A DNA stretch of 64,000 nt, from positions 620,001-684,000 of the forward strand of contig NZ_CP096120.1 in NCBI RefSeq assembly GCF_023158935.1, in the 5' to 3' direction. The stretch is from Acinetobacter portensis (GTDB lineage Bacteria > Pseudomonadota > Gammaproteobacteria > Pseudomonadales > Moraxellaceae). The position numbers were made by a program, and so were the translations under genes. Shown here in pieces: positions 1 to 64,000 of this stretch (the first letter of the stretch is position 1; each line of letters begins with the position of its first letter). The notes beneath the pieces are model-generated. The model saw only the letters and a list, made by a program, of their open reading frames with translations, was not told the origin of the DNA and did not search any database.

Positions 1-315
1 GCCTCCACCATTGCGGCGATTTATAAAGATCGTTGGAAAGTTGAGCTGTTCTTTAAGGCGATTAAGCAAAATCTCAAATTAAAAGCGTTTCTAGGCCGCA
101 GCAGGAACGCAATTCAGACACAAATCTGGATTGCGATGATCGCCTATTTACTAGTAAGTTTCGCTCAACATTTAGGGAAAAAAGGCTGGACAGTTCAGCG
201 CTTACTCAGAATAATTCAGGTGAATTTATTTGAAATAAAAACCTTAAAAGCGTTATTTTCACCCGATAAAATCCCCATCAAACAAGAGGAAGCTCATGTG
301 AGCTTCCTCTTATAA
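1..315 (+). CDS. IS4-family transposase, C-terminal part (cut by window edge)
   Basis: The reading frame is open from base 1 and ends at TAA 313-315, giving 104 residues of a DDE transposase C-terminus. Near its start is the IS4-family Y-(2)-R-(3)-E-(6)-K signature: Y8, R11, E15 and K22 of the visible part, within YKDRWKVELFFKAIK. This carries the catalytic glutamate of the DDE triad. The rest of the protein lies outside the window, so whether the element is intact cannot be judged. The gene ends in a long perfect hairpin. I could not identify the right terminal inverted repeat or a target duplication in the bases that follow, and the exact IS name is not assignable from this fragment. Confidence 0.88.
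   Translation, partial: ASTIAAIYKDRWKVELFFKAIKQNLKLKAFLGRSRNAIQTQIWIAMIAYLLVSFAQHLGKKGWTVQRLLRIIQVNLFEIKTLKALFSPDKIPIKQEEAHVSFLL
284..311 (+). terminator. Perfect hairpin at transposase 3' end
   Basis: A 13-bp perfect inverted repeat (AAGAGGAAGCTCA / TGAGCTTCCTCTT) with a 2-nt loop lies over the last codons of the transposase. Only a short AT run follows, so it may act as a transcript-end stabiliser or as insulation of the element rather than a classical U-tract terminator. Confidence 0.5.
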
Positions 316-376
316 AAATTGTGGGACAGCAGTGGCTTAATGCGCCTTTTTTATTGGGGCTAAGAATTGTTAAAGA

Positions 377-667
377 CTAGAAAAGACTAAAGCTAACATG
401 TCCTTCATCTACAGTATCTTGTTTCTTGGTTTGAGGACTAGACTGCTCTTCATCATCATGAAGATCTAGTGCTAATTTTAAACGAATTGCGTACCCTTGT
501 AATTCTGCGTCATTTGTTTCTAATGCTAAATTTGCGGCATGAAGTGCATATTCAGGATTTTGCATTAAATAAACAACATCAATAACCCGACTATTCACTT
601 TTCTTAAGCGTGCATAAAGCAAGGTTGCTAAAGAAAAGATGTTTTCATCTCTTGGGTGTTGGCTCAT
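377..667 (-). CDS. Small hypothetical protein (96 aa)
   Basis: I do not recognise this protein. It is hydrophilic, has no signal peptide or membrane segment, and reads MSQHPRDENIFSLATLLYAR at its start. It is mostly predicted helix in the first 75 residues, with an acidic, Q/S/T-rich tail. I chose the ATG at 667 rather than the one 21 bases upstream because a GGAAG ribosome-binding sequence sits about 8 bases before it and the upstream ATG has none. It stands alone next to the IS element. Codon use looks like its backbone neighbours, which suggests a real, cytoplasmic, genus-specific gene. Function unknown. Confidence 0.65.
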   Translation of the reverse strand: MSQHPRDENIFSLATLLYARLRKVNSRVIDVVYLMQNPEYALHAANLALETNDAELQGYAIRLKLALDLHDDEEQSSPQTKKQDTVDEGHVSFSLF

Positions 668-1129
668 TGAATTTCTTCCGTGTAACAATCAATATACTTA
701 AAAATCGAATGTTATCAGCCTGTTAAAATATTTTTGTATTAGCGTAATTATTTATAAAATTTATGTGCGTAGTCATTTTCTATCATTGACACTAATATAG
801 TGGTTATGAAGATTATGCCGATGATTAAAAAAATAATAGATGAAATATCTAATTGTGAGAATAAATATGAATTATAAAAAGTAGATATGTTGTATTTATC
901 AATAAATTATAATTTATAGAATAAGAAAATGTATGCTTAAAATAAGATAAAGCCAAACAGATGACTAATAAAATTTTAATCAGACATAAAATATTTGTTT
1001 TGATATTTAATTTATATATCAGAGTTTCTTAAGTTGTTGGGAGTAATATTTAATTTAGAGGATAAACACCTAAAAATACTAAGTTTAATTAAATCTTTAG
1101 GTGTTAATTACTTACAAAGATAAATGAGT
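668..1129. other. AT-rich intergenic region, no gene seen
   Basis: About 460 very AT-rich bases with stops in all frames. The only structure I see is an inverted repeat (AACACCTAAA at 1065-1074 with TTTAGGTGTT at 1096-1105, 21-nt loop) just past the coaX stop. It could be a weak terminator for the minus-strand coaX transcript. The promoter of the 377-667 gene should also lie here. Confidence 0.5.
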
Positions 1130-1861
1130 TTAATTTTGATGAAGAATATATTTTTGTAAACCTTGAAGTAATAAATCAGGTTCTATAATTGGATTATATT
1201 CAGCCAAAAACTTAGCAAATAATGGTGCATCGCCACCTGTTAAAATAAGTTTTCGTGGGCTTTGCTCAAGTACATTTTTAATAATACTGACTAAACCTAA
1301 TAATATGCCATGATGAACTGCATCAATCGTATTTCGACCTGGACTAAGCTCATCAAAAGCAGCATCTGGAATTTTAATGCCTTTGGTATTTTGAATAAGT
1401 GAGTCACGTTGTAAATATAAATTTGGCAGAATATAACCACCTAAATGATTTAATCCGTCTGCTAAATCAATAGTTAAAGCTGTACCACAACTAATCACAC
1501 AATATTTTTCATCTGTATTATGAGCAACCGCAAGAACTTGTAGCCAACGATCTATACCTAACTGTGTTGTGTTGTCATATCCGCAACTTAAACCTGCATA
1601 TTCTGCGTGAACTTTTGCACAAATAATCGGAACGTTAAGTTGCTTTAAAATGTTGCGAATGCGTTCATTACTTTGTAAATCTTGAACAGAAGATACGCCA
1701 GCTTGATGAATGCCTAAATTTTTAAAATGTTGAATTAATCCTAATAATAAATCGGCAGGAGATTGTAAATGTAATTCTGCGGCATGTTCAACGACTTGAT
1801 TATTTTCAGTGACCCAATATTTAAGTCGAGTATTACCAATATCTAACCATAAACTTTTCAT
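1130..1861 (-). CDS. coaX: Type III pantothenate kinase
   Basis: CoaX phosphorylates pantothenate, the first step of coenzyme A synthesis, in the cytoplasm. The 243-residue protein has the family's ASKHA-fold signatures: an N-terminal phosphate loop with D7-IGNTRLK, the GIDRW motif at 102-106 (D104 is the expected catalytic base), and CGTALTID at 125-132. Length is normal for the family (about 240-260). Type III enzymes differ from the E. coli CoaA type, and this type is usual in Pseudomonas and Acinetobacter. The gene starts 10 bases after the birA stop on the same strand, so the two are almost certainly cotranscribed, birA first; this pairing is common in gammaproteobacteria. Confidence 0.93.
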
Positions 1862-1871
1862 TGCTTATACT

Positions 1872-2651
1872 CTATTTAATTGGGTTAAGTAGGCGCATAC
1901 GTCCTTGGTAAAAAGATGATGTTTCTGTTTCAGATTTTAAAATAATAGCACCATCATTTTGAATTCCTAGAAACTCGCCAGAAGTTTTTATACTTCCATT
2001 CTTTAATTCCAAGGACTGATGTTCAAATTCTATTGTTTGATTTATAAATGCTGCATGATGATTAAATCGGGCTGCTAAATTATAGCAATTGTGATTAAAC
2101 CATTGTCCCGCTTGTTGAATGGCTAAATACAATTCTGCAATTAAAGTTAAGCGATCAATTGGTTTTAAGCCAATTTCCTCAAGTGATGTAATATCTTGAT
2201 GAATTGTAGAATCTTTAACAGGTGAAACATTAATTCCAACACCTACAACTGCTTGGTGTGATGAGATCGGCTCTACTAAAATTCCGCCTAATTTTTGATG
2301 ATTAAAGTAAATATCGTTAGGCCATTTTACTTTTAAACCAAGCGCATCAAAGCTAGGCATTTGAATGATATTTAGCGCAATTTCGAGTGCTAGCCTACCA
2401 TCTATGGGTGTTTGTAAATTTAGCAATGTGCTTAAATAGATATTGCCTTCGGGTGAAATCCACGGTCTTTGATTTTGACCTCTTCCTTGCGTTTGTTTGC
2501 GACTGCAAATTAAAACGCTATTAATCCCTTTTAAAGCCACTTCACGTACATCATCATTGGTGGATGTTGTGACAGGCTTTAGGATTAAAACTTCAGGAAG
2601 ATGATTTGCTTCTGTGAGTTTTTGTTGAAGTAGGCGAGTATCTAAATCCAT
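1872..2651 (-). CDS. birA: Biotin--[acetyl-CoA carboxylase] ligase, ligase-only form
   Basis: The enzyme activates biotin as biotinyl-AMP and attaches it to a lysine of the AccB carrier protein. In 259 residues I see the catalytic core motifs in order: STN at 30-32, the biotinyl-AMP loop QTQGRGQ at 53-59, KWPND at 109-113, GGILVE at 122-127, and a small C-terminal SH3-like domain. The core begins almost at the start codon, so the N-terminal winged-helix DNA-binding domain of E. coli BirA is missing. This copy should therefore be a group I ligase without repressor function. It is upstream of coaX in a two-gene operon and divergent from the permease gene, with only 29 bases between the start codons. 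Confidence 0.92.
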   Translation of the reverse strand: MDLDTRLLQQKLTEANHLPEVLILKPVTTSTNDDVREVALKGINSVLICSRKQTQGRGQNQRPWISPEGNIYLSTLLNLQTPIDGRLALEIALNIIQMPSFDALGLKVKWPNDIYFNHQKLGGILVEPISSHQAVVGVGINVSPVKDSTIHQDITSLEEIGLKPIDRLTLIAELYLAIQQAGQWFNHNCYNLAARFNHHAAFINQTIEFEHQSLELKNGSIKTSGEFLGIQNDGAIILKSETETSSFYQGRMRLLNPIK

Positions 2652-2680
2652 TTGAATTTTTAAATATGGGAAAGTAAAAC

Positions 2681-3490
2681 ATGGAGTTAATCATATATTT
2701 GTTGATTGGTGCAATTGCAGGATTTACCGCAGGCTTATTTGGCGTGGGTGGTGGTTTAATTATTGTACCAATTCTCTATGTTGTATTTACCCATTTAAAT
2801 TATGATCCAAGCGTCATTATGCATATGGCTGTTGGAACATCTTTGGCAACAATTATTGTAACTTCAATAAGCTCTGTATCTGCCCATCATAAAAAAGGCG
2901 CTGTACTTTGGAATGTTGTTCGTAATTTAGCACCAGGTTTAGTTGTGGGGGCTTTTTTAGGTGCAGGTATTGCAGATTTACTTTCAGGGCAGGGTTTACA
3001 GCTTCTGATTGGCTTCTTTGCACTTTGGGTTGCTTTCAAAATGTTTACAGGTGCAAATGCAGTTGTTGATCCAACAAAACATTTACCATCTACGGGTGTA
3101 CAAGTTTTAGCGGGTGGTGGTATTGGTGTGGCATCTGCAATATTTGGTATTGGTGGTGGCAGTTTAACCGTGCCATTTTTAAATAAATGTGGTGTGGTAA
3201 TGCAAAAATCTGTTGCGACTTCTGCTGCATGTGGCTTGCCTATTGCATTGGCAGGTGCTTTAGGGTTTATGTGGTTTGGTCATGCGACACGTGTAGAAGT
3301 ACCAAATACCATTGGCTATATTCATATTTATGCATTTATTGGCATTAGTGTGATGAGTTTTATTACAGCAAAAGTTGGGGCAAAAGTTGCACACATTTTG
3401 TCACCAGCAATGTTAAAAAAATGTTTTGCAGGCTTGCTGACAACAGTTGGGCTATATTTTGTTGTGAAAGGTTTATCTAGTTTCTTTTAA
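2681..3490 (+). CDS. TauE/SafE (TSUP) family permease
   Basis: A 269-residue inner-membrane protein with about eight hydrophobic segments. It shows the internal duplication of the sulfite exporter TauE/SafE family: a glycine-rich element GLFGVGGGLIIVP at 18-30 is echoed by IFGIGGGSLTVPF near 155-168. Family members move sulfur-containing or organic anions such as sulfite, sulfoacetate or thiosulfate; the substrate here cannot be told from sequence. A GGGAAA ribosome-binding sequence lies 8 bases before the ATG. It is monocistronic in appearance, diverging from birA and followed by the GntR regulator gene, which could in principle control it. Confidence 0.85.
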   Translation: MELIIYLLIGAIAGFTAGLFGVGGGLIIVPILYVVFTHLNYDPSVIMHMAVGTSLATIIVTSISSVSAHHKKGAVLWNVVRNLAPGLVVGAFLGAGIADLLSGQGLQLLIGFFALWVAFKMFTGANAVVDPTKHLPSTGVQVLAGGGIGVASAIFGIGGGSLTVPFLNKCGVVMQKSVATSAACGLPIALAGALGFMWFGHATRVEVPNTIGYIHIYAFIGISVMSFITAKVGAKVAHILSPAMLKKCFAGLLTTVGLYFVVKGLSSFF

Positions 3491-3504
3491 TAGATTTTTT
3501 TGAG

Positions 3505-3535
3505 TTGACTGTATAGACAAGAAATTGTCTAACAA
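3505..3535 (+). promoter_or_regulatory. Candidate promoter with overlapping operator palindromes (GntR gene)
   Basis: TTGACT (3505-3510) is followed after 17 bases by TCTAAC (3528-3533), a plausible but weak sigma-70 promoter. Two nested palindromes overlap its spacer and -10: TAGACAA-GAAA-TTGTCTA at 3514-3531 and TTGT-CTA-ACAA at 3525-3535. The second fits the loose GntR-family operator form (TGT-n-ACA). The site lies about 95 bases before the GntR start codon, so autoregulation is a reasonable inference. Confidence 0.4.
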
Positions 3536-3629
3536 TGTCATAGTTTAATGTTGTTTTTATCTTTAAATATAGATGAATGGTTAATTAAAACCAGCATGTG
3601 CATCTATATAAAAACAAGATAGGAACAGT

Positions 3630-4325
3630 ATGCAACAATATGAAACAGATAGCTTATCTGAGCAGATTTCACAGCATATTGCTGAACAGATTATCAATGG
3701 TGAATTGGTTGAAGGTGAGCGCATTCAAGAAATACGTTTTGCGGATGAACTTGATGTAAGTCGAGGTTCTATACGTGAAGCTTTACTTTTGTTGGAGCGT
3801 ACACATTTAATTGAAATTTATCCACGCCGTGGTGCTGTTGTGTCGGAAATGTCGGCACAACAGGTTTCTGCTTTGTTTGATATTTTGGGTATATTGCTAG
3901 GAAAAATTGTAGAGCGTTTAGCAGATACTTTGCCTGCATATGAAATTGAAAATTTAAAAAAATTATTAGAAAAATTAACTAAAGAATGTAATTTAGGGCA
4001 TACGGAAAATTTTTACGATTTAATATTTAATGAGTTATTCAAACATCAAGAAGAAGTGAATAATTCGTATTTGATGAAATATTATAAAGAGCTGTTACCA
4101 TCACTGCGTAGAAGCTATTTTTTAACATTAAATACTTCAAAAACAGAACTACAAGAATCGTTAGAATTGTTTAAACTTGTGGTGATTGAGATTGTAAGTA
4201 GAAATTCGCAACAAGCAGCCATAAATATGCAAGATTTTTGTCGACACTTGCGTGATTTAGTGTTGGAATCTCTAACACGAATGAAACAAATAGAACTTGC
4301 GTGGGCAAGACGCTCGCGCCGTTAA
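3630..4325 (+). CDS. GntR-family (FadR/FCD type) transcriptional regulator
   Basis: A 231-residue regulator. Residues 1-75 form the GntR winged helix-turn-helix, with the recognition region ELDVSRGSIREALLLLE around 43-59. Residues about 90-215 are all-helical and resemble the FCD effector-binding domain of FadR-like members, though some metal-ligand histidines are not obvious. An AGGAAC ribosome-binding sequence precedes the ATG. The gene ends 10 bases before smc, so part of smc transcription may come through it. The ligand and targets are unknown; the neighbouring permease gene and its own promoter (palindromes at 3514-3535) are the first candidates. Confidence 0.82.
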   Translation: MQQYETDSLSEQISQHIAEQIINGELVEGERIQEIRFADELDVSRGSIREALLLLERTHLIEIYPRRGAVVSEMSAQQVSALFDILGILLGKIVERLADTLPAYEIENLKKLLEKLTKECNLGHTENFYDLIFNELFKHQEEVNNSYLMKYYKELLPSLRRSYFLTLNTSKTELQESLELFKLVVIEIVSRNSQQAAINMQDFCRHLRDLVLESLTRMKQIELAWARRSRR

Positions 4326-4335
4326 TTAGGACATT

Positions 4336-7300
4336 ATGCGTTTAAGCAGCTTAAAACTTTCCGGCTTTAAATCATTTGCCGATAGCACAACACTAAATTT
4401 TAAAGCAAACCGTACTGCAGTTGTGGGGCCAAACGGCTGTGGTAAATCTAATGTAATTGATGCCATTCGTTGGGTAATGGGGGAGTCCAACGCTCGTCAA
4501 TTACGTGGCGGTAGTATGCAAGACGTTATTTTTACAGGAACAGTAAAGCGTAAACCTGTTGGGGTGGCAAGTGTAGAGCTTCGTTTTGACAACACTTATG
4601 GAAAATTAGGTGGAACGTATAACGCTTATAATGAACTAGCTGTACGTCGTCAGGTGAACCGTGATGGTAAGTCTGAATACTTTTTAAATGGAACAAAGTG
4701 CCGTCGTCGTGATATTACCGATATTTTCTTAGGAACAGGATTAGGTCCTCGTTCTTATGCAGTCATTGAACAGGGCATGATTAACCGTTTAATTGATGCA
4801 AAACCTGAAGAAATGCGGGTGTTTATTGAAGAGGCAGCTGGGGTTTCACGTTATCAGGCGCGTCGTCGTGAAACGATGTTGCACTTAGAACACACAACAC
4901 AAAATTTATCTCGTTTAGATGATATTGCATCAGAACTTCGCTCACAATTAAAAACCTTAAAGCGTCAGTCTGAAGCAGCAGTTCAATATAAAGAATTAGA
5001 AACTCAAATTCGTACAATCAAAATTGAAGTTTTATCTTTCCAATGCGAACACAGCACACGTTTGCAGGAAGAATATACGGTTCATCTAAATAGTTTGGGT
5101 GATACTTTTAAATTGGTGCGTTCAGAACTGAATACGCTTGAACATGATTTAACGGCAACAAGTGAATTGTTCCAACGCTTAATTCAGCAATCAACGCCAT
5201 TACAAAATGAATGGCAACAGGCAGAGAAAAAACTGGCTGAGTTGAAAATGACTTTGGAACAAAAGCAAAGTTTATTACAACAAAACACCTCAACATTGTC
5301 TCAATTAGAAGAGCAGAAAGTTCAAACTAAAGAACGATTACAACTTATTGAATTGCAGTTGGAGACCTTGCAAGAACAGCAAGAAAGCCAAACTGAGCAA
5401 TTGCAAACTCAAGAAGGTCAAAGTCAAAATCAATCACAAGGTTTTAATGATTTAAAAGTACAGCAACAACAAGCAGTTCAACAATTTGAGCAAATTAAGG
5501 CGCAAGTTGAAAAGCAACAGCAGCAAAAAATGCAAATGATTGCGCAAAGTGAACAGCTAACGAAAAATATTGTTCGAATAGAACAGCAAAAGGAAACGTT
5601 GCAGCAACAAGCACAACAAATTCAAAATCAATATCAGCAAGATGATGTTGATCAGTTAGAAAAAGATAAAGCGCAATTTAGCCAAGAAATAGAAGCTTTA
5701 GAATTGGCGCTGCAAAGTAAGAAAACGGAATTAGAGACAGTACAAGAACAGTATTCACAGCAAAAAACTGCTGTGAATCAGCTTAAGTCTGAAATTCAAG
5801 TTTTAGAATCTGAACAAAAGAATTTAAATCAGCTCATGATTAAAAATAGCCCTAAAACTAATGTTCAGGGCGAACAACTTATGCAGAGCTTAAAGCTAAA
5901 TGAAGATGGTAAAGCTCAAGCTAATTTAATTGAAAAGTTCTTATCTAAATGGTTGTCTGCACAGGTTCTAGAAGCTCCAAATATGTTTCAAGAAAGCATT
6001 GCACGTCAGTTAAAACCTTCTGTATTGCGAGATAAAATTCAGTTAGAACAGCTGTCTTGTTTAGCAGATTGGATTGAAACGCCACAACATTCATTGTGGC
6101 AACAGGTGGCAGTTGCGGAAAATTTAGAGCAAGCCTTGAAGCTCCAATCTAAGCTTTTAAATGGTCAAAGTATTTTGACTTTAGATGGTTATCATGTCGG
6201 TTCAGATTGGGTGATTGGACTGTTTTATGATGATGCATCTCAAGCAGGGCAAGGTGCGTTAAGCCATAAAATTCGCTTAGACGAAATTGACCAGATTTTG
6301 GCTAAAAAAGTAAGCTTGCTTCAACAAGCAGAAGCTTTATTGCCTGAAATTTTAGAGCAAATTCAAGCTTTACAAAAAACCATTCAAGACCTGCAAGAAC
6401 AGCTTAAACAAGCACAAAAATCGTTGCAAAATGCAGATTTGAGTTTGGCTAAAGTACAAAGTGCAGCGCAGGTTTTTAGTGTGCAAAAGCAACAATTGCA
6501 AAATCAGCTACAACAGCTTGATGAGCAATTAGAAGAAGATGCCATGCAAAAAGATGATTTAGAAATTGATTTGCATTCATTGAATTTAAAGCTTGAGCAG
6601 GTTTTACCAAACTATAAAACCATGCAGTTTCAGGTAGATGAGCTGAATGAACGTATTGAAAGTTCACAGCAAGATTTACAACATTCACAACAAGAATTAG
6701 AACTTGTACGCCGTCAATCTGTACAAACAAAACAGCAAGTTGAACTTTTAGAAAAAGATGCATCGTTCTTAAAGGCGCAATATCAACAAATTTTGGCGCA
6801 AATGGAACAAGCAAAAAAGTTTGTAGATCCTGTACAGTTGGAGCTTCCTGCGTTGCAAGATCAATATGCTGAACAGTTCGAAAAAACAGAAAAATTGCAA
6901 AAAACTTGGGGTGAATGGCAAGTTGAACTAAACAATATTCAAGAAAAACAACAAAGTTTGACTGAGCAACGTCATCAGCATCAACAACAAGATGAAAAGC
7001 TTCGAACTGAACTTGAAGGGAAGCGTTTGGCTTGGCAGGCAGCAAAATCTGATTTACAGCATTATTCAGATCAGTTAAAAGAGTTGAATAGTGAAGTAAT
7101 AACAGGCTTAAATATCGACTTAGTTTCACATCAACAGAAGCTTGAAAAAGTTCAACAGCAATTTGAAAAAATTGGTGCGGTAAATTTAGCAGCTTCTGAA
7201 GAATATGAAGAAGTATCGGCACGTTATGCAGAACTAAGTCATCAAATTGAAGACTTAAATAAAACGGTTGATCAATTGCAAGCGGCAATGAAAAGTATTG

Positions 7301-7788
7301 ATCAAGAAACACGTAAATTGTTTATGACGACTTTTGATCAAGTCAATGCAGAGCTTCAAAACCTATTTCCAAAAGTGTTTGATGGTGGGGAAGCAAGTTT
7401 AAGTTTAGAAGATGATTGGCAATCTGGTGTTAAACTGATGGCACGCCCACCAGGTAAAAAGAACAGTTCACTTGCTTTACTTTCTGGCGGTGAAAAAGCA
7501 TTAACTGCGCTTGCATTGGTTTTTGCAATTTTTAGACTCAATCCTGCGCCATTTTGTGTGCTTGATGAAGTTGATGCACCTTTAGACGATGCAAATGTAG
7601 GTCGTTTTTGTAATCTTGTAAAAGAACTATCGGAACAGGTTCAGTTCATTTACATTACACATAATAAATTGGCAATGACTATGGCAACAGATTTACTCGG
7701 GGTAACCATGCCAGAGCCAGGAACATCAAAATTAGTGACCGTAAATTTAGAAGAAGCAGCTGAATACGGCTTAGTAGCGGAGGCATAG
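4336..7788 (+). CDS. smc: Chromosome partition protein SMC
   Basis: This is the ATPase core of the SMC-ScpAB condensin, which extrudes DNA loops and organises chromosomes. The 1150-residue protein has the canonical layout: head half with Walker A GPNGCGKS at 31-38, a long coiled coil (about 165-500), a central hinge (about 500-640) bounded by glycine-containing turns, the returning coiled coil (about 650-1000), then the ABC signature LSGGEK near 1049-1054 and Walker B CVLDEVDAP near 1074-1082. The coils are strikingly glutamine-rich. ScpA and ScpB are encoded at 20259-21640 on the other strand. zipA begins one base after the stop, so smc and zipA are cotranscribed. Confidence 0.97.
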   Translation: MRLSSLKLSGFKSFADSTTLNFKANRTAVVGPNGCGKSNVIDAIRWVMGESNARQLRGGSMQDVIFTGTVKRKPVGVASVELRFDNTYGKLGGTYNAYNELAVRRQVNRDGKSEYFLNGTKCRRRDITDIFLGTGLGPRSYAVIEQGMINRLIDAKPEEMRVFIEEAAGVSRYQARRRETMLHLEHTTQNLSRLDDIASELRSQLKTLKRQSEAAVQYKELETQIRTIKIEVLSFQCEHSTRLQEEYTVHLNSLGDTFKLVRSELNTLEHDLTATSELFQRLIQQSTPLQNEWQQAEKKLAELKMTLEQKQSLLQQNTSTLSQLEEQKVQTKERLQLIELQLETLQEQQESQTEQLQTQEGQSQNQSQGFNDLKVQQQQAVQQFEQIKAQVEKQQQQKMQMIAQSEQLTKNIVRIEQQKETLQQQAQQIQNQYQQDDVDQLEKDKAQFSQEIEALELALQSKKTELETVQEQYSQQKTAVNQLKSEIQVLESEQKNLNQLMIKNSPKTNVQGEQLMQSLKLNEDGKAQANLIEKFLSKWLSAQVLEAPNMFQESIARQLKPSVLRDKIQLEQLSCLADWIETPQHSLWQQVAVAENLEQALKLQSKLLNGQSILTLDGYHVGSDWVIGLFYDDASQAGQGALSHKIRLDEIDQILAKKVSLLQQAEALLPEILEQIQALQKTIQDLQEQLKQAQKSLQNADLSLAKVQSAAQVFSVQKQQLQNQLQQLDEQLEEDAMQKDDLEIDLHSLNLKLEQVLPNYKTMQFQVDELNERIESSQQDLQHSQQELELVRRQSVQTKQQVELLEKDASFLKAQYQQILAQMEQAKKFVDPVQLELPALQDQYAEQFEKTEKLQKTWGEWQVELNNIQEKQQSLTEQRHQHQQQDEKLRTELEGKRLAWQAAKSDLQHYSDQLKELNSEVITGLNIDLVSHQQKLEKVQQQFEKIGAVNLAASEEYEEVSARYAELSHQIEDLNKTVDQLQAAMKSIDQETRKLFMTTFDQVNAELQNLFPKVFDGGEASLSLEDDWQSGVKLMARPPGKKNSSLALLSGGEKALTALALVFAIFRLNPAPFCVLDEVDAPLDDANVGRFCNLVKELSEQVQFIYITHNKLAMTMATDLLGVTMPEPGTSKLVTVNLEEAAEYGLVAEA

Positions 7789-7789
7789 A

Positions 7790-8791
7790 ATGGAAATTAC
7801 TACACTTGTCGGAATTGCAATTGCTGTTGTTGTTATGGCGTTTGGCTTAAAACTTATTTTTAAAAAACCAAGAGATACGGCACCATCTTTAGAAAGTGAA
7901 TTGCAATTTAATGAAGATTGTCAAAAGCCAATTATTCCAAGACATGTTCGTGATCAGTTACAAATAGCCGATTCAGAAGAAAAAGTTCGTGTTGAACCAA
8001 CTTTAGATACTCAACAAGTTCAGGCAGAGTTCGAATTTGATAAAGACGAACCTAAGCTGAATGAAGACTTAGCAAAAGCATCTGAAAGTGTAGTGAATGA
8101 AGAAATTACTAAAGAAAAATCAACAATTGAAAATGATGAAGAATCATCTAAAAAAGTTGAAAATTTAGCTGATGATATTGTGAAAGAAGAAGCTCCTGCA
8201 AATGAAGCTGTTGTAAGTAAAGATGCAAAAGCAGAACCTACTTTTAGCTTAAATAATAATATTGAAAAAGCGGAAATTTCTGAATTTTCAGAAGAAAGCA
8301 GTATTTTAGATGCGCATTTATATGAACAAAAAATGGTAGATGATGAATGCGCTTTAGTGACAGCAGAATCATTTATTGCTTTGAATATCTTGGCAAAAGG
8401 ACGAGTTCTTTCGGGCGAAAAAACATTAAAAGTGTTGCTTAAATACGGTTTACGTTTTGGCGAAATGAAATGTTTCCATCGTTATAATGAAGATGGAACG
8501 AAGTTGTTATTTTCTGCATTGAAAATTGTAGACTCTGAATTAGGCACAGAAGGTTTTGATTTAGAAACCTTATCTACTGAAGAAGTAAAAGGTTTGGCAT
8601 TGTTCCTTGCACTTCCGCATGGCGATGTTCAGCATGCCTTCGATACAATGGTAAGTATCGCAGGACTTATCGCACGTGAAATTGAAGGTACTGTGTACGA
8701 TCAAGATAATTTTGAACTTACACCACAACTTAGAGAATACTGGCGTCATCAAGCAATTGATTATCGTTCGGGTCAGTCTGCAAAAGCTTAA
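7790..8791 (+). CDS. zipA: Cell division protein ZipA
   Basis: ZipA tethers FtsZ to the inner membrane at the division septum. Residues 3-24 form a single N-terminal transmembrane segment with the N-terminus outside, as in the family. Residues about 35-180 are a flexible linker, and about 190-325 form the FtsZ-binding domain, with the region FIALNILAKGRVLSG and a GEMKCFHRY segment typical of that fold. The linker is unusual: rich in Glu, Lys and Asp rather than the Pro/Gln-rich linker of E. coli. The gene starts one base after the smc stop, as in Pseudomonas, where smc-zipA-ligA is the standard order. Confidence 0.93.
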   Translation: MEITTLVGIAIAVVVMAFGLKLIFKKPRDTAPSLESELQFNEDCQKPIIPRHVRDQLQIADSEEKVRVEPTLDTQQVQAEFEFDKDEPKLNEDLAKASESVVNEEITKEKSTIENDEESSKKVENLADDIVKEEAPANEAVVSKDAKAEPTFSLNNNIEKAEISEFSEESSILDAHLYEQKMVDDECALVTAESFIALNILAKGRVLSGEKTLKVLLKYGLRFGEMKCFHRYNEDGTKLLFSALKIVDSELGTEGFDLETLSTEEVKGLALFLALPHGDVQHAFDTMVSIAGLIAREIEGTVYDQDNFELTPQLREYWRHQAIDYRSGQSAKA

Positions 8792-8810
8792 GCGAATTCG
8801 TTTAAGTGAA

Positions 8811-10934
<2,124 letters not shown>

Positions 10935-10959
10935 TTTTTCTCTACAATGACTTGAATTC

Positions 10960-11000
10960 AAAAGACACTGAGGATGATGAATCTTTCGGTGTCTTTTTTT
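10960..11000 (+). terminator. ligA terminator
   Basis: Stem AAAAGACACTGA / TCGGTGTCTTTT (one G-T pair) with a 14-nt loop, followed by a run of T. It lies about 25 bases after the ligA stop. Confidence 0.75.
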
Positions 11001-11169
11001 ATGGCTATTGCAGAATGCTAGGATTTAGTCATTGTATTTTGAAACAGACAAATAAAAGGATAAATACAGGGTCAGCATTGTGAACTGAATTCACGTACAA
11101 TATCGATTCATTTGCAGGTATAAATCCTGCCTTACAAATTCTGTTCTCCCGTTGATGATTGGCATACAC

Positions 11170-12168
11170 ATGGCGCAAGCAAAGAAATCTTTTCCGCAAC
11201 AAAAATCGGAATTACATGCACGAAATCTGCATCGTAGTCGTTATGATTTTCCGCAGTTAATTAAGAGTTGTCTGGAACTTGCGCCTTTTGTTAGTCCAAA
11301 TCAATATAATGATCTTTCAATTAATTTTTCTGATCCACTCGCTGTGAAAATGCTGAATAAAGCATTGCTCAAGCATTTTTACGACATTCAATATTGGGAT
11401 ATTCCTAAAGATTATCTTTGCCCACCAATTCCGGGTAGAGCTGACTATATTCACTATTTGGCTGACTTATTGAGTCTGAATAATAACGGTCAGATTCCAA
11501 CTGGACATGCCGTTCACGTATTAGATATTGGGGTTGGCGCAAACTGTATTTATCCAATTATTGGGCGTCAATGTTATGGTTGGAAATTTGTCGGTTCAGA
11601 TATTCATTCTGCATCGGTGAAAAGTGCTCAATTTATTGTGGAAGCAAATCCGAATTTAAAGAAAGGCATTCAGATTCGATTGCAGAAGACACCGAGCAAT
11701 ATTTTTAAAGGTGTGATTAAACCTACAGATCGTTTTGATTTGACTCTGTGTAACCCACCATTTCATGCCTCGCAAGATGAAGCAAATGCCACAGCAACTC
11801 AAAAATTAAGAAAACTTGGTAAAACAGTTGATCGATCGAAGGTAGTGTTGAACTTTGGCGGGCAAAAGAATGAATTATGGTGTGACGGTGGCGAAGAGCG
11901 CTTTGTCTGTCAAATGGTACAAGAGAGCACACAATTTGCTGAGCAATGTCTGTGGTTTAGTACATTGGTTTCTAAGAAAACAACATTGCCTATGCTCCTA
12001 AATACCTTGCGTAAGAGCGGAGCAGTGGATGTGAAAACCATTAAAATGGCGCAGGGGCAAAAAGAGAGTCGCTTTGTAGCTTGGACTTTTTTAGATTCTA
12101 AGCAACAGCAAGCGTGGAAAAATGCACGTTGGATTAATGTTACAAATTTTAACCAATCCAAAAATTAA
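11170..12168 (+). CDS. rlmF: 23S rRNA (adenine-1618-N6)-methyltransferase
   Basis: RlmF makes N6-methyladenine at position 1618 of 23S rRNA using S-adenosylmethionine. The 332-residue protein matches the E. coli RlmF sequence as I remember it over nearly its full length: [13 protein letters not shown] near 16-27, NPLAVK-like [14 protein letters not shown] at 54-67, [17 protein letters not shown] at 85-101, the SAM loop [11 protein letters not shown] at 119-129, and the catalytic NPPF at 195-198. In-frame starts also exist at 11152 (TTG) and 11155 (ATG). None has a clear ribosome-binding site; I prefer 11170 because the family homology begins soon after it. It appears monocistronic. Confidence 0.92.
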
Positions 12169-12304
12169 GGATTTTATTTCCTGAAGTAAACATCATGATT
12201 TGCAACATATTGTTTTATAAGCGGGTATTGATTAAACACAACTGCGAATGCAAGTACTTCTCATTTTAATTTTATAAAAATCATTAACTTACAATTTAAA
12301 AGCT

Positions 12305-12333
12305 TTGCAAGTAGATGGTGAATTGTCCATAAT
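12305..12333 (+). promoter_or_regulatory. Candidate bfr promoter
   Basis: TTGCAA at 12305-12310, 17-base spacer, CATAAT at 12328-12333. The predicted start leaves a leader of about 20 bases containing GGAG (12350-12353) before the bacterioferritin ATG. I see no convincing Fur box nearby. Confidence 0.5.
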
Positions 12334-12360
12334 ACTTGCATAAATGTATGGAGTATTAAA

Positions 12361-12825
12361 ATGCGTGGCAATCCAGAAGTCGTAGACTATCTAAACATGT
12401 TAATTGGTGGTGAACTGGCTGCTCGTGACCAATACCTTATTCATTCACGTATGTATGAAGATTGGGGCTTAACAAAAATCTTCGAACGCATTGATCATGA
12501 AATGCAAGAAGAAGCTCAACATGCTGATGCTATTATCCGTCGTGTATTGTTCCTAGAAGGAACACCAAACATGAATCGTGAAGATATTGAAGTAGGTACA
12601 GATGTTGTATCTTGCTTAAAAGCAGATTTAAAACTTGAATATCATGTACGTGAAAAACTTGCACAAGGCGTAAAACTTTGTGAAGAAAAAGGCGATTACA
12701 TTACTCGTGATATGCTTCGTCAGCAAATGGCAGATACAGAAGAAGATCATACTTACTGGTTAGAAAAGCAAATTCGCTTAATCGAATTGATTGGTCTGCA
12801 AAATTATATTCAATCTCAAATGTAA
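12361..12825 (+). CDS. bfr: Bacterioferritin-type iron storage protein lacking the haem-ligand Met
   Basis: A 154-residue four-helix protein that oxidises Fe(II) and stores it in a 24-subunit shell. All six expected ferroxidase ligands are visible: E18, E51, H54, E93, E127 and H130. The sequence [20 protein letters not shown] and the end [11 protein letters not shown] are typical of bacterioferritin. Position 52, the methionine that ligates haem in E. coli Bfr (EEMKHAD), is alanine here (EEAQHAD), so this subunit should not bind haem in the usual way. Such subunits are known in organisms with two bfr genes, where the second copy supplies the Met. The gene is monocistronic with its own promoter and terminator. 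Confidence 0.92.
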
Positions 12826-12836
12826 AATTGAGATGA

Positions 12837-12870
12837 ATAAAAAATCCCGCCAAGCGCGGGATTTTTTATT
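12837..12870. terminator. Bidirectional terminator between bfr and alkaline phosphatase
   Basis: ATCCCGC-CAAG-CGCGGGAT-type stem flanked by an A run on the left and a T run on the right (AAAAAATCCCGC and GCGGGATTTTTT). It can serve both converging genes. Confidence 0.85.
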
Positions 12871-12886
12871 GCTCAAACTTTATGAA

Positions 12887-14308
12887 TTATTTAATGCCTA
12901 AAGCATTTTTCATAATAAAGAACATATCAGTTTGATCAATTAAACCCGAAATATTGGCAGCATGTGGACCATAAGCAGCAGTATGAACTTGAGCACCTGT
13001 ATGTTCTTGGCTTTCCGTTGTAGACGTTGCATAGTTAATGGTCATTGGTGCATTGTCTTTAGTAAGAAGCTTGACTGTTTTACCTGGGCTTTTCGATTCA
13101 TTAGGAATAATTTGACTTGTATGTGCATGGTCGCCCGTCACAATAATTAAAGTGTCTGGATTATTCTTTGCAAACTCAAGTGCTACTTGAACTGCATCAT
13201 CTAAAGCGACAGTTTCACCAATTTGACCACAAGCATCGGCAACATGATTGGCTTTATCAATAGAGCCACTTTCAACTTGTAAGAAAAAGCCTTTTTCATT
13301 TTGTTGAAGTAACTCAATTGCTTTTGCAGTCATTGCTTTTAAGCTAGGTGTAGATACGCTACGTTCAGGATTGATCTTACATTTTTCAGCTGCACGTAAA
13401 TTGCCATTTAATTCTGCATTTGGTCCAACCCAAGATACGGGTAAATTACCATCTGCAAATAAGCCTAAAACTGGTTTATTTTGATTAGCTTCTTGAAGGG
13501 CATTTAAGCCATCTAAGTCTTGTATAACTTGATAATTTAAAGATTTTGCCTGATCTAAAAGTGTTTGATCCTTAAACTTTCCAGCTTTTGCTTTTTCATT
13601 AAAAGTTGTAAGTCCTCCACCTAAAGTGACATCTGCACGTGCTTGTAAAAGCTGTTCAGTGACAGAACCTAAGCCACCATTTTCGAGTGCGTTTGTAGGA
13701 CATTTTTCAGAAGTTGCTTTTGGACCATAGCATTTACGTGATGTGACATGCGCGATAAGTGCCGCAGGTGTTGCATCTTGAAGTTCAGTAGTGGTGACGT
13801 TACCCGTCGCATATCCTGCTTTTTTTGCCAAAGAGAGAATGGATTCATGCGGTTTAGCATGAATATCTATTCCTAATGCGCCGTTATAGGTTTTTGTGCC
13901 TGTTGCCCAAGCAGAAGCAGAAGCGGCAGAATCTGTTACGTAATTAATTGTTTTATCTTTATCAATAGAATAATTTGTGTATGAGCCTGTAAATGGTAAT
14001 ACATCTAAACCTTTAAAATAGCCCGATGCACCTTCTGCATAGTTACGAGCAGATGTGAGTTCAGAATCGCTTGTACCATCACCAATAAACAAAATGACAT
14101 GTTTTACGGGGCGGTTATTAATAGATGCTTTTAACGCTTCAGTACGATCTTCTTTTAAACGCGTTGCACCGCCAAAGCTTGTTAAATCGCCTTTTGCTGA
14201 AGGTTGAAGTGTTGTTTGTGCATTGGTTGCATTTGTAGATGTATTTACAGTGCTACATGCAGAGAAACTCGTGATTAAAAAAGGAAGGAGTAATAATTTA
14301 AATTTCAT
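12887..14308 (-). CDS. phoA: Alkaline phosphatase (PhoA family), putative lipoprotein
   Basis: A secreted phosphomonoesterase that frees phosphate from organic esters. The 473-residue protein starts with a signal sequence ending in ITSFSAC (C18), which reads as a lipobox, so it is probably anchored in a membrane of the cell envelope. The metal-binding segment [12 protein letters not shown] lies at 72-83 with D77. The nucleophile region [11 protein letters not shown] has the serine at 127, followed by [13 protein letters not shown] as in E. coli PhoA. The C-terminal metal motifs TGDHAHTSQ and [12 protein letters not shown] are present. It lies alone, convergent with bfr. I did not find a convincing Pho box upstream. 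Confidence 0.92.
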
Positions 14309-14480
14309 TGGGACTGTAAACTTTTGGTTGAATATTTTCCAATTAAGCTAAGGTGTTTATATTTAAAAATGATTACAACAGTATTTATAGTTTTTAATGA
14401 ATTGGTTGTTTTTGTTTTGCTGTTGAAGATATCTCCTGAGATAATCAGCAGATAGAACAATTTAAGCATATGGAATTATT

Positions 14481-15206
14481 TTGAAAAAAAATGTTTTGCT
14501 CATTACAGGTTGGGGCGGTGGAACAAAACTTTTACAGCCTTTAAAACAACAACTTGAAGCAATAGATTTTCAGGTTAAATTGTTGAATATTTTTGATGTT
14601 TTAGATGCAGTAACCTTGCAGAAAAATATTGAAGTCGCAAAAGAATTTGATGTTCTAATCGGTTGGTCTTTAGGTGGTCAGCTTGCCACAATTTTGGCAG
14701 ATCAAATTTCAAAACAATATCAGCAAAATAAAATTCTCATTACTTTAGGTTCAAATCCGTGCTTTGTTGCCAATGAAAACTGGCAAACAGCAATGGATCA
14801 ACCGATATTTCAAGCCTTTAAACAGTCATTTAAAACAGATGCAGTTGCAACCTTAAAGAAATTTGGTTTTATGGTGTGTCAAGGAACAGAAAATACCAAG
14901 CAAGATTTCTTAATATTGCAAAGTTTAATACAACCACAAAATTTAGATGTTCTAAATGCAGGATTAAATTGTTTGGAGCAGTTAAATAATGTAGATATCT
15001 TAGAAAAATATACAGGTCATCAACTGCATATTTTTGCAAAACAAGACTTCTTAGTTAGTTACAAAGTTGCAAGAAATCTTCAGAAATTATCTGCAAACTT
15101 TTTAGAGGTAGAGCTAATTTTGGGATCACATGGCTTCCCAATATTTAATACCGAAGATGTAATTAGCAAAATATCCCAATATTTAAGTAAAATTAAACAA
15201 ATCTGA
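14481..15206 (+). CDS. bioH: BioH-like alpha/beta hydrolase (putative pimeloyl-ACP methyl ester esterase)
   Basis: BioH removes the methyl group from pimeloyl-ACP methyl ester to release pimeloyl-ACP for biotin synthesis. This 241-residue protein is a compact alpha/beta hydrolase: an oxyanion-loop-like TGWGGG at 9-14, the nucleophile elbow GWSLGG at 61-66 (S63, the same GWSLGG as E. coli BioH), an Asp in KQDFLV near 191, and the catalytic His in GSHGFP (H217). It directly precedes bioA-bioF-bioC-bioD with an 88-base gap, and BioC makes the ester that BioH cleaves. The start is TTG, preceded by GGA; the nearby ATGs are out of frame. Overall similarity to E. coli BioH is low, so the assignment rests on motif plus context. 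Confidence 0.75.
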   Translation: MKKNVLLITGWGGGTKLLQPLKQQLEAIDFQVKLLNIFDVLDAVTLQKNIEVAKEFDVLIGWSLGGQLATILADQISKQYQQNKILITLGSNPCFVANENWQTAMDQPIFQAFKQSFKTDAVATLKKFGFMVCQGTENTKQDFLILQSLIQPQNLDVLNAGLNCLEQLNNVDILEKYTGHQLHIFAKQDFLVSYKVARNLQKLSANFLEVELILGSHGFPIFNTEDVISKISQYLSKIKQI

Positions 15207-15294
15207 ACATAACTGGCTTTTCTCGCAATTTATTTCTTCTTTGTGCAGGTTTAAGATGCCTCAATGAAAAAAATATATCTGCATGGAGTGTGGG

Positions 15295-16590
15295 ATGAGT
15301 GAATTAACAGATTTAGAATTTGACCAACAACATCTGTGGCATCCCTATACGTCTATGATTAATCCTTTGCCGTGTTTCAAAGTGAATAGGGCGGAGGGTG
15401 CACGTATTTATCTTGAAGATGGTCGTGTTTTGATTGATGGTATGTCATCTTGGTGGTGTGCAATTCACGGTTATAACCATCCTGAACTTAATAAAGCGGT
15501 GACAGAACAATTAGAAAAAATGTCACACATGATGTTTGGTGGATTAACTCATGATCCTGCTATTCAGTTAGGGCGTTTACTTTTAGAAATTACACCGCCC
15601 AATTTAACCAAAATTTTCTATGCAGATTCAGGTTCGGTCGCGGTTGAAGTCGCGCTGAAAATGGCAGTGCAGTATTGGTCGGCAAGAAATAAACCTGAAA
15701 AAACTAATTTTATAACAACACGTTCGGGTTACCACGGGGATACTTGGAACGCGATGTCTGTTTGTGATCCTGTCACAGGAATGCATCAAATTTTTGGAAC
15801 AAGTTTACCTAATCGTATTTTTGTTTCAGCACCTAAAACTAGCTTTGAGGATGAATGGAACTCTCAAGATATTGCAGAGTTAGAGCAGGCTTTAGCACAA
15901 CATCATCAAAACATTGCCGCTTTAATTATAGAGCCAATTGTGCAAGGTGCAGGAGGTATGCGCTTTTATCATCCTGAATATTTACGCCAAGCCAAATTAT
16001 TATGCGAAAAATATAATGTGTTGATGATTTTTGATGAAATTGCCACAGGTTTTGGGCGCACGGGTAAATTATTTGCTTGGGAACATGCCCAAGTTCAGCC
16101 TGACATTATGTGTATAGGGAAAGGCTTAACAGGTGGCTATATGACACTTTCAGCAACCTTAACCTCTACAGAATTGGCTGAAACTATTAGTCAAGGTGAA
16201 GCGGGTGTGTTTATGCATGGACCAACTTTTATGGCAAATCCGCTTGCATGTGCCGTTGCATTAAAAAGTACGCAAATATTATTGTCACAAAATTGGCAGG
16301 AAAATATTCAAAGAATTGAGCGAAATCTCAAAGCAAAATTAGCATGTCTAGCATTACTTTCTTATGTGGAAGATGTACGTGTTTTAGGTGCAATTGGTGT
16401 GGTAGAGCTGAAAACCTCAGTGGATATGAAAACACTACAAGCACAATTTGTTGAACAAGGAATTTGGATGCGCCCATTCGGAAAATTGGTGTATGTAATG
16501 CCACCTTATGTCATTGCTGATGATGAGTTGAATGTGTTGCTCAATGGCGTGGTGCATGTTGTGAAAGCTATGCAGGAGCAAGAGTCATGA
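15295..16590 (+). CDS. bioA: Adenosylmethionine-8-amino-7-oxononanoate aminotransferase
   Basis: BioA transfers an amino group from S-adenosylmethionine to KAPA, giving DAPA, in biotin synthesis. It is a class III PLP aminotransferase of 431 residues: the N-terminal HLWHPYTSM motif that shapes the substrate pocket, [16 protein letters not shown], the PLP region [25 protein letters not shown], and the PLP lysine K276 in [10 protein letters not shown] chose the ATG at 15295 because GGAG lies 6 bases before it; an in-frame ATG at 15283 overlaps that ribosome-binding site. It overlaps bioF by four bases (ATGA), so the two are translationally coupled. Confidence 0.96.
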
Positions 16591-17744
16591 GCTTGTTAAA
16601 TCATTATGCAGAAGTTTTAGATGGGCTTAAGAAACAAGGTAATTTCCGACAGTTTAAATCGAACATTCAACGTGGTCGTTATATTGAAATCAATCAGCAG
16701 AATATGCTGAATTTATCTTCTAATGACTATTTAGGTTTGGCATCGAATGAACAATTACGCGAACAATTTTTTGATGAAACACCAAATTCTCAGCGTGTAA
16801 TGAGCTCGTCATCTTCAAGATTACTCACGGGTAATTTTCCTGAATATGAACAGCTTGAGCAAAATTTAAGTCAACTATTTCATGGGCGATCTGCATTGTT
16901 ATTTAACAGTGGTTATCACATGAATATTGGTATTTTACCTGCTATTTGTGATGGTAAAACTTTGGTGTTTGCCGATAAATTGGTACATGCCAGTATTATT
17001 GATGGTATTCGTTTATCTTCTGCGAAATATGTGCGTTATCGTCATAATGATTTACAGCATTTAGAGAATTTGCTTGAAAGCTACCATGCAGATGAAAGCA
17101 TTCAACGCATTATTGTGGTCACTGAGTCCATTTTTAGTATGGATGGTGATGAAACGAACTTACGTGCTTTGGTTAATCTGAAACATCAATATTCAAAAGT
17201 CATGCTTTATGTTGATGAAGCCCATGCAATCGGTGTGCGTGGTCAACAAGGCTTGGGCTGTGCTGAAGAATATGATGTTATTGATGATATCGACTTTTTA
17301 GTGGGAACATTTGGTAAGGCACTTGCATCGGTAGGTGGTTATTTAATTTGTCATGAAATTATTCGTGATTATTTAATTAATACTATGCGCCCCCTAATTT
17401 TTAGTACCGCACAGCCACCTATTTCTATGGCATGGACTCAATTCATATTAAAGCATGTTATCACTATGCAAACAGAGCGAAAGCATTTGCAAAGTATGAG
17501 TAAGCAATTAATAGATCAAGTGAAACAGAAAGGGTTTAATTGCCCATCTACATCGCAAATTGTGCCTGTGATTATTGGTGATTCTCAAGAAACGGTAGAA
17601 AAAGCACAGTACTTACAGCAAGCAGGTTTTTATATTATGCCTGTGCGTCCACCTACTGTACCTAAGGGAAGTTCACGTCTACGCATTTGTCTAAACACAC
17701 ATGTTAAAGATGAAGATTTAGCACAGTTGGTTAAGTTGCTATGA
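16587..17744 (+). CDS. bioF: 8-amino-7-oxononanoate synthase
   Basis: BioF condenses pimeloyl-ACP (or -CoA) with L-alanine to form KAPA. The 385-residue protein is an alpha-oxoamine synthase: [11 protein letters not shown] near 42-52, [11 protein letters not shown]-type loop near 72-82, the histidine that stacks on PLP in [18 protein letters not shown], and the PLP lysine K244 in [13 protein letters not shown]. It overlaps bioA at its start and bioC at its end by four bases each. Confidence 0.96.
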
Positions 17745-18505
17745 ATGTTGTAAATCATGTAAAAGTTGCACAACATTTTGCACGTGCACATGAAAGTTAT
17801 ACACAAAATGCAGTAGTACAAAAGCAAATTTGTGAACATTTATTGGCACTTATTTCAGAGCAAAACATACCTAAACAGCAAGATCGAATCTTTGAAATTG
17901 GTTGTGGCACAGGAAATTTAACCCGTTTAATGTGGCAGTACTTCAATAGCCAAAAATATATGCTGAATGATTTGTATAGTGCAGTGAAATCGAATTTTTT
18001 AGAGGATTCACCACAGTGTATTGAATGGAAAGTTGGCGATATTGAACAACTAGAACTTCCTCAACAATTAAATGCAATCGTTTCTGCTTCTGCGTTGCAA
18101 TGGGTGAATGACTTAAGTCTTGTTTTGGAAAAGTCTAAGCAAGCATTGCTGCCTGATGGTTATTTTATTTTTTCGACTTTTGGTGAGAAAAATCTACATG
18201 AAATTAAACAGCTAACAGGACAAGGTTTAAATTATTTATCTCCTGAAAGTTTACAGAAACAATTAAAGAATGCAGGTTTTAATGTGCTTTTAATGCAGGA
18301 AGAAACAATAAAAATGAGTTTTCAACATCCTCAAGAAGTTTTAAAGCATTTAAAAGCGACAGGTGTAACGGCAACATCTAATCAGTTTCGTTGGACAAAG
18401 CAAAGTTTGCAAAATTTTTATGAAAGTTATGAGCAATTTAAGTTGGAAAATCAACAATATTCACTGACTTATCACCCTATTTATTGCATTGCGCGGAGCA
18501 TCTAA
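17741..18505 (+). CDS. bioC: Malonyl-ACP O-methyltransferase
   Basis: BioC methylates the free carboxyl of malonyl-ACP so that the fatty acid machinery can elongate it to a pimeloyl moiety. The 254-residue protein is a class I SAM methyltransferase with the glycine-rich loop FEIGCGTGNL at 51-60 and the acidic strand after it. The start VAQHFARAHESYTQNA is the family's usual N-terminal helix, and SASALQWVND is the post-motif region. It overlaps bioF by four bases, and bioD begins directly after its stop codon. Confidence 0.95.
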   Translation: MNVVNHVKVAQHFARAHESYTQNAVVQKQICEHLLALISEQNIPKQQDRIFEIGCGTGNLTRLMWQYFNSQKYMLNDLYSAVKSNFLEDSPQCIEWKVGDIEQLELPQQLNAIVSASALQWVNDLSLVLEKSKQALLPDGYFIFSTFGEKNLHEIKQLTGQGLNYLSPESLQKQLKNAGFNVLLMQEETIKMSFQHPQEVLKHLKATGVTATSNQFRWTKQSLQNFYESYEQFKLENQQYSLTYHPIYCIARSI

Positions 18506-19144
18506 ATGTCTAAAGTCTTTTTTGTCAGTGGAATAGATACGGGTATTGGAAAGACCTATTGCACAGGTTATTTAGCAAAAATGTGGAATGCAGAAGGTGT
18601 TCGAACCATTACGCAAAAGCTTGTGCAAACAGGCAATGTTGATATTTCAGAAGATATTGAAAAGCATCGTGAAATTATGAATATGGGGTGGTTTGCTGAA
18701 GATGAAACTAAACTTACCATGCCTGAGATTTTTAGTTATCCTGCATCGCCACATTTAGCGACACAAATAGATGGTCGTGAAATTGATTTTGCTAAAATTG
18801 AAGATGCGACTTTGCAACTTGCAAGTCAATATGATCGAGTTTTACTCGAAGGTGCAGGGGGTTTAATGGTGCCCTTAACGAAAGATTTACTTAGTATTGA
18901 TTATATTCATCAACAACATTTACCTGTTATTTTAGTAAGTTCAGGGCGTTTAGGCAGTATTAATCATACCTTATTAAGTTTAGAGGCGTTAAAAGCACGG
19001 GGTATTGAGTTGTATGCACTAGCTTATAATTTAGCGCATGAATCTCAAGATGCGTTAATTTCAAAAGATACTGCTGAGTACTTAAAAACGTATTTAGCTA
19101 AGCATTTTCCAAGCACAAAGTGGATTGATATTCCTATTTTATAA
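18506..19144 (+). CDS. bioD: Dethiobiotin synthetase
   Basis: BioD closes the ureido ring of dethiobiotin from DAPA, CO2 and ATP. The 212-residue protein has the P-loop GIDTGIGKT at 9-17, the DAPA-binding lysine region TQKLVQTG, and LLEGAGGLMVPL. It is the last gene of the bioA-F-C-D operon and is followed by a bidirectional terminator. The final enzyme, biotin synthase BioB, is not in this window. Confidence 0.96.
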   Translation: MSKVFFVSGIDTGIGKTYCTGYLAKMWNAEGVRTITQKLVQTGNVDISEDIEKHREIMNMGWFAEDETKLTMPEIFSYPASPHLATQIDGREIDFAKIEDATLQLASQYDRVLLEGAGGLMVPLTKDLLSIDYIHQQHLPVILVSSGRLGSINHTLLSLEALKARGIELYALAYNLAHESQDALISKDTAEYLKTYLAKHFPSTKWIDIPIL

Positions 19145-19162
19145 ACCTGAAAAATCACCCAT

Positions 19163-19198
19163 AAAAAAGCCACTCATTTGAGTGGCATTTTGTTTTTT
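19163..19198. terminator. Bidirectional terminator between bioD and rluB
   Basis: AAAAAAGCCACTCA-TT-TGAGTGGCATTTTG: an 8-bp perfect GC-rich stem (19169-19186) with an A run before it and T runs after it. Confidence 0.85.
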
Positions 19199-19213
19199 AA
19201 TTTCTATTAGAAA

Positions 19214-20218
19214 TTAGAACTTTTTAAAGCCTTTATTTGCGCCATATGGTTTGCGAGGTGCATTTTCGTCACGACGCTCACGGTTACCAAAGTTGTCATC
19301 ACGACGTTCACGACGAGCAGGAGCATTGTCGCCACGACGGTCAAAGTTCGGTTTAGCTTCAACTTCATCTGTGTCACGACGTTGTTGACGTAAGTAACCA
19401 CCACGACGTGCAGCCATTGGTTTGTCTTGCATACGTTCGTTACGACGTTTAGCCATACCAAATAAGCCAGTACCTTGACGTGGTTTAAGTTCTACAGATT
19501 TTGTTAAGTTGTCGATGTCTTGTTTATCCAGCTCCATCCAACGACCTGTGCGTAATTCACGTGGAAGAATAACTGTGCCGTAACGTGTACGAAGTAGGCG
19601 ACTTACTTTTAAACCTTGAGATTCAAAAATACGACGAACCTCACGGTTACGACCTTCTTTCACTACAACTTGGAACCAACGGTTAATACCTTCACCGCCA
19701 ATTTCAGAGAAAGATTCAAACTTCGCAGGACCATCATCTAATACAACACCATTGGTCATGTTTTTAACAATCGCAGGCGTTACTTCACCCATTACACGAA
19801 CAGCATATTCACGTTCAATTTCATTTGAAGGGTGCATTAAGCGGTTTGCAAGTTCACCATCATTTGTGAAAAGTAATAAACCTGTAGAGTTAATATCTAA
19901 ACGACCGACCATAACCCAACGATCACCTGGAATTTGCGGTAATTGTTCGAATACAGTTGGACGGTTTTCAGGGTCGTTACGAGAACAAATTTCACCTTCT
20001 GGTTTGTAATAAATCAGAACACGACGACGAATTTCATCTTCAATTTGAAACTGCACTTTACGACCGTCGATGCGAAGCTCATCGGTAGGTTCGATGCGTT
20101 CACCCACTTGGGCTACTTGACCGTTGACGCTTACACGACCAGCAGCAATGACTTCTTCCATATAACGGCGAGAACCCAAACCAACGCGTGCAAGCACCTT
20201 TTGCAATTTTTCACTCAT
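19214..20218 (-). CDS. rluB: 23S rRNA pseudouridine(2605) synthase RluB
   Basis: RluB isomerises U2605 of 23S rRNA to pseudouridine. The 334-residue protein has an N-terminal S4 RNA-binding domain (about 1-60, VLARVGLGSRRYMEEVI) and the catalytic RsuA-family domain with D108 in GRLDINSTGLLLF. A basic, low-complexity tail from about 255 is rich in Arg, Asp, Asn and Gly, with repeated RRD/RRG units, and probably binds rRNA non-specifically. RluE and RluF share the fold, but the N-terminal S4 domain, the disordered tail and the position beside scpAB favour RluB. Confidence 0.9.
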   Translation of the reverse strand: MSEKLQKVLARVGLGSRRYMEEVIAAGRVSVNGQVAQVGERIEPTDELRIDGRKVQFQIEDEIRRRVLIYYKPEGEICSRNDPENRPTVFEQLPQIPGDRWVMVGRLDINSTGLLLFTNDGELANRLMHPSNEIEREYAVRVMGEVTPAIVKNMTNGVVLDDGPAKFESFSEIGGEGINRWFQVVVKEGRNREVRRIFESQGLKVSRLLRTRYGTVILPRELRTGRWMELDKQDIDNLTKSVELKPRQGTGLFGMAKRRNERMQDKPMAARRGGYLRQQRRDTDEVEAKPNFDRRGDNAPARRERRDDNFGNRERRDENAPRKPYGANKGFKKF

Positions 20219-20258
20219 GACAGCATAACCTTAGAAATAATCATAACAGTTCACCTAT

Positions 20259-20849
20259 TTACGACTTCGGTGCATTTGCATCGAGTGCCATAAAAGCTTC
20301 CTTGGCATCCTGTAAGGGAGGCAATTGACCAAGAGACGACAGGCCAAAAGCATTTAAAAATTGTGACGTTGTGACTAACAACGCAGGTCTTCCAGGGAGT
20401 TCACGAAAACCAGATTCTTTAATCCAGTTCCAATCAAATAATGTACGCAAAATTTGACTATTTACCGTAACTCCACGAATTTGTTCAATATCTGCGCGCG
20501 TAACAGGTTGGTGATACGCAATAACAGATAGTGTTTCCAACATAGTTGGAGACAAGCGCACAGGACGTTCAGGCCAAGTTTGAGTAATTAAGTTTCTATA
20601 CTTTGCTCTAACTTGGAAACGATAACCTTGTGCTGTTTCAATTAATTCAATAGATCGACCATGTTGTAACATGGCAAGCTGTTGTAAAAATTGACTTAAT
20701 TGTTTCTTTGTAAATTGATCTTGGAACGCTTCTTTCAGTCTTGCTAAAGACACAGGAGATTCACTTGCAAAAATGATGGCTTCAAGCTGCATTAATATTT
20801 CATGATGATTTTCACCTTCACTTAAAGGTATGATTGTTTCATCATTCAT
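20259..20849 (-). CDS. scpB: Segregation and condensation protein B
   Basis: ScpB is the kite subunit of the SMC-ScpAB condensin and works as a dimer of winged-helix pairs. The 196-residue protein has the family segments LEAIIFASESPVS near 22-34, GYRFQVRAKY near 75-84, LSPTMLETLSVIAYHQPVTR near 99-118 and the conserved end of the second wing GRPALLVTT. Its start overlaps the scpA stop by four bases (ATGA), indicating translational coupling. rluB follows 40 bases downstream; scpA-scpB-rluB is a common gene order. Confidence 0.95.
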   Translation of the reverse strand: MNDETIIPLSEGENHHEILMQLEAIIFASESPVSLARLKEAFQDQFTKKQLSQFLQQLAMLQHGRSIELIETAQGYRFQVRAKYRNLITQTWPERPVRLSPTMLETLSVIAYHQPVTRADIEQIRGVTVNSQILRTLFDWNWIKESGFRELPGRPALLVTTSQFLNAFGLSSLGQLPPLQDAKEAFMALDANAPKS

Positions 20850-21640
20850 ACGTGTGCTCCTTGAATTGCAAGCGGTGCATCTATACCTGTTGCGACAATT
20901 GAAATTTTTTGCTGACGAGTAAGCTCTAAAATCGCCATGAATGTAACAACCATGCCCATACGACCTTGGCTTGGCTTTAAAAGTTCTTCGAATTGTAGTA
21001 CTTCACCAGATTGAATTTTATATTCGATATAAGCAATTCGTTCTTCAAGCGCAACAGGTTCTTGTAAAATTTGATGCGTTACAGGTTCAGGTCTATTAAA
21101 AACACAAAGCAAAGCATCACGTAATTGCTCTGCCGCATAACCCACATTATTCACATTCACTTGTCCAAAGTTTACATTGGTCGGGAATGTATCACGGTCT
21201 AGAACAGGCATTTGACCTAAACGTTCAGCCGCTTGTTTAATGCGTAAATATGTTTCTAAGCGATCTATTAATTCTTGTTTAGGATCTTTTTCAATTGCAG
21301 AAATAGACGGTGCTTTTGGTAGGAGCAAACGAGATTTTAAATCTGCAAGTAAAGCTGCCATCACCATATAATCTGCGGTTAACTCAATATTTAAAGTTTT
21401 CATTGCATCCATATAAGATAAATATTGAGAGGCAATAGGTGCGATATCAAGTTGTAATAAGTCGAAACCGCTTTTTTGAATCAGGTAAATTAAAAAATCG
21501 AGTGGTCCTTCGAAATGTTCTAAAAGAATTTCGAATGCAGCAGGGGGAATGTATAAATCTTCGGGAATGGTATCTTGCCACTCATCCATTACGCGGATGT
21601 GTTGTGGTTGTTCCACCAATTCATGGACAGTTTGAGTCAT
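20846..21640 (-). CDS. scpA: Segregation and condensation protein A (kleisin)
   Basis: ScpA is the kleisin that bridges the two SMC heads. The 264-residue protein carries the typical N-terminal helical region FEGPLDFLIYLIQKSGFDL near 44-62, followed by DYMVMAALLADLKSRLLLP, and a C-terminal winged helix (VVTFMAILELTRQQ near 230-243) that contacts the SMC head. The N-terminal 35 residues before the conserved block are somewhat long. It is the first gene of scpA-scpB-rluB and sits 12 kb from smc on the opposite strand. Confidence 0.95.
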   Translation of the reverse strand: MTQTVHELVEQPQHIRVMDEWQDTIPEDLYIPPAAFEILLEHFEGPLDFLIYLIQKSGFDLLQLDIAPIASQYLSYMDAMKTLNIELTADYMVMAALLADLKSRLLLPKAPSISAIEKDPKQELIDRLETYLRIKQAAERLGQMPVLDRDTFPTNVNFGQVNVNNVGYAAEQLRDALLCVFNRPEPVTHQILQEPVALEERIAYIEYKIQSGEVLQFEELLKPSQGRMGMVVTFMAILELTRQQKISIVATGIDAPLAIQGAHV

Positions 21641-21788
21641 TACAATTATAGGCCACGCGAATTTTCAAAAGCATGAAAGCTATGCTGCTCGGCTTATTAA
21701 GGGAGTGCTGAGAGATAGCGAAGAAATAAAACACATACAGTTTAATGGATTTTTGCTTTTAAATAAATCAAATTACCTGAACATTTGT

Positions 21789-21825
21789 ATAAAAATCGGA
21801 AATAAATACATGGTATTTACTTCCG
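21789..21825 (-). terminator. yciO terminator
   Basis: Read on the minus strand, CGGAAGTAAATAC-CAT-GTATTTATTTCCG (13-bp stem with one G-T pair) is followed by ATTTTTAT. It lies 60 bases after the yciO stop and before scpA. Confidence 0.6.
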
Positions 21826-21883
21826 TAATAATAAAGAACTTTATTTTTATTGTTACTTTTGAATGAATTAAATTCACTCAAAC

Positions 21884-22501
21884 TCATTCAAAAGCACTCA
21901 CATCACCAACACCACGACGAATAATTTCTGGGTTGCTGCCAGATAAATCGATAATGCTTGTTGTATTTAATGTGCCTAAGCCGCTATCAATTAAAACATC
22001 TATCCGTTTTGAAAGTTGCATTTCAATATCGTATGGATCATCAATTGGGTCAGATTGACCGGGCAAAATAAGCGTACTGGTAATTAAAGGTTCACCTAAC
22101 TCTTTTAAAAGCATTTGGCAAATTGGATTGCTTGGAATGCGTAAACCAATCGTTTTCTTTTTAGGGTGCATTAAGCGTTTAGGAACTTCACTTGTTGCAG
22201 GTAAAATAAATGTAGTTACGGCAGGGGTATTGTTTTTAAGTAGTCGATACATGGCATTATCAACTTTTGCATAAGTTGAAATATCAGATAAATCTGCACA
22301 AATAATGGCGTATTGATGTTTTGGACCTAAACCACGAATTTGTGAAATACGCTCCATTGCATTTTTATTACCAATTTGGCAACCAATTGCATAAGCAGCA
22401 TCGGTAGGGTAAACAACAACATCACCTGCACGAATGCGTTCAACAGCTTGACTAATAAGTCTTGCTTGAGGATCTTCAGGATGGATTCTTAAATGCAACA
22501 T
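21884..22501 (-). CDS. yciO: Sua5/YciO/YrdC-family protein (YciO type)
   Basis: A 205-residue YrdC-fold protein. The family includes TsaC/Sua5, which makes threonylcarbamoyl-AMP for the t6A modification of tRNA; YciO members are paralogues of less certain role. Visible features are GDVVVYPTDAAYAIGCQIGN near 26-45, the KRxxxxP-type region replaced by RGLGPKHQYAIICADLS, TFILPAT, and IGLRIPSNP near 117-125. The start LRIHPEDPQARLI is typical of YciO rather than TsaC. AGGAG lies 8 bases before the ATG. It is apart from scpA by 243 bases with a terminator between. Confidence 0.85.
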   Translation of the reverse strand: MLHLRIHPEDPQARLISQAVERIRAGDVVVYPTDAAYAIGCQIGNKNAMERISQIRGLGPKHQYAIICADLSDISTYAKVDNAMYRLLKNNTPAVTTFILPATSEVPKRLMHPKKKTIGLRIPSNPICQMLLKELGEPLITSTLILPGQSDPIDDPYDIEMQLSKRIDVLIDSGLGTLNTTSIIDLSGSNPEIIRRGVGDVSAFE

Positions 22502-22583
22502 ATTTTATTCTCCTGATGATTTTTCACTCATTATCTCTTGAGATTAAATAGTGTTTCAAGAGATGAATTATGGATTGTAAAAA

Positions 22584-23246
22584 TTAATCTAATAATTCAC
22601 GAATAAACTCATCACTTTGTAATCTTTTGCCACCTCGAACGCACATGCAAATATATTCAATAAATAGTGCTGCATCGCGTGGAAGTTTGGCTTCTCCTGA
22701 AAAATAACGTTGAACTTGGGCAAATACATTGTCTTTAAATGTAGCACCATTACCACCTTCACCGGTTAAGTTATCTAAAGATACACGGAATCTACGACCA
22801 AAAGATTGCGCAAATAACCATTCAATAGCTTGTGGTTTAATTTCAACTTGTTCAAATAAAGCTTGTTGATCTGCTGTTCGACCATCGGGAGCGTACCAAT
22901 ACCCTAAGTCTGGAAGCAGGCGACGCTTATCTCCTGCAATAGTCCAGTGGCTAATTTCATGCAAAGCACTATTGAAAAAACCATGTGCAAATTGAATACG
23001 TGCAGGTGCTGTTTCTGTTGCAGGAAAATACTCGGGTTCAAAATCACCTTTAACAAGCGTCACATTAAGGTGGGAAAACCAATGATTAAAGTGTAAGATG
23101 AGCCAATCAACTTGTTCTGCTTCTGATGATAAATTCACCCATGAAGAAAGTTGCACTTGCTCGAGTGAACTGTCAGAATCAGCGGTTGGAAGTGTGCTAA
23201 CAAGTGATGAAATACTCACTTCTGTTTGCGGCTGCAACAGATGCAT
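22584..23246 (-). CDS. epmC: Elongation factor P hydroxylase
   Basis: EpmC hydroxylates the beta-lysylated lysine of elongation factor P, the last step after EpmB and EpmA. The 220-residue protein aligns with E. coli EpmC (YfcM) as I remember it: VKGDFEPEYFPA at 65-76, FAHGFFNSALHEISHW at 86-101 with the metal-binding HEISH at 96-100, DLGYWYAPDGRT, VEIKPQAIEWLF and SLDNLTGE. An N-terminal stretch of about 50 residues is longer and more variable than in E. coli. A TTG start at 23285 is in frame, but it lies upstream of the likely transcription start (TACAAT at 23289-23294), so I prefer the ATG at 23246; neither has a clear ribosome-binding site. Confidence 0.88.
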   Translation of the reverse strand: MHLLQPQTEVSISSLVSTLPTADSDSSLEQVQLSSWVNLSSEAEQVDWLILHFNHWFSHLNVTLVKGDFEPEYFPATETAPARIQFAHGFFNSALHEISHWTIAGDKRRLLPDLGYWYAPDGRTADQQALFEQVEIKPQAIEWLFAQSFGRRFRVSLDNLTGEGGNGATFKDNVFAQVQRYFSGEAKLPRDAALFIEYICMCVRGGKRLQSDEFIRELLD

Positions 23247-23301
23247 GACTGAATTTACCCAATTGGTCTGTCTAAATAAGTACAAAATTGTATCTTAATC
23301 T

Positions 23302-23330
23302 TTGACAGAGTACTTATGAATTTGTAGAAT
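23302..23330 (+). promoter_or_regulatory. Strong sigma-70 promoter of yceD-rpmF
   Basis: Perfect TTGACA at 23302-23307, 17-base spacer, TAGAAT at 23325-23330. The predicted start is near 23337, only about 7 bases before the yceD ATG. Confidence 0.75.
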
Positions 23331-23343
23331 TGCCGCCTAAATT

Positions 23344-23901
23344 ATGTCAGCAAATACCTTTCCGGCACAGATTGAGCCGTTTAAATGGGCCGAACAAGGC
23401 TTCGTATGGGCAGGAACACTGCCACTATCTCGTTTTGTTCGTATATCCCGTGAAGCTGTTGGATCAATTGATGATCAATTGATTAACATAGACTGTAAGC
23501 TATCAATGGATGCATATCATCGTATTGTGTGGCTAAGTGGTCATGTTGAAACGAAAGTTTCAGTAGAATGTCAACGCTGTTTGAACCCTGTTGAAATTAA
23601 CCTCGTTTCAGATTTTCATTTAGCTCTTGTAGATGATGAGTCACTGATAGAGCGCTTGGATGAGGATGCTGATTTCATCGTACTAGGTGAGAGTGAAGCA
23701 ACGACTAAAGGTAGCTTTGATGCGCCTGCAACCGCTGATTTACTTTCTCTTATGGAAGATGAATTGTTATTGTTGATGCCTTTGTCTGCGAAACATGAGT
23801 TTTGTGAACATAAGCACCAACCTGCCGTAGAAGAGCTTGCTGAAGAAAAACGAGATAACCCGTTTGATATTTTGGCAAGTTTGAAGGGTAAACTTAACTA
23901 A
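23344..23901 (+). CDS. yceD: YceD family (DUF177) protein
   Basis: A 185-residue cytoplasmic protein of the YceD/DUF177 family, linked in E. coli and plants to 23S rRNA accumulation or ribosome assembly. The recognisable core is the VECQRC motif near 76-81 (two Cys), followed by an acidic stretch and LLSLMEDELLLLMPL near 134-148; the end NPFDILASLKGKLN matches the family's C-terminal NPFAVLASLK. It is the usual upstream partner of rpmF and probably cotranscribed with it (76-base gap). Its own promoter predicts an almost leaderless message, with no Shine-Dalgarno sequence before the ATG. Confidence 0.9.
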   Translation: MSANTFPAQIEPFKWAEQGFVWAGTLPLSRFVRISREAVGSIDDQLINIDCKLSMDAYHRIVWLSGHVETKVSVECQRCLNPVEINLVSDFHLALVDDESLIERLDEDADFIVLGESEATTKGSFDAPATADLLSLMEDELLLLMPLSAKHEFCEHKHQPAVEELAEEKRDNPFDILASLKGKLN

Positions 23902-23977
23902 TTTTTGTGTTATACTGATAAGTATAAGACAACTGAATTTGTTCTGATCCATTTTTCGATATTTGTAAGGAGCCATC

Positions 23978-24160
23978 ATGGCCGTTCAGCAAAACCGTAA
24001 AAGTCGCTCTCGCCGTGACATGCGCCGTTCACATGACGCTTTAACTGAGAATGCATTAACTGTAGACCAAGCTACTGGTGAAACTCATCGTCGTCACCAC
24101 GTATCTAAAGACGGTATCTACCGTGGTCGTCAATTATTCGCTAAAGCATCTGCTGAATAA
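23978..24160 (+). CDS. rpmF: 50S ribosomal protein L32
   Basis: A 60-residue, highly basic protein of the large subunit. The start [22 protein letters not shown] is the standard L32 N-terminus. The zinc-ribbon cysteines found in some L32 proteins are absent, giving the C-minus form, as in E. coli. AAGGAG lies 6-7 bases before the ATG. A terminator follows, so the fab genes downstream need their own promoter. Confidence 0.96.
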
Positions 24161-24192
24161 TTGAAGATGTATTAAGCGTTAAGCTTAATGAG

Positions 24193-24220
24193 AAAAAGGG
24201 AGCGAAAGCTCCCTTTTTTT
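24193..24220 (+). terminator. rpmF terminator
   Basis: AAAGGGAGC-GAAA-GCTCCCTTT followed by T residues: a GNRA tetraloop on a 9-bp stem, about 30 bases after the rpmF stop. Confidence 0.88.
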
Positions 24221-24349
24221 GTTGCATTTGGCAATTACTAAAACAAAAAATAAGTGTTAAATTCCTTTCCGAAAATAGGCTTACATAAGAGTTTGTTGAT
24301 TATTTAATCGTTTGTTAAATAATAATTGCTCTTCATTCAAGGATTTTTT

Positions 24350-25336
24350 ATGTCTGCTAACCAACTAGAACAAGCAGCTCAAGCAACAAAAACTGCATTT
24401 GTGTTTCCTGGTCAAGGTTCACAAAAAGTAGGAATGCTAGCTGAAATTGCAGAACAATTTAGTAGTGTTCAAGAAACTTTTGCTGAAGCATCTCAAGCAG
24501 TTGGCTTCGATTTATGGCACATTGCGCAAACTGGTGAAGGTTTAGATCAGACAGAATTTACACAGCCTGTATTACTTACAGCGAGCGTTGCATTATGGCG
24601 CGTTTGGTTGGAGTCGGGTGGTGTTGCACCAAAATATTTAGCGGGTCATTCACTTGGTGAATACAGCGCATTGGTTGCTGCAGGTGCATTAAGCCTAGGC
24701 GATGCTGCAAAGTTGGTTAACTTGCGCGGTAAGCTTATGCAAAGTGCCGTGCCACAAGGTTTAGGTGCTATGGCTGCTATTCTAGGTTTAGAAGATGCAA
24801 AAGTACTAGAGCTTTGCGAACAAATTAACGTACAAGGTCGTGGCTCAGTAGAAGCTGCGAACTACAATGCTGCTGGACAAGTTGTTATTGCAGGCGATAA
24901 AGCTTTAGTTGAAGCGGTAATGGCGGCTGCTAAAGAAAATGGTGGTAAAGCAATTGGCTTACCTGTTTCTGTACCATCGCACTGTTCATTAATGAAACCT
25001 GCAGCGGAACAGTTTGCAGAAGCGTTGGAACAAACTGCCATTGAGCTACCTCGTATTCCTGTAATACAAAATGTAAATGCGGGAATTGCAACAGATGTTG
25101 CAGGGTTACGCCAAGCACTTACAGCACAGTTATACCAATCTGTACAATGGACAAAAACATTACAATTCCTTCAAGATGAAGGCGTTGAGTACATTGTAGA
25201 GTGCGGTCCAGGTAATGTATTGGCAAACTTAGCAAAACGTTTACCAAAAATTGAGAAAGCATGTCCACTTGATACAAAAGCTCGTTTGGAAGATGCACTA
25301 AATGCCATTTTAGTGGCTGAAGGGAAAATTGCATGA
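24350..25336 (+). CDS. fabD: Malonyl CoA-acyl carrier protein transacylase
   Basis: FabD moves malonyl groups from CoA to ACP to supply fatty acid elongation. In 328 residues I see FVFPGQGSQ near the start, the nucleophile elbow GHSLGEYSALVAAG with S101, and the His region VPSHCSLMKPAAE near 206-218. The ATG at 24350 has AAGGA 6 bases before it; a TTG at 24326 in the same frame would add eight residues through that ribosome-binding site and is rejected. It overlaps fabG by four bases. Confidence 0.96.
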   Translation: MSANQLEQAAQATKTAFVFPGQGSQKVGMLAEIAEQFSSVQETFAEASQAVGFDLWHIAQTGEGLDQTEFTQPVLLTASVALWRVWLESGGVAPKYLAGHSLGEYSALVAAGALSLGDAAKLVNLRGKLMQSAVPQGLGAMAAILGLEDAKVLELCEQINVQGRGSVEAANYNAAGQVVIAGDKALVEAVMAAAKENGGKAIGLPVSVPSHCSLMKPAAEQFAEALEQTAIELPRIPVIQNVNAGIATDVAGLRQALTAQLYQSVQWTKTLQFLQDEGVEYIVECGPGNVLANLAKRLPKIEKACPLDTKARLEDALNAILVAEGKIA

Positions 25337-26067
25337 CACAGGAACGCAAAGTCGCATTAGTGACAGGCGCAAGCCGAGGAATTGGCGCTGCCATTGCTCA
25401 GCAACTTATTAAAGATGGTTATTTTGTTGTAGGTACTGCAACATCAGAAGCGGGTGCAGAAAAGCTTTCTGCTGCTTTTGCTGAAAATGGTGTGGGTAAA
25501 TTACTAGATGTGCGTGATGGCGCTGCTATTGATGTATTGGTAACAGATATCGAACAAAACTATGGTCCAGTCCTTGCTTTAATTAATAATGCAGGTATTA
25601 CCAAAGATAATTTATTATTACGTATGTCTGAAGATGATTGGGATGACATCCTAAACATTCATTTAAAAGCCGTTTATCGTTTATCTAAACGTGTTTTAAA
25701 AGGCATGACAAAAGCTCGTTTTGGTCGCATTGTAAACATTAGTTCTGTTGTTGCGCATTTTGCAAACCCTGGTCAAGCTAACTATTCTGCTGCAAAAGCA
25801 GGTATTGAAGCATTTGGTCGTAGCCTTGCAAAAGAAATGGGTAGCCGTCAAATTACAGTAAATGCTGTTGCACCTGGTTTTATTGCAACAGAAATGACTG
25901 AACAATTAAGTGAAGAAATTCGTAAAAAAATGAGTGATCAAGTGGCATTAAACCGTTTAGGTGACCCACAAGATATCGCGAATGCAGTGAGTTTTCTTGC
26001 AAGTGAAAAAGCAAGTTATATCACTGGAACTGTTTTACATGTAAATGGTGGTTTATACATGAACTAA
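25333..26067 (+). CDS. fabG: 3-oxoacyl-ACP reductase FabG
   Basis: FabG reduces beta-ketoacyl-ACP with NADPH in each elongation cycle. The 244-residue protein is a classical short-chain dehydrogenase: cofactor loop TGASRGIG at 11-18, NNAGIT near 84-89, catalytic Ser in NISSV, and Y151/K155 in YSAAK. The C-terminal GGLYMN end is typical. It is coupled to fabD by a four-base overlap and followed by acpP after 82 bases. Confidence 0.96.
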
Positions 26068-26149
26068 GTCATGTATAAACTTTCAATATTTTCTAGATTC
26101 AATTAAACTAACGGCATTAAAAACGCCACAAGCAATGAGGAGAATTCCT

Positions 26150-26386
26150 GTGAGCGATATCGAACTACGTGTTAAGCAAGCAGTTGCAGAACAACTTGGT
26201 CTTAAAGCAGAAGAGATTAAAAACGAAGCATCTTTCATGGATGACTTAGGTGCAGACTCTCTTGATCTAGTAGAATTAGTAATGTCTTTCGAAAACGATT
26301 TCGACATCACTATTCCAGATGAAGATTCTAACGAAATCACAACTGTTCAATCTGCTATTGACTATGTTTCTAAGAAACTTGGTTAA
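26150..26386 (+). CDS. acpP: Acyl carrier protein
   Basis: The 78-residue acidic carrier of growing acyl chains. The phosphopantetheine attachment serine is S37 in [15 protein letters not shown]. The start is GTG at 26150, with GAGGAG 7 bases upstream (26138-26143); an in-frame ATG at 26135 overlaps that ribosome-binding site and would add five residues foreign to the family. It closes the fabD-fabG-acpP set. fabF is not present immediately downstream. Confidence 0.96.
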
Positions 26387-26410
26387 TTGTCGATTTCAGC
26401 TTTGCTGAAT

Positions 26411-26439
26411 AAAAAGCCACCTTTTAGGTGGCTTTTTTA
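26411..26439 (+). terminator. acpP terminator
   Basis: AAAAAGCCACC-TTTTA-GGTGGCTTTTTT, 25 bases after the acpP stop. Confidence 0.88.
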
Positions 26440-26560
26440 TGCCTGAATAATGATCTTTACATAAAATAACGTTTTTTTATCTGATGTTGGTATTCAAGAG
26501 TAGGTTTAAAAGTTATAAAAATAGAGCGATAAATATTTAAAATACAATAAGGAGAAAATA

Positions 26561-27031
26561 ATGGGTCTTTTTGATTTTGTGAAAGGCATTGGTAAAAAAA
26601 ACACAGCAGCCGCAGAGCCGCAAGTAGCACCGGTGGCAGCAGAACCAACTGCTCAAGAAGTTGCAAATAAATTGCTTGGACATATCAAAAGCTTGGGTTT
26701 GCCTATTTCAGGTTTAAGCGTGTCTTATAATGCGACAACAGATTTGGCTACAGTAGTTGGACAGGTTCAGAATCAGGCCGATAGAGAAAAAATTATTCTT
26801 GCTGTGGGTAATATTGACCATGTTGCACAGGTAGATGATCAATTAACAGTAGCAACACCGGAACCAGAAAGTAAGTTTTATACAGTTAAATCGGGTGATA
26901 ATTTATCTAAAATTTCAAAAGAATTTTATGGTGATGCAAACAAGTACAATAAAATTTTTGAAGCAAATAAACCTTTGTTGAAAAATGCAGACGATATTTT
27001 CCCAGGACAAGTTTTACGTATTCCTGAGTAA
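26561..27031 (+). CDS. kbp: BON-LysM protein, Kbp (YgaU) family
   Basis: A 156-residue soluble protein closely resembling E. coli Kbp (YgaU), a cytoplasmic K+-binding protein with a BON domain and a LysM domain. Visible here: the start MGLFDFVKGIGKK, an Ala/Pro/Glu linker (about 15-32), BON region about 33-88 (ILAVGNIDHVAQVDDQL), and LysM region about 104-155 (FYTVKSGDNLSKISKEFYGD to FPGQVLRIPE). No signal peptide is present, in line with a cytoplasmic role. GGAG lies before the ATG. It is monocistronic with a terminator shared with the facing small gene. Confidence 0.9.
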   Translation: MGLFDFVKGIGKKNTAAAEPQVAPVAAEPTAQEVANKLLGHIKSLGLPISGLSVSYNATTDLATVVGQVQNQADREKIILAVGNIDHVAQVDDQLTVATPEPESKFYTVKSGDNLSKISKEFYGDANKYNKIFEANKPLLKNADDIFPGQVLRIPE

Positions 27032-27046
27032 ATGCATCAACTAAAT

Positions 27047-27073
27047 AAAAAAGGCGCAATATGTGCCTTTTTT
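27047..27073. terminator. Bidirectional terminator after kbp
   Basis: AAAAAAGGCGCA-ATA-TGTGCCTTTTTT, with A run and T run on either side. It overlaps the stop codon of the facing 27072-27272 gene. Confidence 0.85.
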
Positions 27074-27272
27074 ATTCTTTGAAATTTCTCCAGACTTTAT
27101 TTTCTTCTGAAGTGTGAATTGTGAAATTAAAACTTGAGTCTGAAGATACAAGAAGTGCAGAAGGTGTTTGCATAAGTACTTTAAGAATTGTGCCTTTTTC
27201 AAATGTAATAGGTGGACAGTCTTCTTTTGTTAAGACAATTTCTTCTAATAATTCTATAAGATATGTTTCCAT
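27072..27272 (-). CDS. Small hypothetical protein (66 aa)
   Basis: I do not recognise this protein. It is short, acidic at the N-terminus (METYLIELLEEIVLTKEDC), and looks like a mixed beta fold with no signal peptide or membrane segment. An AGAGG ribosome-binding sequence lies about 6 bases before the ATG and the facing terminator sits at its end, which supports a real gene. It is followed upstream by 270 AT-rich bases that must hold its promoter and that of sbmA. Function unknown. Confidence 0.6.
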   Translation of the reverse strand: METYLIELLEEIVLTKEDCPPITFEKGTILKVLMQTPSALLVSSDSSFNFTIHTSEENKVWRNFKE

Positions 27273-27546
27273 AAATACCTCTGTCTAGATATTGAGTTGG
27301 ATATAATGTTTGTTATTTATACAGTGTACATTATATGCTATTTTTTAAAATAGTGTGAAATATATCGTGTTTATATAATATTTTTTAAATTCAGATTGAA
27401 TCAAAGCTAAAACTTAAAGATTAATGTTTAGAATTGAGGTTAATCAAATATATACAAATAAAAATAATTCGTTTCTATCGTTTATATTTTTTGGCATTAT
27501 GATGCATACGTTTTAGAAATTAATAATAAAGGTCTAACTAAATTAA

Positions 27547-28752
27547 ATGTTTAAATCATTCTTCCCAAACCCAAAATGGTTTTTTGGCTCACTCATTTTA
27601 TGGTTCATTATTAACTGTGTATTGTGGTATTCAGGTGGTAATACTTGGGGGCAATATTTAGGTTTTGCAAAAGACTATCATGAAGCTGTTTTACCAATTG
27701 GTGTTTCACGCTTTTGGTCTGCGCAATTCATTTGGTTTTACTTGTGGTTTTTTGTTTCAACAACAATTTTTGCAATTTTCTGGAAATTCAAATCTGATAA
27801 TCCTTGGCAGGGTTGGTCGGTTTGGGGTTCTGCATTTATTTTATTTAATATTTGGTTCTCGGTTCAAACAAGTTTAGTCATTAATGCTTGGTATAGTCCA
27901 TTTTATGACCTAATTCAAAAAATGCTTGGTAGTGGTGGTGGAGATATTCAAGACCTTTACACAGGTACGCTCACATTTTTATACATTGCAATGGTTTATG
28001 TCACAATTGCAGTGTTCAACCTATTCTTTGTGAGCCATTATATTTTCCGCTGGCGTACGGCAATGAATAATTATTACACAGCACATTGGGAGCAATTGCG
28101 TCATATTGAGGGTGCATCGCAACGTATTCAGGAAGATACGATGCGTTTTGCCAAAACCACTGAAGCATTGGGTGTAAGTTTTATTCAAGCATTAATGACT
28201 TTAATTGCTTTCTTACCTGTGTTGTTCCAATTGTCTGATCATGTGAAATCTTTACCAATTATTGGTGAAATTCCACATGCGCTGATGTGGGCTGCAATTG
28301 GTTGGGCGGTATTTGGTACTGTGGTTCTTATGCTTGTAGGTATTAAGCTTCCTGGTTTGGAATTTAATAACCAAAAGGTTGAAGCGGCTTATCGTAAAGA
28401 GTTGGTTTATGGAGAGGATTATCATGAGCGGGCAGATCCTCAAACTTTAAAAGATTTATTTTCAAAAGTCCGTTTTAATTATTTCCGTTTATATTTCCAT
28501 TACGCTTACTTCAATATGGTGCGTATTTGGTACATGCAACTTGATAATTTATACGGTTTATTCGTGTTGTTCCCAAGTATTGCAGCAGGTGCAATTACGC
28601 TTGGTTTAATGATGCAAATTAGTAATGTATTTGGAAAAGTGCGTGAGTCATTCCAATATTTAATTGAATCTTGGCCTGTTATTATTGAATTACTTTCAAT
28701 TTATAAGCGTCTAAGAGCATTTGAGTCTGTATTGGAAGATAAACAAAACTAA
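27547..28752 (+). CDS. sbmA: SbmA/BacA-type peptide transporter
   Basis: An inner-membrane, proton-driven importer of peptides. In E. coli SbmA takes up microcins B17 and J25, bleomycin and proline-rich antimicrobial peptides. The 401-residue protein starts [13 protein letters not shown], has about seven or eight transmembrane segments, and carries the family's [15 protein letters not shown] and [15 protein letters not shown] segments. The transmembrane fold resembles ABC exporters but no ATPase domain is attached, as expected for the SbmA branch. It is monocistronic. The ribosome-binding site is weak. Confidence 0.92.
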
Positions 28753-28760
28753 AAGAATTT

Positions 28761-28787
28761 GCCCGCATATTGCGGGCTTTTTGTTTT
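28761..28787 (+). terminator. sbmA terminator
   Basis: GCCCGCA-TAT-TGCGGGC (28761-28777) followed by TTTTTGTTTT. Confidence 0.88.
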
Positions 28788-28855
28788 ATATTGAACATAG
28801 CTTTTAAGCATATTATTTATATTTTGGCATTAGAAAAATGAAAGGTTTTAATATT

Positions 28856-29356
28856 ATGAATTTTACAAAAAAATGCACGAAATTCGGTTCATCTTTATTG
28901 GTAGTTTCGGCTTTAATGGGTGCAACGCAAATGGCGTCTGCGAGTGCTACGGTAGATAACTTAAGTAATTGCTTAGTGAAATCTACAACAGATGCTGATA
29001 AAAAAGTCGTACTTCAATGGACGTTTGTGGCGTTGTCTGCGCATCCTGATTTGCAAAGTTTTAGTCAGGTTACAACCGAACAGCGTGATGGTTTAGATAA
29101 AAACTTAGCGCAAGTTTTACAGCGTATTTTGGTAGATCAGTGTTCTGCTGAAACAAAAGCTGTAATTCAGACAGATGGCTTGCAAGCGGTGGGTGATAGC
29201 TTTCAAGAGTTAGGACAGGAAACAGGTGAGCAGATTTTAAAAACACCTGAAATTAAAGATCAGTACAAAGGTTTGGTTCGTTATTTAGATTTGAGTAAGT
29301 TGGTTGCGACTTTTTTAACACCTGAATTGTTTAATAAGTTGGGTGTTACACGTTAA
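28856..29356 (+). CDS. Exported hypothetical protein (166 aa)
   Basis: I do not recognise a family. The protein begins with a clear signal peptide: basic MNFTKKCTKFG, hydrophobic SSLLVVSALMG, and a cleavage region ATQMASASA. The mature part (about 138 residues) is helical and has two cysteines (in NCLVKS and DQCSAE) that may form a disulfide. The pattern CLVKSTTDADKKVVLQWTF is reminiscent of small exported proteins common in Acinetobacter. An ATG at 28838 is also in frame, but it would add six residues before the basic region, and AAAGG precedes the second ATG. It is probably periplasmic. Function unknown. Confidence 0.78.
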   Translation: MNFTKKCTKFGSSLLVVSALMGATQMASASATVDNLSNCLVKSTTDADKKVVLQWTFVALSAHPDLQSFSQVTTEQRDGLDKNLAQVLQRILVDQCSAETKAVIQTDGLQAVGDSFQELGQETGEQILKTPEIKDQYKGLVRYLDLSKLVATFLTPELFNKLGVTR

Positions 29357-29370
29357 TTATTGAGTAAAAA

Positions 29371-29406
29371 ACAGAAAAGATAGTGATTATTCCATCTATC
29401 TTTTTT
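29371..29406 (+). terminator. Terminator after exported hypothetical gene
   Basis: AAAAGATAG ... CTATCTTTTTT with a loop of about 12 bases, 15 bases past the stop at 29356. Confidence 0.6.
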
Positions 29407-29434
29407 GCTTTTGAGATTTAATGATTTGGTAAAA

Positions 29435-30340
29435 TTAGTCGTTAAAGATTAAGACGCTTTTTCCTTTGGTATGACCGTCTAGAATATCTGCATAAGCTTG
29501 TTGAGCTTGCTCAAATGGATACTCGCGACTTACCACCCATTTAATTTTTCCTTCCGCTATACCATTTACAACATATTTTAAATTGGCAGGATTTCGTTTT
29601 ACCCAAACAGGTTTAATTTTATTTGAACTCAATTTACGACCTGCAATAGTTCCCATAAAACCACCTGATTTTACTGTTTTAAGAGAAGCTTGCGTTGCTT
29701 CTTCATTACCAACCATATCAATTGAAACATCAAATTTTTCAGGATGTATTGCTTCTAATCTTTCTGATAATCCATCGCCATAAACAACGGCTTTTGCGCC
29801 CAATTGTTCTAGGTGTTCTTGGTTTTTTGCAGAGGCTGTTGCAACCACATGAATACCTTTATTGACTGCAAGTTGAATAAGAATGGATCCGACACCACCT
29901 GAACCACCATGAATTAGTAGTGATTGTGCGGGACCCATTTCATTTAAAATGGTCATTGCTGTTTGTGAAACACCTGCTAATGTTCCTGCGGTTGCCCAAT
30001 TTATATTACTTGGTTTTTGAATAAGATTTTCTACAGGAACGTCAATAACGGTAGCGTGTGTAAATGCACCGCCAGAACCTAGTACTTCATCGCCAACTTT
30101 CCATTGTGTTTGATTTTCTTCAACTTCTGTAATAATGCCTGCGAATTCTGTACCAAAGGTTTGGGGGAGGGCTGCATGTTTGAATTCACCTGTCATACGA
30201 CGTGCATCAATTGGGTTAATGCCTGAGGCTTTGACTTGAATGCGTGCCATGCCTTTAGCGAGTTTTGGGAGTGTATGCGGTTCTAATTCAAGTACGTGAG
30301 ATTGTCCGTATGCATGTGCAAGGAGTATTGTTGTGTTCAT
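29435..30340 (-). CDS. Zinc-independent quinone oxidoreductase / MDR-family NAD(P)-dependent oxidoreductase
   Basis: A 301-residue medium-chain dehydrogenase/reductase. The N-terminal GroES-like domain (GINPIDARRMTGEF, FGTEFAGIITEVE) is followed by a Rossmann domain with GGSGGVGSILIQLA for NADPH. The zinc ligands of true alcohol dehydrogenases are absent, which points to the quinone oxidoreductase branch that reduces quinones or enones. A TTG at 30397 opens the frame 19 residues earlier, but that stretch includes a TATAAT-like promoter element, so the ATG at 30340 is preferred. It is monocistronic. The real substrate is unknown. Confidence 0.85.
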   Translation of the reverse strand: MNTTILLAHAYGQSHVLELEPHTLPKLAKGMARIQVKASGINPIDARRMTGEFKHAALPQTFGTEFAGIITEVEENQTQWKVGDEVLGSGGAFTHATVIDVPVENLIQKPSNINWATAGTLAGVSQTAMTILNEMGPAQSLLIHGGSGGVGSILIQLAVNKGIHVVATASAKNQEHLEQLGAKAVVYGDGLSERLEAIHPEKFDVSIDMVGNEEATQASLKTVKSGGFMGTIAGRKLSSNKIKPVWVKRNPANLKYVVNGIAEGKIKWVVSREYPFEQAQQAYADILDGHTKGKSVLIFND

Positions 30341-30437
30341 GAGTGTGTGCCTAGTTCTTAAGTTATGTTTTGGATTATAGAAAGGCGATTTGTGCAACTA
30401 CAGTGCTAAAAATGGGACGGTGTTTTCTTTTTTTATT

Positions 30438-30564
30438 AAATCCTCTCCCTAGCCCTCTCCTTTAAAAAGGATAGGGAATATCCATTATAAAGCTCATTAC
30501 GTTATTTAATTAGCAATGAAAGTTCCTTCTCCTTTAGGGAGAAGGCGGGGGATGAGGGGATTTT
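30438..30564. repeat. REP/MITE-like imperfect palindrome
   Basis: The left arm (30438-30478) and right arm (30523-30564) are imperfect inverted copies of each other: AAATCCTCTCCCTAGCCCTC against the complement of GATGAGGGGATTTT and its left neighbours. They are separated by about 44 bases. Each arm is also a hairpin on its own: CCCTCTCCTTT with AAAGGATAGGG, and CCTTCTCC-TTTA-GGGAGAAGG. The CCTCTCCCTAGCCCTCTCC-type arms recall dispersed extragenic palindromes or MITE ends found in many proteobacteria. Confidence 0.7.
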
Positions 30565-30574
30565 GAATACGTCT

Positions 30575-30607
30575 TAAGTCCTCTTATTGCGTAATAGAGG
30601 ACTTTTT
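30575..30607 (+). terminator. Orphan terminator-like hairpin
   Basis: AAGTCCTCT ... AGAGGACTT with an 11-base loop, then a T run. No plus-strand gene ends upstream, so it may insulate the next gene from read-through or be left over from a lost gene. Confidence 0.55.
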
Positions 30608-30735
30608 ATGGTCATGTTTTTTTTGTGTGAACTGTTTGGAAAGTTTTATGTACTTTTAAATATTATAAATTTAGCATTGAAGATTAATACTTAAACACCA
30701 TATTTCAATTAATTAAAATAATTTTTGGGGGTGAT

Positions 30736-31698
30736 ATGAGTGGTAGAAATAGAATTATAGGTTCTGTGAAAAATGAATTAGTTAAAAAGTCGAGAGAGTC
30801 TGCATTAGCGGCAGTACAGATATTTAATAACCCTAGTATGTCTTTCAAGTCAGAAGCATATATAGTTTTAATGATTATTGCGTGGACTTATTTGTTGCAC
30901 GCTTATTATCGTAAAGAAAATGTAGAATATAGATATTTTGAAATGCAGGGGACTAGGAAGAAATTTCATAAAACAGCTAAAGGGGCATTTAAATATTGGG
31001 AGTTAGAACGCTGTTTAAATTGCGATAAATCACCAATTGATAAAGATACAGCAAACAACCTAAGATTTTTAATTGGTTTACGTCATGAAATTGAACATCA
31101 AATGACAAATCGGATAGATGATTTGTTGAGTGCTAGATTTCAAGCTTGTTGTCTGAATTACAATGAATATTTAAAAAAGTATTTTGGTGATGATTTAGGA
31201 ATTGAAAAACATCTATCATTTAGTCTTCAATTTTCATCTATTGATGAAGAGCAGAAAGAAATGCTAATTGATCAAGAGGGATTACCAAAAAACATTTCAT
31301 CTTTTATATTAGATTTTGATCAAGCACTTAGTGATGAAGATTTTGCTAATCCCAAATATGCATATCGAATTTTATTTGTGCCTAAATCTACGAACAAGAA
31401 AGGGCAGGCAGATAAAGTTATCGAATTTGTTAAATCTGACTCACCTTTAGCAGAGGGGTTAAATAGACAATATGCTGTTATTAAGGAAACTGAAAAGATT
31501 AAATACCTACCAGGTCAAGTAGTTGCGAAGATGGCTGAAGAGGGATTTACTAATATAAATATGCATAAACATACTAAATTAGTAAATCAATTTGATGCAC
31601 GTAATCCCGCTAAGGGATTGAGTGTGTTAGTTGCAGATAAGCAGTACTATTATTATGAAAAATGGTTGGATACAGTTCGAGCCGAACTTCGAAAGTAA
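30736..31698 (+). CDS. DUF3644-type protein with HEPN Rx4H motif
   Basis: A 320-residue cytoplasmic protein that looks like a DUF3644 member: the N-terminal segment KKSRESALAAVQIFNNPSM at 17-35, then KSEAYIVLMIIAWTYLLHAY at 38-57. At 110-124 is the helix RFLIGLRHEIEHQM, with R116 and H121 forming the Rx4H motif of HEPN ribonucleases. A C-terminal part (about 250-320) is separate and may be a winged-helix or nucleic-acid-binding domain. GGGGGTGAT is a strong ribosome-binding site. The gene is alone, flanked by a REP-like repeat plus orphan terminator upstream and a bidirectional terminator downstream, and is more AT-rich than the backbone. I infer a solitary defence or toxin-like gene; the family has no settled function that I know. 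Confidence 0.8.
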   Translation: MSGRNRIIGSVKNELVKKSRESALAAVQIFNNPSMSFKSEAYIVLMIIAWTYLLHAYYRKENVEYRYFEMQGTRKKFHKTAKGAFKYWELERCLNCDKSPIDKDTANNLRFLIGLRHEIEHQMTNRIDDLLSARFQACCLNYNEYLKKYFGDDLGIEKHLSFSLQFSSIDEEQKEMLIDQEGLPKNISSFILDFDQALSDEDFANPKYAYRILFVPKSTNKKGQADKVIEFVKSDSPLAEGLNRQYAVIKETEKIKYLPGQVVAKMAEEGFTNINMHKHTKLVNQFDARNPAKGLSVLVADKQYYYYEKWLDTVRAELRK

Positions 31699-31720
31699 GT
31701 TTAATTTAATTATTAGCAAC

Positions 31721-31749
31721 AAAAAACCCGCTCTAAAGCGGGTTTTTTT
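31721..31749. terminator. Bidirectional terminator between DUF3644 gene and gatB
   Basis: AAAAAACCCGCT-CTAA-AGCGGGTTTTTTT: perfect GC stem with A and T runs on both sides. Confidence 0.88.
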
Positions 31750-31762
31750 AAATTAATCAGGT

Positions 31763-33244
31763 TTAACCAATCAATTTCTTCATTAATTCATTCACTTGAG
31801 CTGGGTTGGCTTTGCCTTTCGCGGCTTTCATTACTTGACCAACAAGACCGTTAAAAGCTTTCTCTTTACCAGATTTATACTCTTCAACCATCTTCTCGTT
31901 CGCAGCAAGCACTTCCTTAATAATTGCTTCAATTGCGCCTGTATCAGTTTCCTGTTTCAAGCCTTTTTCAGCAATAATTTCGTCCGCAGTTTTGCCTTCA
32001 TCCCACATAAAGCCAAACACTTGTTTCGCAATTTTGCCGTTAATTGTGTTGTCTACAATACGTGCAATCATGCCGCCAAGTTTTTCAGCAGATACAGGAG
32101 AATCTGTTAATTCTAAGCCTGCTTTGTTTAAAGCACCCGAGAATTCACCCATTACCCAGTTTGCAGCAACTTTGCCTTGTGCAGCGCCACCAGAAGATGC
32201 AACTACAACTTCATAAAAGTCTGAAAGTTCACGTGTAAGCGTTAAAACGTGAGCATCGTACTCAGTTACGCCAAAGTCCGCTACAAAACGCGCACGACGT
32301 GCAGCAGGAAGCTCAGGCATAGTCGCTTTAATTGCTTCAATTTGCTCATCTGCAATAATCACAGGCAACAAGTCTGGGTCAGGGAAGTAGCGGTAATCGT
32401 TCGCTTCTTCTTTAGAACGCATTGAACGCGTTTCCATTTTCACAGGGTCGAACAAACGTGTTTCTTGGTCGATTGTGCCATCCCATTCCAAAATTTCCAT
32501 TTGACGTTCAATTTCAACATTGATCGCTTGTTCAATGAAGCGGAATGAGTTTAAGTTTTTAAGCTCACAACGTGTACCAAATGGCTGACCCGGACGACGT
32601 AAAGACACATTACAGTCACAACGGAATGAACCTTCCGCCATGTTACCGTCAGAAATACCTAACCAACGAACAAGCGTGTGAATCGCTTTAATGTAGGCAA
32701 CAGCTTCTTCAACAGAACGCATATCTGGTTCAGATACGATTTCTAAAAGTGGTGTACCTGCACGGTTTAAATCGATGCCTGACATGCCTTCGAATTGGTC
32801 ATGAATCGATTTACCTGCATCTTCCTCTAAATGCGCACGGGTTACACCAATACGTTTTACAGTGCCATCTTCAAGTTGAATGTCGATATGACCCAAGCCC
32901 ACAATCGGGTTGTCCATTTGGCTAATTTGGTAGCCTTTTGGAGAGTCAGGGTAGAAGTAGTTTTTACGTGCAAACACAGAAGCTTGGTCGATGTAAGCAT
33001 CGATACCCAAACCAAAGCGAATTGCTAAATCTACAACTTCTTTGTTGAGTACAGGTAACACGCCAGGCATTGCTAAATCTACAAGGCTTGCTTGTGTGTT
33101 TGGATCGTTACCAAAAACAGTTGAAGAACCTGAGAAAATTTTAGAATTTGTTGCAAGCTGTGTGTGAATCTCGATACCAATAACGACTTCCCAGCCATCA
33201 ATCAAAAGAGATTTTGGTTTAGCTGTTTTTTGAGCTTGAGCCAT
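31763..33244 (-). CDS. gatB: Asp-tRNA(Asn)/Glu-tRNA(Gln) amidotransferase subunit B
   Basis: GatB is the kinase and tRNA-binding subunit of GatCAB, which converts misacylated Glu-tRNA(Gln) and/or Asp-tRNA(Asn) to the correct amide. The 494-residue protein has the cradle domain ([13 protein letters not shown] near 15-27, [23 protein letters not shown]) and the C-terminal helical and YqeY-like tail. A frame opens upstream at 33340, but it runs through the end of gatA; the start at 33244 overlaps the gatA stop by one base (TAATG), which gives the expected N-terminus. It is the last gene of gatC-gatA-gatB. Confidence 0.97.
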
Positions 33245-34722
33245 TATGCATTCTCCTCTGCAATTGCCGCACGTTTGGTATGCCAATCTGTTGCTTGTTG
33301 ATACTGATGTACCACAGACAATAATTGTGATTCTGACCAATAGTTACCAATAAGCTGTAAGCCAACAGGTAAATTGTTTTTGTCGAAACCAACAGGCGCG
33401 TTAATTGCAGGTAAGCCAGCTAAGTTCACTGCCAATGTATAAATGTCGCCCAAATACATTTCAGTTGGGCTTAAATTTGCACCAATTTTATATGCAGTTG
33501 TTGGTGCAGAAGGTGCTGCAATCACATCTACATTTTCAAAAGCTTTTAAGAAATCTTGTTGAATTAAACGACGTACTTTTTGCGCTTTCACGTAGTACGC
33601 ATCGTAGTAACCCGCAGATAGCGCATAGGTACCAATTAAGATACGACGTTGAACTTCTGTACCAAAACCTTCTGAACGAGAACGTTTGTACAAGTCCATT
33701 AAGTCGACAGGGTTTTCACAGCGGTAGCCGTAACGAACACCGTCAAAACGTTGTAAGTTTGAAGATGCTTCAGCAGGTGCAATGAGGTAGTAAGTTGGAA
33801 CATAAGCTTCAGTCATGTTGAGATTAATCTCAACAAGAATTGCACCCATTTCTTCTAACTTTTTAAGAGATTTTTCAACACGTGCTTTAACGTCTGCATC
33901 TAAACCTTGAACATTGAAGTACTGTTTAGGAATACCAATACGTAAACCTTTTACAGATGTGTCATTTAGGTTTGAAACATAGTCATCAACTTCTTTTTGT
34001 ACAGATGTTGAGTCTTTTGCATCGTGACCTGCCATTACGTTCATCAGGTATGCACAGTCTTCAGCAGAACGCGCCATTGGACCACTTTGGTCCATAGAAG
34101 ATGCATAAGCGATCATACCAAAACGAGATACACGACCGTATGTTGGTTTAAGACCTGTTAAGCCACAGAAAGATGCAGGTTGACGAATTGAACCGCCAGT
34201 ATCTGTACCTGTAGCAAAAGGTGCTAAATCGGCAGCGACAACCGCAGCAGAACCACCTGAAGAACCACCCGGAACATGTTCTAAGTTCCAAGGGTTTTTT
34301 GTAGAACCAAAATGCGGGTTCTCAGAGGTAGAGCCCATGGCAAATTCGTCCATGTTTACTTTACCAAGTGTTACTAAGCCCGCAGCTTTACCTTTCGCTA
34401 CAACGGTTGCGTCGTAAGGAGAGATAAAATTATCCAGCATTTTAGAACCAGCAGTGGTTTTAATGCCTTGGGTACAAAAAATATCTTTATGTGCAATTGG
34501 TAAGCCTGTAAGCGTAGTTGCATGACCTGCTTTAATAGCAGCATCGGCAGCATCGGCTTGTGCTAAAGCTTGTTCGGCTGTAACCGTAATATAAGATTGA
34601 ACTTGCGTATCAATTTTTGCGATACGCTTTAAATAATGTTCGGTAAGTTCTCGTGATGAGAATTTGGCTTGTGCTAAACCCTCTGAAAGTTCACGAATCG
34701 ATAAGCGATGTAAATCTGACAT
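33244..34722 (-). CDS. gatA: Asp-tRNA(Asn)/Glu-tRNA(Gln) amidotransferase subunit A
   Basis: GatA is the glutaminase subunit that releases ammonia from glutamine. The 492-residue amidase-signature protein shows the full Ser-cisSer-Lys triad: K79 in IAHKD, S154 in the GGSSGGSAA stretch and S178 in [10 protein letters not shown]. Further family segments are [13 protein letters not shown] and [12 protein letters not shown]. It lies 51 bases after gatC and touches gatB. Confidence 0.97.
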
Positions 34723-34773
34723 ATGAAGTATTCTTTACGTATATATGGAATAAATGGTCAACTGAATAAAAAA

Positions 34774-35088
34774 TTATTCGATCACACGAGGAACTAAGTA
34801 CAAGCCTTCCTGAACAGCAGGAGCTACAGCTTGATACTCTTCGCGGTGATTATTTTCAGTCACCACGTCTTCACGTAATGGTTGAGGATTGTCAAATGGG
34901 CTCTTTAAAGGCTCTACACCGTCAGTGTCGATGCTCTTTAACGTGTCCATCATTCCTAGAATTTTATTTAAACTTTCAGCGTATTCAGTAGATTGTGCGT
35001 CATTTAAAGAAAGTCGCGCAAGATGTGCAATCTGTGATACGGTTTGTGCATTTAAATCTTCAGAATGCTGTGCATCTGATGTAGACAT
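34774..35088 (-). CDS. gatC: Asp-tRNA(Asn)/Glu-tRNA(Gln) amidotransferase subunit C
   Basis: GatC is the small belt-like subunit that wraps around and stabilises GatA. The 104-residue protein has the family's HLARLSLNDAQ near 22-32, the LNKILGMMDTLKSIDTDGVEPL block near 45-66, and the LREDVV motif near 75-80. Compared with typical GatC (about 95 aa), an extra N-terminal stretch of about 12 residues is present. It is first in the operon and diverges from mreB across 135 bases. Confidence 0.95.
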   Translation of the reverse strand: MSTSDAQHSEDLNAQTVSQIAHLARLSLNDAQSTEYAESLNKILGMMDTLKSIDTDGVEPLKSPFDNPQPLREDVVTENNHREEYQAVAPAVQEGLYLVPRVIE

Positions 35089-35202
35089 AACATCACCTAA
35101 AATCAGTATTAAAAAAAAATCAAAAATATCATGCGATATAATAAGCGATTGACTTGTTCAAATCATCACATTTAGTTAAAGTTGTCGCTTGCGCTCACAT
35201 AA

Positions 35203-36270
<1,068 letters not shown>

Positions 36271-36285
36271 TAAAAGGAAAGGCGG

Positions 36286-37143
36286 GTGCAAGCAAATCTG
36301 TTTTCAAGACAACCGCCATCTTTTCGCTCTTTTATTATTGCGGTAATTACGTGTTTGGTTGTGCTATTTTTTAATTGGCGCATGCCACACGTAGTTCAAC
36401 CTGCAAGAGATGTCTTGTCTACGGCTTTTAATCCAATATATGCCGTGGCAAGTTATCCTGTATTGTCGAGAGAATGGCTAAGCCGTCAAAGTAAGTCTGA
36501 AGCTCAATTGCGCCGTGAAAATACAGCAATGCAAGCTGAACTTTTACAGGCAAATGTACGCTTACAAAAACTTTCAGAACTTTCTGCCGAAAATACCCGC
36601 TTAAGAGGTTTATTAGATACGCCCCTTATTTTAGATGGTCGTATGGAAATTTCTGAAGTTATTGGAACAGATGCAGATCCTTTACGTCATATTATTGTGA
36701 TTAACCGTGGTTCTCATAATCAGTTAAAGGTCGGACAAACCGTACTTGATGATAAGGGGATTATGGGGCAAATCATTTCAGTATTACCTCGTAGTAGTCG
36801 TGTTATGTTGTTATCCGACAAAGAGCATTCATTATCTGTGCGTTTAGAACGTAGTGGAATGCGTGCAATTGTGTCTGGTACAGGCGATTTAGGTATGCTG
36901 AAAATGGAGTATGTTCCAACAAGTGCCGATATTAAAGTGGGTGAGAAAGTTTATAGCTCTGGTTTAGGTGAGAGCTTTCCTGCGGGTTATTTGGTGGGAA
37001 CTGTAGCAAAAGTAAGTCGGCATAACACGGGTGAGTTTGCGCATATTGATATTACACCTGCGGCTCAATTGGCAGGTGGTCATCATGTGGTTGTGTTATT
37101 TTCAAATTCTTTAGCGCAGGAGCAACCAGATGCCGATCGCTAA
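36286..37143 (+). CDS. mreC: Rod shape-determining protein MreC
   Basis: MreC is the periplasmic scaffold linking MreB to PBP2/RodA. The 285-residue protein has a short cytoplasmic start, a transmembrane segment (about 15-32, SFIIAVITCLVVLFFNW), a coiled coil (about 65-110) and the beta-rich MreC domain (about 120-270, VIGTDADPLRHIIVINRG, SSGLGESFPAGYLVG). It begins at GTG 36286 after a purine-rich AAAGGAAAGGCGG. It overlaps mreD by 14 bases. Confidence 0.95.
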   Translation: MQANLFSRQPPSFRSFIIAVITCLVVLFFNWRMPHVVQPARDVLSTAFNPIYAVASYPVLSREWLSRQSKSEAQLRRENTAMQAELLQANVRLQKLSELSAENTRLRGLLDTPLILDGRMEISEVIGTDADPLRHIIVINRGSHNQLKVGQTVLDDKGIMGQIISVLPRSSRVMLLSDKEHSLSVRLERSGMRAIVSGTGDLGMLKMEYVPTSADIKVGEKVYSSGLGESFPAGYLVGTVAKVSRHNTGEFAHIDITPAAQLAGGHHVVVLFSNSLAQEQPDADR

Positions 37144-37621
37144 ATTAGCCACAAAAAAACCATCTGATCCATTATTTCCAATTATTTTTTCAGTAATTCT
37201 TGCTTCTGTATTAACTGTTTATCCGTTGTCGTATGATCTTTCAGGATGGCGTCCTGCATTTATGTTCATGGTAATGCTGTTTTGGGTGATGTGTCAGCCA
37301 ACATGGTGTGGTGTTTGGTTTGCATTTGGAACAGGCTTGTTTGCAGATTTACTCATGGATGCGCCTTTGGGCTTAAATGCTTTAAGTTTTGTCTGTATTA
37401 CTTTTTTTGCTCGATACTTTACTCGTGAACGACGAATCCTGACATTTGCGAATATTTGGGTCATTGCATTACTGGCAATTACAGTCCACATTGCTTTTAT
37501 ATTTATATTACAAGTGTTGTGGGGGGTGAATTTCCCACTCGCACGTCATTGGCAACCATTGCTTAGTACAATTTTAGTTTGGCCAGTTTTTTATTATATG
37601 TTTAAAAAATGGCGTATATAA
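37130..37621 (+). CDS. mreD: Rod shape-determining protein MreD
   Basis: A 163-residue inner-membrane protein with five or six hydrophobic segments, part of the elongasome with MreB and MreC. The segment FGTGLFADLLMDAPLGLNAL near 66-85 is the family hallmark (GLxxDLLxxxPLG). It overlaps mreC at its start (14 bases) and maf at its end (13 bases), so all are translationally coupled. Confidence 0.93.
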   Translation: MPIAKLATKKPSDPLFPIIFSVILASVLTVYPLSYDLSGWRPAFMFMVMLFWVMCQPTWCGVWFAFGTGLFADLLMDAPLGLNALSFVCITFFARYFTRERRILTFANIWVIALLAITVHIAFIFILQVLWGVNFPLARHWQPLLSTILVWPVFYYMFKKWRI

Positions 37622-38175
37622 TTTTAGCCTCGAGTTCACCACGCAGACGTGAACTTTTACAGCAACTTGGTCTAAATTTTGATATTCATAGTCCAGATAT
37701 TGATGAATCTTTTTTAGAACAAGAATCTGTTAAGCAATATGTTGAGCGTTTGGCTTGCACAAAAGCTGAGGTGGTTTTTCAGCAATATCCAGACTCAATT
37801 GTTATTGCCGCAGATACAACTGTTGCAGTGGATCATCATATTTTAGGTAAGCCCGAATCTAAACAACATGCTTTTGAAATGTGGCAATTAATGTCAGGGC
37901 GAAAGCATAATGTTTTTACTGGTGTATGCGTACACACAAAACAAGAAAAATTAAGTATAGTGGTATGCACAGAAGTGGAGTTTCAAACGCTCAGTCTTAA
38001 TGATATGGAAAGTTATTGGGACACAGGTGAGCCAATAGGAAAAGCAGGGGGCTATGCAATTCAAGGTATTGCAGCTCGCTATATTTCAAAGATTTTAGGT
38101 AGCTATACCAATGTGGTGGGCTTGCCATTGCATGAAACAGCACAGTTATTACAGACAGTTAAGGCACTAAATTAA
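37609..38175 (+). CDS. maf: Maf-like nucleoside triphosphate pyrophosphatase (YhdE type)
   Basis: Maf proteins hydrolyse non-canonical or methylated NTPs to the monophosphates. The YhdE branch acts on dTTP/UTP. The 188-residue protein starts ILASSSPRRRELL (phosphate-binding loop), has AADTTV near 67-72 with the catalytic Asp, and GKAGGYAIQG near 143-152. Its place directly after mreD and before rng matches yhdE in E. coli. It overlaps mreD by 13 bases. Confidence 0.92.
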   Translation: MAYIILASSSPRRRELLQQLGLNFDIHSPDIDESFLEQESVKQYVERLACTKAEVVFQQYPDSIVIAADTTVAVDHHILGKPESKQHAFEMWQLMSGRKHNVFTGVCVHTKQEKLSIVVCTEVEFQTLSLNDMESYWDTGEPIGKAGGYAIQGIAARYISKILGSYTNVVGLPLHETAQLLQTVKALN

Positions 38176-38212
38176 CTGCTGAAAAGAATTTTATAATGTC
38201 TTGAGTTTTGTT

Positions 38213-39667
38213 ATGTCTGAAGAGTTACTGATTAATGTAACCCCAATGGAGTGTCGGGTTGCATTAATTCAAAATGGCACAGTCAATGAGCTGTTCGTTG
38301 AGCGTGATGCTAAACGTGGTTTAGTGGGTAATATCTACAAAGGTAAAATTGTTCGTGTGCTACCAGGTATGCAAGCTGCGTTTGTGGATATTGGTTTATC
38401 ACGTACGGCATTTTTGCATATTAACGATATGGTTTGGCCTAAGAATCAACCAGCACCGAATGTTTTTGATCTTTTACATGTTGGGCAGATTTTAACTGTT
38501 CAAGTTATGAAAGACATGTTGGGCACGAAAGGTGCTCGTCTAAGTACTGATCTTTCCATTCCATCTCGCTATTTAGTTCTCATGCCTTATGGTAATCATA
38601 TTGGTGTGTCGCAACGTATTGAGTCTAGCGAAGAGCGCGATCGTTTAAGAAGCATGATTGAGCGTATTCAGGAAACGCATAAGCTACCTGGTTCTGTTAT
38701 TGTTCGTACCGCTGCAGACGGTGTGGAAGAAGAAGCTATTGCACAAGATATGGCGTATCTTGCGAAGCTTTGGGAACATATTCAGCGTAAGCAAAAAAGT
38801 ATTGCTGTACCTTCCTTAATATTCGAAGAATTGCCACTTCCACAGCGTGTAATACGCGATTTAGCAAATGAAAATACAGCTAAAATCCATATAGATTCAC
38901 GTGAAGTTTTCTCTAAGCTTCAAGAGTTTGTAGAAGAGTTTGTACCAAATATGAAGGATCGTCTTCTTCATTATCCTGGTGAGCGTCCAATCTTCGATTT
39001 ATACAATGTTGAAGAAGATATTCAAAAAGCACTACAAACACGTGTGGCTTTAAAGTCTGGCGGTTATTTGATGATTGATCAGACCGAAGCAATGACCACT
39101 ATTGATGTAAATACAGGGTCATATGTAGGTGGTCGATCTTTAGAAGACACAGTATTTAAAACCAATATGGAAGCTACGCAAGTTATTGTGCGTCAGCTAC
39201 GTCTGCGAAATTTAGGCGGCATTATTATTATTGACTTTATTGATATGCAAGAAGCACATCATAGAGAAGAAGTTTTATCGCAATTTGAGCGTATGCTAGA
39301 ACGCGATCATGCAAAAACAAAAATTACGCAAGTGTCAGAGCTTGGCTTGGTTGAAATGACGCGCAAGCGTACACGTGAATCACTTGAACATTTGCTTTGT
39401 GAGTCGTGTCCAACCTGTCAAGGGCGTGGATATGTGAAAACAGCGGAGTCAATTTGTTACGAAATATTTCGAGAGATCATGAGATATGCACGTGCATTTG
39501 AATCTCAGAGTGGCTTTACTGTCGTTGCCCATCCTTTGGTAATTGATCGACTTTTAACGGCAGAGGCGACAGCTGTCGCAGATTTAGAGCATTTTGTGAA
39601 TCGTGTAATAAAATTCCAAGTCGAGAATTTATATACGCAAGAGCAATATGATATCATTTTAAGTTAA
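38213..39667 (+). CDS. rng: Ribonuclease G
   Basis: RNase G is an endonuclease that matures the 5' end of 16S rRNA and cleaves some mRNAs. The 484-residue protein matches E. coli RNase G: ELLINVTPMECRVALI at 4-19, the S1 domain (about 35-130, GNIYKGKIVRVLPGMQAAFVDIG), the catalytic DNase I-like region with TIDVNTGSYVGG and IIIIDFIDM, and the zinc-link CESCPTC near 394-400. The C-terminal degradosome scaffold of RNase E is absent. A TTG at 38201 is in frame; I use the ATG at 38213, whose start MSEELLINVTP fits the family. Confidence 0.95.
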   Translation: MSEELLINVTPMECRVALIQNGTVNELFVERDAKRGLVGNIYKGKIVRVLPGMQAAFVDIGLSRTAFLHINDMVWPKNQPAPNVFDLLHVGQILTVQVMKDMLGTKGARLSTDLSIPSRYLVLMPYGNHIGVSQRIESSEERDRLRSMIERIQETHKLPGSVIVRTAADGVEEEAIAQDMAYLAKLWEHIQRKQKSIAVPSLIFEELPLPQRVIRDLANENTAKIHIDSREVFSKLQEFVEEFVPNMKDRLLHYPGERPIFDLYNVEEDIQKALQTRVALKSGGYLMIDQTEAMTTIDVNTGSYVGGRSLEDTVFKTNMEATQVIVRQLRLRNLGGIIIIDFIDMQEAHHREEVLSQFERMLERDHAKTKITQVSELGLVEMTRKRTRESLEHLLCESCPTCQGRGYVKTAESICYEIFREIMRYARAFESQSGFTVVAHPLVIDRLLTAEATAVADLEHFVNRVIKFQVENLYTQEQYDIILS

Positions 39668-39803
39668 AATTGTAACAGAATATCGCTAAACAGTTGTTAC
39701 ATCTCTGATTTTACTTTTATTTGTGAATTACTAATACTTAACTCATGTAATAGCCAAAGCTATTTCAGCATTCGAAATAGCTTAAGCAAGTGAGATAAAA
39801 AAG

Positions 39804-39974
39804 ATGAGTATGAGCAAAGCAATTGTAAAAAAAGGCTTAAAAGTTTTAGATTCAACAACAAAAAATCATTCATATTTAGTGGATGCTGAAGGTAAAGAAG
39901 TACAAATTACGTCAACAATGGTGCGTAATGTATGTACTCAATTGTTAAATCAATGTCGTAAAATTAAGAATTAA
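39804..39974 (+). CDS. Small hypothetical protein (56 aa)
   Basis: A short gene of 56 codons, starting ATG-AGT-ATG (MSMSKAIVKKGLKVLDSTTK) and ending in NQCRKIKN. It is basic (many Lys) with two Cys and no hydrophobic segment. GTGAGAT lies about 8 bases upstream as a possible ribosome-binding site, and a strong terminator begins at its stop codon, which supports expression. I do not recognise the family. An ATG two codons downstream could be the real start. Confidence 0.65.
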   Translation: MSMSKAIVKKGLKVLDSTTKNHSYLVDAEGKEVQITSTMVRNVCTQLLNQCRKIKN

Positions 39975-40007
39975 AAATAAGGGGCTTTTTATACCCCCTT
40001 ATTTTTT
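39973..40007. terminator. Bidirectional terminator before the wax ester synthase gene
   Basis: AAAAATAAGGGG ... CCCCTTATTTTTT with a loop of about 10 bases, between the small plus-strand gene and the facing minus-strand gene. Confidence 0.85.
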
Positions 40008-40025
40008 GTCTTTAATTCTATGTTT

Positions 40026-41387
40026 TTAAATTTCTATATCTTTAATTAATAATTCAAACTTTTGAATTTCTTCTTCTAAGTGGGTAAGTAAGTTCTGCAT
40101 TTTAGGCAAAGCATTGCGACATGCAGTTAAACCAACTTCCAACTTATCTAAATAGCTTGTCATTGTAATATTAAGTGCCTGACCATCTAACACAATAGAA
40201 GCAGGGTACAAGGCATCTAATTTTGCACCATTCCAGTATAAAGGCTCAGATGGCCCTGGAACATTCGAAATAACAAGATTGAATGCTTGACGCTTTGGCA
40301 TTAAGCCAGATGCAATATTCAAACCTGCTGCACTATAAACAAAAGCACTATAATTTAGAATTTGACTTGAGTTCATACGCTTAAATTTTTGTTTCGCATT
40401 TAACATACTACGACGAATTATTTGTAAGCGTTCTAAAGGCTCTTCTTTATGTGTACCTAAATTTGCCAAAATCATGGTGATACGGTTTGATAGGTCTGAA
40501 TTATCATCACGCACAGACGCAGGTACCATGGCAATTAATGGTTTCTTTGGCAAAGCATTTTGGCTAATTAAATATTCTCTTAAAGCACCTGAACATACGG
40601 CAAGAACAACGTCGTTAATTGTGACATTGAGTGCTTTTGCAATCGCAGTTAAGCGTGAAAATTCATAAGATTGAGCAGCAAAACGACGTGATGAACTAAC
40701 ACGTTGATTTAAAATACTACTTGGTGCTTGAAAGCTAGAAACATAATCAGGGTTACGACCAATATCTTTGGTAATAGTTTGAGATAATTCGTAAAGCACG
40801 CCAGGAGTCGATTCTAATTGGCTTTTTACCGTAGAGATAAAGCCTTTAATTTTGCTCGATTTAGGCTGTTTTAAGCGTTTTGCACGAGGTCCTTCAACAC
40901 ACCAAGGCGGAACAATGCTTTTCGCATCTGGATCGTGTGATAAAGATTTTTCAACAAGGCGCATGCCTGCAATACCATCTACCATTGCATGATGTATTTT
41001 GAAATACATTGCAAAGCGATTGCCTTCAATACCTTCAATAATATTGCATGTCCATAAAGGCTTGGCACGATCAATTAGTGCGCTGTGTTCTTGTGAAATA
41101 TAAGTGAGTAATTCACGAATACGACCAGGTTGTGGAAGTGCAATATGTCTAAAATGATGATCTAAATCGAACTCTTGGTCTTCATCCCAAAATAATCCAT
41201 TCAATTTATTGTTAAAAGGCGGAATAGGAATAGATTTTGAAGTGCGAATGTCGGCAACTAAGTCTTGAATAAAAGAAGTAGGCGCATTATCTGGAATTTG
41301 GAATAAAAAAAGACCGCCTACATGCATAGGTTGTTGACGTTTTTCTAGGGAAAGAAAAATAAAATCAATCGGGTGTAATGGACGCAT
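40026..41387 (-). CDS. wax-dgaT: Wax ester synthase/acyl-CoA:diacylglycerol acyltransferase (WS/DGAT)
   Basis: This bifunctional enzyme (AtfA) joins acyl-CoA to long-chain alcohols to make wax esters and to diacylglycerol to make triacylglycerol, the storage lipids of Acinetobacter. The 453-residue protein starts MRPLHPIDFIFLSLEKRQQP and has the catalytic HHxxxDG motif at 132-138 (HHAMVDG). From memory it follows A. baylyi AtfA closely along its length, including NVTINDVVLAVCSGALR and NLVISNVPGP. The N-terminal half carries the acyltransferase site and the C-terminal half the DUF1298-type domain. It is monocistronic. Confidence 0.96.
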   Translation of the reverse strand: MRPLHPIDFIFLSLEKRQQPMHVGGLFLFQIPDNAPTSFIQDLVADIRTSKSIPIPPFNNKLNGLFWDEDQEFDLDHHFRHIALPQPGRIRELLTYISQEHSALIDRAKPLWTCNIIEGIEGNRFAMYFKIHHAMVDGIAGMRLVEKSLSHDPDAKSIVPPWCVEGPRAKRLKQPKSSKIKGFISTVKSQLESTPGVLYELSQTITKDIGRNPDYVSSFQAPSSILNQRVSSSRRFAAQSYEFSRLTAIAKALNVTINDVVLAVCSGALREYLISQNALPKKPLIAMVPASVRDDNSDLSNRITMILANLGTHKEEPLERLQIIRRSMLNAKQKFKRMNSSQILNYSAFVYSAAGLNIASGLMPKRQAFNLVISNVPGPSEPLYWNGAKLDALYPASIVLDGQALNITMTSYLDKLEVGLTACRNALPKMQNLLTHLEEEIQKFELLIKDIEI

Positions 41388-41517
41388 ATTGCTGGTTGCC
41401 TCATTGCAATGCTAACGCTACTCCTGTATGAGCGGCCTTATTAGTATTATTTAAATATTATGAAATTATAGCGGTTATTTGATAAAAAAGAATGAATTAA
41501 TATGTATGCATAAGTCT

Positions 41518-41540
41518 AAAAAACCACGATAAACGTGGTT
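41518..41540 (-). terminator. cysH terminator
   Basis: On the minus strand AACCACG-TTTAT-CGTGGTT followed by TTTTT, 25 bases past the cysH stop. Confidence 0.8.
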
Positions 41541-41564
41541 AATTTTAGAAATATCTATTTGGGA

Positions 41565-42299
41565 TTATTTTTTCAAGTTGCCCGAATGCAAACCACATTC
41601 TTTATGTGTTGCTTCTTCCCACCACCAACGACCTTCACGTTCATGTTGATTAGGTAAAACAGGGCGTGTACATGGTTCACATCCAATAGAAGTAAAACCA
41701 CGTTCATGTAATGGATTATATGGAATTTCCATCATACGAATATAATTCCAAACATCAGCACTAGACCAGTTTGCAAGCGGATTATATTTAATAAGCTGCT
41801 TACCTTCGCCTGAAAATCCTACATCATGTTGAATAACAGGAATTTCTGTACGAGTGCCAGGGCTTTGATCTTTACGTTGACCTGTAATCCAACCATCTAA
41901 AGTTGCAAGTTTTTTACGAAGTGGTTGAACTTTACGAATACCGCAACATTCTTTGTGATCATCTTGATAAAAACTAAAGAAGCCTTTATTTGTTACCAAT
42001 TCTTGAACTGCACTCGATTCAGGAAAACATATTTCAATATCAATTTTATAATGTTTACGAACTTGGTCTATAAATTGATACGTTTCAGCATGAAGGCGAC
42101 CAGTGTCTAAACTAAAAACACGAAAGGGTTTACCTAAATGTGATGCCATATCAATAAGAACAACATCTTCTGCACCTGAAAATGAAATGGCAATTTCACC
42201 TTCTTGGCTAAGTGCAAGTTCTAAAATTTCATTAGGAGATTTGTCTGTATATTCAGATGCAAGAGCATCGACAAGATCAATTGTAGGGATAGTTGTCAT
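41565..42299 (-). CDS. cysH: Phosphoadenylyl-/adenylyl-sulfate reductase, [4Fe-4S] type
   Basis: CysH reduces activated sulfate to sulfite in assimilation. The 244-residue protein has the ATP-PPase-like loop [12 protein letters not shown] at 39-50 and [12 protein letters not shown] at 63-74. The Cys pairs C118-C119 and C207-x2-C210 are the cluster ligands of the APS-reductase type, and C235 in KECGLH is the catalytic cysteine. The enterobacterial PAPS-only enzyme lacks the two Cys pairs, so I expect an iron-sulfur enzyme acting on APS. It is monocistronic, with a terminator of its own. The plus-strand neighbour thrH is divergent. Confidence 0.93.
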
Positions 42300-42498
42300 G
42301 AGTGTCCTGGCTATAGGCTTGGCTACATCTAAACCTATATTAATTTATTTCACATGCATTTTAATAGAAATGAAATAACAGACTTATCACTAAAAAATAA
42401 ATACTTATGAAGAAAATAGATTTATAAAGCAATACTGTTATTAAAATGCTTCAGTTATGATAGTGCTAAATTTTTCATGCAGATAAAAGGGGAATATC

Positions 42499-43116
42499 AT
42501 GGAAGTTGTTTGTCTTGATTTAGAAGGGGTTTTAGTTCCAGAAATTTGGATTAATTTCGCAAAAAAAACTGGAATTAAAGAGTTAGAAGCAACAACACGT
42601 GATATTCCAGATTATGATGTTTTAATGACTCAACGTTTGAATATTTTAAAAGAGCATGGTTTAGGCTTAAACGATATTCAAGATGTAATTGCTGAAATGG
42701 GACCTTTTGAAGGTGCTAAAGAGTTTGTTGAATGGGTAAGTACACATTTTCAACTCATTATTTTGTCAGATACATTCTATGAGTTTGCTCATCCACTCAT
42801 GAAGCAATTGGGTTGGCCTACAATTTTCTGTCATAAATTAGAAACTGATGAAAATGGCGTTATTACTAATTATAAACTTCGCCAGCCAGATCAAAAGCGT
42901 AAAGCTGTTCAAGCATTACATGGTTTGAATTTCCGTGTGATTGCTGCAGGCGATTCTTATAACGATACAACTATGCTTGGCGAAGCAGATGCAGGCTTCT
43001 TATTTGATGCGCCTGAAAATGTGATTGCGGAATTTCCACAATTTCCACCTATTCACGGCTATGCTGCATTAAAAGAAGCAATTCGTAATGCTTCAAACCG
43101 TGATATTCCTGCTTAA
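42499..43116 (+). CDS. thrH: Phosphoserine phosphatase / homoserine phosphotransferase ThrH
   Basis: ThrH is a HAD-superfamily enzyme that dephosphorylates phosphoserine and can pass the phosphate to homoserine. The 205-residue protein follows the Pseudomonas ThrH sequence: nucleophile motif CLDLEGVLVPEIW with D7 and E9 (DLEG in place of the usual DxD), TTRDIPDYDVLM, LILSDTFYEFAHPLM, and AAGDSYNDTTMLGEA with the metal-binding Asp residues. AGGGG lies before the ATG. It is monocistronic. Confidence 0.93.
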   Translation: MEVVCLDLEGVLVPEIWINFAKKTGIKELEATTRDIPDYDVLMTQRLNILKEHGLGLNDIQDVIAEMGPFEGAKEFVEWVSTHFQLIILSDTFYEFAHPLMKQLGWPTIFCHKLETDENGVITNYKLRQPDQKRKAVQALHGLNFRVIAAGDSYNDTTMLGEADAGFLFDAPENVIAEFPQFPPIHGYAALKEAIRNASNRDIPA

Positions 43117-43135
43117 TTTATAAAAATGAAGCAAT

Positions 43136-43162
43136 AAAAAAGGCGCATTAAGCGCCTTTTTT
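43136..43162. terminator. Bidirectional terminator between thrH and the first porin gene
   Basis: AAAAAAGGCGC-ATTAA-GCGCCTTTTTT. Confidence 0.88.
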
Positions 43163-43175
43163 AATATTTAAAAAA

Positions 43176-44309
43176 TTAGAAACGGTAGCCAATTTTCATA
43201 CCGTAACCAAGTGCATAGTTATTAGAGAACTCACCAGCAGTATTACCACCAGTTTGTGCAGTTGCATCGCCTAACCAGAAGTATTTAACACCAGCTTGAA
43301 TGAAATAGTTTTCAGCAGGGCTATATTGACCACCTAAGCCAACACTCCAATAACCTTCAGTTGGACCAAGTGTGGTTACAGGGTTGCCTGCGCCAGAGTC
43401 ATAACCTACAGCAGCAGTAGCCGCCCATTTGCTATTGAATTTATGTGATGCGCCAATAGTTGCTGAGTATTGATCATCTGAATAAGAGATAAGATCTTGA
43501 CCTTGACTTCCAAGAAAAGCAGGGCTTACTACAAATTGATCCCAATGTACCCAACGTAAATTAGCGAATACTAAAGTATTTTGTGAAACACCAGTTTGTA
43601 AGTCAATATTTACAGATTGTGGGGTAACAGCTTCTACAGATGAATAAGTATCATATAAAGGTGTAGCATTGTGATTTTCGAAAGATCTTGCTTTGTGCTT
43701 AATTTCAGAACGATAAGTTACAGCTGCTTTTAAAGCAATTTCAGGTTTTGAATAAGCAAAACCTGCTGCCCAACCATAGGCTTCTTTTTGATCTACTTGG
43801 ATGTTATAACCGCTAAGTGTTTTATTTGGATCTGATCCATATGCATAACCACGTAATGAAATATCAGCTTCAACAGTTTGCCATACTGGACCTGCATAAA
43901 AATTCCAGTTCTTTGTAGGTTGGTAACCAACTAAAGCGGTAATGTTATTGGTACGAACTTTTACGCTAGTGCCTTCAGTACCATCACTGAAAATTGAACC
44001 ATCAACACCATATTGTGCATCTGCGCCAAAAGGTTGGTCGTATAAAAGACCAAATGAAATCTTATCCGTTGCTTGAATTTTTACAGCAGCAGAAGCAAAG
44101 ACATAGTCATCACCCATATCGCTAACGCTTTTACCAGTGGCATCTTTACCCTTTACAGTTGGGTCTAATACAGAAAGACCAGCTTCTGCATAATTACCAG
44201 GCTGTAAAAATGCTGAAATAGATTGACCTGAACGGTCTAAGCCTGCAGCCATTGTGCTTAAAGGCAATGTAATTAGTGTAAGTGCAAGACAAAGTTTGTT
44301 GAGCTTCAT
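43176..44309 (-). CDS. OmpP1/FadL/TodX-family outer membrane protein (copy 1)
   Basis: A 377-residue outer-membrane beta-barrel of the FadL family, which takes up long-chain fatty acids and other hydrophobic compounds. It has a signal peptide (MKLNKLCLALTLITLPLSTMAA, cut near A22), then GLDRSGQSISAFLQPGNYAE, a start typical of this branch, and an amphipathic beta-barrel of about 14 strands ending in the Phe expected for outer-membrane insertion (GMKIGYRF). It is short for FadL (about 420-450). It is a tandem paralogue of the next gene, and the same 12-bp palindrome lies at both promoters. Substrate unknown. Confidence 0.88.
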   Translation of the reverse strand: MKLNKLCLALTLITLPLSTMAAGLDRSGQSISAFLQPGNYAEAGLSVLDPTVKGKDATGKSVSDMGDDYVFASAAVKIQATDKISFGLLYDQPFGADAQYGVDGSIFSDGTEGTSVKVRTNNITALVGYQPTKNWNFYAGPVWQTVEADISLRGYAYGSDPNKTLSGYNIQVDQKEAYGWAAGFAYSKPEIALKAAVTYRSEIKHKARSFENHNATPLYDTYSSVEAVTPQSVNIDLQTGVSQNTLVFANLRWVHWDQFVVSPAFLGSQGQDLISYSDDQYSATIGASHKFNSKWAATAAVGYDSGAGNPVTTLGPTEGYWSVGLGGQYSPAENYFIQAGVKYFWLGDATAQTGGNTAGEFSNNYALGYGMKIGYRF

Positions 44310-44348
44310 GGTCTTTCCCTGATGCTATTTGTAACTAAAAGTGGTGGA

Positions 44349-44381
44349 AAAGTAACATAAATAGAAAAAGAGTAAATACTC
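44349..44381 (-). promoter_or_regulatory. Porin copy 1 promoter with GAGTAAATACTC palindrome
   Basis: On the minus strand TTTACT (44376-44371), 16-base spacer, TG-n-TACTTT extended -10 (44354-44349). The palindrome GAGTA-AA-TACTC at 44370-44381 covers the -35. The layout repeats exactly at copy 2. Confidence 0.65.
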
Positions 44382-44570
44382 GAATTTATAAAAATATAGA
44401 CTTACTAGGTCAAATAAATAAAGATATAGAGTAATTAATCTAAAAAATAAATCTATGTTTATGATTAATAAGTAGAATTATATAAAAGTTGAACTCATGA
44501 AGTTTGTTGTTTGATTGGTTGAAATTTCAACAAATAAAATATGAATATAAACACTTATTCTTTTGTAATA

Positions 44571-44600
44571 AAAAAACCATTCATTTGAATGGTCTTTTTA
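44571..44600 (-). terminator. Terminator of porin copy 2
   Basis: On the minus strand GACCATTCA-AA-TGAATGGTTTTTTT-type stem, 27 bases past the stop of copy 2. Confidence 0.8.
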
Positions 44601-44626
44601 TAATTTTTAACTAGGTGGTAAATTTC

Positions 44627-45784
44627 TTAGAATTTGTAACCAAATTTCAAGCCATAACCAATTGCATGGTTGTCTTTAAATTGACCTACATTATTTTCGA
44701 TAGCTGTAAGACCTTGAGCATCGCCTAGCCAGAAGTATTTGACACCACCTTGAATAAAGTAGTTTGATGCAGGACTAAATTGTGCACCTAGACCTAAGCT
44801 CCAATAACCTTCAGTTGGACCAAGTGTAGTTACAGGGTTACCTGCACCAGAGTCCCAACCCACGGAAACAGTACCCGACCATTTTTCAGTAAATTTACGA
44901 CCTACACCTGTGTTAATGGTCCATTGGTCTTTATTGTATTCCACAAGTGAAGCATTCGGTACGTTTTGACCGAAAAGAGGTGGGGTAATTGAGAAACCAT
45001 CCCAATTTACCCAGCGAACATTAGCAAAAGCTACAGTATTCTCCATGATTCCAGTTTGCAAATCTAAATTTACCGATTGTGGTGTTGTAACTTCAGTAAC
45101 ACCATCAAAACCACCAATTGATATGTTCCGGGCTGTATTTTCATTAGAGCTTAATTCATGTTTTATTTCAGAACGATAGGTTAATGATGCTTTTAGTGCT
45201 ATTTCAGGAATTTGATATGCAACCCCCGCAGCCCAACCCCAGGCATCATCATTTTTCATATTGGCATTATATGCTCCTGCACCTAAGCCTCCATAAGCTA
45301 GGCCTCTTAAGTGTACTTCACCTTTTGCTTGTTGCCATACAGGACCAGCATAAAAGTTCCAATTTGCATTTGGTTGGAAGCCTAAAAGTAAAGTTAAGTT
45401 TTCTGTTGTTACTTCAGCAGAGGTACCTTCTTTCACACTAGTGATAGGGTTAACACTTGAAAAATTATGATCACCTGTGTTGTATTCAGCTTTTGCACCG
45501 AATGGTTGGTCGAACAATAAGCCTACTGAAATATTATCTGTTGCTTGAATTTTTAAAGCGGCAGAAGCTGAATGATAAGAGCTTGCCATATCACCGGTGT
45601 TATTACCATCAGCATCTTTACCAGATACATCTGCATCTAGGACTGAAAGACCTGCTTCTGCGTAGTTACCTGGTTGTAAGAAAGCAGAAATTGATTGACC
45701 TGTACGATCCATTGCTGCAGCAAAAGCGCCAGTCATTGGTACAGTTGCAAGAATCATCGCTACGCTAAGTGTTTTTAATTTCAT
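44627..45784 (-). CDS. OmpP1/FadL/TodX-family outer membrane protein (copy 2)
   Basis: A 385-residue paralogue of the neighbouring gene, sharing DRTGQSISAFLQPGNYAEAG at the mature N-terminus, the central AGPVWQ and SLTYRSEIKH segments and the C-terminal GDSGAGNPVTTLGPTEGYW-like block. Signal peptide MKLKTLSVAMILATVPMTGA, cleavage near FAAA. The end GLKFGYKF carries the terminal Phe signal for the outer membrane. The copies differ mainly in loops. Gene order and promoter layout point to an old tandem duplication. Substrate unknown; hydrophobic compounds are likely by family. Confidence 0.88.
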   Translation of the reverse strand: MKLKTLSVAMILATVPMTGAFAAAMDRTGQSISAFLQPGNYAEAGLSVLDADVSGKDADGNNTGDMASSYHSASAALKIQATDNISVGLLFDQPFGAKAEYNTGDHNFSSVNPITSVKEGTSAEVTTENLTLLLGFQPNANWNFYAGPVWQQAKGEVHLRGLAYGGLGAGAYNANMKNDDAWGWAAGVAYQIPEIALKASLTYRSEIKHELSSNENTARNISIGGFDGVTEVTTPQSVNLDLQTGIMENTVAFANVRWVNWDGFSITPPLFGQNVPNASLVEYNKDQWTINTGVGRKFTEKWSGTVSVGWDSGAGNPVTTLGPTEGYWSLGLGAQFSPASNYFIQGGVKYFWLGDAQGLTAIENNVGQFKDNHAIGYGLKFGYKF

Positions 45785-46186
45785 AGTTCATTGTCCCTTG
45801 AATGTAATTCTTTATCACTTATTTGTTTAGTTTGTGGTGATTGGAGATAACGGCTTTACAAACCGTAATCAAAAGTTACTCCATGCAATAAAAGTATCAC
45901 AATTAAAATAAGAGTAAATACTCTAGAAAATACATATTTAGTAATTTTTGATCGTTTTTGGGTATTTGTGTTAATTTTTTAATACTCTATTTCGTTTAAT
46001 TGTTGATTTATATTGGTTTATTTTTTGAACTATAGGGTCTATAAAAAAATTAAAATATTTATTTTTTTGTAATAAATGGGCTTTTTTGAGGCGAAAGAAT
46101 GCTTGATATATCACATTTTAATATATAGGTAGAAAAAATTGATTGTTTATAGCGCTAAAAGCTTTGATTCTTTTAAATGAAAAGGG
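45785..46186. other. Intergenic region upstream of porin copy 2
   Basis: Contains the copy 2 promoter with palindrome (45891-45923), a hairpin in its predicted leader (GATAACGG at 45846-45853 with CCGTAATC at 45863-45870), and otherwise AT-rich DNA up to the tRNA. No coding region. Confidence 0.65.
45891..45923 (-). promoter_or_regulatory. Porin copy 2 promoter with GAGTAAATACTC palindrome
   Basis: On the minus strand TTTACT (45918-45913), 16-base spacer, TG-n-TACTTT (45896-45891). The palindrome at 45912-45923 (extended to AGAGTAAATACTCT, 45911-45924) covers the -35, as at copy 1. The predicted leader is about 100 bases. Confidence 0.65.
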
Positions 46187-46262
46187 TGGTGCGCCCTGCG
46201 GGATTCGAACCCACGTCTGTCACTTAGGAGGCAACAGCTCTATCCAATTAAGCTAAGGGCAC
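46187..46262 (-). tRNA. tRNA-Arg (anticodon CCT)
   Basis: A 76-base tRNA read on the minus strand: acceptor GTGCCCT pairs with AGGGCGC, the D-arm is GCTT...GAGC, the anticodon stem GTTGC/GTGAC holds the loop CTCCTAA with anticodon CCT, and the T-arm GTGGG-TTCGAAT-CCCGC is standard. The 3' A plus CCA is encoded. It decodes AGG, a rare Arg codon here. I see no integrated element at its 3' end. Confidence 0.96.
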
Positions 46263-46310
46263 AAAGTTGGATTATTATTTTAGATGGCTACTTTAGCTTA
46301 AAAAAATGCA

Positions 46311-46342
46311 AAAAAAAGTTACTACCGAAGTAATAACTTTTT
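46311..46342 (-). terminator. Amino acid permease terminator
   Basis: On the minus strand AAAAAGTTATTAC-TTCG-GTAGTAACTTTTTTT: a UUCG tetraloop stem with a long T run, 22 bases after the stop. Confidence 0.85.
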
Positions 46343-46363
46343 AAATTTTATATACTTTTTAAC

Positions 46364-47743
46364 TTAATCGCTTTCGACTTTTACATCGCTTAAATCTTTA
46401 GGATTTAATCTATCGAAAAGCACTAACATGAATGTGATCCAAATAGGAATCATAATCACAGCGCCCATTAAGCCTTCTTTCCACATAATGAAAAGAATAA
46501 GTGCAATAAAGATTAAAACAATATAGTTACTAATAGGTGCCCAAAGCGCAGTATAAGAAGTTTTAAAGTTCAAAATACGTTTTGCACGTCTAAATTGTAA
46601 ATGGGTAAGCGTAATCATTGCCCAGTTTAAAACAAGCGCACCAACAACAATATAAATAAGATTGCTTAATGCTTTTTCTGGCACAAAGTAGTTTAAAAGT
46701 ACACAGCCAAAAATTAACGCAGCAGAAAGTAATACAGCAGGAATTGGTACACCTTGTTTATTTACTTTAGCAAATACTTTTGGTGCATTACCTTGTTTTG
46801 CTAAGCTATAAAGCATGCGGCTATTGGCATACATACCACTGTTATAAACAGAAAGCGCAGCAGTTAAAATAATGAAGTTAAGTAAATGCGCAGCCCAGTT
46901 AATACCAAGTTGGCTAAAAATCATCACAAATGGACTTTTATCTAAACCGCCAAGTTCTAATTGATTCCAAGGCACTAAAGATAAAAGAATTGTAAGTGAA
47001 CCGACATAGAAAATTAAAATACGGAAAACAACTTGGTTAATTGCTTTCGGAATTGTTTTCTTAGGATTGTCAGCTTCAGCAGCAGCCATACCAATAAGCT
47101 CAATACCACCAAATGCGAACATGAGGAAGGCGAGCATAAAGAAAAGACCTTCAAATCCATTCGGGAAGAATCCACCTTGTGTCCAAAGATTACTAAACGA
47201 TGCGCTTGAATTTGCATCTGCGGTAAAGAGTAAGAAAATACCGAAAATAATCATAGAAACAACGGCAGCTACTTTAATAATAGACAGCCAGAATTCTGAT
47301 TCTCCATAAAACTTCACATTGCCTAGGTTAACAAGGGTAATAATAATGAAGAAGAAGAGTACAGAAGCCCATGCAGGAATATGAGGCCACCAGTAATTAA
47401 TATATTTTGCAACAGCGGTAAGCTCTGTCATTGCAACTAAAATATATAGAATCCAGTAGTTCCAACCTGTTAAAAAGCCTGGAAATTTACCCCAATATTT
47501 ATATGCAAAGTGACTAAATGAACCTGCAACAGGTTCATGAACAATCATTTCGCCCAATTGGCGCATAATTAAAAAAGCAATAAAGCCACCAATTGCATAA
47601 CCCAAAATAATGGATGGACCTGCAGATTGAATGACATGAGCGGAACCTAAGAATAAGCCCGTACCAATTGCACCACCCATGGCAATTAATTGGATATGAC
47701 GGTTCTTTAAGCCACGCTGAAGTTCAGTAGTATTTTTATTCAA
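46364..47743 (-). CDS. aroP: Amino acid permease, AroP-like (APC family)
   Basis: A 459-residue proton-driven inner-membrane permease with 12 transmembrane segments. It aligns closely with E. coli AroP, the general aromatic amino acid transporter: LQRGLKNRHIQLIAMGGAIG at 8-27 (the substrate-binding GAIGTGLF loop follows), EPVAGSFSHFAYKYWG, GWNYW, and AAEADNPKKTIPKA. Close relatives transport phenylalanine, proline or GABA, so aromatic specificity is likely but not proved. It is monocistronic; the upstream 316 bases are free of genes. Confidence 0.88.
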   Translation of the reverse strand: MNKNTTELQRGLKNRHIQLIAMGGAIGTGLFLGSAHVIQSAGPSIILGYAIGGFIAFLIMRQLGEMIVHEPVAGSFSHFAYKYWGKFPGFLTGWNYWILYILVAMTELTAVAKYINYWWPHIPAWASVLFFFIIITLVNLGNVKFYGESEFWLSIIKVAAVVSMIIFGIFLLFTADANSSASFSNLWTQGGFFPNGFEGLFFMLAFLMFAFGGIELIGMAAAEADNPKKTIPKAINQVVFRILIFYVGSLTILLSLVPWNQLELGGLDKSPFVMIFSQLGINWAAHLLNFIILTAALSVYNSGMYANSRMLYSLAKQGNAPKVFAKVNKQGVPIPAVLLSAALIFGCVLLNYFVPEKALSNLIYIVVGALVLNWAMITLTHLQFRRAKRILNFKTSYTALWAPISNYIVLIFIALILFIMWKEGLMGAVIMIPIWITFMLVLFDRLNPKDLSDVKVESD

Positions 47744-48059
47744 GTTTTTCAGCCCGACAATGAATAAGTATTGAGATTGTAATAGATCGCTTGTATTTAG
47801 CCTAGTAGAACGCTAAATGTGAACTAAAGTTATGATATTGATAAAAAATATTTATAAATAAAATATATATAAAGATGATGATAATCAAGCAAATAAATTG
47901 AACTGAAGGTGCAAACATTAAAATAATAATTTAATTATTTTTTGAGTATGTTGGTTTTTTATACTTAAGTCATGTGTGCATACAATAAAATTAAAAACAC
48001 AGTATGCTAGTTTTGAGACATAGAATAATTGTCATAAGAAAGATTATAGGGATATTTAA
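47744..48059. other. Divergent promoter region between aroP-like gene and prpF
   Basis: 316 AT-rich bases between divergent genes. Promoters of both must lie here, but I could not single out a strong pair of -35/-10 elements. No gene seen. Confidence 0.5.
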
Positions 48060-49250
48060 ATGAGTTTTGCAGCACAAATCAAAATTCCAGCAACATATAT
48101 GCGTGGCGGTACAAGCAAAGGTGTTTTTTTTAAATTAGAAGATTTACCCCAAGAAGCTCAAGTTGCAGGAAAAATAAGAGATCAAGTTCTACTTCGTGTA
48201 ATTGGAAGCCCAGATCCCTATGGAAAACAAGTAGATGGAATGGGTGGGGCAACATCAAGTACAAGTAAAACAGTAATTTTGGCTAAAAGCACGCAAGAAA
48301 ATCACGATGTAGATTATTTATTTGGACAAGTTGCTATAGATAAACCTTTTGTAGATTGGAGTGGTAACTGTGGAAATTTAACCGCTGCAGTTGGTGCTTT
48401 TGCAATTAATAATGGATTGGTTTGTGCGAAAAAAATTCCTGAAAATGGTATTTGTACGGTTCATATTTGGCAGAAAAATATTGGGAAAACGATTCTTGCG
48501 CATGTACCTATTACAAATGGTCAAGTTCAAGAAACAGGTGATTTTGAATTAGATGGTGTGACTTTTCCCGCTGCTGAAGTTCAAATTGAATTTTTAGACC
48601 CAGCAGATGATGGTGAAGATGGCGGTGCAATGTTTCCAACAGGAAATCTTGTAGATACTTTGGAAGTGCCGAATATAGGAACATATCAAGCAACATTTAT
48701 AAATGCGGGTATTCCAACTATATTTCTAAATGCATCAGAACTTGGTTTGGATGGAACGGAACTACAAGATGTAATTAATAGTGATACGAAAATTTTAGAA
48801 AAATTTGAAACTATTCGTGCCTATGGTGCAAAACAGATGGGGCTCATTCAAGATATTTCTGAAGCGGCTAACCGTCAACATACGCCTAAAATTGCATTTG
48901 TTGCGCCATCAAAATCTTATACATCTTCAAGTGCAAAGGAAGTTAAAGCTGAAGATACAGATTTGTTGGTTCGTGCGCTTTCTATGGGGAAACTTCATCA
49001 CGCAATGATGGGGACGGCTGCGGTTGCTATTGGTACAGCAGCTGCTATTCCGGGAACATTAGTAAATTTAGCTGCAGGTGGTGGTGAGCGAGAAGCGGTC
49101 CGTTTTGGACATCCATCTGGGACTTTACGTGTAGGTGCACAAGCAATAAAAGAAAATGATCAATGGGTTGTGAAAAAAGCAGTGATGAGCAGAAGTGCAA
49201 GAATATTGATGGAAGGTTGGGTAAGAATTCCTGCCGATAGTTTGAAATAG
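48060..49250 (+). CDS. prpF: PrpF-type 2-methylaconitate isomerase
   Basis: PrpF isomerises 2-methylaconitate in the methylcitrate cycle, which burns propionyl-CoA. The 396-residue protein has the family start QIKIPATYMRGGTSKGVFFK at 6-25, then GSPDPYGKQVDGMGGATSSTSK near 57-78 and SGNCGNLTAAVGAFAI near 107-122 with the active-site Cys region. It stands alone here: no prpB, prpC or acnD lies nearby, so it may be a paralogue acting on a related tricarboxylate. GGGA lies about 8 bases before the ATG. Confidence 0.9.
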   Translation: MSFAAQIKIPATYMRGGTSKGVFFKLEDLPQEAQVAGKIRDQVLLRVIGSPDPYGKQVDGMGGATSSTSKTVILAKSTQENHDVDYLFGQVAIDKPFVDWSGNCGNLTAAVGAFAINNGLVCAKKIPENGICTVHIWQKNIGKTILAHVPITNGQVQETGDFELDGVTFPAAEVQIEFLDPADDGEDGGAMFPTGNLVDTLEVPNIGTYQATFINAGIPTIFLNASELGLDGTELQDVINSDTKILEKFETIRAYGAKQMGLIQDISEAANRQHTPKIAFVAPSKSYTSSSAKEVKAEDTDLLVRALSMGKLHHAMMGTAAVAIGTAAAIPGTLVNLAAGGGEREAVRFGHPSGTLRVGAQAIKENDQWVVKKAVMSRSARILMEGWVRIPADSLK

Positions 49251-49267
49251 TAAATATTGAAGATTTT

Positions 49268-49298
49268 AAAAACACCTCTTTTATTGGAGGTGTTTTTA
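49268..49298 (+). terminator. prpF terminator
   Basis: AAAAACACCTC ... GAGGTGTTTTT with an 8-base loop, 18 bases after the stop. Confidence 0.85.
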
Positions 49299-49459
49299 TT
49301 TGCTTAATTAAAAATGAAGAAGTGTGATTGTAGATATAAGTTAATGCAGTAAAAGGAAGGAATGAATATCTATTTATATGTACAATAGCCAGCAGTTAAA
49401 TTGGCTATTTATAAACTGGTTAATTTTAAGTTGGGATTTATAAAATTATAGAGGCTCAC

Positions 49460-50368
49460 GTGTCATCATCACTAGACATACAAAATAATGTACTTTCCGC
49501 AGCGCAGCAAAGAATTCAACAAGATTTGTTAATGGCTTTGGATGCTTTTGCGATTCCTGAACCTTTAAAAGGTGCGGTGCATCATGCGGTAATGTTGGGT
49601 GGTAAGCGTGTTAGACCTGCATTGGCTTATGCAACAGCATCTATAAAACCAAATTCAAACTATGCTGCTGTACGTCGTGCCGCTGTTGCAATTGAACTAA
49701 TTCATTGCTATTCGTTAGCACATGATGATTTACCATGTATGGATAATGATTTATTACGTCGTGGTCAGCCGACGTGTCATGTTACTTATGGTGAAGATAC
49801 AGCCTTACTTGCAGGTGATATTCTTCAATCTATGGCATTTGAGATTTTGGGTAGTCGCTTGTTTGATCAAGGGCCTGCGGTAGATGCTTCAATTGTTTTA
49901 AAACAAATGCAAATTTTAGCAACGGCTTCATCGAAAATGGTTTGTGGTCAAGTTTTAGATTTGCAAGCAGAAGGTAAGCGTGTAGATCAAGAAGCTTTGG
50001 AGAATATTCATCGCAATAAAACAGGTGCATTAATTTCTGCTGCAGTCATGATGTCTGCAATTACTATATTTGATGGTGTGGATGTTGCACTACCGAAGTT
50101 GCGTGAATATGCACAAGCGATTGGTTTGGCATTTCAAGTTCAAGACGATATTTTAGATATTACTGCTGAAACTGAAGTTTTGGGCAAAACAGCAGGTAAA
50201 GATGAGCTGGTAGAGAAATCGACTTATCCTGCACTTATGGGCTTAGATAAAGCTATTGAATATGCAAAAAAATTGCATGATCAAGCTTTTGAAACCTTAG
50301 AATACTTTGGCGATTCTGCTGAAGAGTTGGTATCTATTTCGAAATTTTTATTAGAACGTAAAAAGTAA
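49460..50368 (+). CDS. ispA: Geranyl/farnesyl diphosphate synthase
   Basis: IspA builds farnesyl diphosphate from dimethylallyl and isopentenyl diphosphate, for ubiquinone and undecaprenyl phosphate. The 302-residue protein has both aspartate-rich motifs: DDLPCMD at 89-95 (first) and DDILD at 229-233 (second), plus GGKRVRPAL near 49-57. The start is GTG at 49460, preceded by GAGG. The first motif is of the type with two extra residues between Asp pairs found in bacterial FPP synthases. The gene is followed by a terminator; dxs is not next to it, unlike in E. coli. Confidence 0.95.
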   Translation: MSSSLDIQNNVLSAAQQRIQQDLLMALDAFAIPEPLKGAVHHAVMLGGKRVRPALAYATASIKPNSNYAAVRRAAVAIELIHCYSLAHDDLPCMDNDLLRRGQPTCHVTYGEDTALLAGDILQSMAFEILGSRLFDQGPAVDASIVLKQMQILATASSKMVCGQVLDLQAEGKRVDQEALENIHRNKTGALISAAVMMSAITIFDGVDVALPKLREYAQAIGLAFQVQDDILDITAETEVLGKTAGKDELVEKSTYPALMGLDKAIEYAKKLHDQAFETLEYFGDSAEELVSISKFLLERKK

Positions 50369-50394
50369 AAGTTTCAATTGATTATTTTAGATGT

Positions 50395-50428
50395 AAAAAA
50401 GCGTGTTATTTAAACACGCTTTTTTTTA
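50395..50428. terminator. Bidirectional terminator after ispA
   Basis: AAAAAAGCGTGTT-ATTTA-AACACGCTTTTTTTT. Confidence 0.88.
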
Positions 50429-50433
50429 ATTTT

Positions 50434-50790
50434 TTACTCTGTAATTGTCGCATCGGGAACAATGATTTTCTTGCCTGCCTTAATCGCTTGAAGGGCATCG
50501 GGGTCGAAATCAATTAATAATGAGTTATCTGCAACATTAATCGCGTACTTACTAATGAGCTTTTTATCGCCATTTAAAGTTTCAACTTTGTATTCATCTG
50601 CAATATTTAAAATGCCATCTAAATTGGTTGTTGAAGATGCTTTATCTTGACGAAATAATTCGTAGATATCACGCAGATCGAAAATCGCATTTTCTGCATC
50701 TGGGTGTTTGCTAACGTAATTTTCAATATGTCGAATAATAAGTTGTGCGTATAAAAAATAATTTGGTTTATAAGAAATATCTAACTTCAT
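50434..50790 (-). CDS. Hypothetical protein (118 aa)
   Basis: I do not recognise a family. The protein starts MKLDISYKPNYFLYAQLIIR, is cytoplasmic by composition, helical to about residue 60, then mixed, with a C-terminal Val/Ile-rich strand region (KKIIVPDATITE). Its position facing ispA with a shared terminator and its ordinary codon use suggest a real gene. No clear ribosome-binding site is seen beyond a GGG stretch upstream. Function unknown. Confidence 0.7.
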   Translation of the reverse strand: MKLDISYKPNYFLYAQLIIRHIENYVSKHPDAENAIFDLRDIYELFRQDKASSTTNLDGILNIADEYKVETLNGDKKLISKYAINVADNSLLIDFDPDALQAIKAGKKIIVPDATITE

Positions 50791-51265
50791 GTATTTACGC
50801 CCTTATTGTCTAGTTTTAATTGAATAATATAGAAATAGCATACTTCTGTTGAAGAGTTAAACAGCTTTAATGATGGTTTTGCAAAAGATTACAAAAAATA
50901 AATTAGATCTAAAAATCATAAAATGATAATAATTATTAGTATTGTTAAACATTGGTTTTAAATATTCTTTTTGAAATCATATTTTAAGAAAATAAAGAAT
51001 AAAATAATATTTTTACAGCTGTGAAAATAAATTTACATTTTAAATTTTTAAGGAATATAAGTGATTCAAAGCCTTATAAGTGCACATAAATTAAAAAAAA
51101 GATAGAAAATGATGAAAAAATCATCCGAAAGACTAAGTGTTATAAGCTAGCAAGTGAAATCATAAATCAGGTACAATTGGCGGGATTAATTTTGTGTTTG
51201 GTGTATTTGAAGGCCAATACATACATTCTTTGTTAATAAATAGGCCTGCCAGGAGTTATCCCCGC
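50791..51265. other. AT-rich region upstream of nuo operon
   Basis: 475 bases without a convincing gene. It must contain the nuo promoter. The best element I see is TACAAT at 51172-51177, with only a weak -35 (TAGCAA, 18 bases upstream). AGGAG at 51251-51255 is the nuoA ribosome-binding site. Confidence 0.5.
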
Positions 51266-51814
51266 ATGAGTGCCATTACTCCATACGAATGGGCAATTAT
51301 TGCCTTCGTGATCGGCGTTACATTTTTATGCGTTTTTATGCTCACTGTCCCGTTACTCCTTGGGGGTAAGTCGTGGGGTCGAGCTAAGCAAGAACAATTC
51401 GAGTCTGGTGTTGTAGGTGCCGGTGGTGCACGTATTCGCTTGTCTGCTAAATTCTATTTAGTGGCAATCTTCTTTGTTGTCTTCGACTTAGAAGCTCTTT
51501 ATCTATACGCATGGGCTGTTTCAGTTCGTGAAGTAGGATGGGTTGGTTTTGCTACAGCTGCTGTATTTATTTTAGTTTTACTTGTTGGTTTGATTTATGA
51601 ATTATCAACTGGCGCACTTAACTGGGCTCCATCTGATAAGCGTAAAGCTGCTGGTATTAAAGCTAAAATCGGTTCTCCAAATATGGATATAGCTGAAATT
51701 ACACGCTTTAATTCAATTGAAGAGTTGGTAATGGATCCTACGGGTCAAATTCCAGCGCAATCTTCTGGTCGTGTGAAATCTAAAACACCGACTGCATCAT
51801 CTGACAAGGAGTAA
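51266..51814 (+). CDS. nuoA: NADH-quinone oxidoreductase subunit A
   Basis: NuoA is a small membrane subunit of complex I near the quinone site. It has three transmembrane segments (about 10-31, 63-84, 93-113), the E-QFESG segment near 43-48 and [12 protein letters not shown] at 73-84. I use the ATG at 51266, which has AGGAG upstream, rather than an earlier in-frame start at 51194. At 182 residues it is longer than E. coli NuoA (147): a soluble tail of about 58 residues follows the last membrane segment. It is first of the nuo operon. Confidence 0.95.
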
Positions 51815-51820
51815 TACGGG

Positions 51821-52498
51821 ATGAAATACACCTTAACCCGTGCGAATCCGGATGCTGATCAATATCCACTTCAAGAGCGTCAAATCGTTACAGATCCGCT
51901 TGAAGATGAAGTGAATAAAAATGTGTTCATGACTCGTTTAGAAGATTTGGCACATACAGCAGTAAACTGGGGTCGTAAAAACTCAGTTTGGCCGTTTAAC
52001 TTTGGTACATCTTGCTGCTACGTAGAGTATGCAACGACTTTAACAGGCGTGCATGACTTGTCGCGTTTTGGTGCTGAAGTAATTCGTGCTTCGCCACGTC
52101 AAGCCGATTTGATGATTGTTGCAGGTACTTGCTTTGTAAAAATGGCGCCTGTAATTCAGCGTTTGTATGAACAAATGCTTGAGCCTAAATGGGTAATCTC
52201 GATGGGTGCATGTGCAAACTCGGGTGGTATGTACGACATTTATTCAGTAGTACAAGGCGTAGATAAAATTATTCCAGTGGATGTTTATATTCCTGGTTGT
52301 CCACCACGCCCTGAAGCTTTAATTCAAGCTTTAATGTTGTTACAAGACCAAATTCAACTCGAGCGCCGTCCACTTTCAGCGGTGATTGGTGATGATCTTA
52401 AGCCAGTGTATAAGCCAAAGATGCAGCCAGAACGTGATCGTAAGAATGCAGAGCGTATTGCTGTGAAAAACTTACGCTCGATGGATGAAATTAAATAA
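51821..52498 (+). CDS. nuoB: NADH-quinone oxidoreductase subunit B
   Basis: NuoB holds cluster N2, the last iron-sulfur centre before quinone. In the 225-residue protein the four ligands are visible: C65-C66 in [10 protein letters not shown]131 in MGACANSGG, and C160 in IPGCPPRPE. The first 35 and last 40 residues are basic/acidic extensions of the core. It lies 6 bases after nuoA. Confidence 0.97.
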
Positions 52499-52584
52499 TT
52501 TAAGTGACAAATTTTTGATGCACCTGTAAGGGTGTAGTTGTCGTTTTAATTGACTGAATTTGTATAAAATAGGAAGCCAAGCCA

Positions 52585-54372
52585 ATGGCTGAAACTGACA
52601 TTGCTATGCCAGAATCAACTCCAGTTGATTCACGCCCTGCATTTGCAATTGTAGAAGAGCTCAAAACCAAATTTGGTGAGAACTTCTATGTGCAAACGAC
52701 TTTTGAAGATTTTCCAACAGTCTGGGTTGAGCGCGCGCGTGTACAAGACGTTTTAATGTTCTTGCGTAAAGTTGATCGTCCTTATGTGATGTTATTCGAC
52801 TTATCTGCTGTAGATGAGCGTTTACGTACACACCGTGACGGTTTACCTGCATCTGACTTTACAGTGTTCTATCACTTGTTATCGTTAGAACGAAATAGTG
52901 ATATTCGTATTAAAGTTGCATTAAGTGAGAATGATGTAAATCTTCCTACAGCAACCAACATTTGGCCAAATGCCAACTGGTACGAGCGTGAAGCTTACGA
53001 TATGTTCGGTATTAATTTCGAAGGGCATCCAATGCTCCGTCGTATTTTGTTACCTACATATTGGGAAGGTCATCCACTTCGTAAAGAATACTCTGCACGT
53101 GCGACTGAATATACGCCGTACATGCAAAACCAAGCGAAACAAGATTTCGAACAAGAACATTTACGTTTTGTACCTGAAGATTGGGGTCTAAAACGTGGAA
53201 ATGATGATGAAGATTTCATGTTCTTGAACTTGGGTCCTAACCATCCATCTGCGCACGGTGCATTCCGTATTGTCTTGCAGTTGGACGGTGAAGAAGTGAA
53301 AGACTGTGTGCCTGACATCGGTTATCACCACCGTGGTGTGGAAAAGATGGCTGAACGTCAAACTTGGCATTCATTCATTCCGTATACAGACCGTGTCGAC
53401 TACCTAGGTGGTTGTGCTCAAAACATGCCTTATGTAATGGGCGTAGAGCAAATGGCAGGAATTACTGTTCCTGACCGTGCACAATGTATTCGTGTAATGA
53501 TGTCTGAATTGTTCCGTATTAATAACCACTTATTGTTTATTGGTACAGCGATTCAGGATGCCGGCGGTATGACACCAGTATTCTATATGTTCGCCGATCG
53601 TCAAAAGATTTATGACGCAATTGAAGCGATCACTGGTTACCGTATGCATCCAGCTTGGTTCCGTATTGGCGGTACTGCGCACGATCTTCCAAATAACTGG
53701 CAACATCTCATCCGTGAAATCCTTGATTGGATGCCGAAGCGTATGAATGAATACTACACAGCTGCTTTACGCAACTCTGTATTCATGGGTCGTACACAAG
53801 GTGTAGCGCAATATGATGCTAAATCTGCATTGGCTTGGGGTGTAACTGGTACTGGTTTACGTGCTACAGGTATCGATTTCGACGTTCGTAAATATCGTCC
53901 GTATAGCGGTTACGAAAATTATGACTTTGATGTGCCATTAGAGTACGAAGGCGATGCTTATGCGCGCGTAATGGTTCACTTCCGTGAAATTGAAGAATCA
54001 CTGAAAATCATTAAGCAATGTTTAGATAACATGCCTTCTGGTGCTTATAAAGCTGATCATCCATTGGCTGTTCCACCACCAAAAGATAAGACATTACAAG
54101 ATATTGAAACTCTAATTACGCACTTCTTGAGCGTATCTTGGGGTCCTGTAATGCCTGCAGGTGAAGCATCTGTAATGGCTGAAGTGGTAAAAGGTGCGTC
54201 TAACTACTACTTGACTTCTGATAAGTCAACAATGAGTTACCGTACTCGTATTCGTACACCAACCTTCACGCATTTACAGCAAATGCCTTCTGTGATTAAC
54301 GGCAGCTTAATGTCTGACTTGATCATTTATTTGGCGACAATTGACGTCGTAATGGCTGACGTGGATCGCTAA
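52585..54372 (+). CDS. nuoCD: NADH-quinone oxidoreductase subunits C and D, fused
   Basis: A single 595-residue protein. Residues about 1-200 are NuoC ([22 protein letters not shown] near 131-152) and about 205-595 are NuoD ([22 protein letters not shown] near 215-236, ending in VMADVDR). NuoD contacts the quinone cavity beside NuoB. The fusion is also found in E. coli and Pseudomonas. It lies 86 bases after nuoB, with a small spacer. Confidence 0.97.
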
Positions 54373-54386
54373 GGGGTAAACGCATT

Positions 54387-54896
54387 ATGATGATTTTGAC
54401 AGATAAAAAACCACGTGTGACGGTTGAAGGAATTTTAACTTCGGAAGAAATTCATGAAATTGAACATCACATTGGTCACTATCCGTACCCACGTGCTGCA
54501 TGTTTAGATGCATTGAAGTGTGTACAACGCCGTAATGGTTGGGTAGATGATGCGCAAATGAATGCAATTGCTCAAATGTTAAGCATGACAGTTGCAGATT
54601 TAGAAGGTGTTGCTACTTTCTATAACCGTATTTATCGCCAACCTGTAGGTCGCAACGTAATTTTATTATGTGATTCAATTGCATGCTTCTTAATGGGCGC
54701 GGAAACTTTAGCAGAAGCTTTTCAACGTGAATTAGGCATTTCATTTGGTCAAACTACCGCTGATGGTCGTTTTACTATTTTGCCAATTTGCTGTTTAGGT
54801 AACTGCGACAAAGGTCCAACCTTAATGATTAATGAAGATACTCACGGTTTAGTGGAAGTTTCTTCAGTTAAACAGTTATTGGAGAAGTATGTATGA
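54387..54896 (+). CDS. nuoE: NADH-quinone oxidoreductase subunit E
   Basis: NuoE carries the [2Fe-2S] cluster N1a of the NADH-oxidising arm. The 169-residue thioredoxin-fold protein shows the ligands in CDSIAC (C-x4-C) and CLGNC (C-x3-C). Two adjacent ATGs (54387, 54390) could start it; GGGGT lies about 10 bases upstream. It overlaps nuoF by four bases. Confidence 0.96.
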
Positions 54897-56221
54897 ATAC
54901 TGAACCAAAACCAATTTATGGCGACGGCAACCCAGAAACTCATCCATTAACATGGCGTTTGAGTAAACAGGAAGCAGTACGCAGTGCAGACGATTACGAA
55001 GCTTTAGAAGGTTATGCAGGCTTTAAAAAAGCATTAGGCATGAAACCTGCTGAAGTATTAGATGTAATTAAAGCTGCAACTGTAAAAGGCCGTGGTGGTG
55101 CAGGTTTCCCAGCAGGGATTAAATGGTCATTGATGGCACCAAATGATGGTGGTCCTCGTTACCTGATCTGTAATGCCGATGAAATGGAACCGGGTACTTT
55201 CAAAGACCGTTTGTTGATGGAAAAACTTCCACATCAATTGATAGAAGGTATGTTGATTGCAGGCTATACGCTTGAAGCAACACAAGGTTATATCTTCATC
55301 CGTGGTGAATACATTGAAGCTGCTCAATACTTAAATGAAGCATTAGAGCAAGTTCGTGCTAAAGGTTACTTAGGTGACAACATCTTAGGTACAGGTTGGA
55401 ACTTCGATTTACACGTACATACTGGCGCGGGTCGTTATATTTGTGGTGAAGAAACTGCATTAATTAACTCGCTTGAAGGTCGTCGTGCAAACCCTCGTAC
55501 TAAACCACCATTCCCACAAGTTGCAGGTGCTTGGGGTCGTCCTACAATTGTGAACAACGTAGAGACGTACAACAACTTACCAGCAATTATGCTTCGTGGT
55601 CCTGAATGGTATATCGGTTTATCTGAAGGTAAATCGAAAGATCCAGGCACAAAAATTTATGGTGCATCAGGTAAAGTGAAATTCCCTGGTTTATGGGAAC
55701 TTCCATTTGGTACAACTGCGCGCGAAGTGATCGAAGATCATGCGGGCGGTATGCGTGATGGCTTAAAGCTTAAAGCATGGTTACCAGGTGGTGCTTCGAC
55801 TGATTTCTTAGCGGCTGAACACATTGACTTGCCAATGGATGCTGAAAGCATTATGAAAGCAGGTTCACGTTTAGGTACGTGTTTGCTTATGGTTGTTGAT
55901 GAAACTCAATGTATGGTTTCTGCAACACGTAACTTAGAAGAATTCTTTGCACGTGAATCTTGTGGTTTCTGTACACCATGTCGTGATGGTTTACCTTGGG
56001 CTGTTAAAGCGCTTAAAGCACTTGAAGATGGCACAGGTAAGAAAGAAGATATCGACCACTTACAAGAACTTACTCGTAAGCTTTGGATTGGTAAAACTTT
56101 CTGTGCTCACGCACCTGGTGCGATGGAACCGCTTATGGGCGCACTCAAACATTTCCGTGGCGAATTTGAAGCAAAAGTAGTTGATGCTGCTGCTCAAATT
56201 AGCAACGTAGAACAAGCTTAA
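54893..56221 (+). CDS. nuoF: NADH-quinone oxidoreductase subunit F
   Basis: NuoF binds NADH and FMN and holds cluster N3. The 442-residue protein has the NADH/FMN loops [13 protein letters not shown] near 63-75 and [13 protein letters not shown] near 184-196, and the [4Fe-4S] motif [11 protein letters not shown] near 355-365 followed by the fourth Cys in TFCAHAPGA. Confidence 0.97.
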
Positions 56222-56232
56222 GGAATTCGACT

Positions 56233-58914
56233 ATGGCTACAATTCATGTCGATGGCAAATCGTATGAAGTCGATGGTTCAGAGAACTTGCTACAAGCATG
56301 TTTGTCTTTGGGTATTGATATTCCATACTTTTGTTGGCATCCATCCTTAGGTTCTGTCGGTTCTTGCCGTCAATGTGCTGTGACCCAATATGCGAACCCG
56401 GAAGATACACGTGGTCGCTTGGTTATGTCATGTATGACGCCTGCGTCTGACAATACCTATATTTCGATTGAAGACAAAGAAGCAAAAGATTTTCGTGCTT
56501 CTATTGTTGAATTTTTAATGACAAACCACCCACACGACTGTCCAGTATGTGAAGAAGGTGGTCATTGTCATTTACAAGATATGACTGTGATGACACAGCA
56601 TGATCGTCGTCGTTACCGTTTCACAAAACGTACGCATTACAACCAAGAGCTAGGCTCGTTTATTTCTCATGAAATGAACCGTTGTATCGCATGTTACCGT
56701 TGTGTTCGTTACTACAAAGATTATGCCGGTGGTACAGACTTTGGCGTGTATGCAAGTGCATCACGTGTTTACTTTGGTCGTCCAGAATCAGGTACTTTAG
56801 AATCTGAATTCTCTGGTAACTTGACTGAAGTATGTCCAACAGGTGTGTTCACAGATAAAACTCATTCTGAACGCTACAACCGTAAATGGGACATGCAGTA
56901 TGCGCCAAGCGTATGCCAAGGCTGTTCTTCAGGTTGTAACATTTCTCCGGGTGAGCGTTATGGCGAATTACGTCGTGTAGAAAACCGTTTCAACGGTGAA
57001 GTAAACCAATACTTCCTATGCGATAAAGGTCGTTTCGGTACAGGTTATGTGAATAACGCTGATCGTCCTCGTCAACCACAATTCCGTACAGGTGACAACG
57101 TAACTACAGTTTCTGTAGACAAAGCACTTGATACAGTTATTGAAAATATCCAAGGAAAAAAAGTATTGGGTATTGGTTCACCACGTGCATCTCTTGAATC
57201 TAACTTCGCGCTTCGTGAATTAGTGGGTCAAGAAAACTATTCAACAGGTATGTCTCAAAAAGAGCAAAGTCTTGTTGAATTAGCAGCTTCAATTATGCAA
57301 ACAGAGGGTGTTTACAACCCGAATATGCGTGAAATTGAAAGCTATGATGCTGTGTTGATTTTGGGTGAAGATTTAACTCAAACTGCGCCACGTATGGCTT
57401 TATCTGTTCGCCAAGCTGCGAAAAATAAAGCAAAAGAAATGGCTGCAGAACGTCGCACTCAAGAATGGTTGGCAGAACCTGTTCAACGTATTGGTCAAGA
57501 TGAAAAATCTCCAATTTACATTCTTGCTGCAACGCAAACACGCTTAGCGGATGTTGCAACGGGTGAAGTTGTTGCTTCTCCTAACGATATCGCGCGTTTA
57601 GGCTTTGCGGTTGCTGCTGCAGTTGTTGGTGAAACAGTTACTGGTCTTGATGAAGATGCAAAAGCATTTGCTCAAACCATTGCTGACACATTAAAAGCTG
57701 CGAAAAAGCCATTGATTATCTCTGGTACAAGCTTACAAGACGCTGCAATTATGGAAGCTGCTGCACAAGTTGCGCAGAATCTTGGTAATGCAGGTCTTAC
57801 ATTGACTGTTCCTGAAGTGAACTCAATGGGCTTAGCAATTTTAGGCGGTAACAGCCTAGAGCAAGCATTTGCACAAGATTATGATGCAATTATTGTTGTA
57901 GAAAATGACCTTTACCGTCGTTTACCAGCAAAACAAGTGGATGCAGCTTTAGCGAAAGCGAAAGATGTGATTGTGCTTGATCATGCTGAAACAGCAACTG
58001 TGAAGAAAGCATCTGTTGTTCTTTCTGCTGCAAGCTTCGCTGAAGGTGATGGTACTGTGGTATCGCAAGAAGGCCGTGCACAACGTTTCTACCAAGTGTA
58101 TGACCCAAGCTACTACAAACCTGAACTTGCAATCAAAGAATCTTGGCGCTGGTTACACGCTTTAGAAACAGGCGTGAAAGGCAAAGCGATTTCTTGGACT
58201 GTTCTTGATGATGTCATTGAAACGATTACGAAAAACGTACCTGCTTTAGAAGCAATTCAAGATGTAGCGCCAGATGCTGGCTTCCGTGTACATGGTCTTA
58301 AAGTTGCTCGTGAACCACGCCGTTACTCTGGTCGTACATCTATGCGTGCGCCATTGTCTATTCATGAGCCTAAGCAACCTACGGATAAAGATTCTGCATT
58401 AACTTTCTCTATGGAAGGTTATGTAGGTAATCAAACTCCGTCTCCGCTTGTACCATTTGCATGGTCTGCAGGTTGGAACTCTCCGCAAGCTTGGAACAAA
58501 TTCCAAGATAAAGTGGGTGGTTCATTAAAAGGTGGTGATTCAGGTGTTCGTTTATTTGATCGTTTAGCTAAACGTCCTGTGCGTACTTTCGTAGCTCCAG
58601 CACCTGTGCTTGTGAATGCCGAAAGCTTCCGCCTTGTACCTATGCATCATATCTTTGGTTCTGGTGAATTTACTGTGAAAACACCTGCAATGGAATCGCG
58701 TATTCCTGATGCAGTATTTGCAGTAGGTGAGCAAGATGCAGCACGCTTGAATGTCCAAGATGGTCAAACAATTACTGTTAAAGCAGGGGACACTTCAATT
58801 GTTCTTCCTGTTCAAGTGATTGAATACTTACCAACAGGTTATATTGGTTACCCAATTGGTCTAGCACCAACGGTATCTCTTGCAGAGCCTGTTTCAGTCG
58901 CGGTAGGAGCGTAA
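56233..58914 (+). CDS. nuoG: NADH-quinone oxidoreductase subunit G
   Basis: NuoG is the large 893-residue iron-sulfur subunit of the peripheral arm. An N-terminal [2Fe-2S] domain ([15 protein letters not shown]) is followed by the His-ligated cluster region ([16 protein letters not shown]), a two-cluster region with [13 protein letters not shown], the extra CQGCSSGCN cluster site near 230 that resembles N7, and a molybdopterin-oxidoreductase-like fold that is non-catalytic here. Confidence 0.96.
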
Positions 58915-58917
58915 TTC

Positions 58918-59934
58918 ATGGAACAAGAATTAATCCGTCAAACGCCGATTTGGGCTGAAAACTGGCCAATCGCCTATTCAGTTCTGCAAGCGATTGTAAT
59001 CTTACTTGTTGTAGTACTGATTGCAGCTTTGATGTCTTTTATTGAGCGTCGTTTACTGGGCTTATGGCAAGACCGTTATGGTCCGAACCGTGTAGGTCCG
59101 GGTGGTATGTTCCAGATTGTTGCCGACATGCTTAAAATCATGTTCAAAGAAGACTGGACACCAAAATTCGTAGACAAATTAACTTTCCGTATGGCTCCAG
59201 CAGTTGCGATGGCAACTGCGGTGCTATCTTTCATGGTTATTCCTGTATCACCTTATTTAGGTGTTGCAGACATGAGCATTGGCTTATTGTTCTTTATGGC
59301 AATGGCAGGTATTGCAGTTTATGCAGTACTTTTCGGTGGTTGGTCATCAAATAACAAATATGCGTTACTTGGTGGTTTACGTTCTGCGGCTCAAACTATT
59401 TCTTACGAAGTGTTCTTGGGTATTTCACTAATGGGTGTGGTTGCAATTGCAGGCTCATTCAACATGCGTGAAATTGTAGAAGCTCAGAAAGATGTTTGGT
59501 TTGTGATTCCACAATTCTTAGGTTTCTTAATCTTTGTGGTTGCGGGTGTTGCGGTAACTCACCGTCATCCATTTGACCAACCAGAAGCTGAACAAGAATT
59601 GGCAGAAGGTTACCATGTAGAGTACGGTGGTATGAAATGGGGTATGTTCTTCGTTGCAGAATATGTGAACGTGGTACTTATTTCAGCACTTATCGTAACT
59701 TTGTTCTTTGGTGGTTGGTTAGCGCCATTCAACTTAGATATTCCATTCATTCCAGCTGCATTCTGGTTCATCATTAAAACAGCATTCTTTGTAATGATGT
59801 TTGTATTGGCACGTGGTTCATTAATGCGTCCACGTTATGACCAAGTAATGAATTTTGGTTGGAAAATTTGCTTGCCATTGGCATTGGTAAACCTTTTGGT
59901 TACTGGTGCTATGATTCTGATGAATCAGGCCTAA
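58918..59934 (+). CDS. nuoH: NADH-quinone oxidoreductase subunit H
   Basis: NuoH is the membrane subunit joining the peripheral arm to the proton pumps and forms part of the quinone channel. The 338-residue protein has about eight transmembrane helices, [19 protein letters not shown] near 43-61 and the acidic loop [20 protein letters not shown] near 219-238. Confidence 0.97.
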
Positions 59935-59952
59935 GACAGCAGGGAGAATAAA

Positions 59953-60495
59953 ATGTTTAAGTTTCTAGCTGGATTTGGGTCAATCGTTCGTTCGTTATTT
60001 ATGGTGTTTAGCCATGTGACACGTAAACGTGACACCATTTTATATCCGGAAGTGAAAGCTGAAGATATCGTGCCACCACGTTTCCGTGGTCGTATTGTGT
60101 TAACACGCGACCCAGATGGTGAAGAGCGTTGTGTTGCTTGTAACTTATGTGCGGTTGCTTGCCCAGTAGGTTGTATTTCACTACAAAAAGCAGAAAAAGA
60201 AGATGGTCGTTGGTACCCAGAGTTTTTCCGTATCAACTTCTCACGTTGTATTTTCTGCGGTATGTGTGAAGAAGCATGTCCAACGACTGCAATTCAAATG
60301 ACACCTGATTTCGAATTAGGTGAGTATGTGCGTCAAGACCTTGTATATGAGAAAGAAAACTTACTTATTTCAGGTCCTGGTAAATATCCTGACTATAACT
60401 TCTACCGCGTAACGGGTATGGCTGTAAACGGTAAAGATAAAGGTCAAGCGCAACGTGAAAGTGCGCCAGTTGATGTACGGAGTCTATTACCATGA
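59953..60495 (+). CDS. nuoI: NADH-quinone oxidoreductase subunit I
   Basis: NuoI is a ferredoxin-like subunit with clusters N6a and N6b. The 180-residue protein has two CxxCxxCxxxCP motifs: [15 protein letters not shown] near 54-68 and [16 protein letters not shown] near 97-112. It overlaps nuoJ by four bases. Confidence 0.97.
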
Positions 60496-61013
60496 TGTGG
60501 CCATTTTATTTGATGGCACTTGTGGCCATTGTCTCTACAGTTCGTGTTGTAACAAACACGAACCCTGTACACGCTTTATTAAGCTTGATCGTGTCATTAC
60601 TTGCTGTTGCAGGTATGTTCATGATCGTTGGTGCACCATTTGCTGGTGCGCTTGAAATTATTGTTTATGCTGGCGCGATCATGGTGTTATTCGTGTTCGT
60701 TGTGATGATGCTTAACCTTGGTCAAGATACAGTTGAACAAGAAAGCAAATGGTTAACATCATCTGCATGGGCATATCCTGCATTAATGAGCTTCTTAATG
60801 GGCTTATTACTTGTTTGGATGCTTGGATCTGACTACACACAAAGTGTTGCACTTATGGGACAAGAAATTGTTGGTCCTAAAGAAGTTGGTCAAGCGCTCT
60901 TTACTCACTACTTATTGTTGGTTGAAGTTGCCGCAATGTTATTGCTAGCAGCACTTGTTGCAGCATTTCATATCGGTAAACGTGAACCAAGTGCTGAAGA
61001 GGAAAAAGAATAA
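60492..61013 (+). CDS. nuoJ: NADH-quinone oxidoreductase subunit J
   Basis: A 173-residue membrane subunit with five transmembrane helices; the segment [19 protein letters not shown] near 55-73 contains the pi-bulge helix typical of NuoJ. It overlaps nuoK by one base. Confidence 0.96.
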
Positions 61014-61321
61014 TGGGTCACATTCCTTTAGAACACGGTTTGATCGTTGCGACCATTCTTTTTGCACTTGGTTTTTACGGTGTAATGGTTCGACGCAACC
61101 TATTATTTATTTTAATGAGCCTTGAAATCATGATGAACGCTGCTGCTTTAGCGTTTGTATTGGCAGGTAGTGCATGGGCACAACCAGATGGCCAAATCAT
61201 GTTCATCTTGATCTTAACGCTTGCTGCGGCAGAGGCGTGTATCGGCCTTGCGATCGTGCTTCAGTTTTACCATCGCTTCCATCATTTGGATGTGGATGCT
61301 GCTAGTGAGATGCGCGGATGA
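61013..61321 (+). CDS. nuoK: NADH-quinone oxidoreductase subunit K
   Basis: A 102-residue membrane subunit with three helices and the two conserved membrane glutamates of the proton path, one in SLEIMMNAA (about residue 38) and one in [11 protein letters not shown] (about 73). It overlaps nuoL by four bases. Confidence 0.96.
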
Positions 61322-63213
61322 GTTATTTATATCTAACAGTATTATTTCCGCTCATTGGTTTTATCCTTTTAGCGGCAGGACGCAACAAGCTTCCTGAAAA
61401 TGTAGCTGCAATTATTGGTGTAGGTTCTGTTGGACTTTCAGCTTTATTTGCACTTATTGCAGGCATCGATTTTGTAAATAATGGATCGGTTGCAACAACT
61501 CAACATCTTTGGACTTGGTTCAATGTTGCAGGTTTAGCACCAGGCTTTAGTTTACATTTAGATGGTCTATCATTATTAATGATGGGCATGATTACAGGTG
61601 TGGGTTTCTTAATTCACATCTTTGCATCATGGTATATGCGTGGTGAAGAAGACTTCGCGCGTTTCTTCTCTTATTTCAACTTATTCGTAACAAGCATGTT
61701 GCTTTTAGTATTAGGCGACAACTTAGCATTGTTATTCTTAGGTTGGGAAGGCGTTGGTCTTTGCTCATACTTGCTTATTGGTTACTACTACCAAACACCT
61801 GCAAACGGTTTTGCTGCAATTAAAGCATTCACTGTTACGCGTGTTGGTGACGTATTCTTACTTATCGCACTGTTCTTGTTATATCAACAATTTGGTACGT
61901 TAAATACGCAATACATCGTAGAAAATGCAGCAAATGTGATGACACAAAGTTCATCTATTACCATTTGGACAGCTTTAATGTTGTTCTTAGGTGCTGCTGG
62001 TAAATCTGCTCAAATTCCATTGCAAACATGGTTGGCAGATGCGATGGCTGGTCCTACACCAGTATCTGCATTAATTCACGCAGCAACAATGGTTACAGCG
62101 GGTGTTTACTTATGCTGCCGTATGTTCTCAGTATTTGAACTTGCGCCAGAAGTGATGTTATTCATTTCTGTAACAGGTGCTGTGACATTACTTGTAGCTG
62201 GCTTTGCAGCATTGGTTCAAACAGACATCAAACGTATTTTGGCTTACTCAACAATGAGTCAGTTAGGTTATATGTTTATGGCTGTTGGTGCTGAAGCGTA
62301 CCAAGCAGGTTTATTCCACATGCTTACTCACGCATTCTTTAAGGCATTATTATTCTTGTCTTCAGGTGCGGTGATTCTTGCTTACCATCACGAACAAAAC
62401 ATCTTCAAAATGGGTGGTTTGTTCAAGCGTAATAAATTCTTATTCGCTTGCTTCGCGATTGGTGGCGGTGCATTGGCAGCGATTCCATTCTTAACGATTG
62501 GTTTCTTCTCGAAAGATGCAATTTTAGCTGCAGTTTGGACACAAAGTCATATTGCAGGTATTCCACTTTATAACTGCCTATATTGGGCAGGTGTAGCAGG
62601 TGCTTTCTTAACTTCAATTTATACATTCCGTTTAATTTGGGTTGTATTCTTTGGTGAAGAAAAAACTGCATATCACGAAATTAAAGGCGTGACTTATTGG
62701 TTGCCTTTATCAATTCTTGCTGTGCTTTCTACTGGTGCTGCAATTGTATTGAAAGCGCCTGTAATGAGCATTCTTGATGCAGCTCGCATTCCAGCATTTA
62801 TTATTCCAGAAGCTTTAGAAGCTGGTGCACATGGTGCTGAATATGTCGCTATTGCAGTTGCATTAACAGGTCTTGTGGTTGGTGTAATCTTATTTGCTTT
62901 TGCATATAAAGCAGTTCAAGCATTTGCAAACACTTGCTTCGGTGCTGGTCTTGTAAATATCTGTCGTAATGCACTTGGTTTTGATGCGCTGTATGACATC
63001 GTATTTGTAAAACCATACTTACTTCTTGCGAAGATTTTAGGTCGTGATCCAATTGATGGTTTGTGGTTAATGCTACCAGCTATTGTTAAAGGTGGTCATA
63101 GCTTTACAAGTTCACGTCAAACTGGTTCGTTACGCGAATATGCATCAAGCATGGCTTTGGGCATTATTGTGTTATTGATGATTTTGATCGTGACTCAGGT
63201 TGTGGGGAAATAA
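61318..63213 (+). CDS. nuoL: NADH-quinone oxidoreductase subunit L
   Basis: NuoL is the distal antiporter-like proton pump. The 631-residue protein has about 16 transmembrane helices and the long lateral helix near the C-terminus. Conserved segments are [20 protein letters not shown] near 140-159 (pump Glu in GWEGVG), [21 protein letters not shown] near 237-257 and the lysine-bearing helix around [12 protein letters not shown]. Confidence 0.97.
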
Positions 63214-63214
63214 G

Positions 63215-64000
63215 ATGGAAATCACAAACAATTGGATTTTACCCGCACTGATCCTTGTACCGTTCATTGCAGGTTTTGCATGTTGGTTAGTCGACAAGGT
63301 TGACCAACACTTACCGCGTTACATCGCACTTATTGGTATGCTTGTTACATTAGTGCTTACCGTTGTGCTTTGGGCTCAGGGTGGTTATGACTATTCTTTA
63401 CAGTCAACACCAGTTTGGGCAGCAGAATTCCATCTTGAATGGATTAAATCTTTAGGCATTAACATTCACTTAGCTGTGGATGGTTTATCACTTCTTATGG
63501 TTGGTTTAACTGCATTACTGGGTGTACTTGCAGTTGGCTGTTCATGGGGTGAAATTCAGAAGAATGTTGGCTTCTTCCACTTAAACCTTTTATGGTCTTT
63601 AGGTGGTGTAATTGGCGTATTCTTAGCAATTGACTTGTTCTTGTTCTTCTTCTTCTGGGAGATGATGCTTGTACCTATCTACTTCTTGATCGCACTTTGG
63701 GGTCATTCAGGAGCAGATGGTAAGTCACGCGTTTATGCTGCAACTAAATTCTTCATTTATACGCAAGTCGCTGGTCTAATCATGCTTATTGGTATTTTAG
63801 GTCTTGTGATCTTTAATGCGATGGCTGTTACAGGTCAAATTAGCTTTGCTTATAATGATTTATTAATGGCTGCTCACCAATTAGAAGCGACGTATCCTGC
63901 ATTTGCTTATGGCTTCATGATCTGTTTATTTATCGGTTTTGCGGTAAAACTTCCTGTTTTCCCATTACACGGTTGGTTACCAGATGCGCATGCTCAAGCA
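63215..64000 (+). CDS. nuoM: NADH-quinone oxidoreductase subunit M, N-terminal part (cut by window edge)
   Basis: The frame starts with ATG at 63215, one base after the nuoL stop, and stays open to the window end (262 codons). NuoM is the central antiporter-like pump, about 500 residues when whole. The start MEITNNWILPALILVPFIAG, the pump glutamate in FFFFWEMMLVPIYFLIALWG near 138-157, and KLPVFPLHGWLPDAHAQA at the edge are typical. nuoN should follow outside the window. Confidence 0.97.
   Translation, partial: MEITNNWILPALILVPFIAGFACWLVDKVDQHLPRYIALIGMLVTLVLTVVLWAQGGYDYSLQSTPVWAAEFHLEWIKSLGINIHLAVDGLSLLMVGLTALLGVLAVGCSWGEIQKNVGFFHLNLLWSLGGVIGVFLAIDLFLFFFFWEMMLVPIYFLIALWGHSGADGKSRVYAATKFFIYTQVAGLIMLIGILGLVIFNAMAVTGQISFAYNDLLMAAHQLEATYPAFAYGFMICLFIGFAVKLPVFPLHGWLPDAHAQA

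Follow-up and report, generated by a model that had tools for sequence, protein, structure and literature searches.

The two tandem genes for FadL-like outer membrane proteins in the window (the whole 64,000-nucleotide stretch of Acinetobacter portensis DNA analysed here) are preceded by copies of an operator that also lies upstream of a TetR-type regulator gene, and it is proposed, with a probability of about 0.8, that a LaoR-type TetR repressor controls these porins, and with them hydrophobic uptake, jointly with alcohol and aldehyde oxidation. The site, its positions, its conservation and its co-occurrence with the TetR and aldehyde dehydrogenase (ALDH) genes are observed directly in the genomes. 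A preliminary description of this DNA had suggested a shared operator and one regulon for both FadL-like porins; this is supported at the sequence level, with a TetR candidate and conserved porin sites. A regulon of two porins, however, proved too narrow: both porins would belong to it, and sites are also present before the ALDH gene, before a pair encoding an SCP2-like protein and an iron-containing alcohol dehydrogenase (iron-ADH), and before the TetR gene itself. The features of the porin locus are listed here, with scores from the TetR-trained matrix described below.

45956..45975, no strand assigned: degenerate remnant of an operator, first gene; 14 of 20 consensus matches, matrix score -1.1
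45908..45927, no strand assigned: operator, first gene; core 45912-45923, over the -35; one mismatch to TTTAGAGYAWWTRCTCTWAW; matrix score 18.0, second in the window
45891..45918, minus strand: putative promoter, first gene; TTTACT 45913-45918, 16-nt spacer with the end TGA, TACTTT 45891-45896; conserved layout
44627..45784, minus strand: first tandem gene, FadL-like outer membrane protein P0002, 385 aa; open reading frame, AlphaFold2 model FadL-like
44425..44444, no strand assigned: upstream operator, second gene; two mismatches to TTAGAGTAWWTACTCTAA; matrix score 19.4, the best in the window
44366..44385, no strand assigned: promoter-proximal operator, second gene; core 44370-44381, over the -35; matrix score 10.7
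44349..44376, minus strand: putative promoter, second gene; TTTACT 44371-44376, 16-nt spacer with the end TGT, TACTTT 44349-44354; conserved layout
43176..44309, minus strand: second tandem gene, FadL-like outer membrane protein P0001, 377 aa; open reading frame, 58% identical to P0002

Neither P0001 nor P0002 matched a family in Pfam (E<=0.001) or NCBIfam (E<=1), P0001 having one sub-threshold match to YadA_anchor. Because these libraries failed to recognise the porins, the fold was tested by an AlphaFold2 model of P0002 (mean pLDDT 74). In a Foldseek search against the PDB, FadL was the best match to this model (E 1.1e-19, TM 0.72), and the first 18 PDB chains comprised 17 FadL chains and one P. 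aeruginosa FadL homologue; the model thus backs the FadL barrel fold, and the label "FadL-like" originally given to the porins is retained. Another FadL-type outer membrane transporter of Acinetobacter, AltL, is mentioned in PMC11784139; APR1, the regulator treated in that paper, is an AraC-type protein that controls almA, unlike the TetR-type protein considered here.

The element first described, the 12-mer GAGTAAATACTC, has two exact copies in the window (44370-44381 and 45912-45923), and these indeed have an identical placement before both porins. On the minus strand, each copy overlaps TTTACT, which is followed by a 16-base spacer with a TG-n end and then by TACTTT. The element had also been called a palindrome, which is right as regards its 5-bp arms, GAGTA/TACTC, but it has a 2-bp centre and is only a pseudo-palindrome. 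At better genomic sites, the 12-mer is the central part of a longer palindrome, TTTAGAGTAWWTACTCTAAA, whose length of 20 bp is the usual size for sites of TetR dimers. A generic sigma-70 scan listed neither of the two putative porin promoters.

A search of the whole 3.03-Mb genome found GAGTAWWTACTC at four places, each of them before a gene, against one match for the reversed control. Two of these places are the porins; the others are the gap between the ALDH and TetR genes (locus L005) and the front of the SCP2-like/iron-ADH pair (locus L006), and both of the latter have the full 20-bp palindrome. The first gene of the pair at L006 encodes a product of 177 aa that matches SCP2 below the threshold, and the gene for the iron-containing alcohol dehydrogenase comes after it. 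With the 18-mer at up to three mismatches, the A. portensis genome has 14 sites versus 16 for the reversed control, which is no excess; weight is therefore placed on strong sites only, weak sites not being callable by count. Among 119 Acinetobacter genomes, GAGTAWWTACTC occurs 469 times versus 119 for the reversed control, the sites exceeding the control matches in 104 genomes and being fewer in five, with six genomes having none. Similarly, TTTAGAGYAWWTRCTCTWAW at up to two mismatches gave 89 forward matches versus 17 for the reversed control in 17 genomes.

The TetR gene (L005:2754-3443) encodes a protein of 229 aa with PF00440 and PF13972 above the cut-off, and has the operator in the gap that it shares with the divergent, LaoC-like ALDH gene. 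It is present in 117 of the 119 Acinetobacter genomes. In Acinetobacter-type loci (the best 80 of 116, of which 79 are titled Acinetobacter and one Moraxellaceae bacterium), the operator was found upstream of TetR in 80/80, matching at 17-20 of 20 positions and comprising 17 distinct sites, the consensus used for picking them having been derived from the sites of the A. portensis genome, porins included. A locus of A. baylyi (L117) has this TetR with an operator matching at 20 of 20 positions. All 80 loci likewise have an ALDH match, and all have the layout of autoregulation, with the operator upstream of the regulator's own gene. Since one TetR gene lies behind the same operator in every one of these loci, its product is a candidate for the regulator. 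Among PDB sequences, the closest to this protein is 3nnr (E 3.7e-45), a TetR-family structure listed as transcriptional regulator only. In Dietzia, judging by the title of a 2016 article by Liang et al., an autoregulated TetR repressor reportedly controls alkane degradation; by this title, it resembles the TetR described here, for which autoregulation is predicted, and differs in coming from a Gram-positive organism. A matrix was built solely from the 17 distinct TetR-promoter sites, and its top matches in the window start at 44425 (19.4), 45908 (18.0), 17060 (13.3) and 44366 (10.7), the porin sites ranking first, second and fourth.

When 244 genomes of the order were searched at E<=1e-40, homologues of this TetR, 35-47% identical, were found in 59, the A. 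portensis genome included. Of the 58 other order genomes with a TetR match, 29 loci were read, with longer loci for 20 of these. In these loci from other Pseudomonadales, the operator lies upstream of TetR in 23 of 29; every one of the 22 that have an ALDH gene next to TetR is among the 23. The order loci have TetR, a divergent ALDH gene and then the LaoB-like and GMC genes; ALDH, LaoB-like and GMC (LaoA-like) genes are all near TetR in 16 of the 20 longer loci, the label "LaoB-like" being based on position and on resemblance to a single protein of 181 aa that matches no Pfam family. The six TetRs without a site (L224, L225, L229, L231, L238 and L241) are all from family f29. They were considered as unrelated paralogues, a view rejected on the shared stretch SPGNLYYH, which is present in 29/29 order TetRs and which we take to be part of the recognition helix. 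Seven genomes in which TetR is not beside ALDH have the operator beside ALDH instead (L336, L338-L343); these include five of the six genomes with site-less TetRs (L338, L340-L343) and G184, a further genome of family f29 (L339), while the sixth, G244, has no operator at up to one mismatch. At the same threshold, the operator was found in 23 of 24 order genomes with TetR (out of 58) versus 2 of 16 without a TetR match at E<=1e-40 (out of 185), with a Fisher p of 7e-8 and 0/40 for the reversed control; this contrast is not independent of the 23/29 count, because most of the 24 are the same genomes.

The association of operator and regulator bears on the alternative that survives best, in which the operator is real and either the porins use another regulator of the same specificity or TetR acts as an activator. 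This is considered improbable. It is favoured by the position of the second gene's best site (44425-44444), which is upstream of the promoter, where activators also bind, and by the large number of TetR-type proteins, one of which, in the A. portensis genome, is encoded behind a weaker operator-like site (L193). However, the porin sites agree with the matrix derived from the promoters of this TetR, the -35 is overlapped by the proximal sites, and the operator tracks the presence of this TetR across the order genomes, as given above.

As in Acinetobacter, the LaoABCR system of P. aeruginosa (PA0364-PA0367), which oxidises long-chain alcohols, has a TetR regulator (LaoR, PA0367) adjoining an ALDH gene and is concerned with alcohol and aldehyde oxidation. 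PMC7318663 describes the grouping of TetR, ALDH, LaoB and LaoA in P. aeruginosa, Oleispira and Alcanivorax. In Acinetobacter, in contrast, GMC (LaoA) or LaoB-like genes are beside TetR in 0/80 loci (flanks up to 4 kb a side), and the operator is found instead at the separate SCP2-like/iron-ADH pair and at the FadL porins. The gene order and the operator shared with other Pseudomonadales suggest that this TetR is apparently the Acinetobacter counterpart of LaoR. For the P. aeruginosa system, long-chain acyl-CoA is given as the inducer in PMC10779009, citing Panasia 2019. In P. putida evolved on long-chain alcohols, PMC13291428 describes a G-to-A mutation that arose repeatedly in the interval from PP_5119 (regulator) to PP_5120 (ALDH) under selection on C16/C20 alcohols, and growth unaffected by deletion of the LaoAB homologues.

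Conservation of the palindrome was examined at the porin genes of the tandem locus in the window and in 32 relatives, which are all those with a match (33) except G030. These loci have 56 porin-family ORFs (>=250 aa, tandem locus only), and 54 promoters remained after two ORFs of L179 without a mappable start were left aside; p-values were obtained per promoter against 200 first-order-Markov random sequences each. With the TetR-trained matrix, 39 of the 54 porin promoters have a match at p<=0.01 and 42 at p<=0.05, with 12 at p>0.05, these not being independent tests because the sequences are related. The palindrome is thus retained in most of the orthologous promoters examined, as expected of the operator initially suggested. 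At the proximal site of the second gene (44366..44385), the core is retained in many orthologues and the outer flanks poorly, the window's copy being weak outside the core (10.7); in relatives, most counterparts of the first-gene operator fall between about -137 and -155.

Of the 54 porin promoters, 44 show the layout TTTACT-N-TGnTA, and a minimum of four (L163, L166, L167 and L187) have kept it without a matching palindrome (p>0.05). This, together with the paralogy of the two porins (58% identity), would fit a promoter element copied by porin duplication, in which TTTACT and the extended -10 are under selection and the palindrome is incidental. Such an origin is held to be less probable still than a different regulator or mode of action, as the full 20-bp palindrome is found at the ALDH/TetR and SCP2/iron-ADH promoters, which are not porin duplicates, and upstream of TetR in all 80 Acinetobacter-type loci and in other genera. 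Furthermore, the TAGA in the left half of the palindrome, which is outside the promoter hexamers, is conserved in 23 of 28 distinct first-gene-type promoters. In L163, L166 and L167 the left half is gone and the layout is retained, which shows that the promoter can exist without the operator. Chance occurrence of an A+T-rich 12-mer, for which the merely mild enrichment at up to two mismatches speaks (9 matches in the window versus 4.4 expected), can be dismissed as a negligible prospect, given two exact copies versus 0.005 (first-order Markov) to 0.014 (base composition) expected in 64 kb on both strands, and conservation in most orthologous promoters.

One operator per porin had originally been described, which is correct for the proximal sites; the second gene, however, has a further, better-scoring operator (44425-44444) that was overlooked, with its centre 59 bp upstream of the centre of the proximal one. 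Of 14 second-gene-type promoters, 13 have an equivalent upstream site at 59-61 bp and the remaining one has it at 41 bp, and the mean match at 61 bp is 4.2 s.d. above the mean over all spacings. Among 28 distinct first-gene-type promoters, the strongest match upstream of the operator is 48-49 bp away from it in 12, the window's included. As a group, their average match does not single out this spacing (not significant), and no general claim of paired sites is therefore made for them; the remnant at 45956..45975 is probably non-functional in the window. Where operators are paired, cooperative binding or looping is possible.

The regulon was surveyed in 11 genomes (10 of 16 relatives and A. portensis), among the matches listed. 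The operator is present before ALDH/TetR and before the SCP2-like gene in 11/11, the presence of the iron-ADH gene behind the latter having been checked in the A. portensis genome. Among the same matches, it also precedes a gene of the SDR family in at least nine of the 11 genomes, a putative lipoprotein gene in at least eight, with weaker sites, a flavin oxidoreductase gene (PF00724) in at least six and a gene for an HD-domain protein in at least three. The SDR orthologue of A. portensis (82% identical) has no operator site, unlike that of nine relatives; the putative lipoprotein of the relatives was not found in this genome, and its best match to the flavin oxidoreductase is only 34% identical. 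The iron-ADH of L006 was also compared with ADH6 of A. baumannii (PMC8465190), which has the same length; no link could be established, a printed primer having no match in L006 at up to three mismatches.

From these arrangements we infer binding, repression, an inducer and a physiological role for the LaoR-type regulator. A TetR dimer would bind TTTAGAGYAWWTRCTCTAAA-like sites and, at the porins, cover the -35 and exclude RNA polymerase; a repressor role fits both the TetR family and the overlap with the -35. The same protein would also sit at its own gene and the divergent ALDH gene, and before the SCP2-like/iron-ADH pair. Accumulation of a product of long-chain lipid or alcohol breakdown, by analogy with Pseudomonas a long-chain acyl-CoA, would release TetR and so switch on uptake across the outer membrane together with the oxidation of alcohols and aldehydes. 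The balance tips slightly towards a more specific proposal, in which Acinetobacter has rebuilt the LaoR regulon, with LaoA and LaoB absent beside the regulator and with the iron-ADH/SCP2 pair and the tandem FadL porins captured, so that one repressor, probably sensing acyl-CoA, would gate uptake and oxidation through paired operators, as at the second porin (59-61 bp, 13/14).

In searches of one open-licence library, no paper was found on TetR control of FadL-type hydrophobic uptake in Acinetobacter or on this regulator in the genus, and a text search with the core sequences returned no paper on a bacterial operator, judged by title. The genus is used in hydrocarbon clean-up and for wax esters and includes hospital pathogens, and the analysis provides a candidate regulator together with the sequence of its proposed operator and a list of candidate targets. 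In addition, an operator common to several genera of Pseudomonadales can point to LaoR-type regulons in further genomes.

Other sites and genes were observed in the window and elsewhere. A gene for a wax ester synthase/DGAT (40026-41387) is close to the porins, and none of the window's eight best matrix matches is an operator-like site near it. The third-best match of the window (13.3) is TTTAGAGAATTTGCTTGAAA at 17060-17079. The weaker site mentioned above, L193 ~2186-2205 (G000:C1:32185-32204; score 14.2), is in the A. portensis genome before what by eye looks like another TetR-type gene. In one relative (L286), two operator-like sites 176 bp apart are near a gene resembling, by eye, a trimeric autotransporter adhesin. 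The A. portensis genome also has an operator-like site with two mismatches and a matrix score of 17.4 at L192 ~1928-1947 (G000:C1:1280427-1280446), flanked by divergent genes that by eye seem to encode a drug-type MFS transporter and a desaturase, and this may represent a further target.
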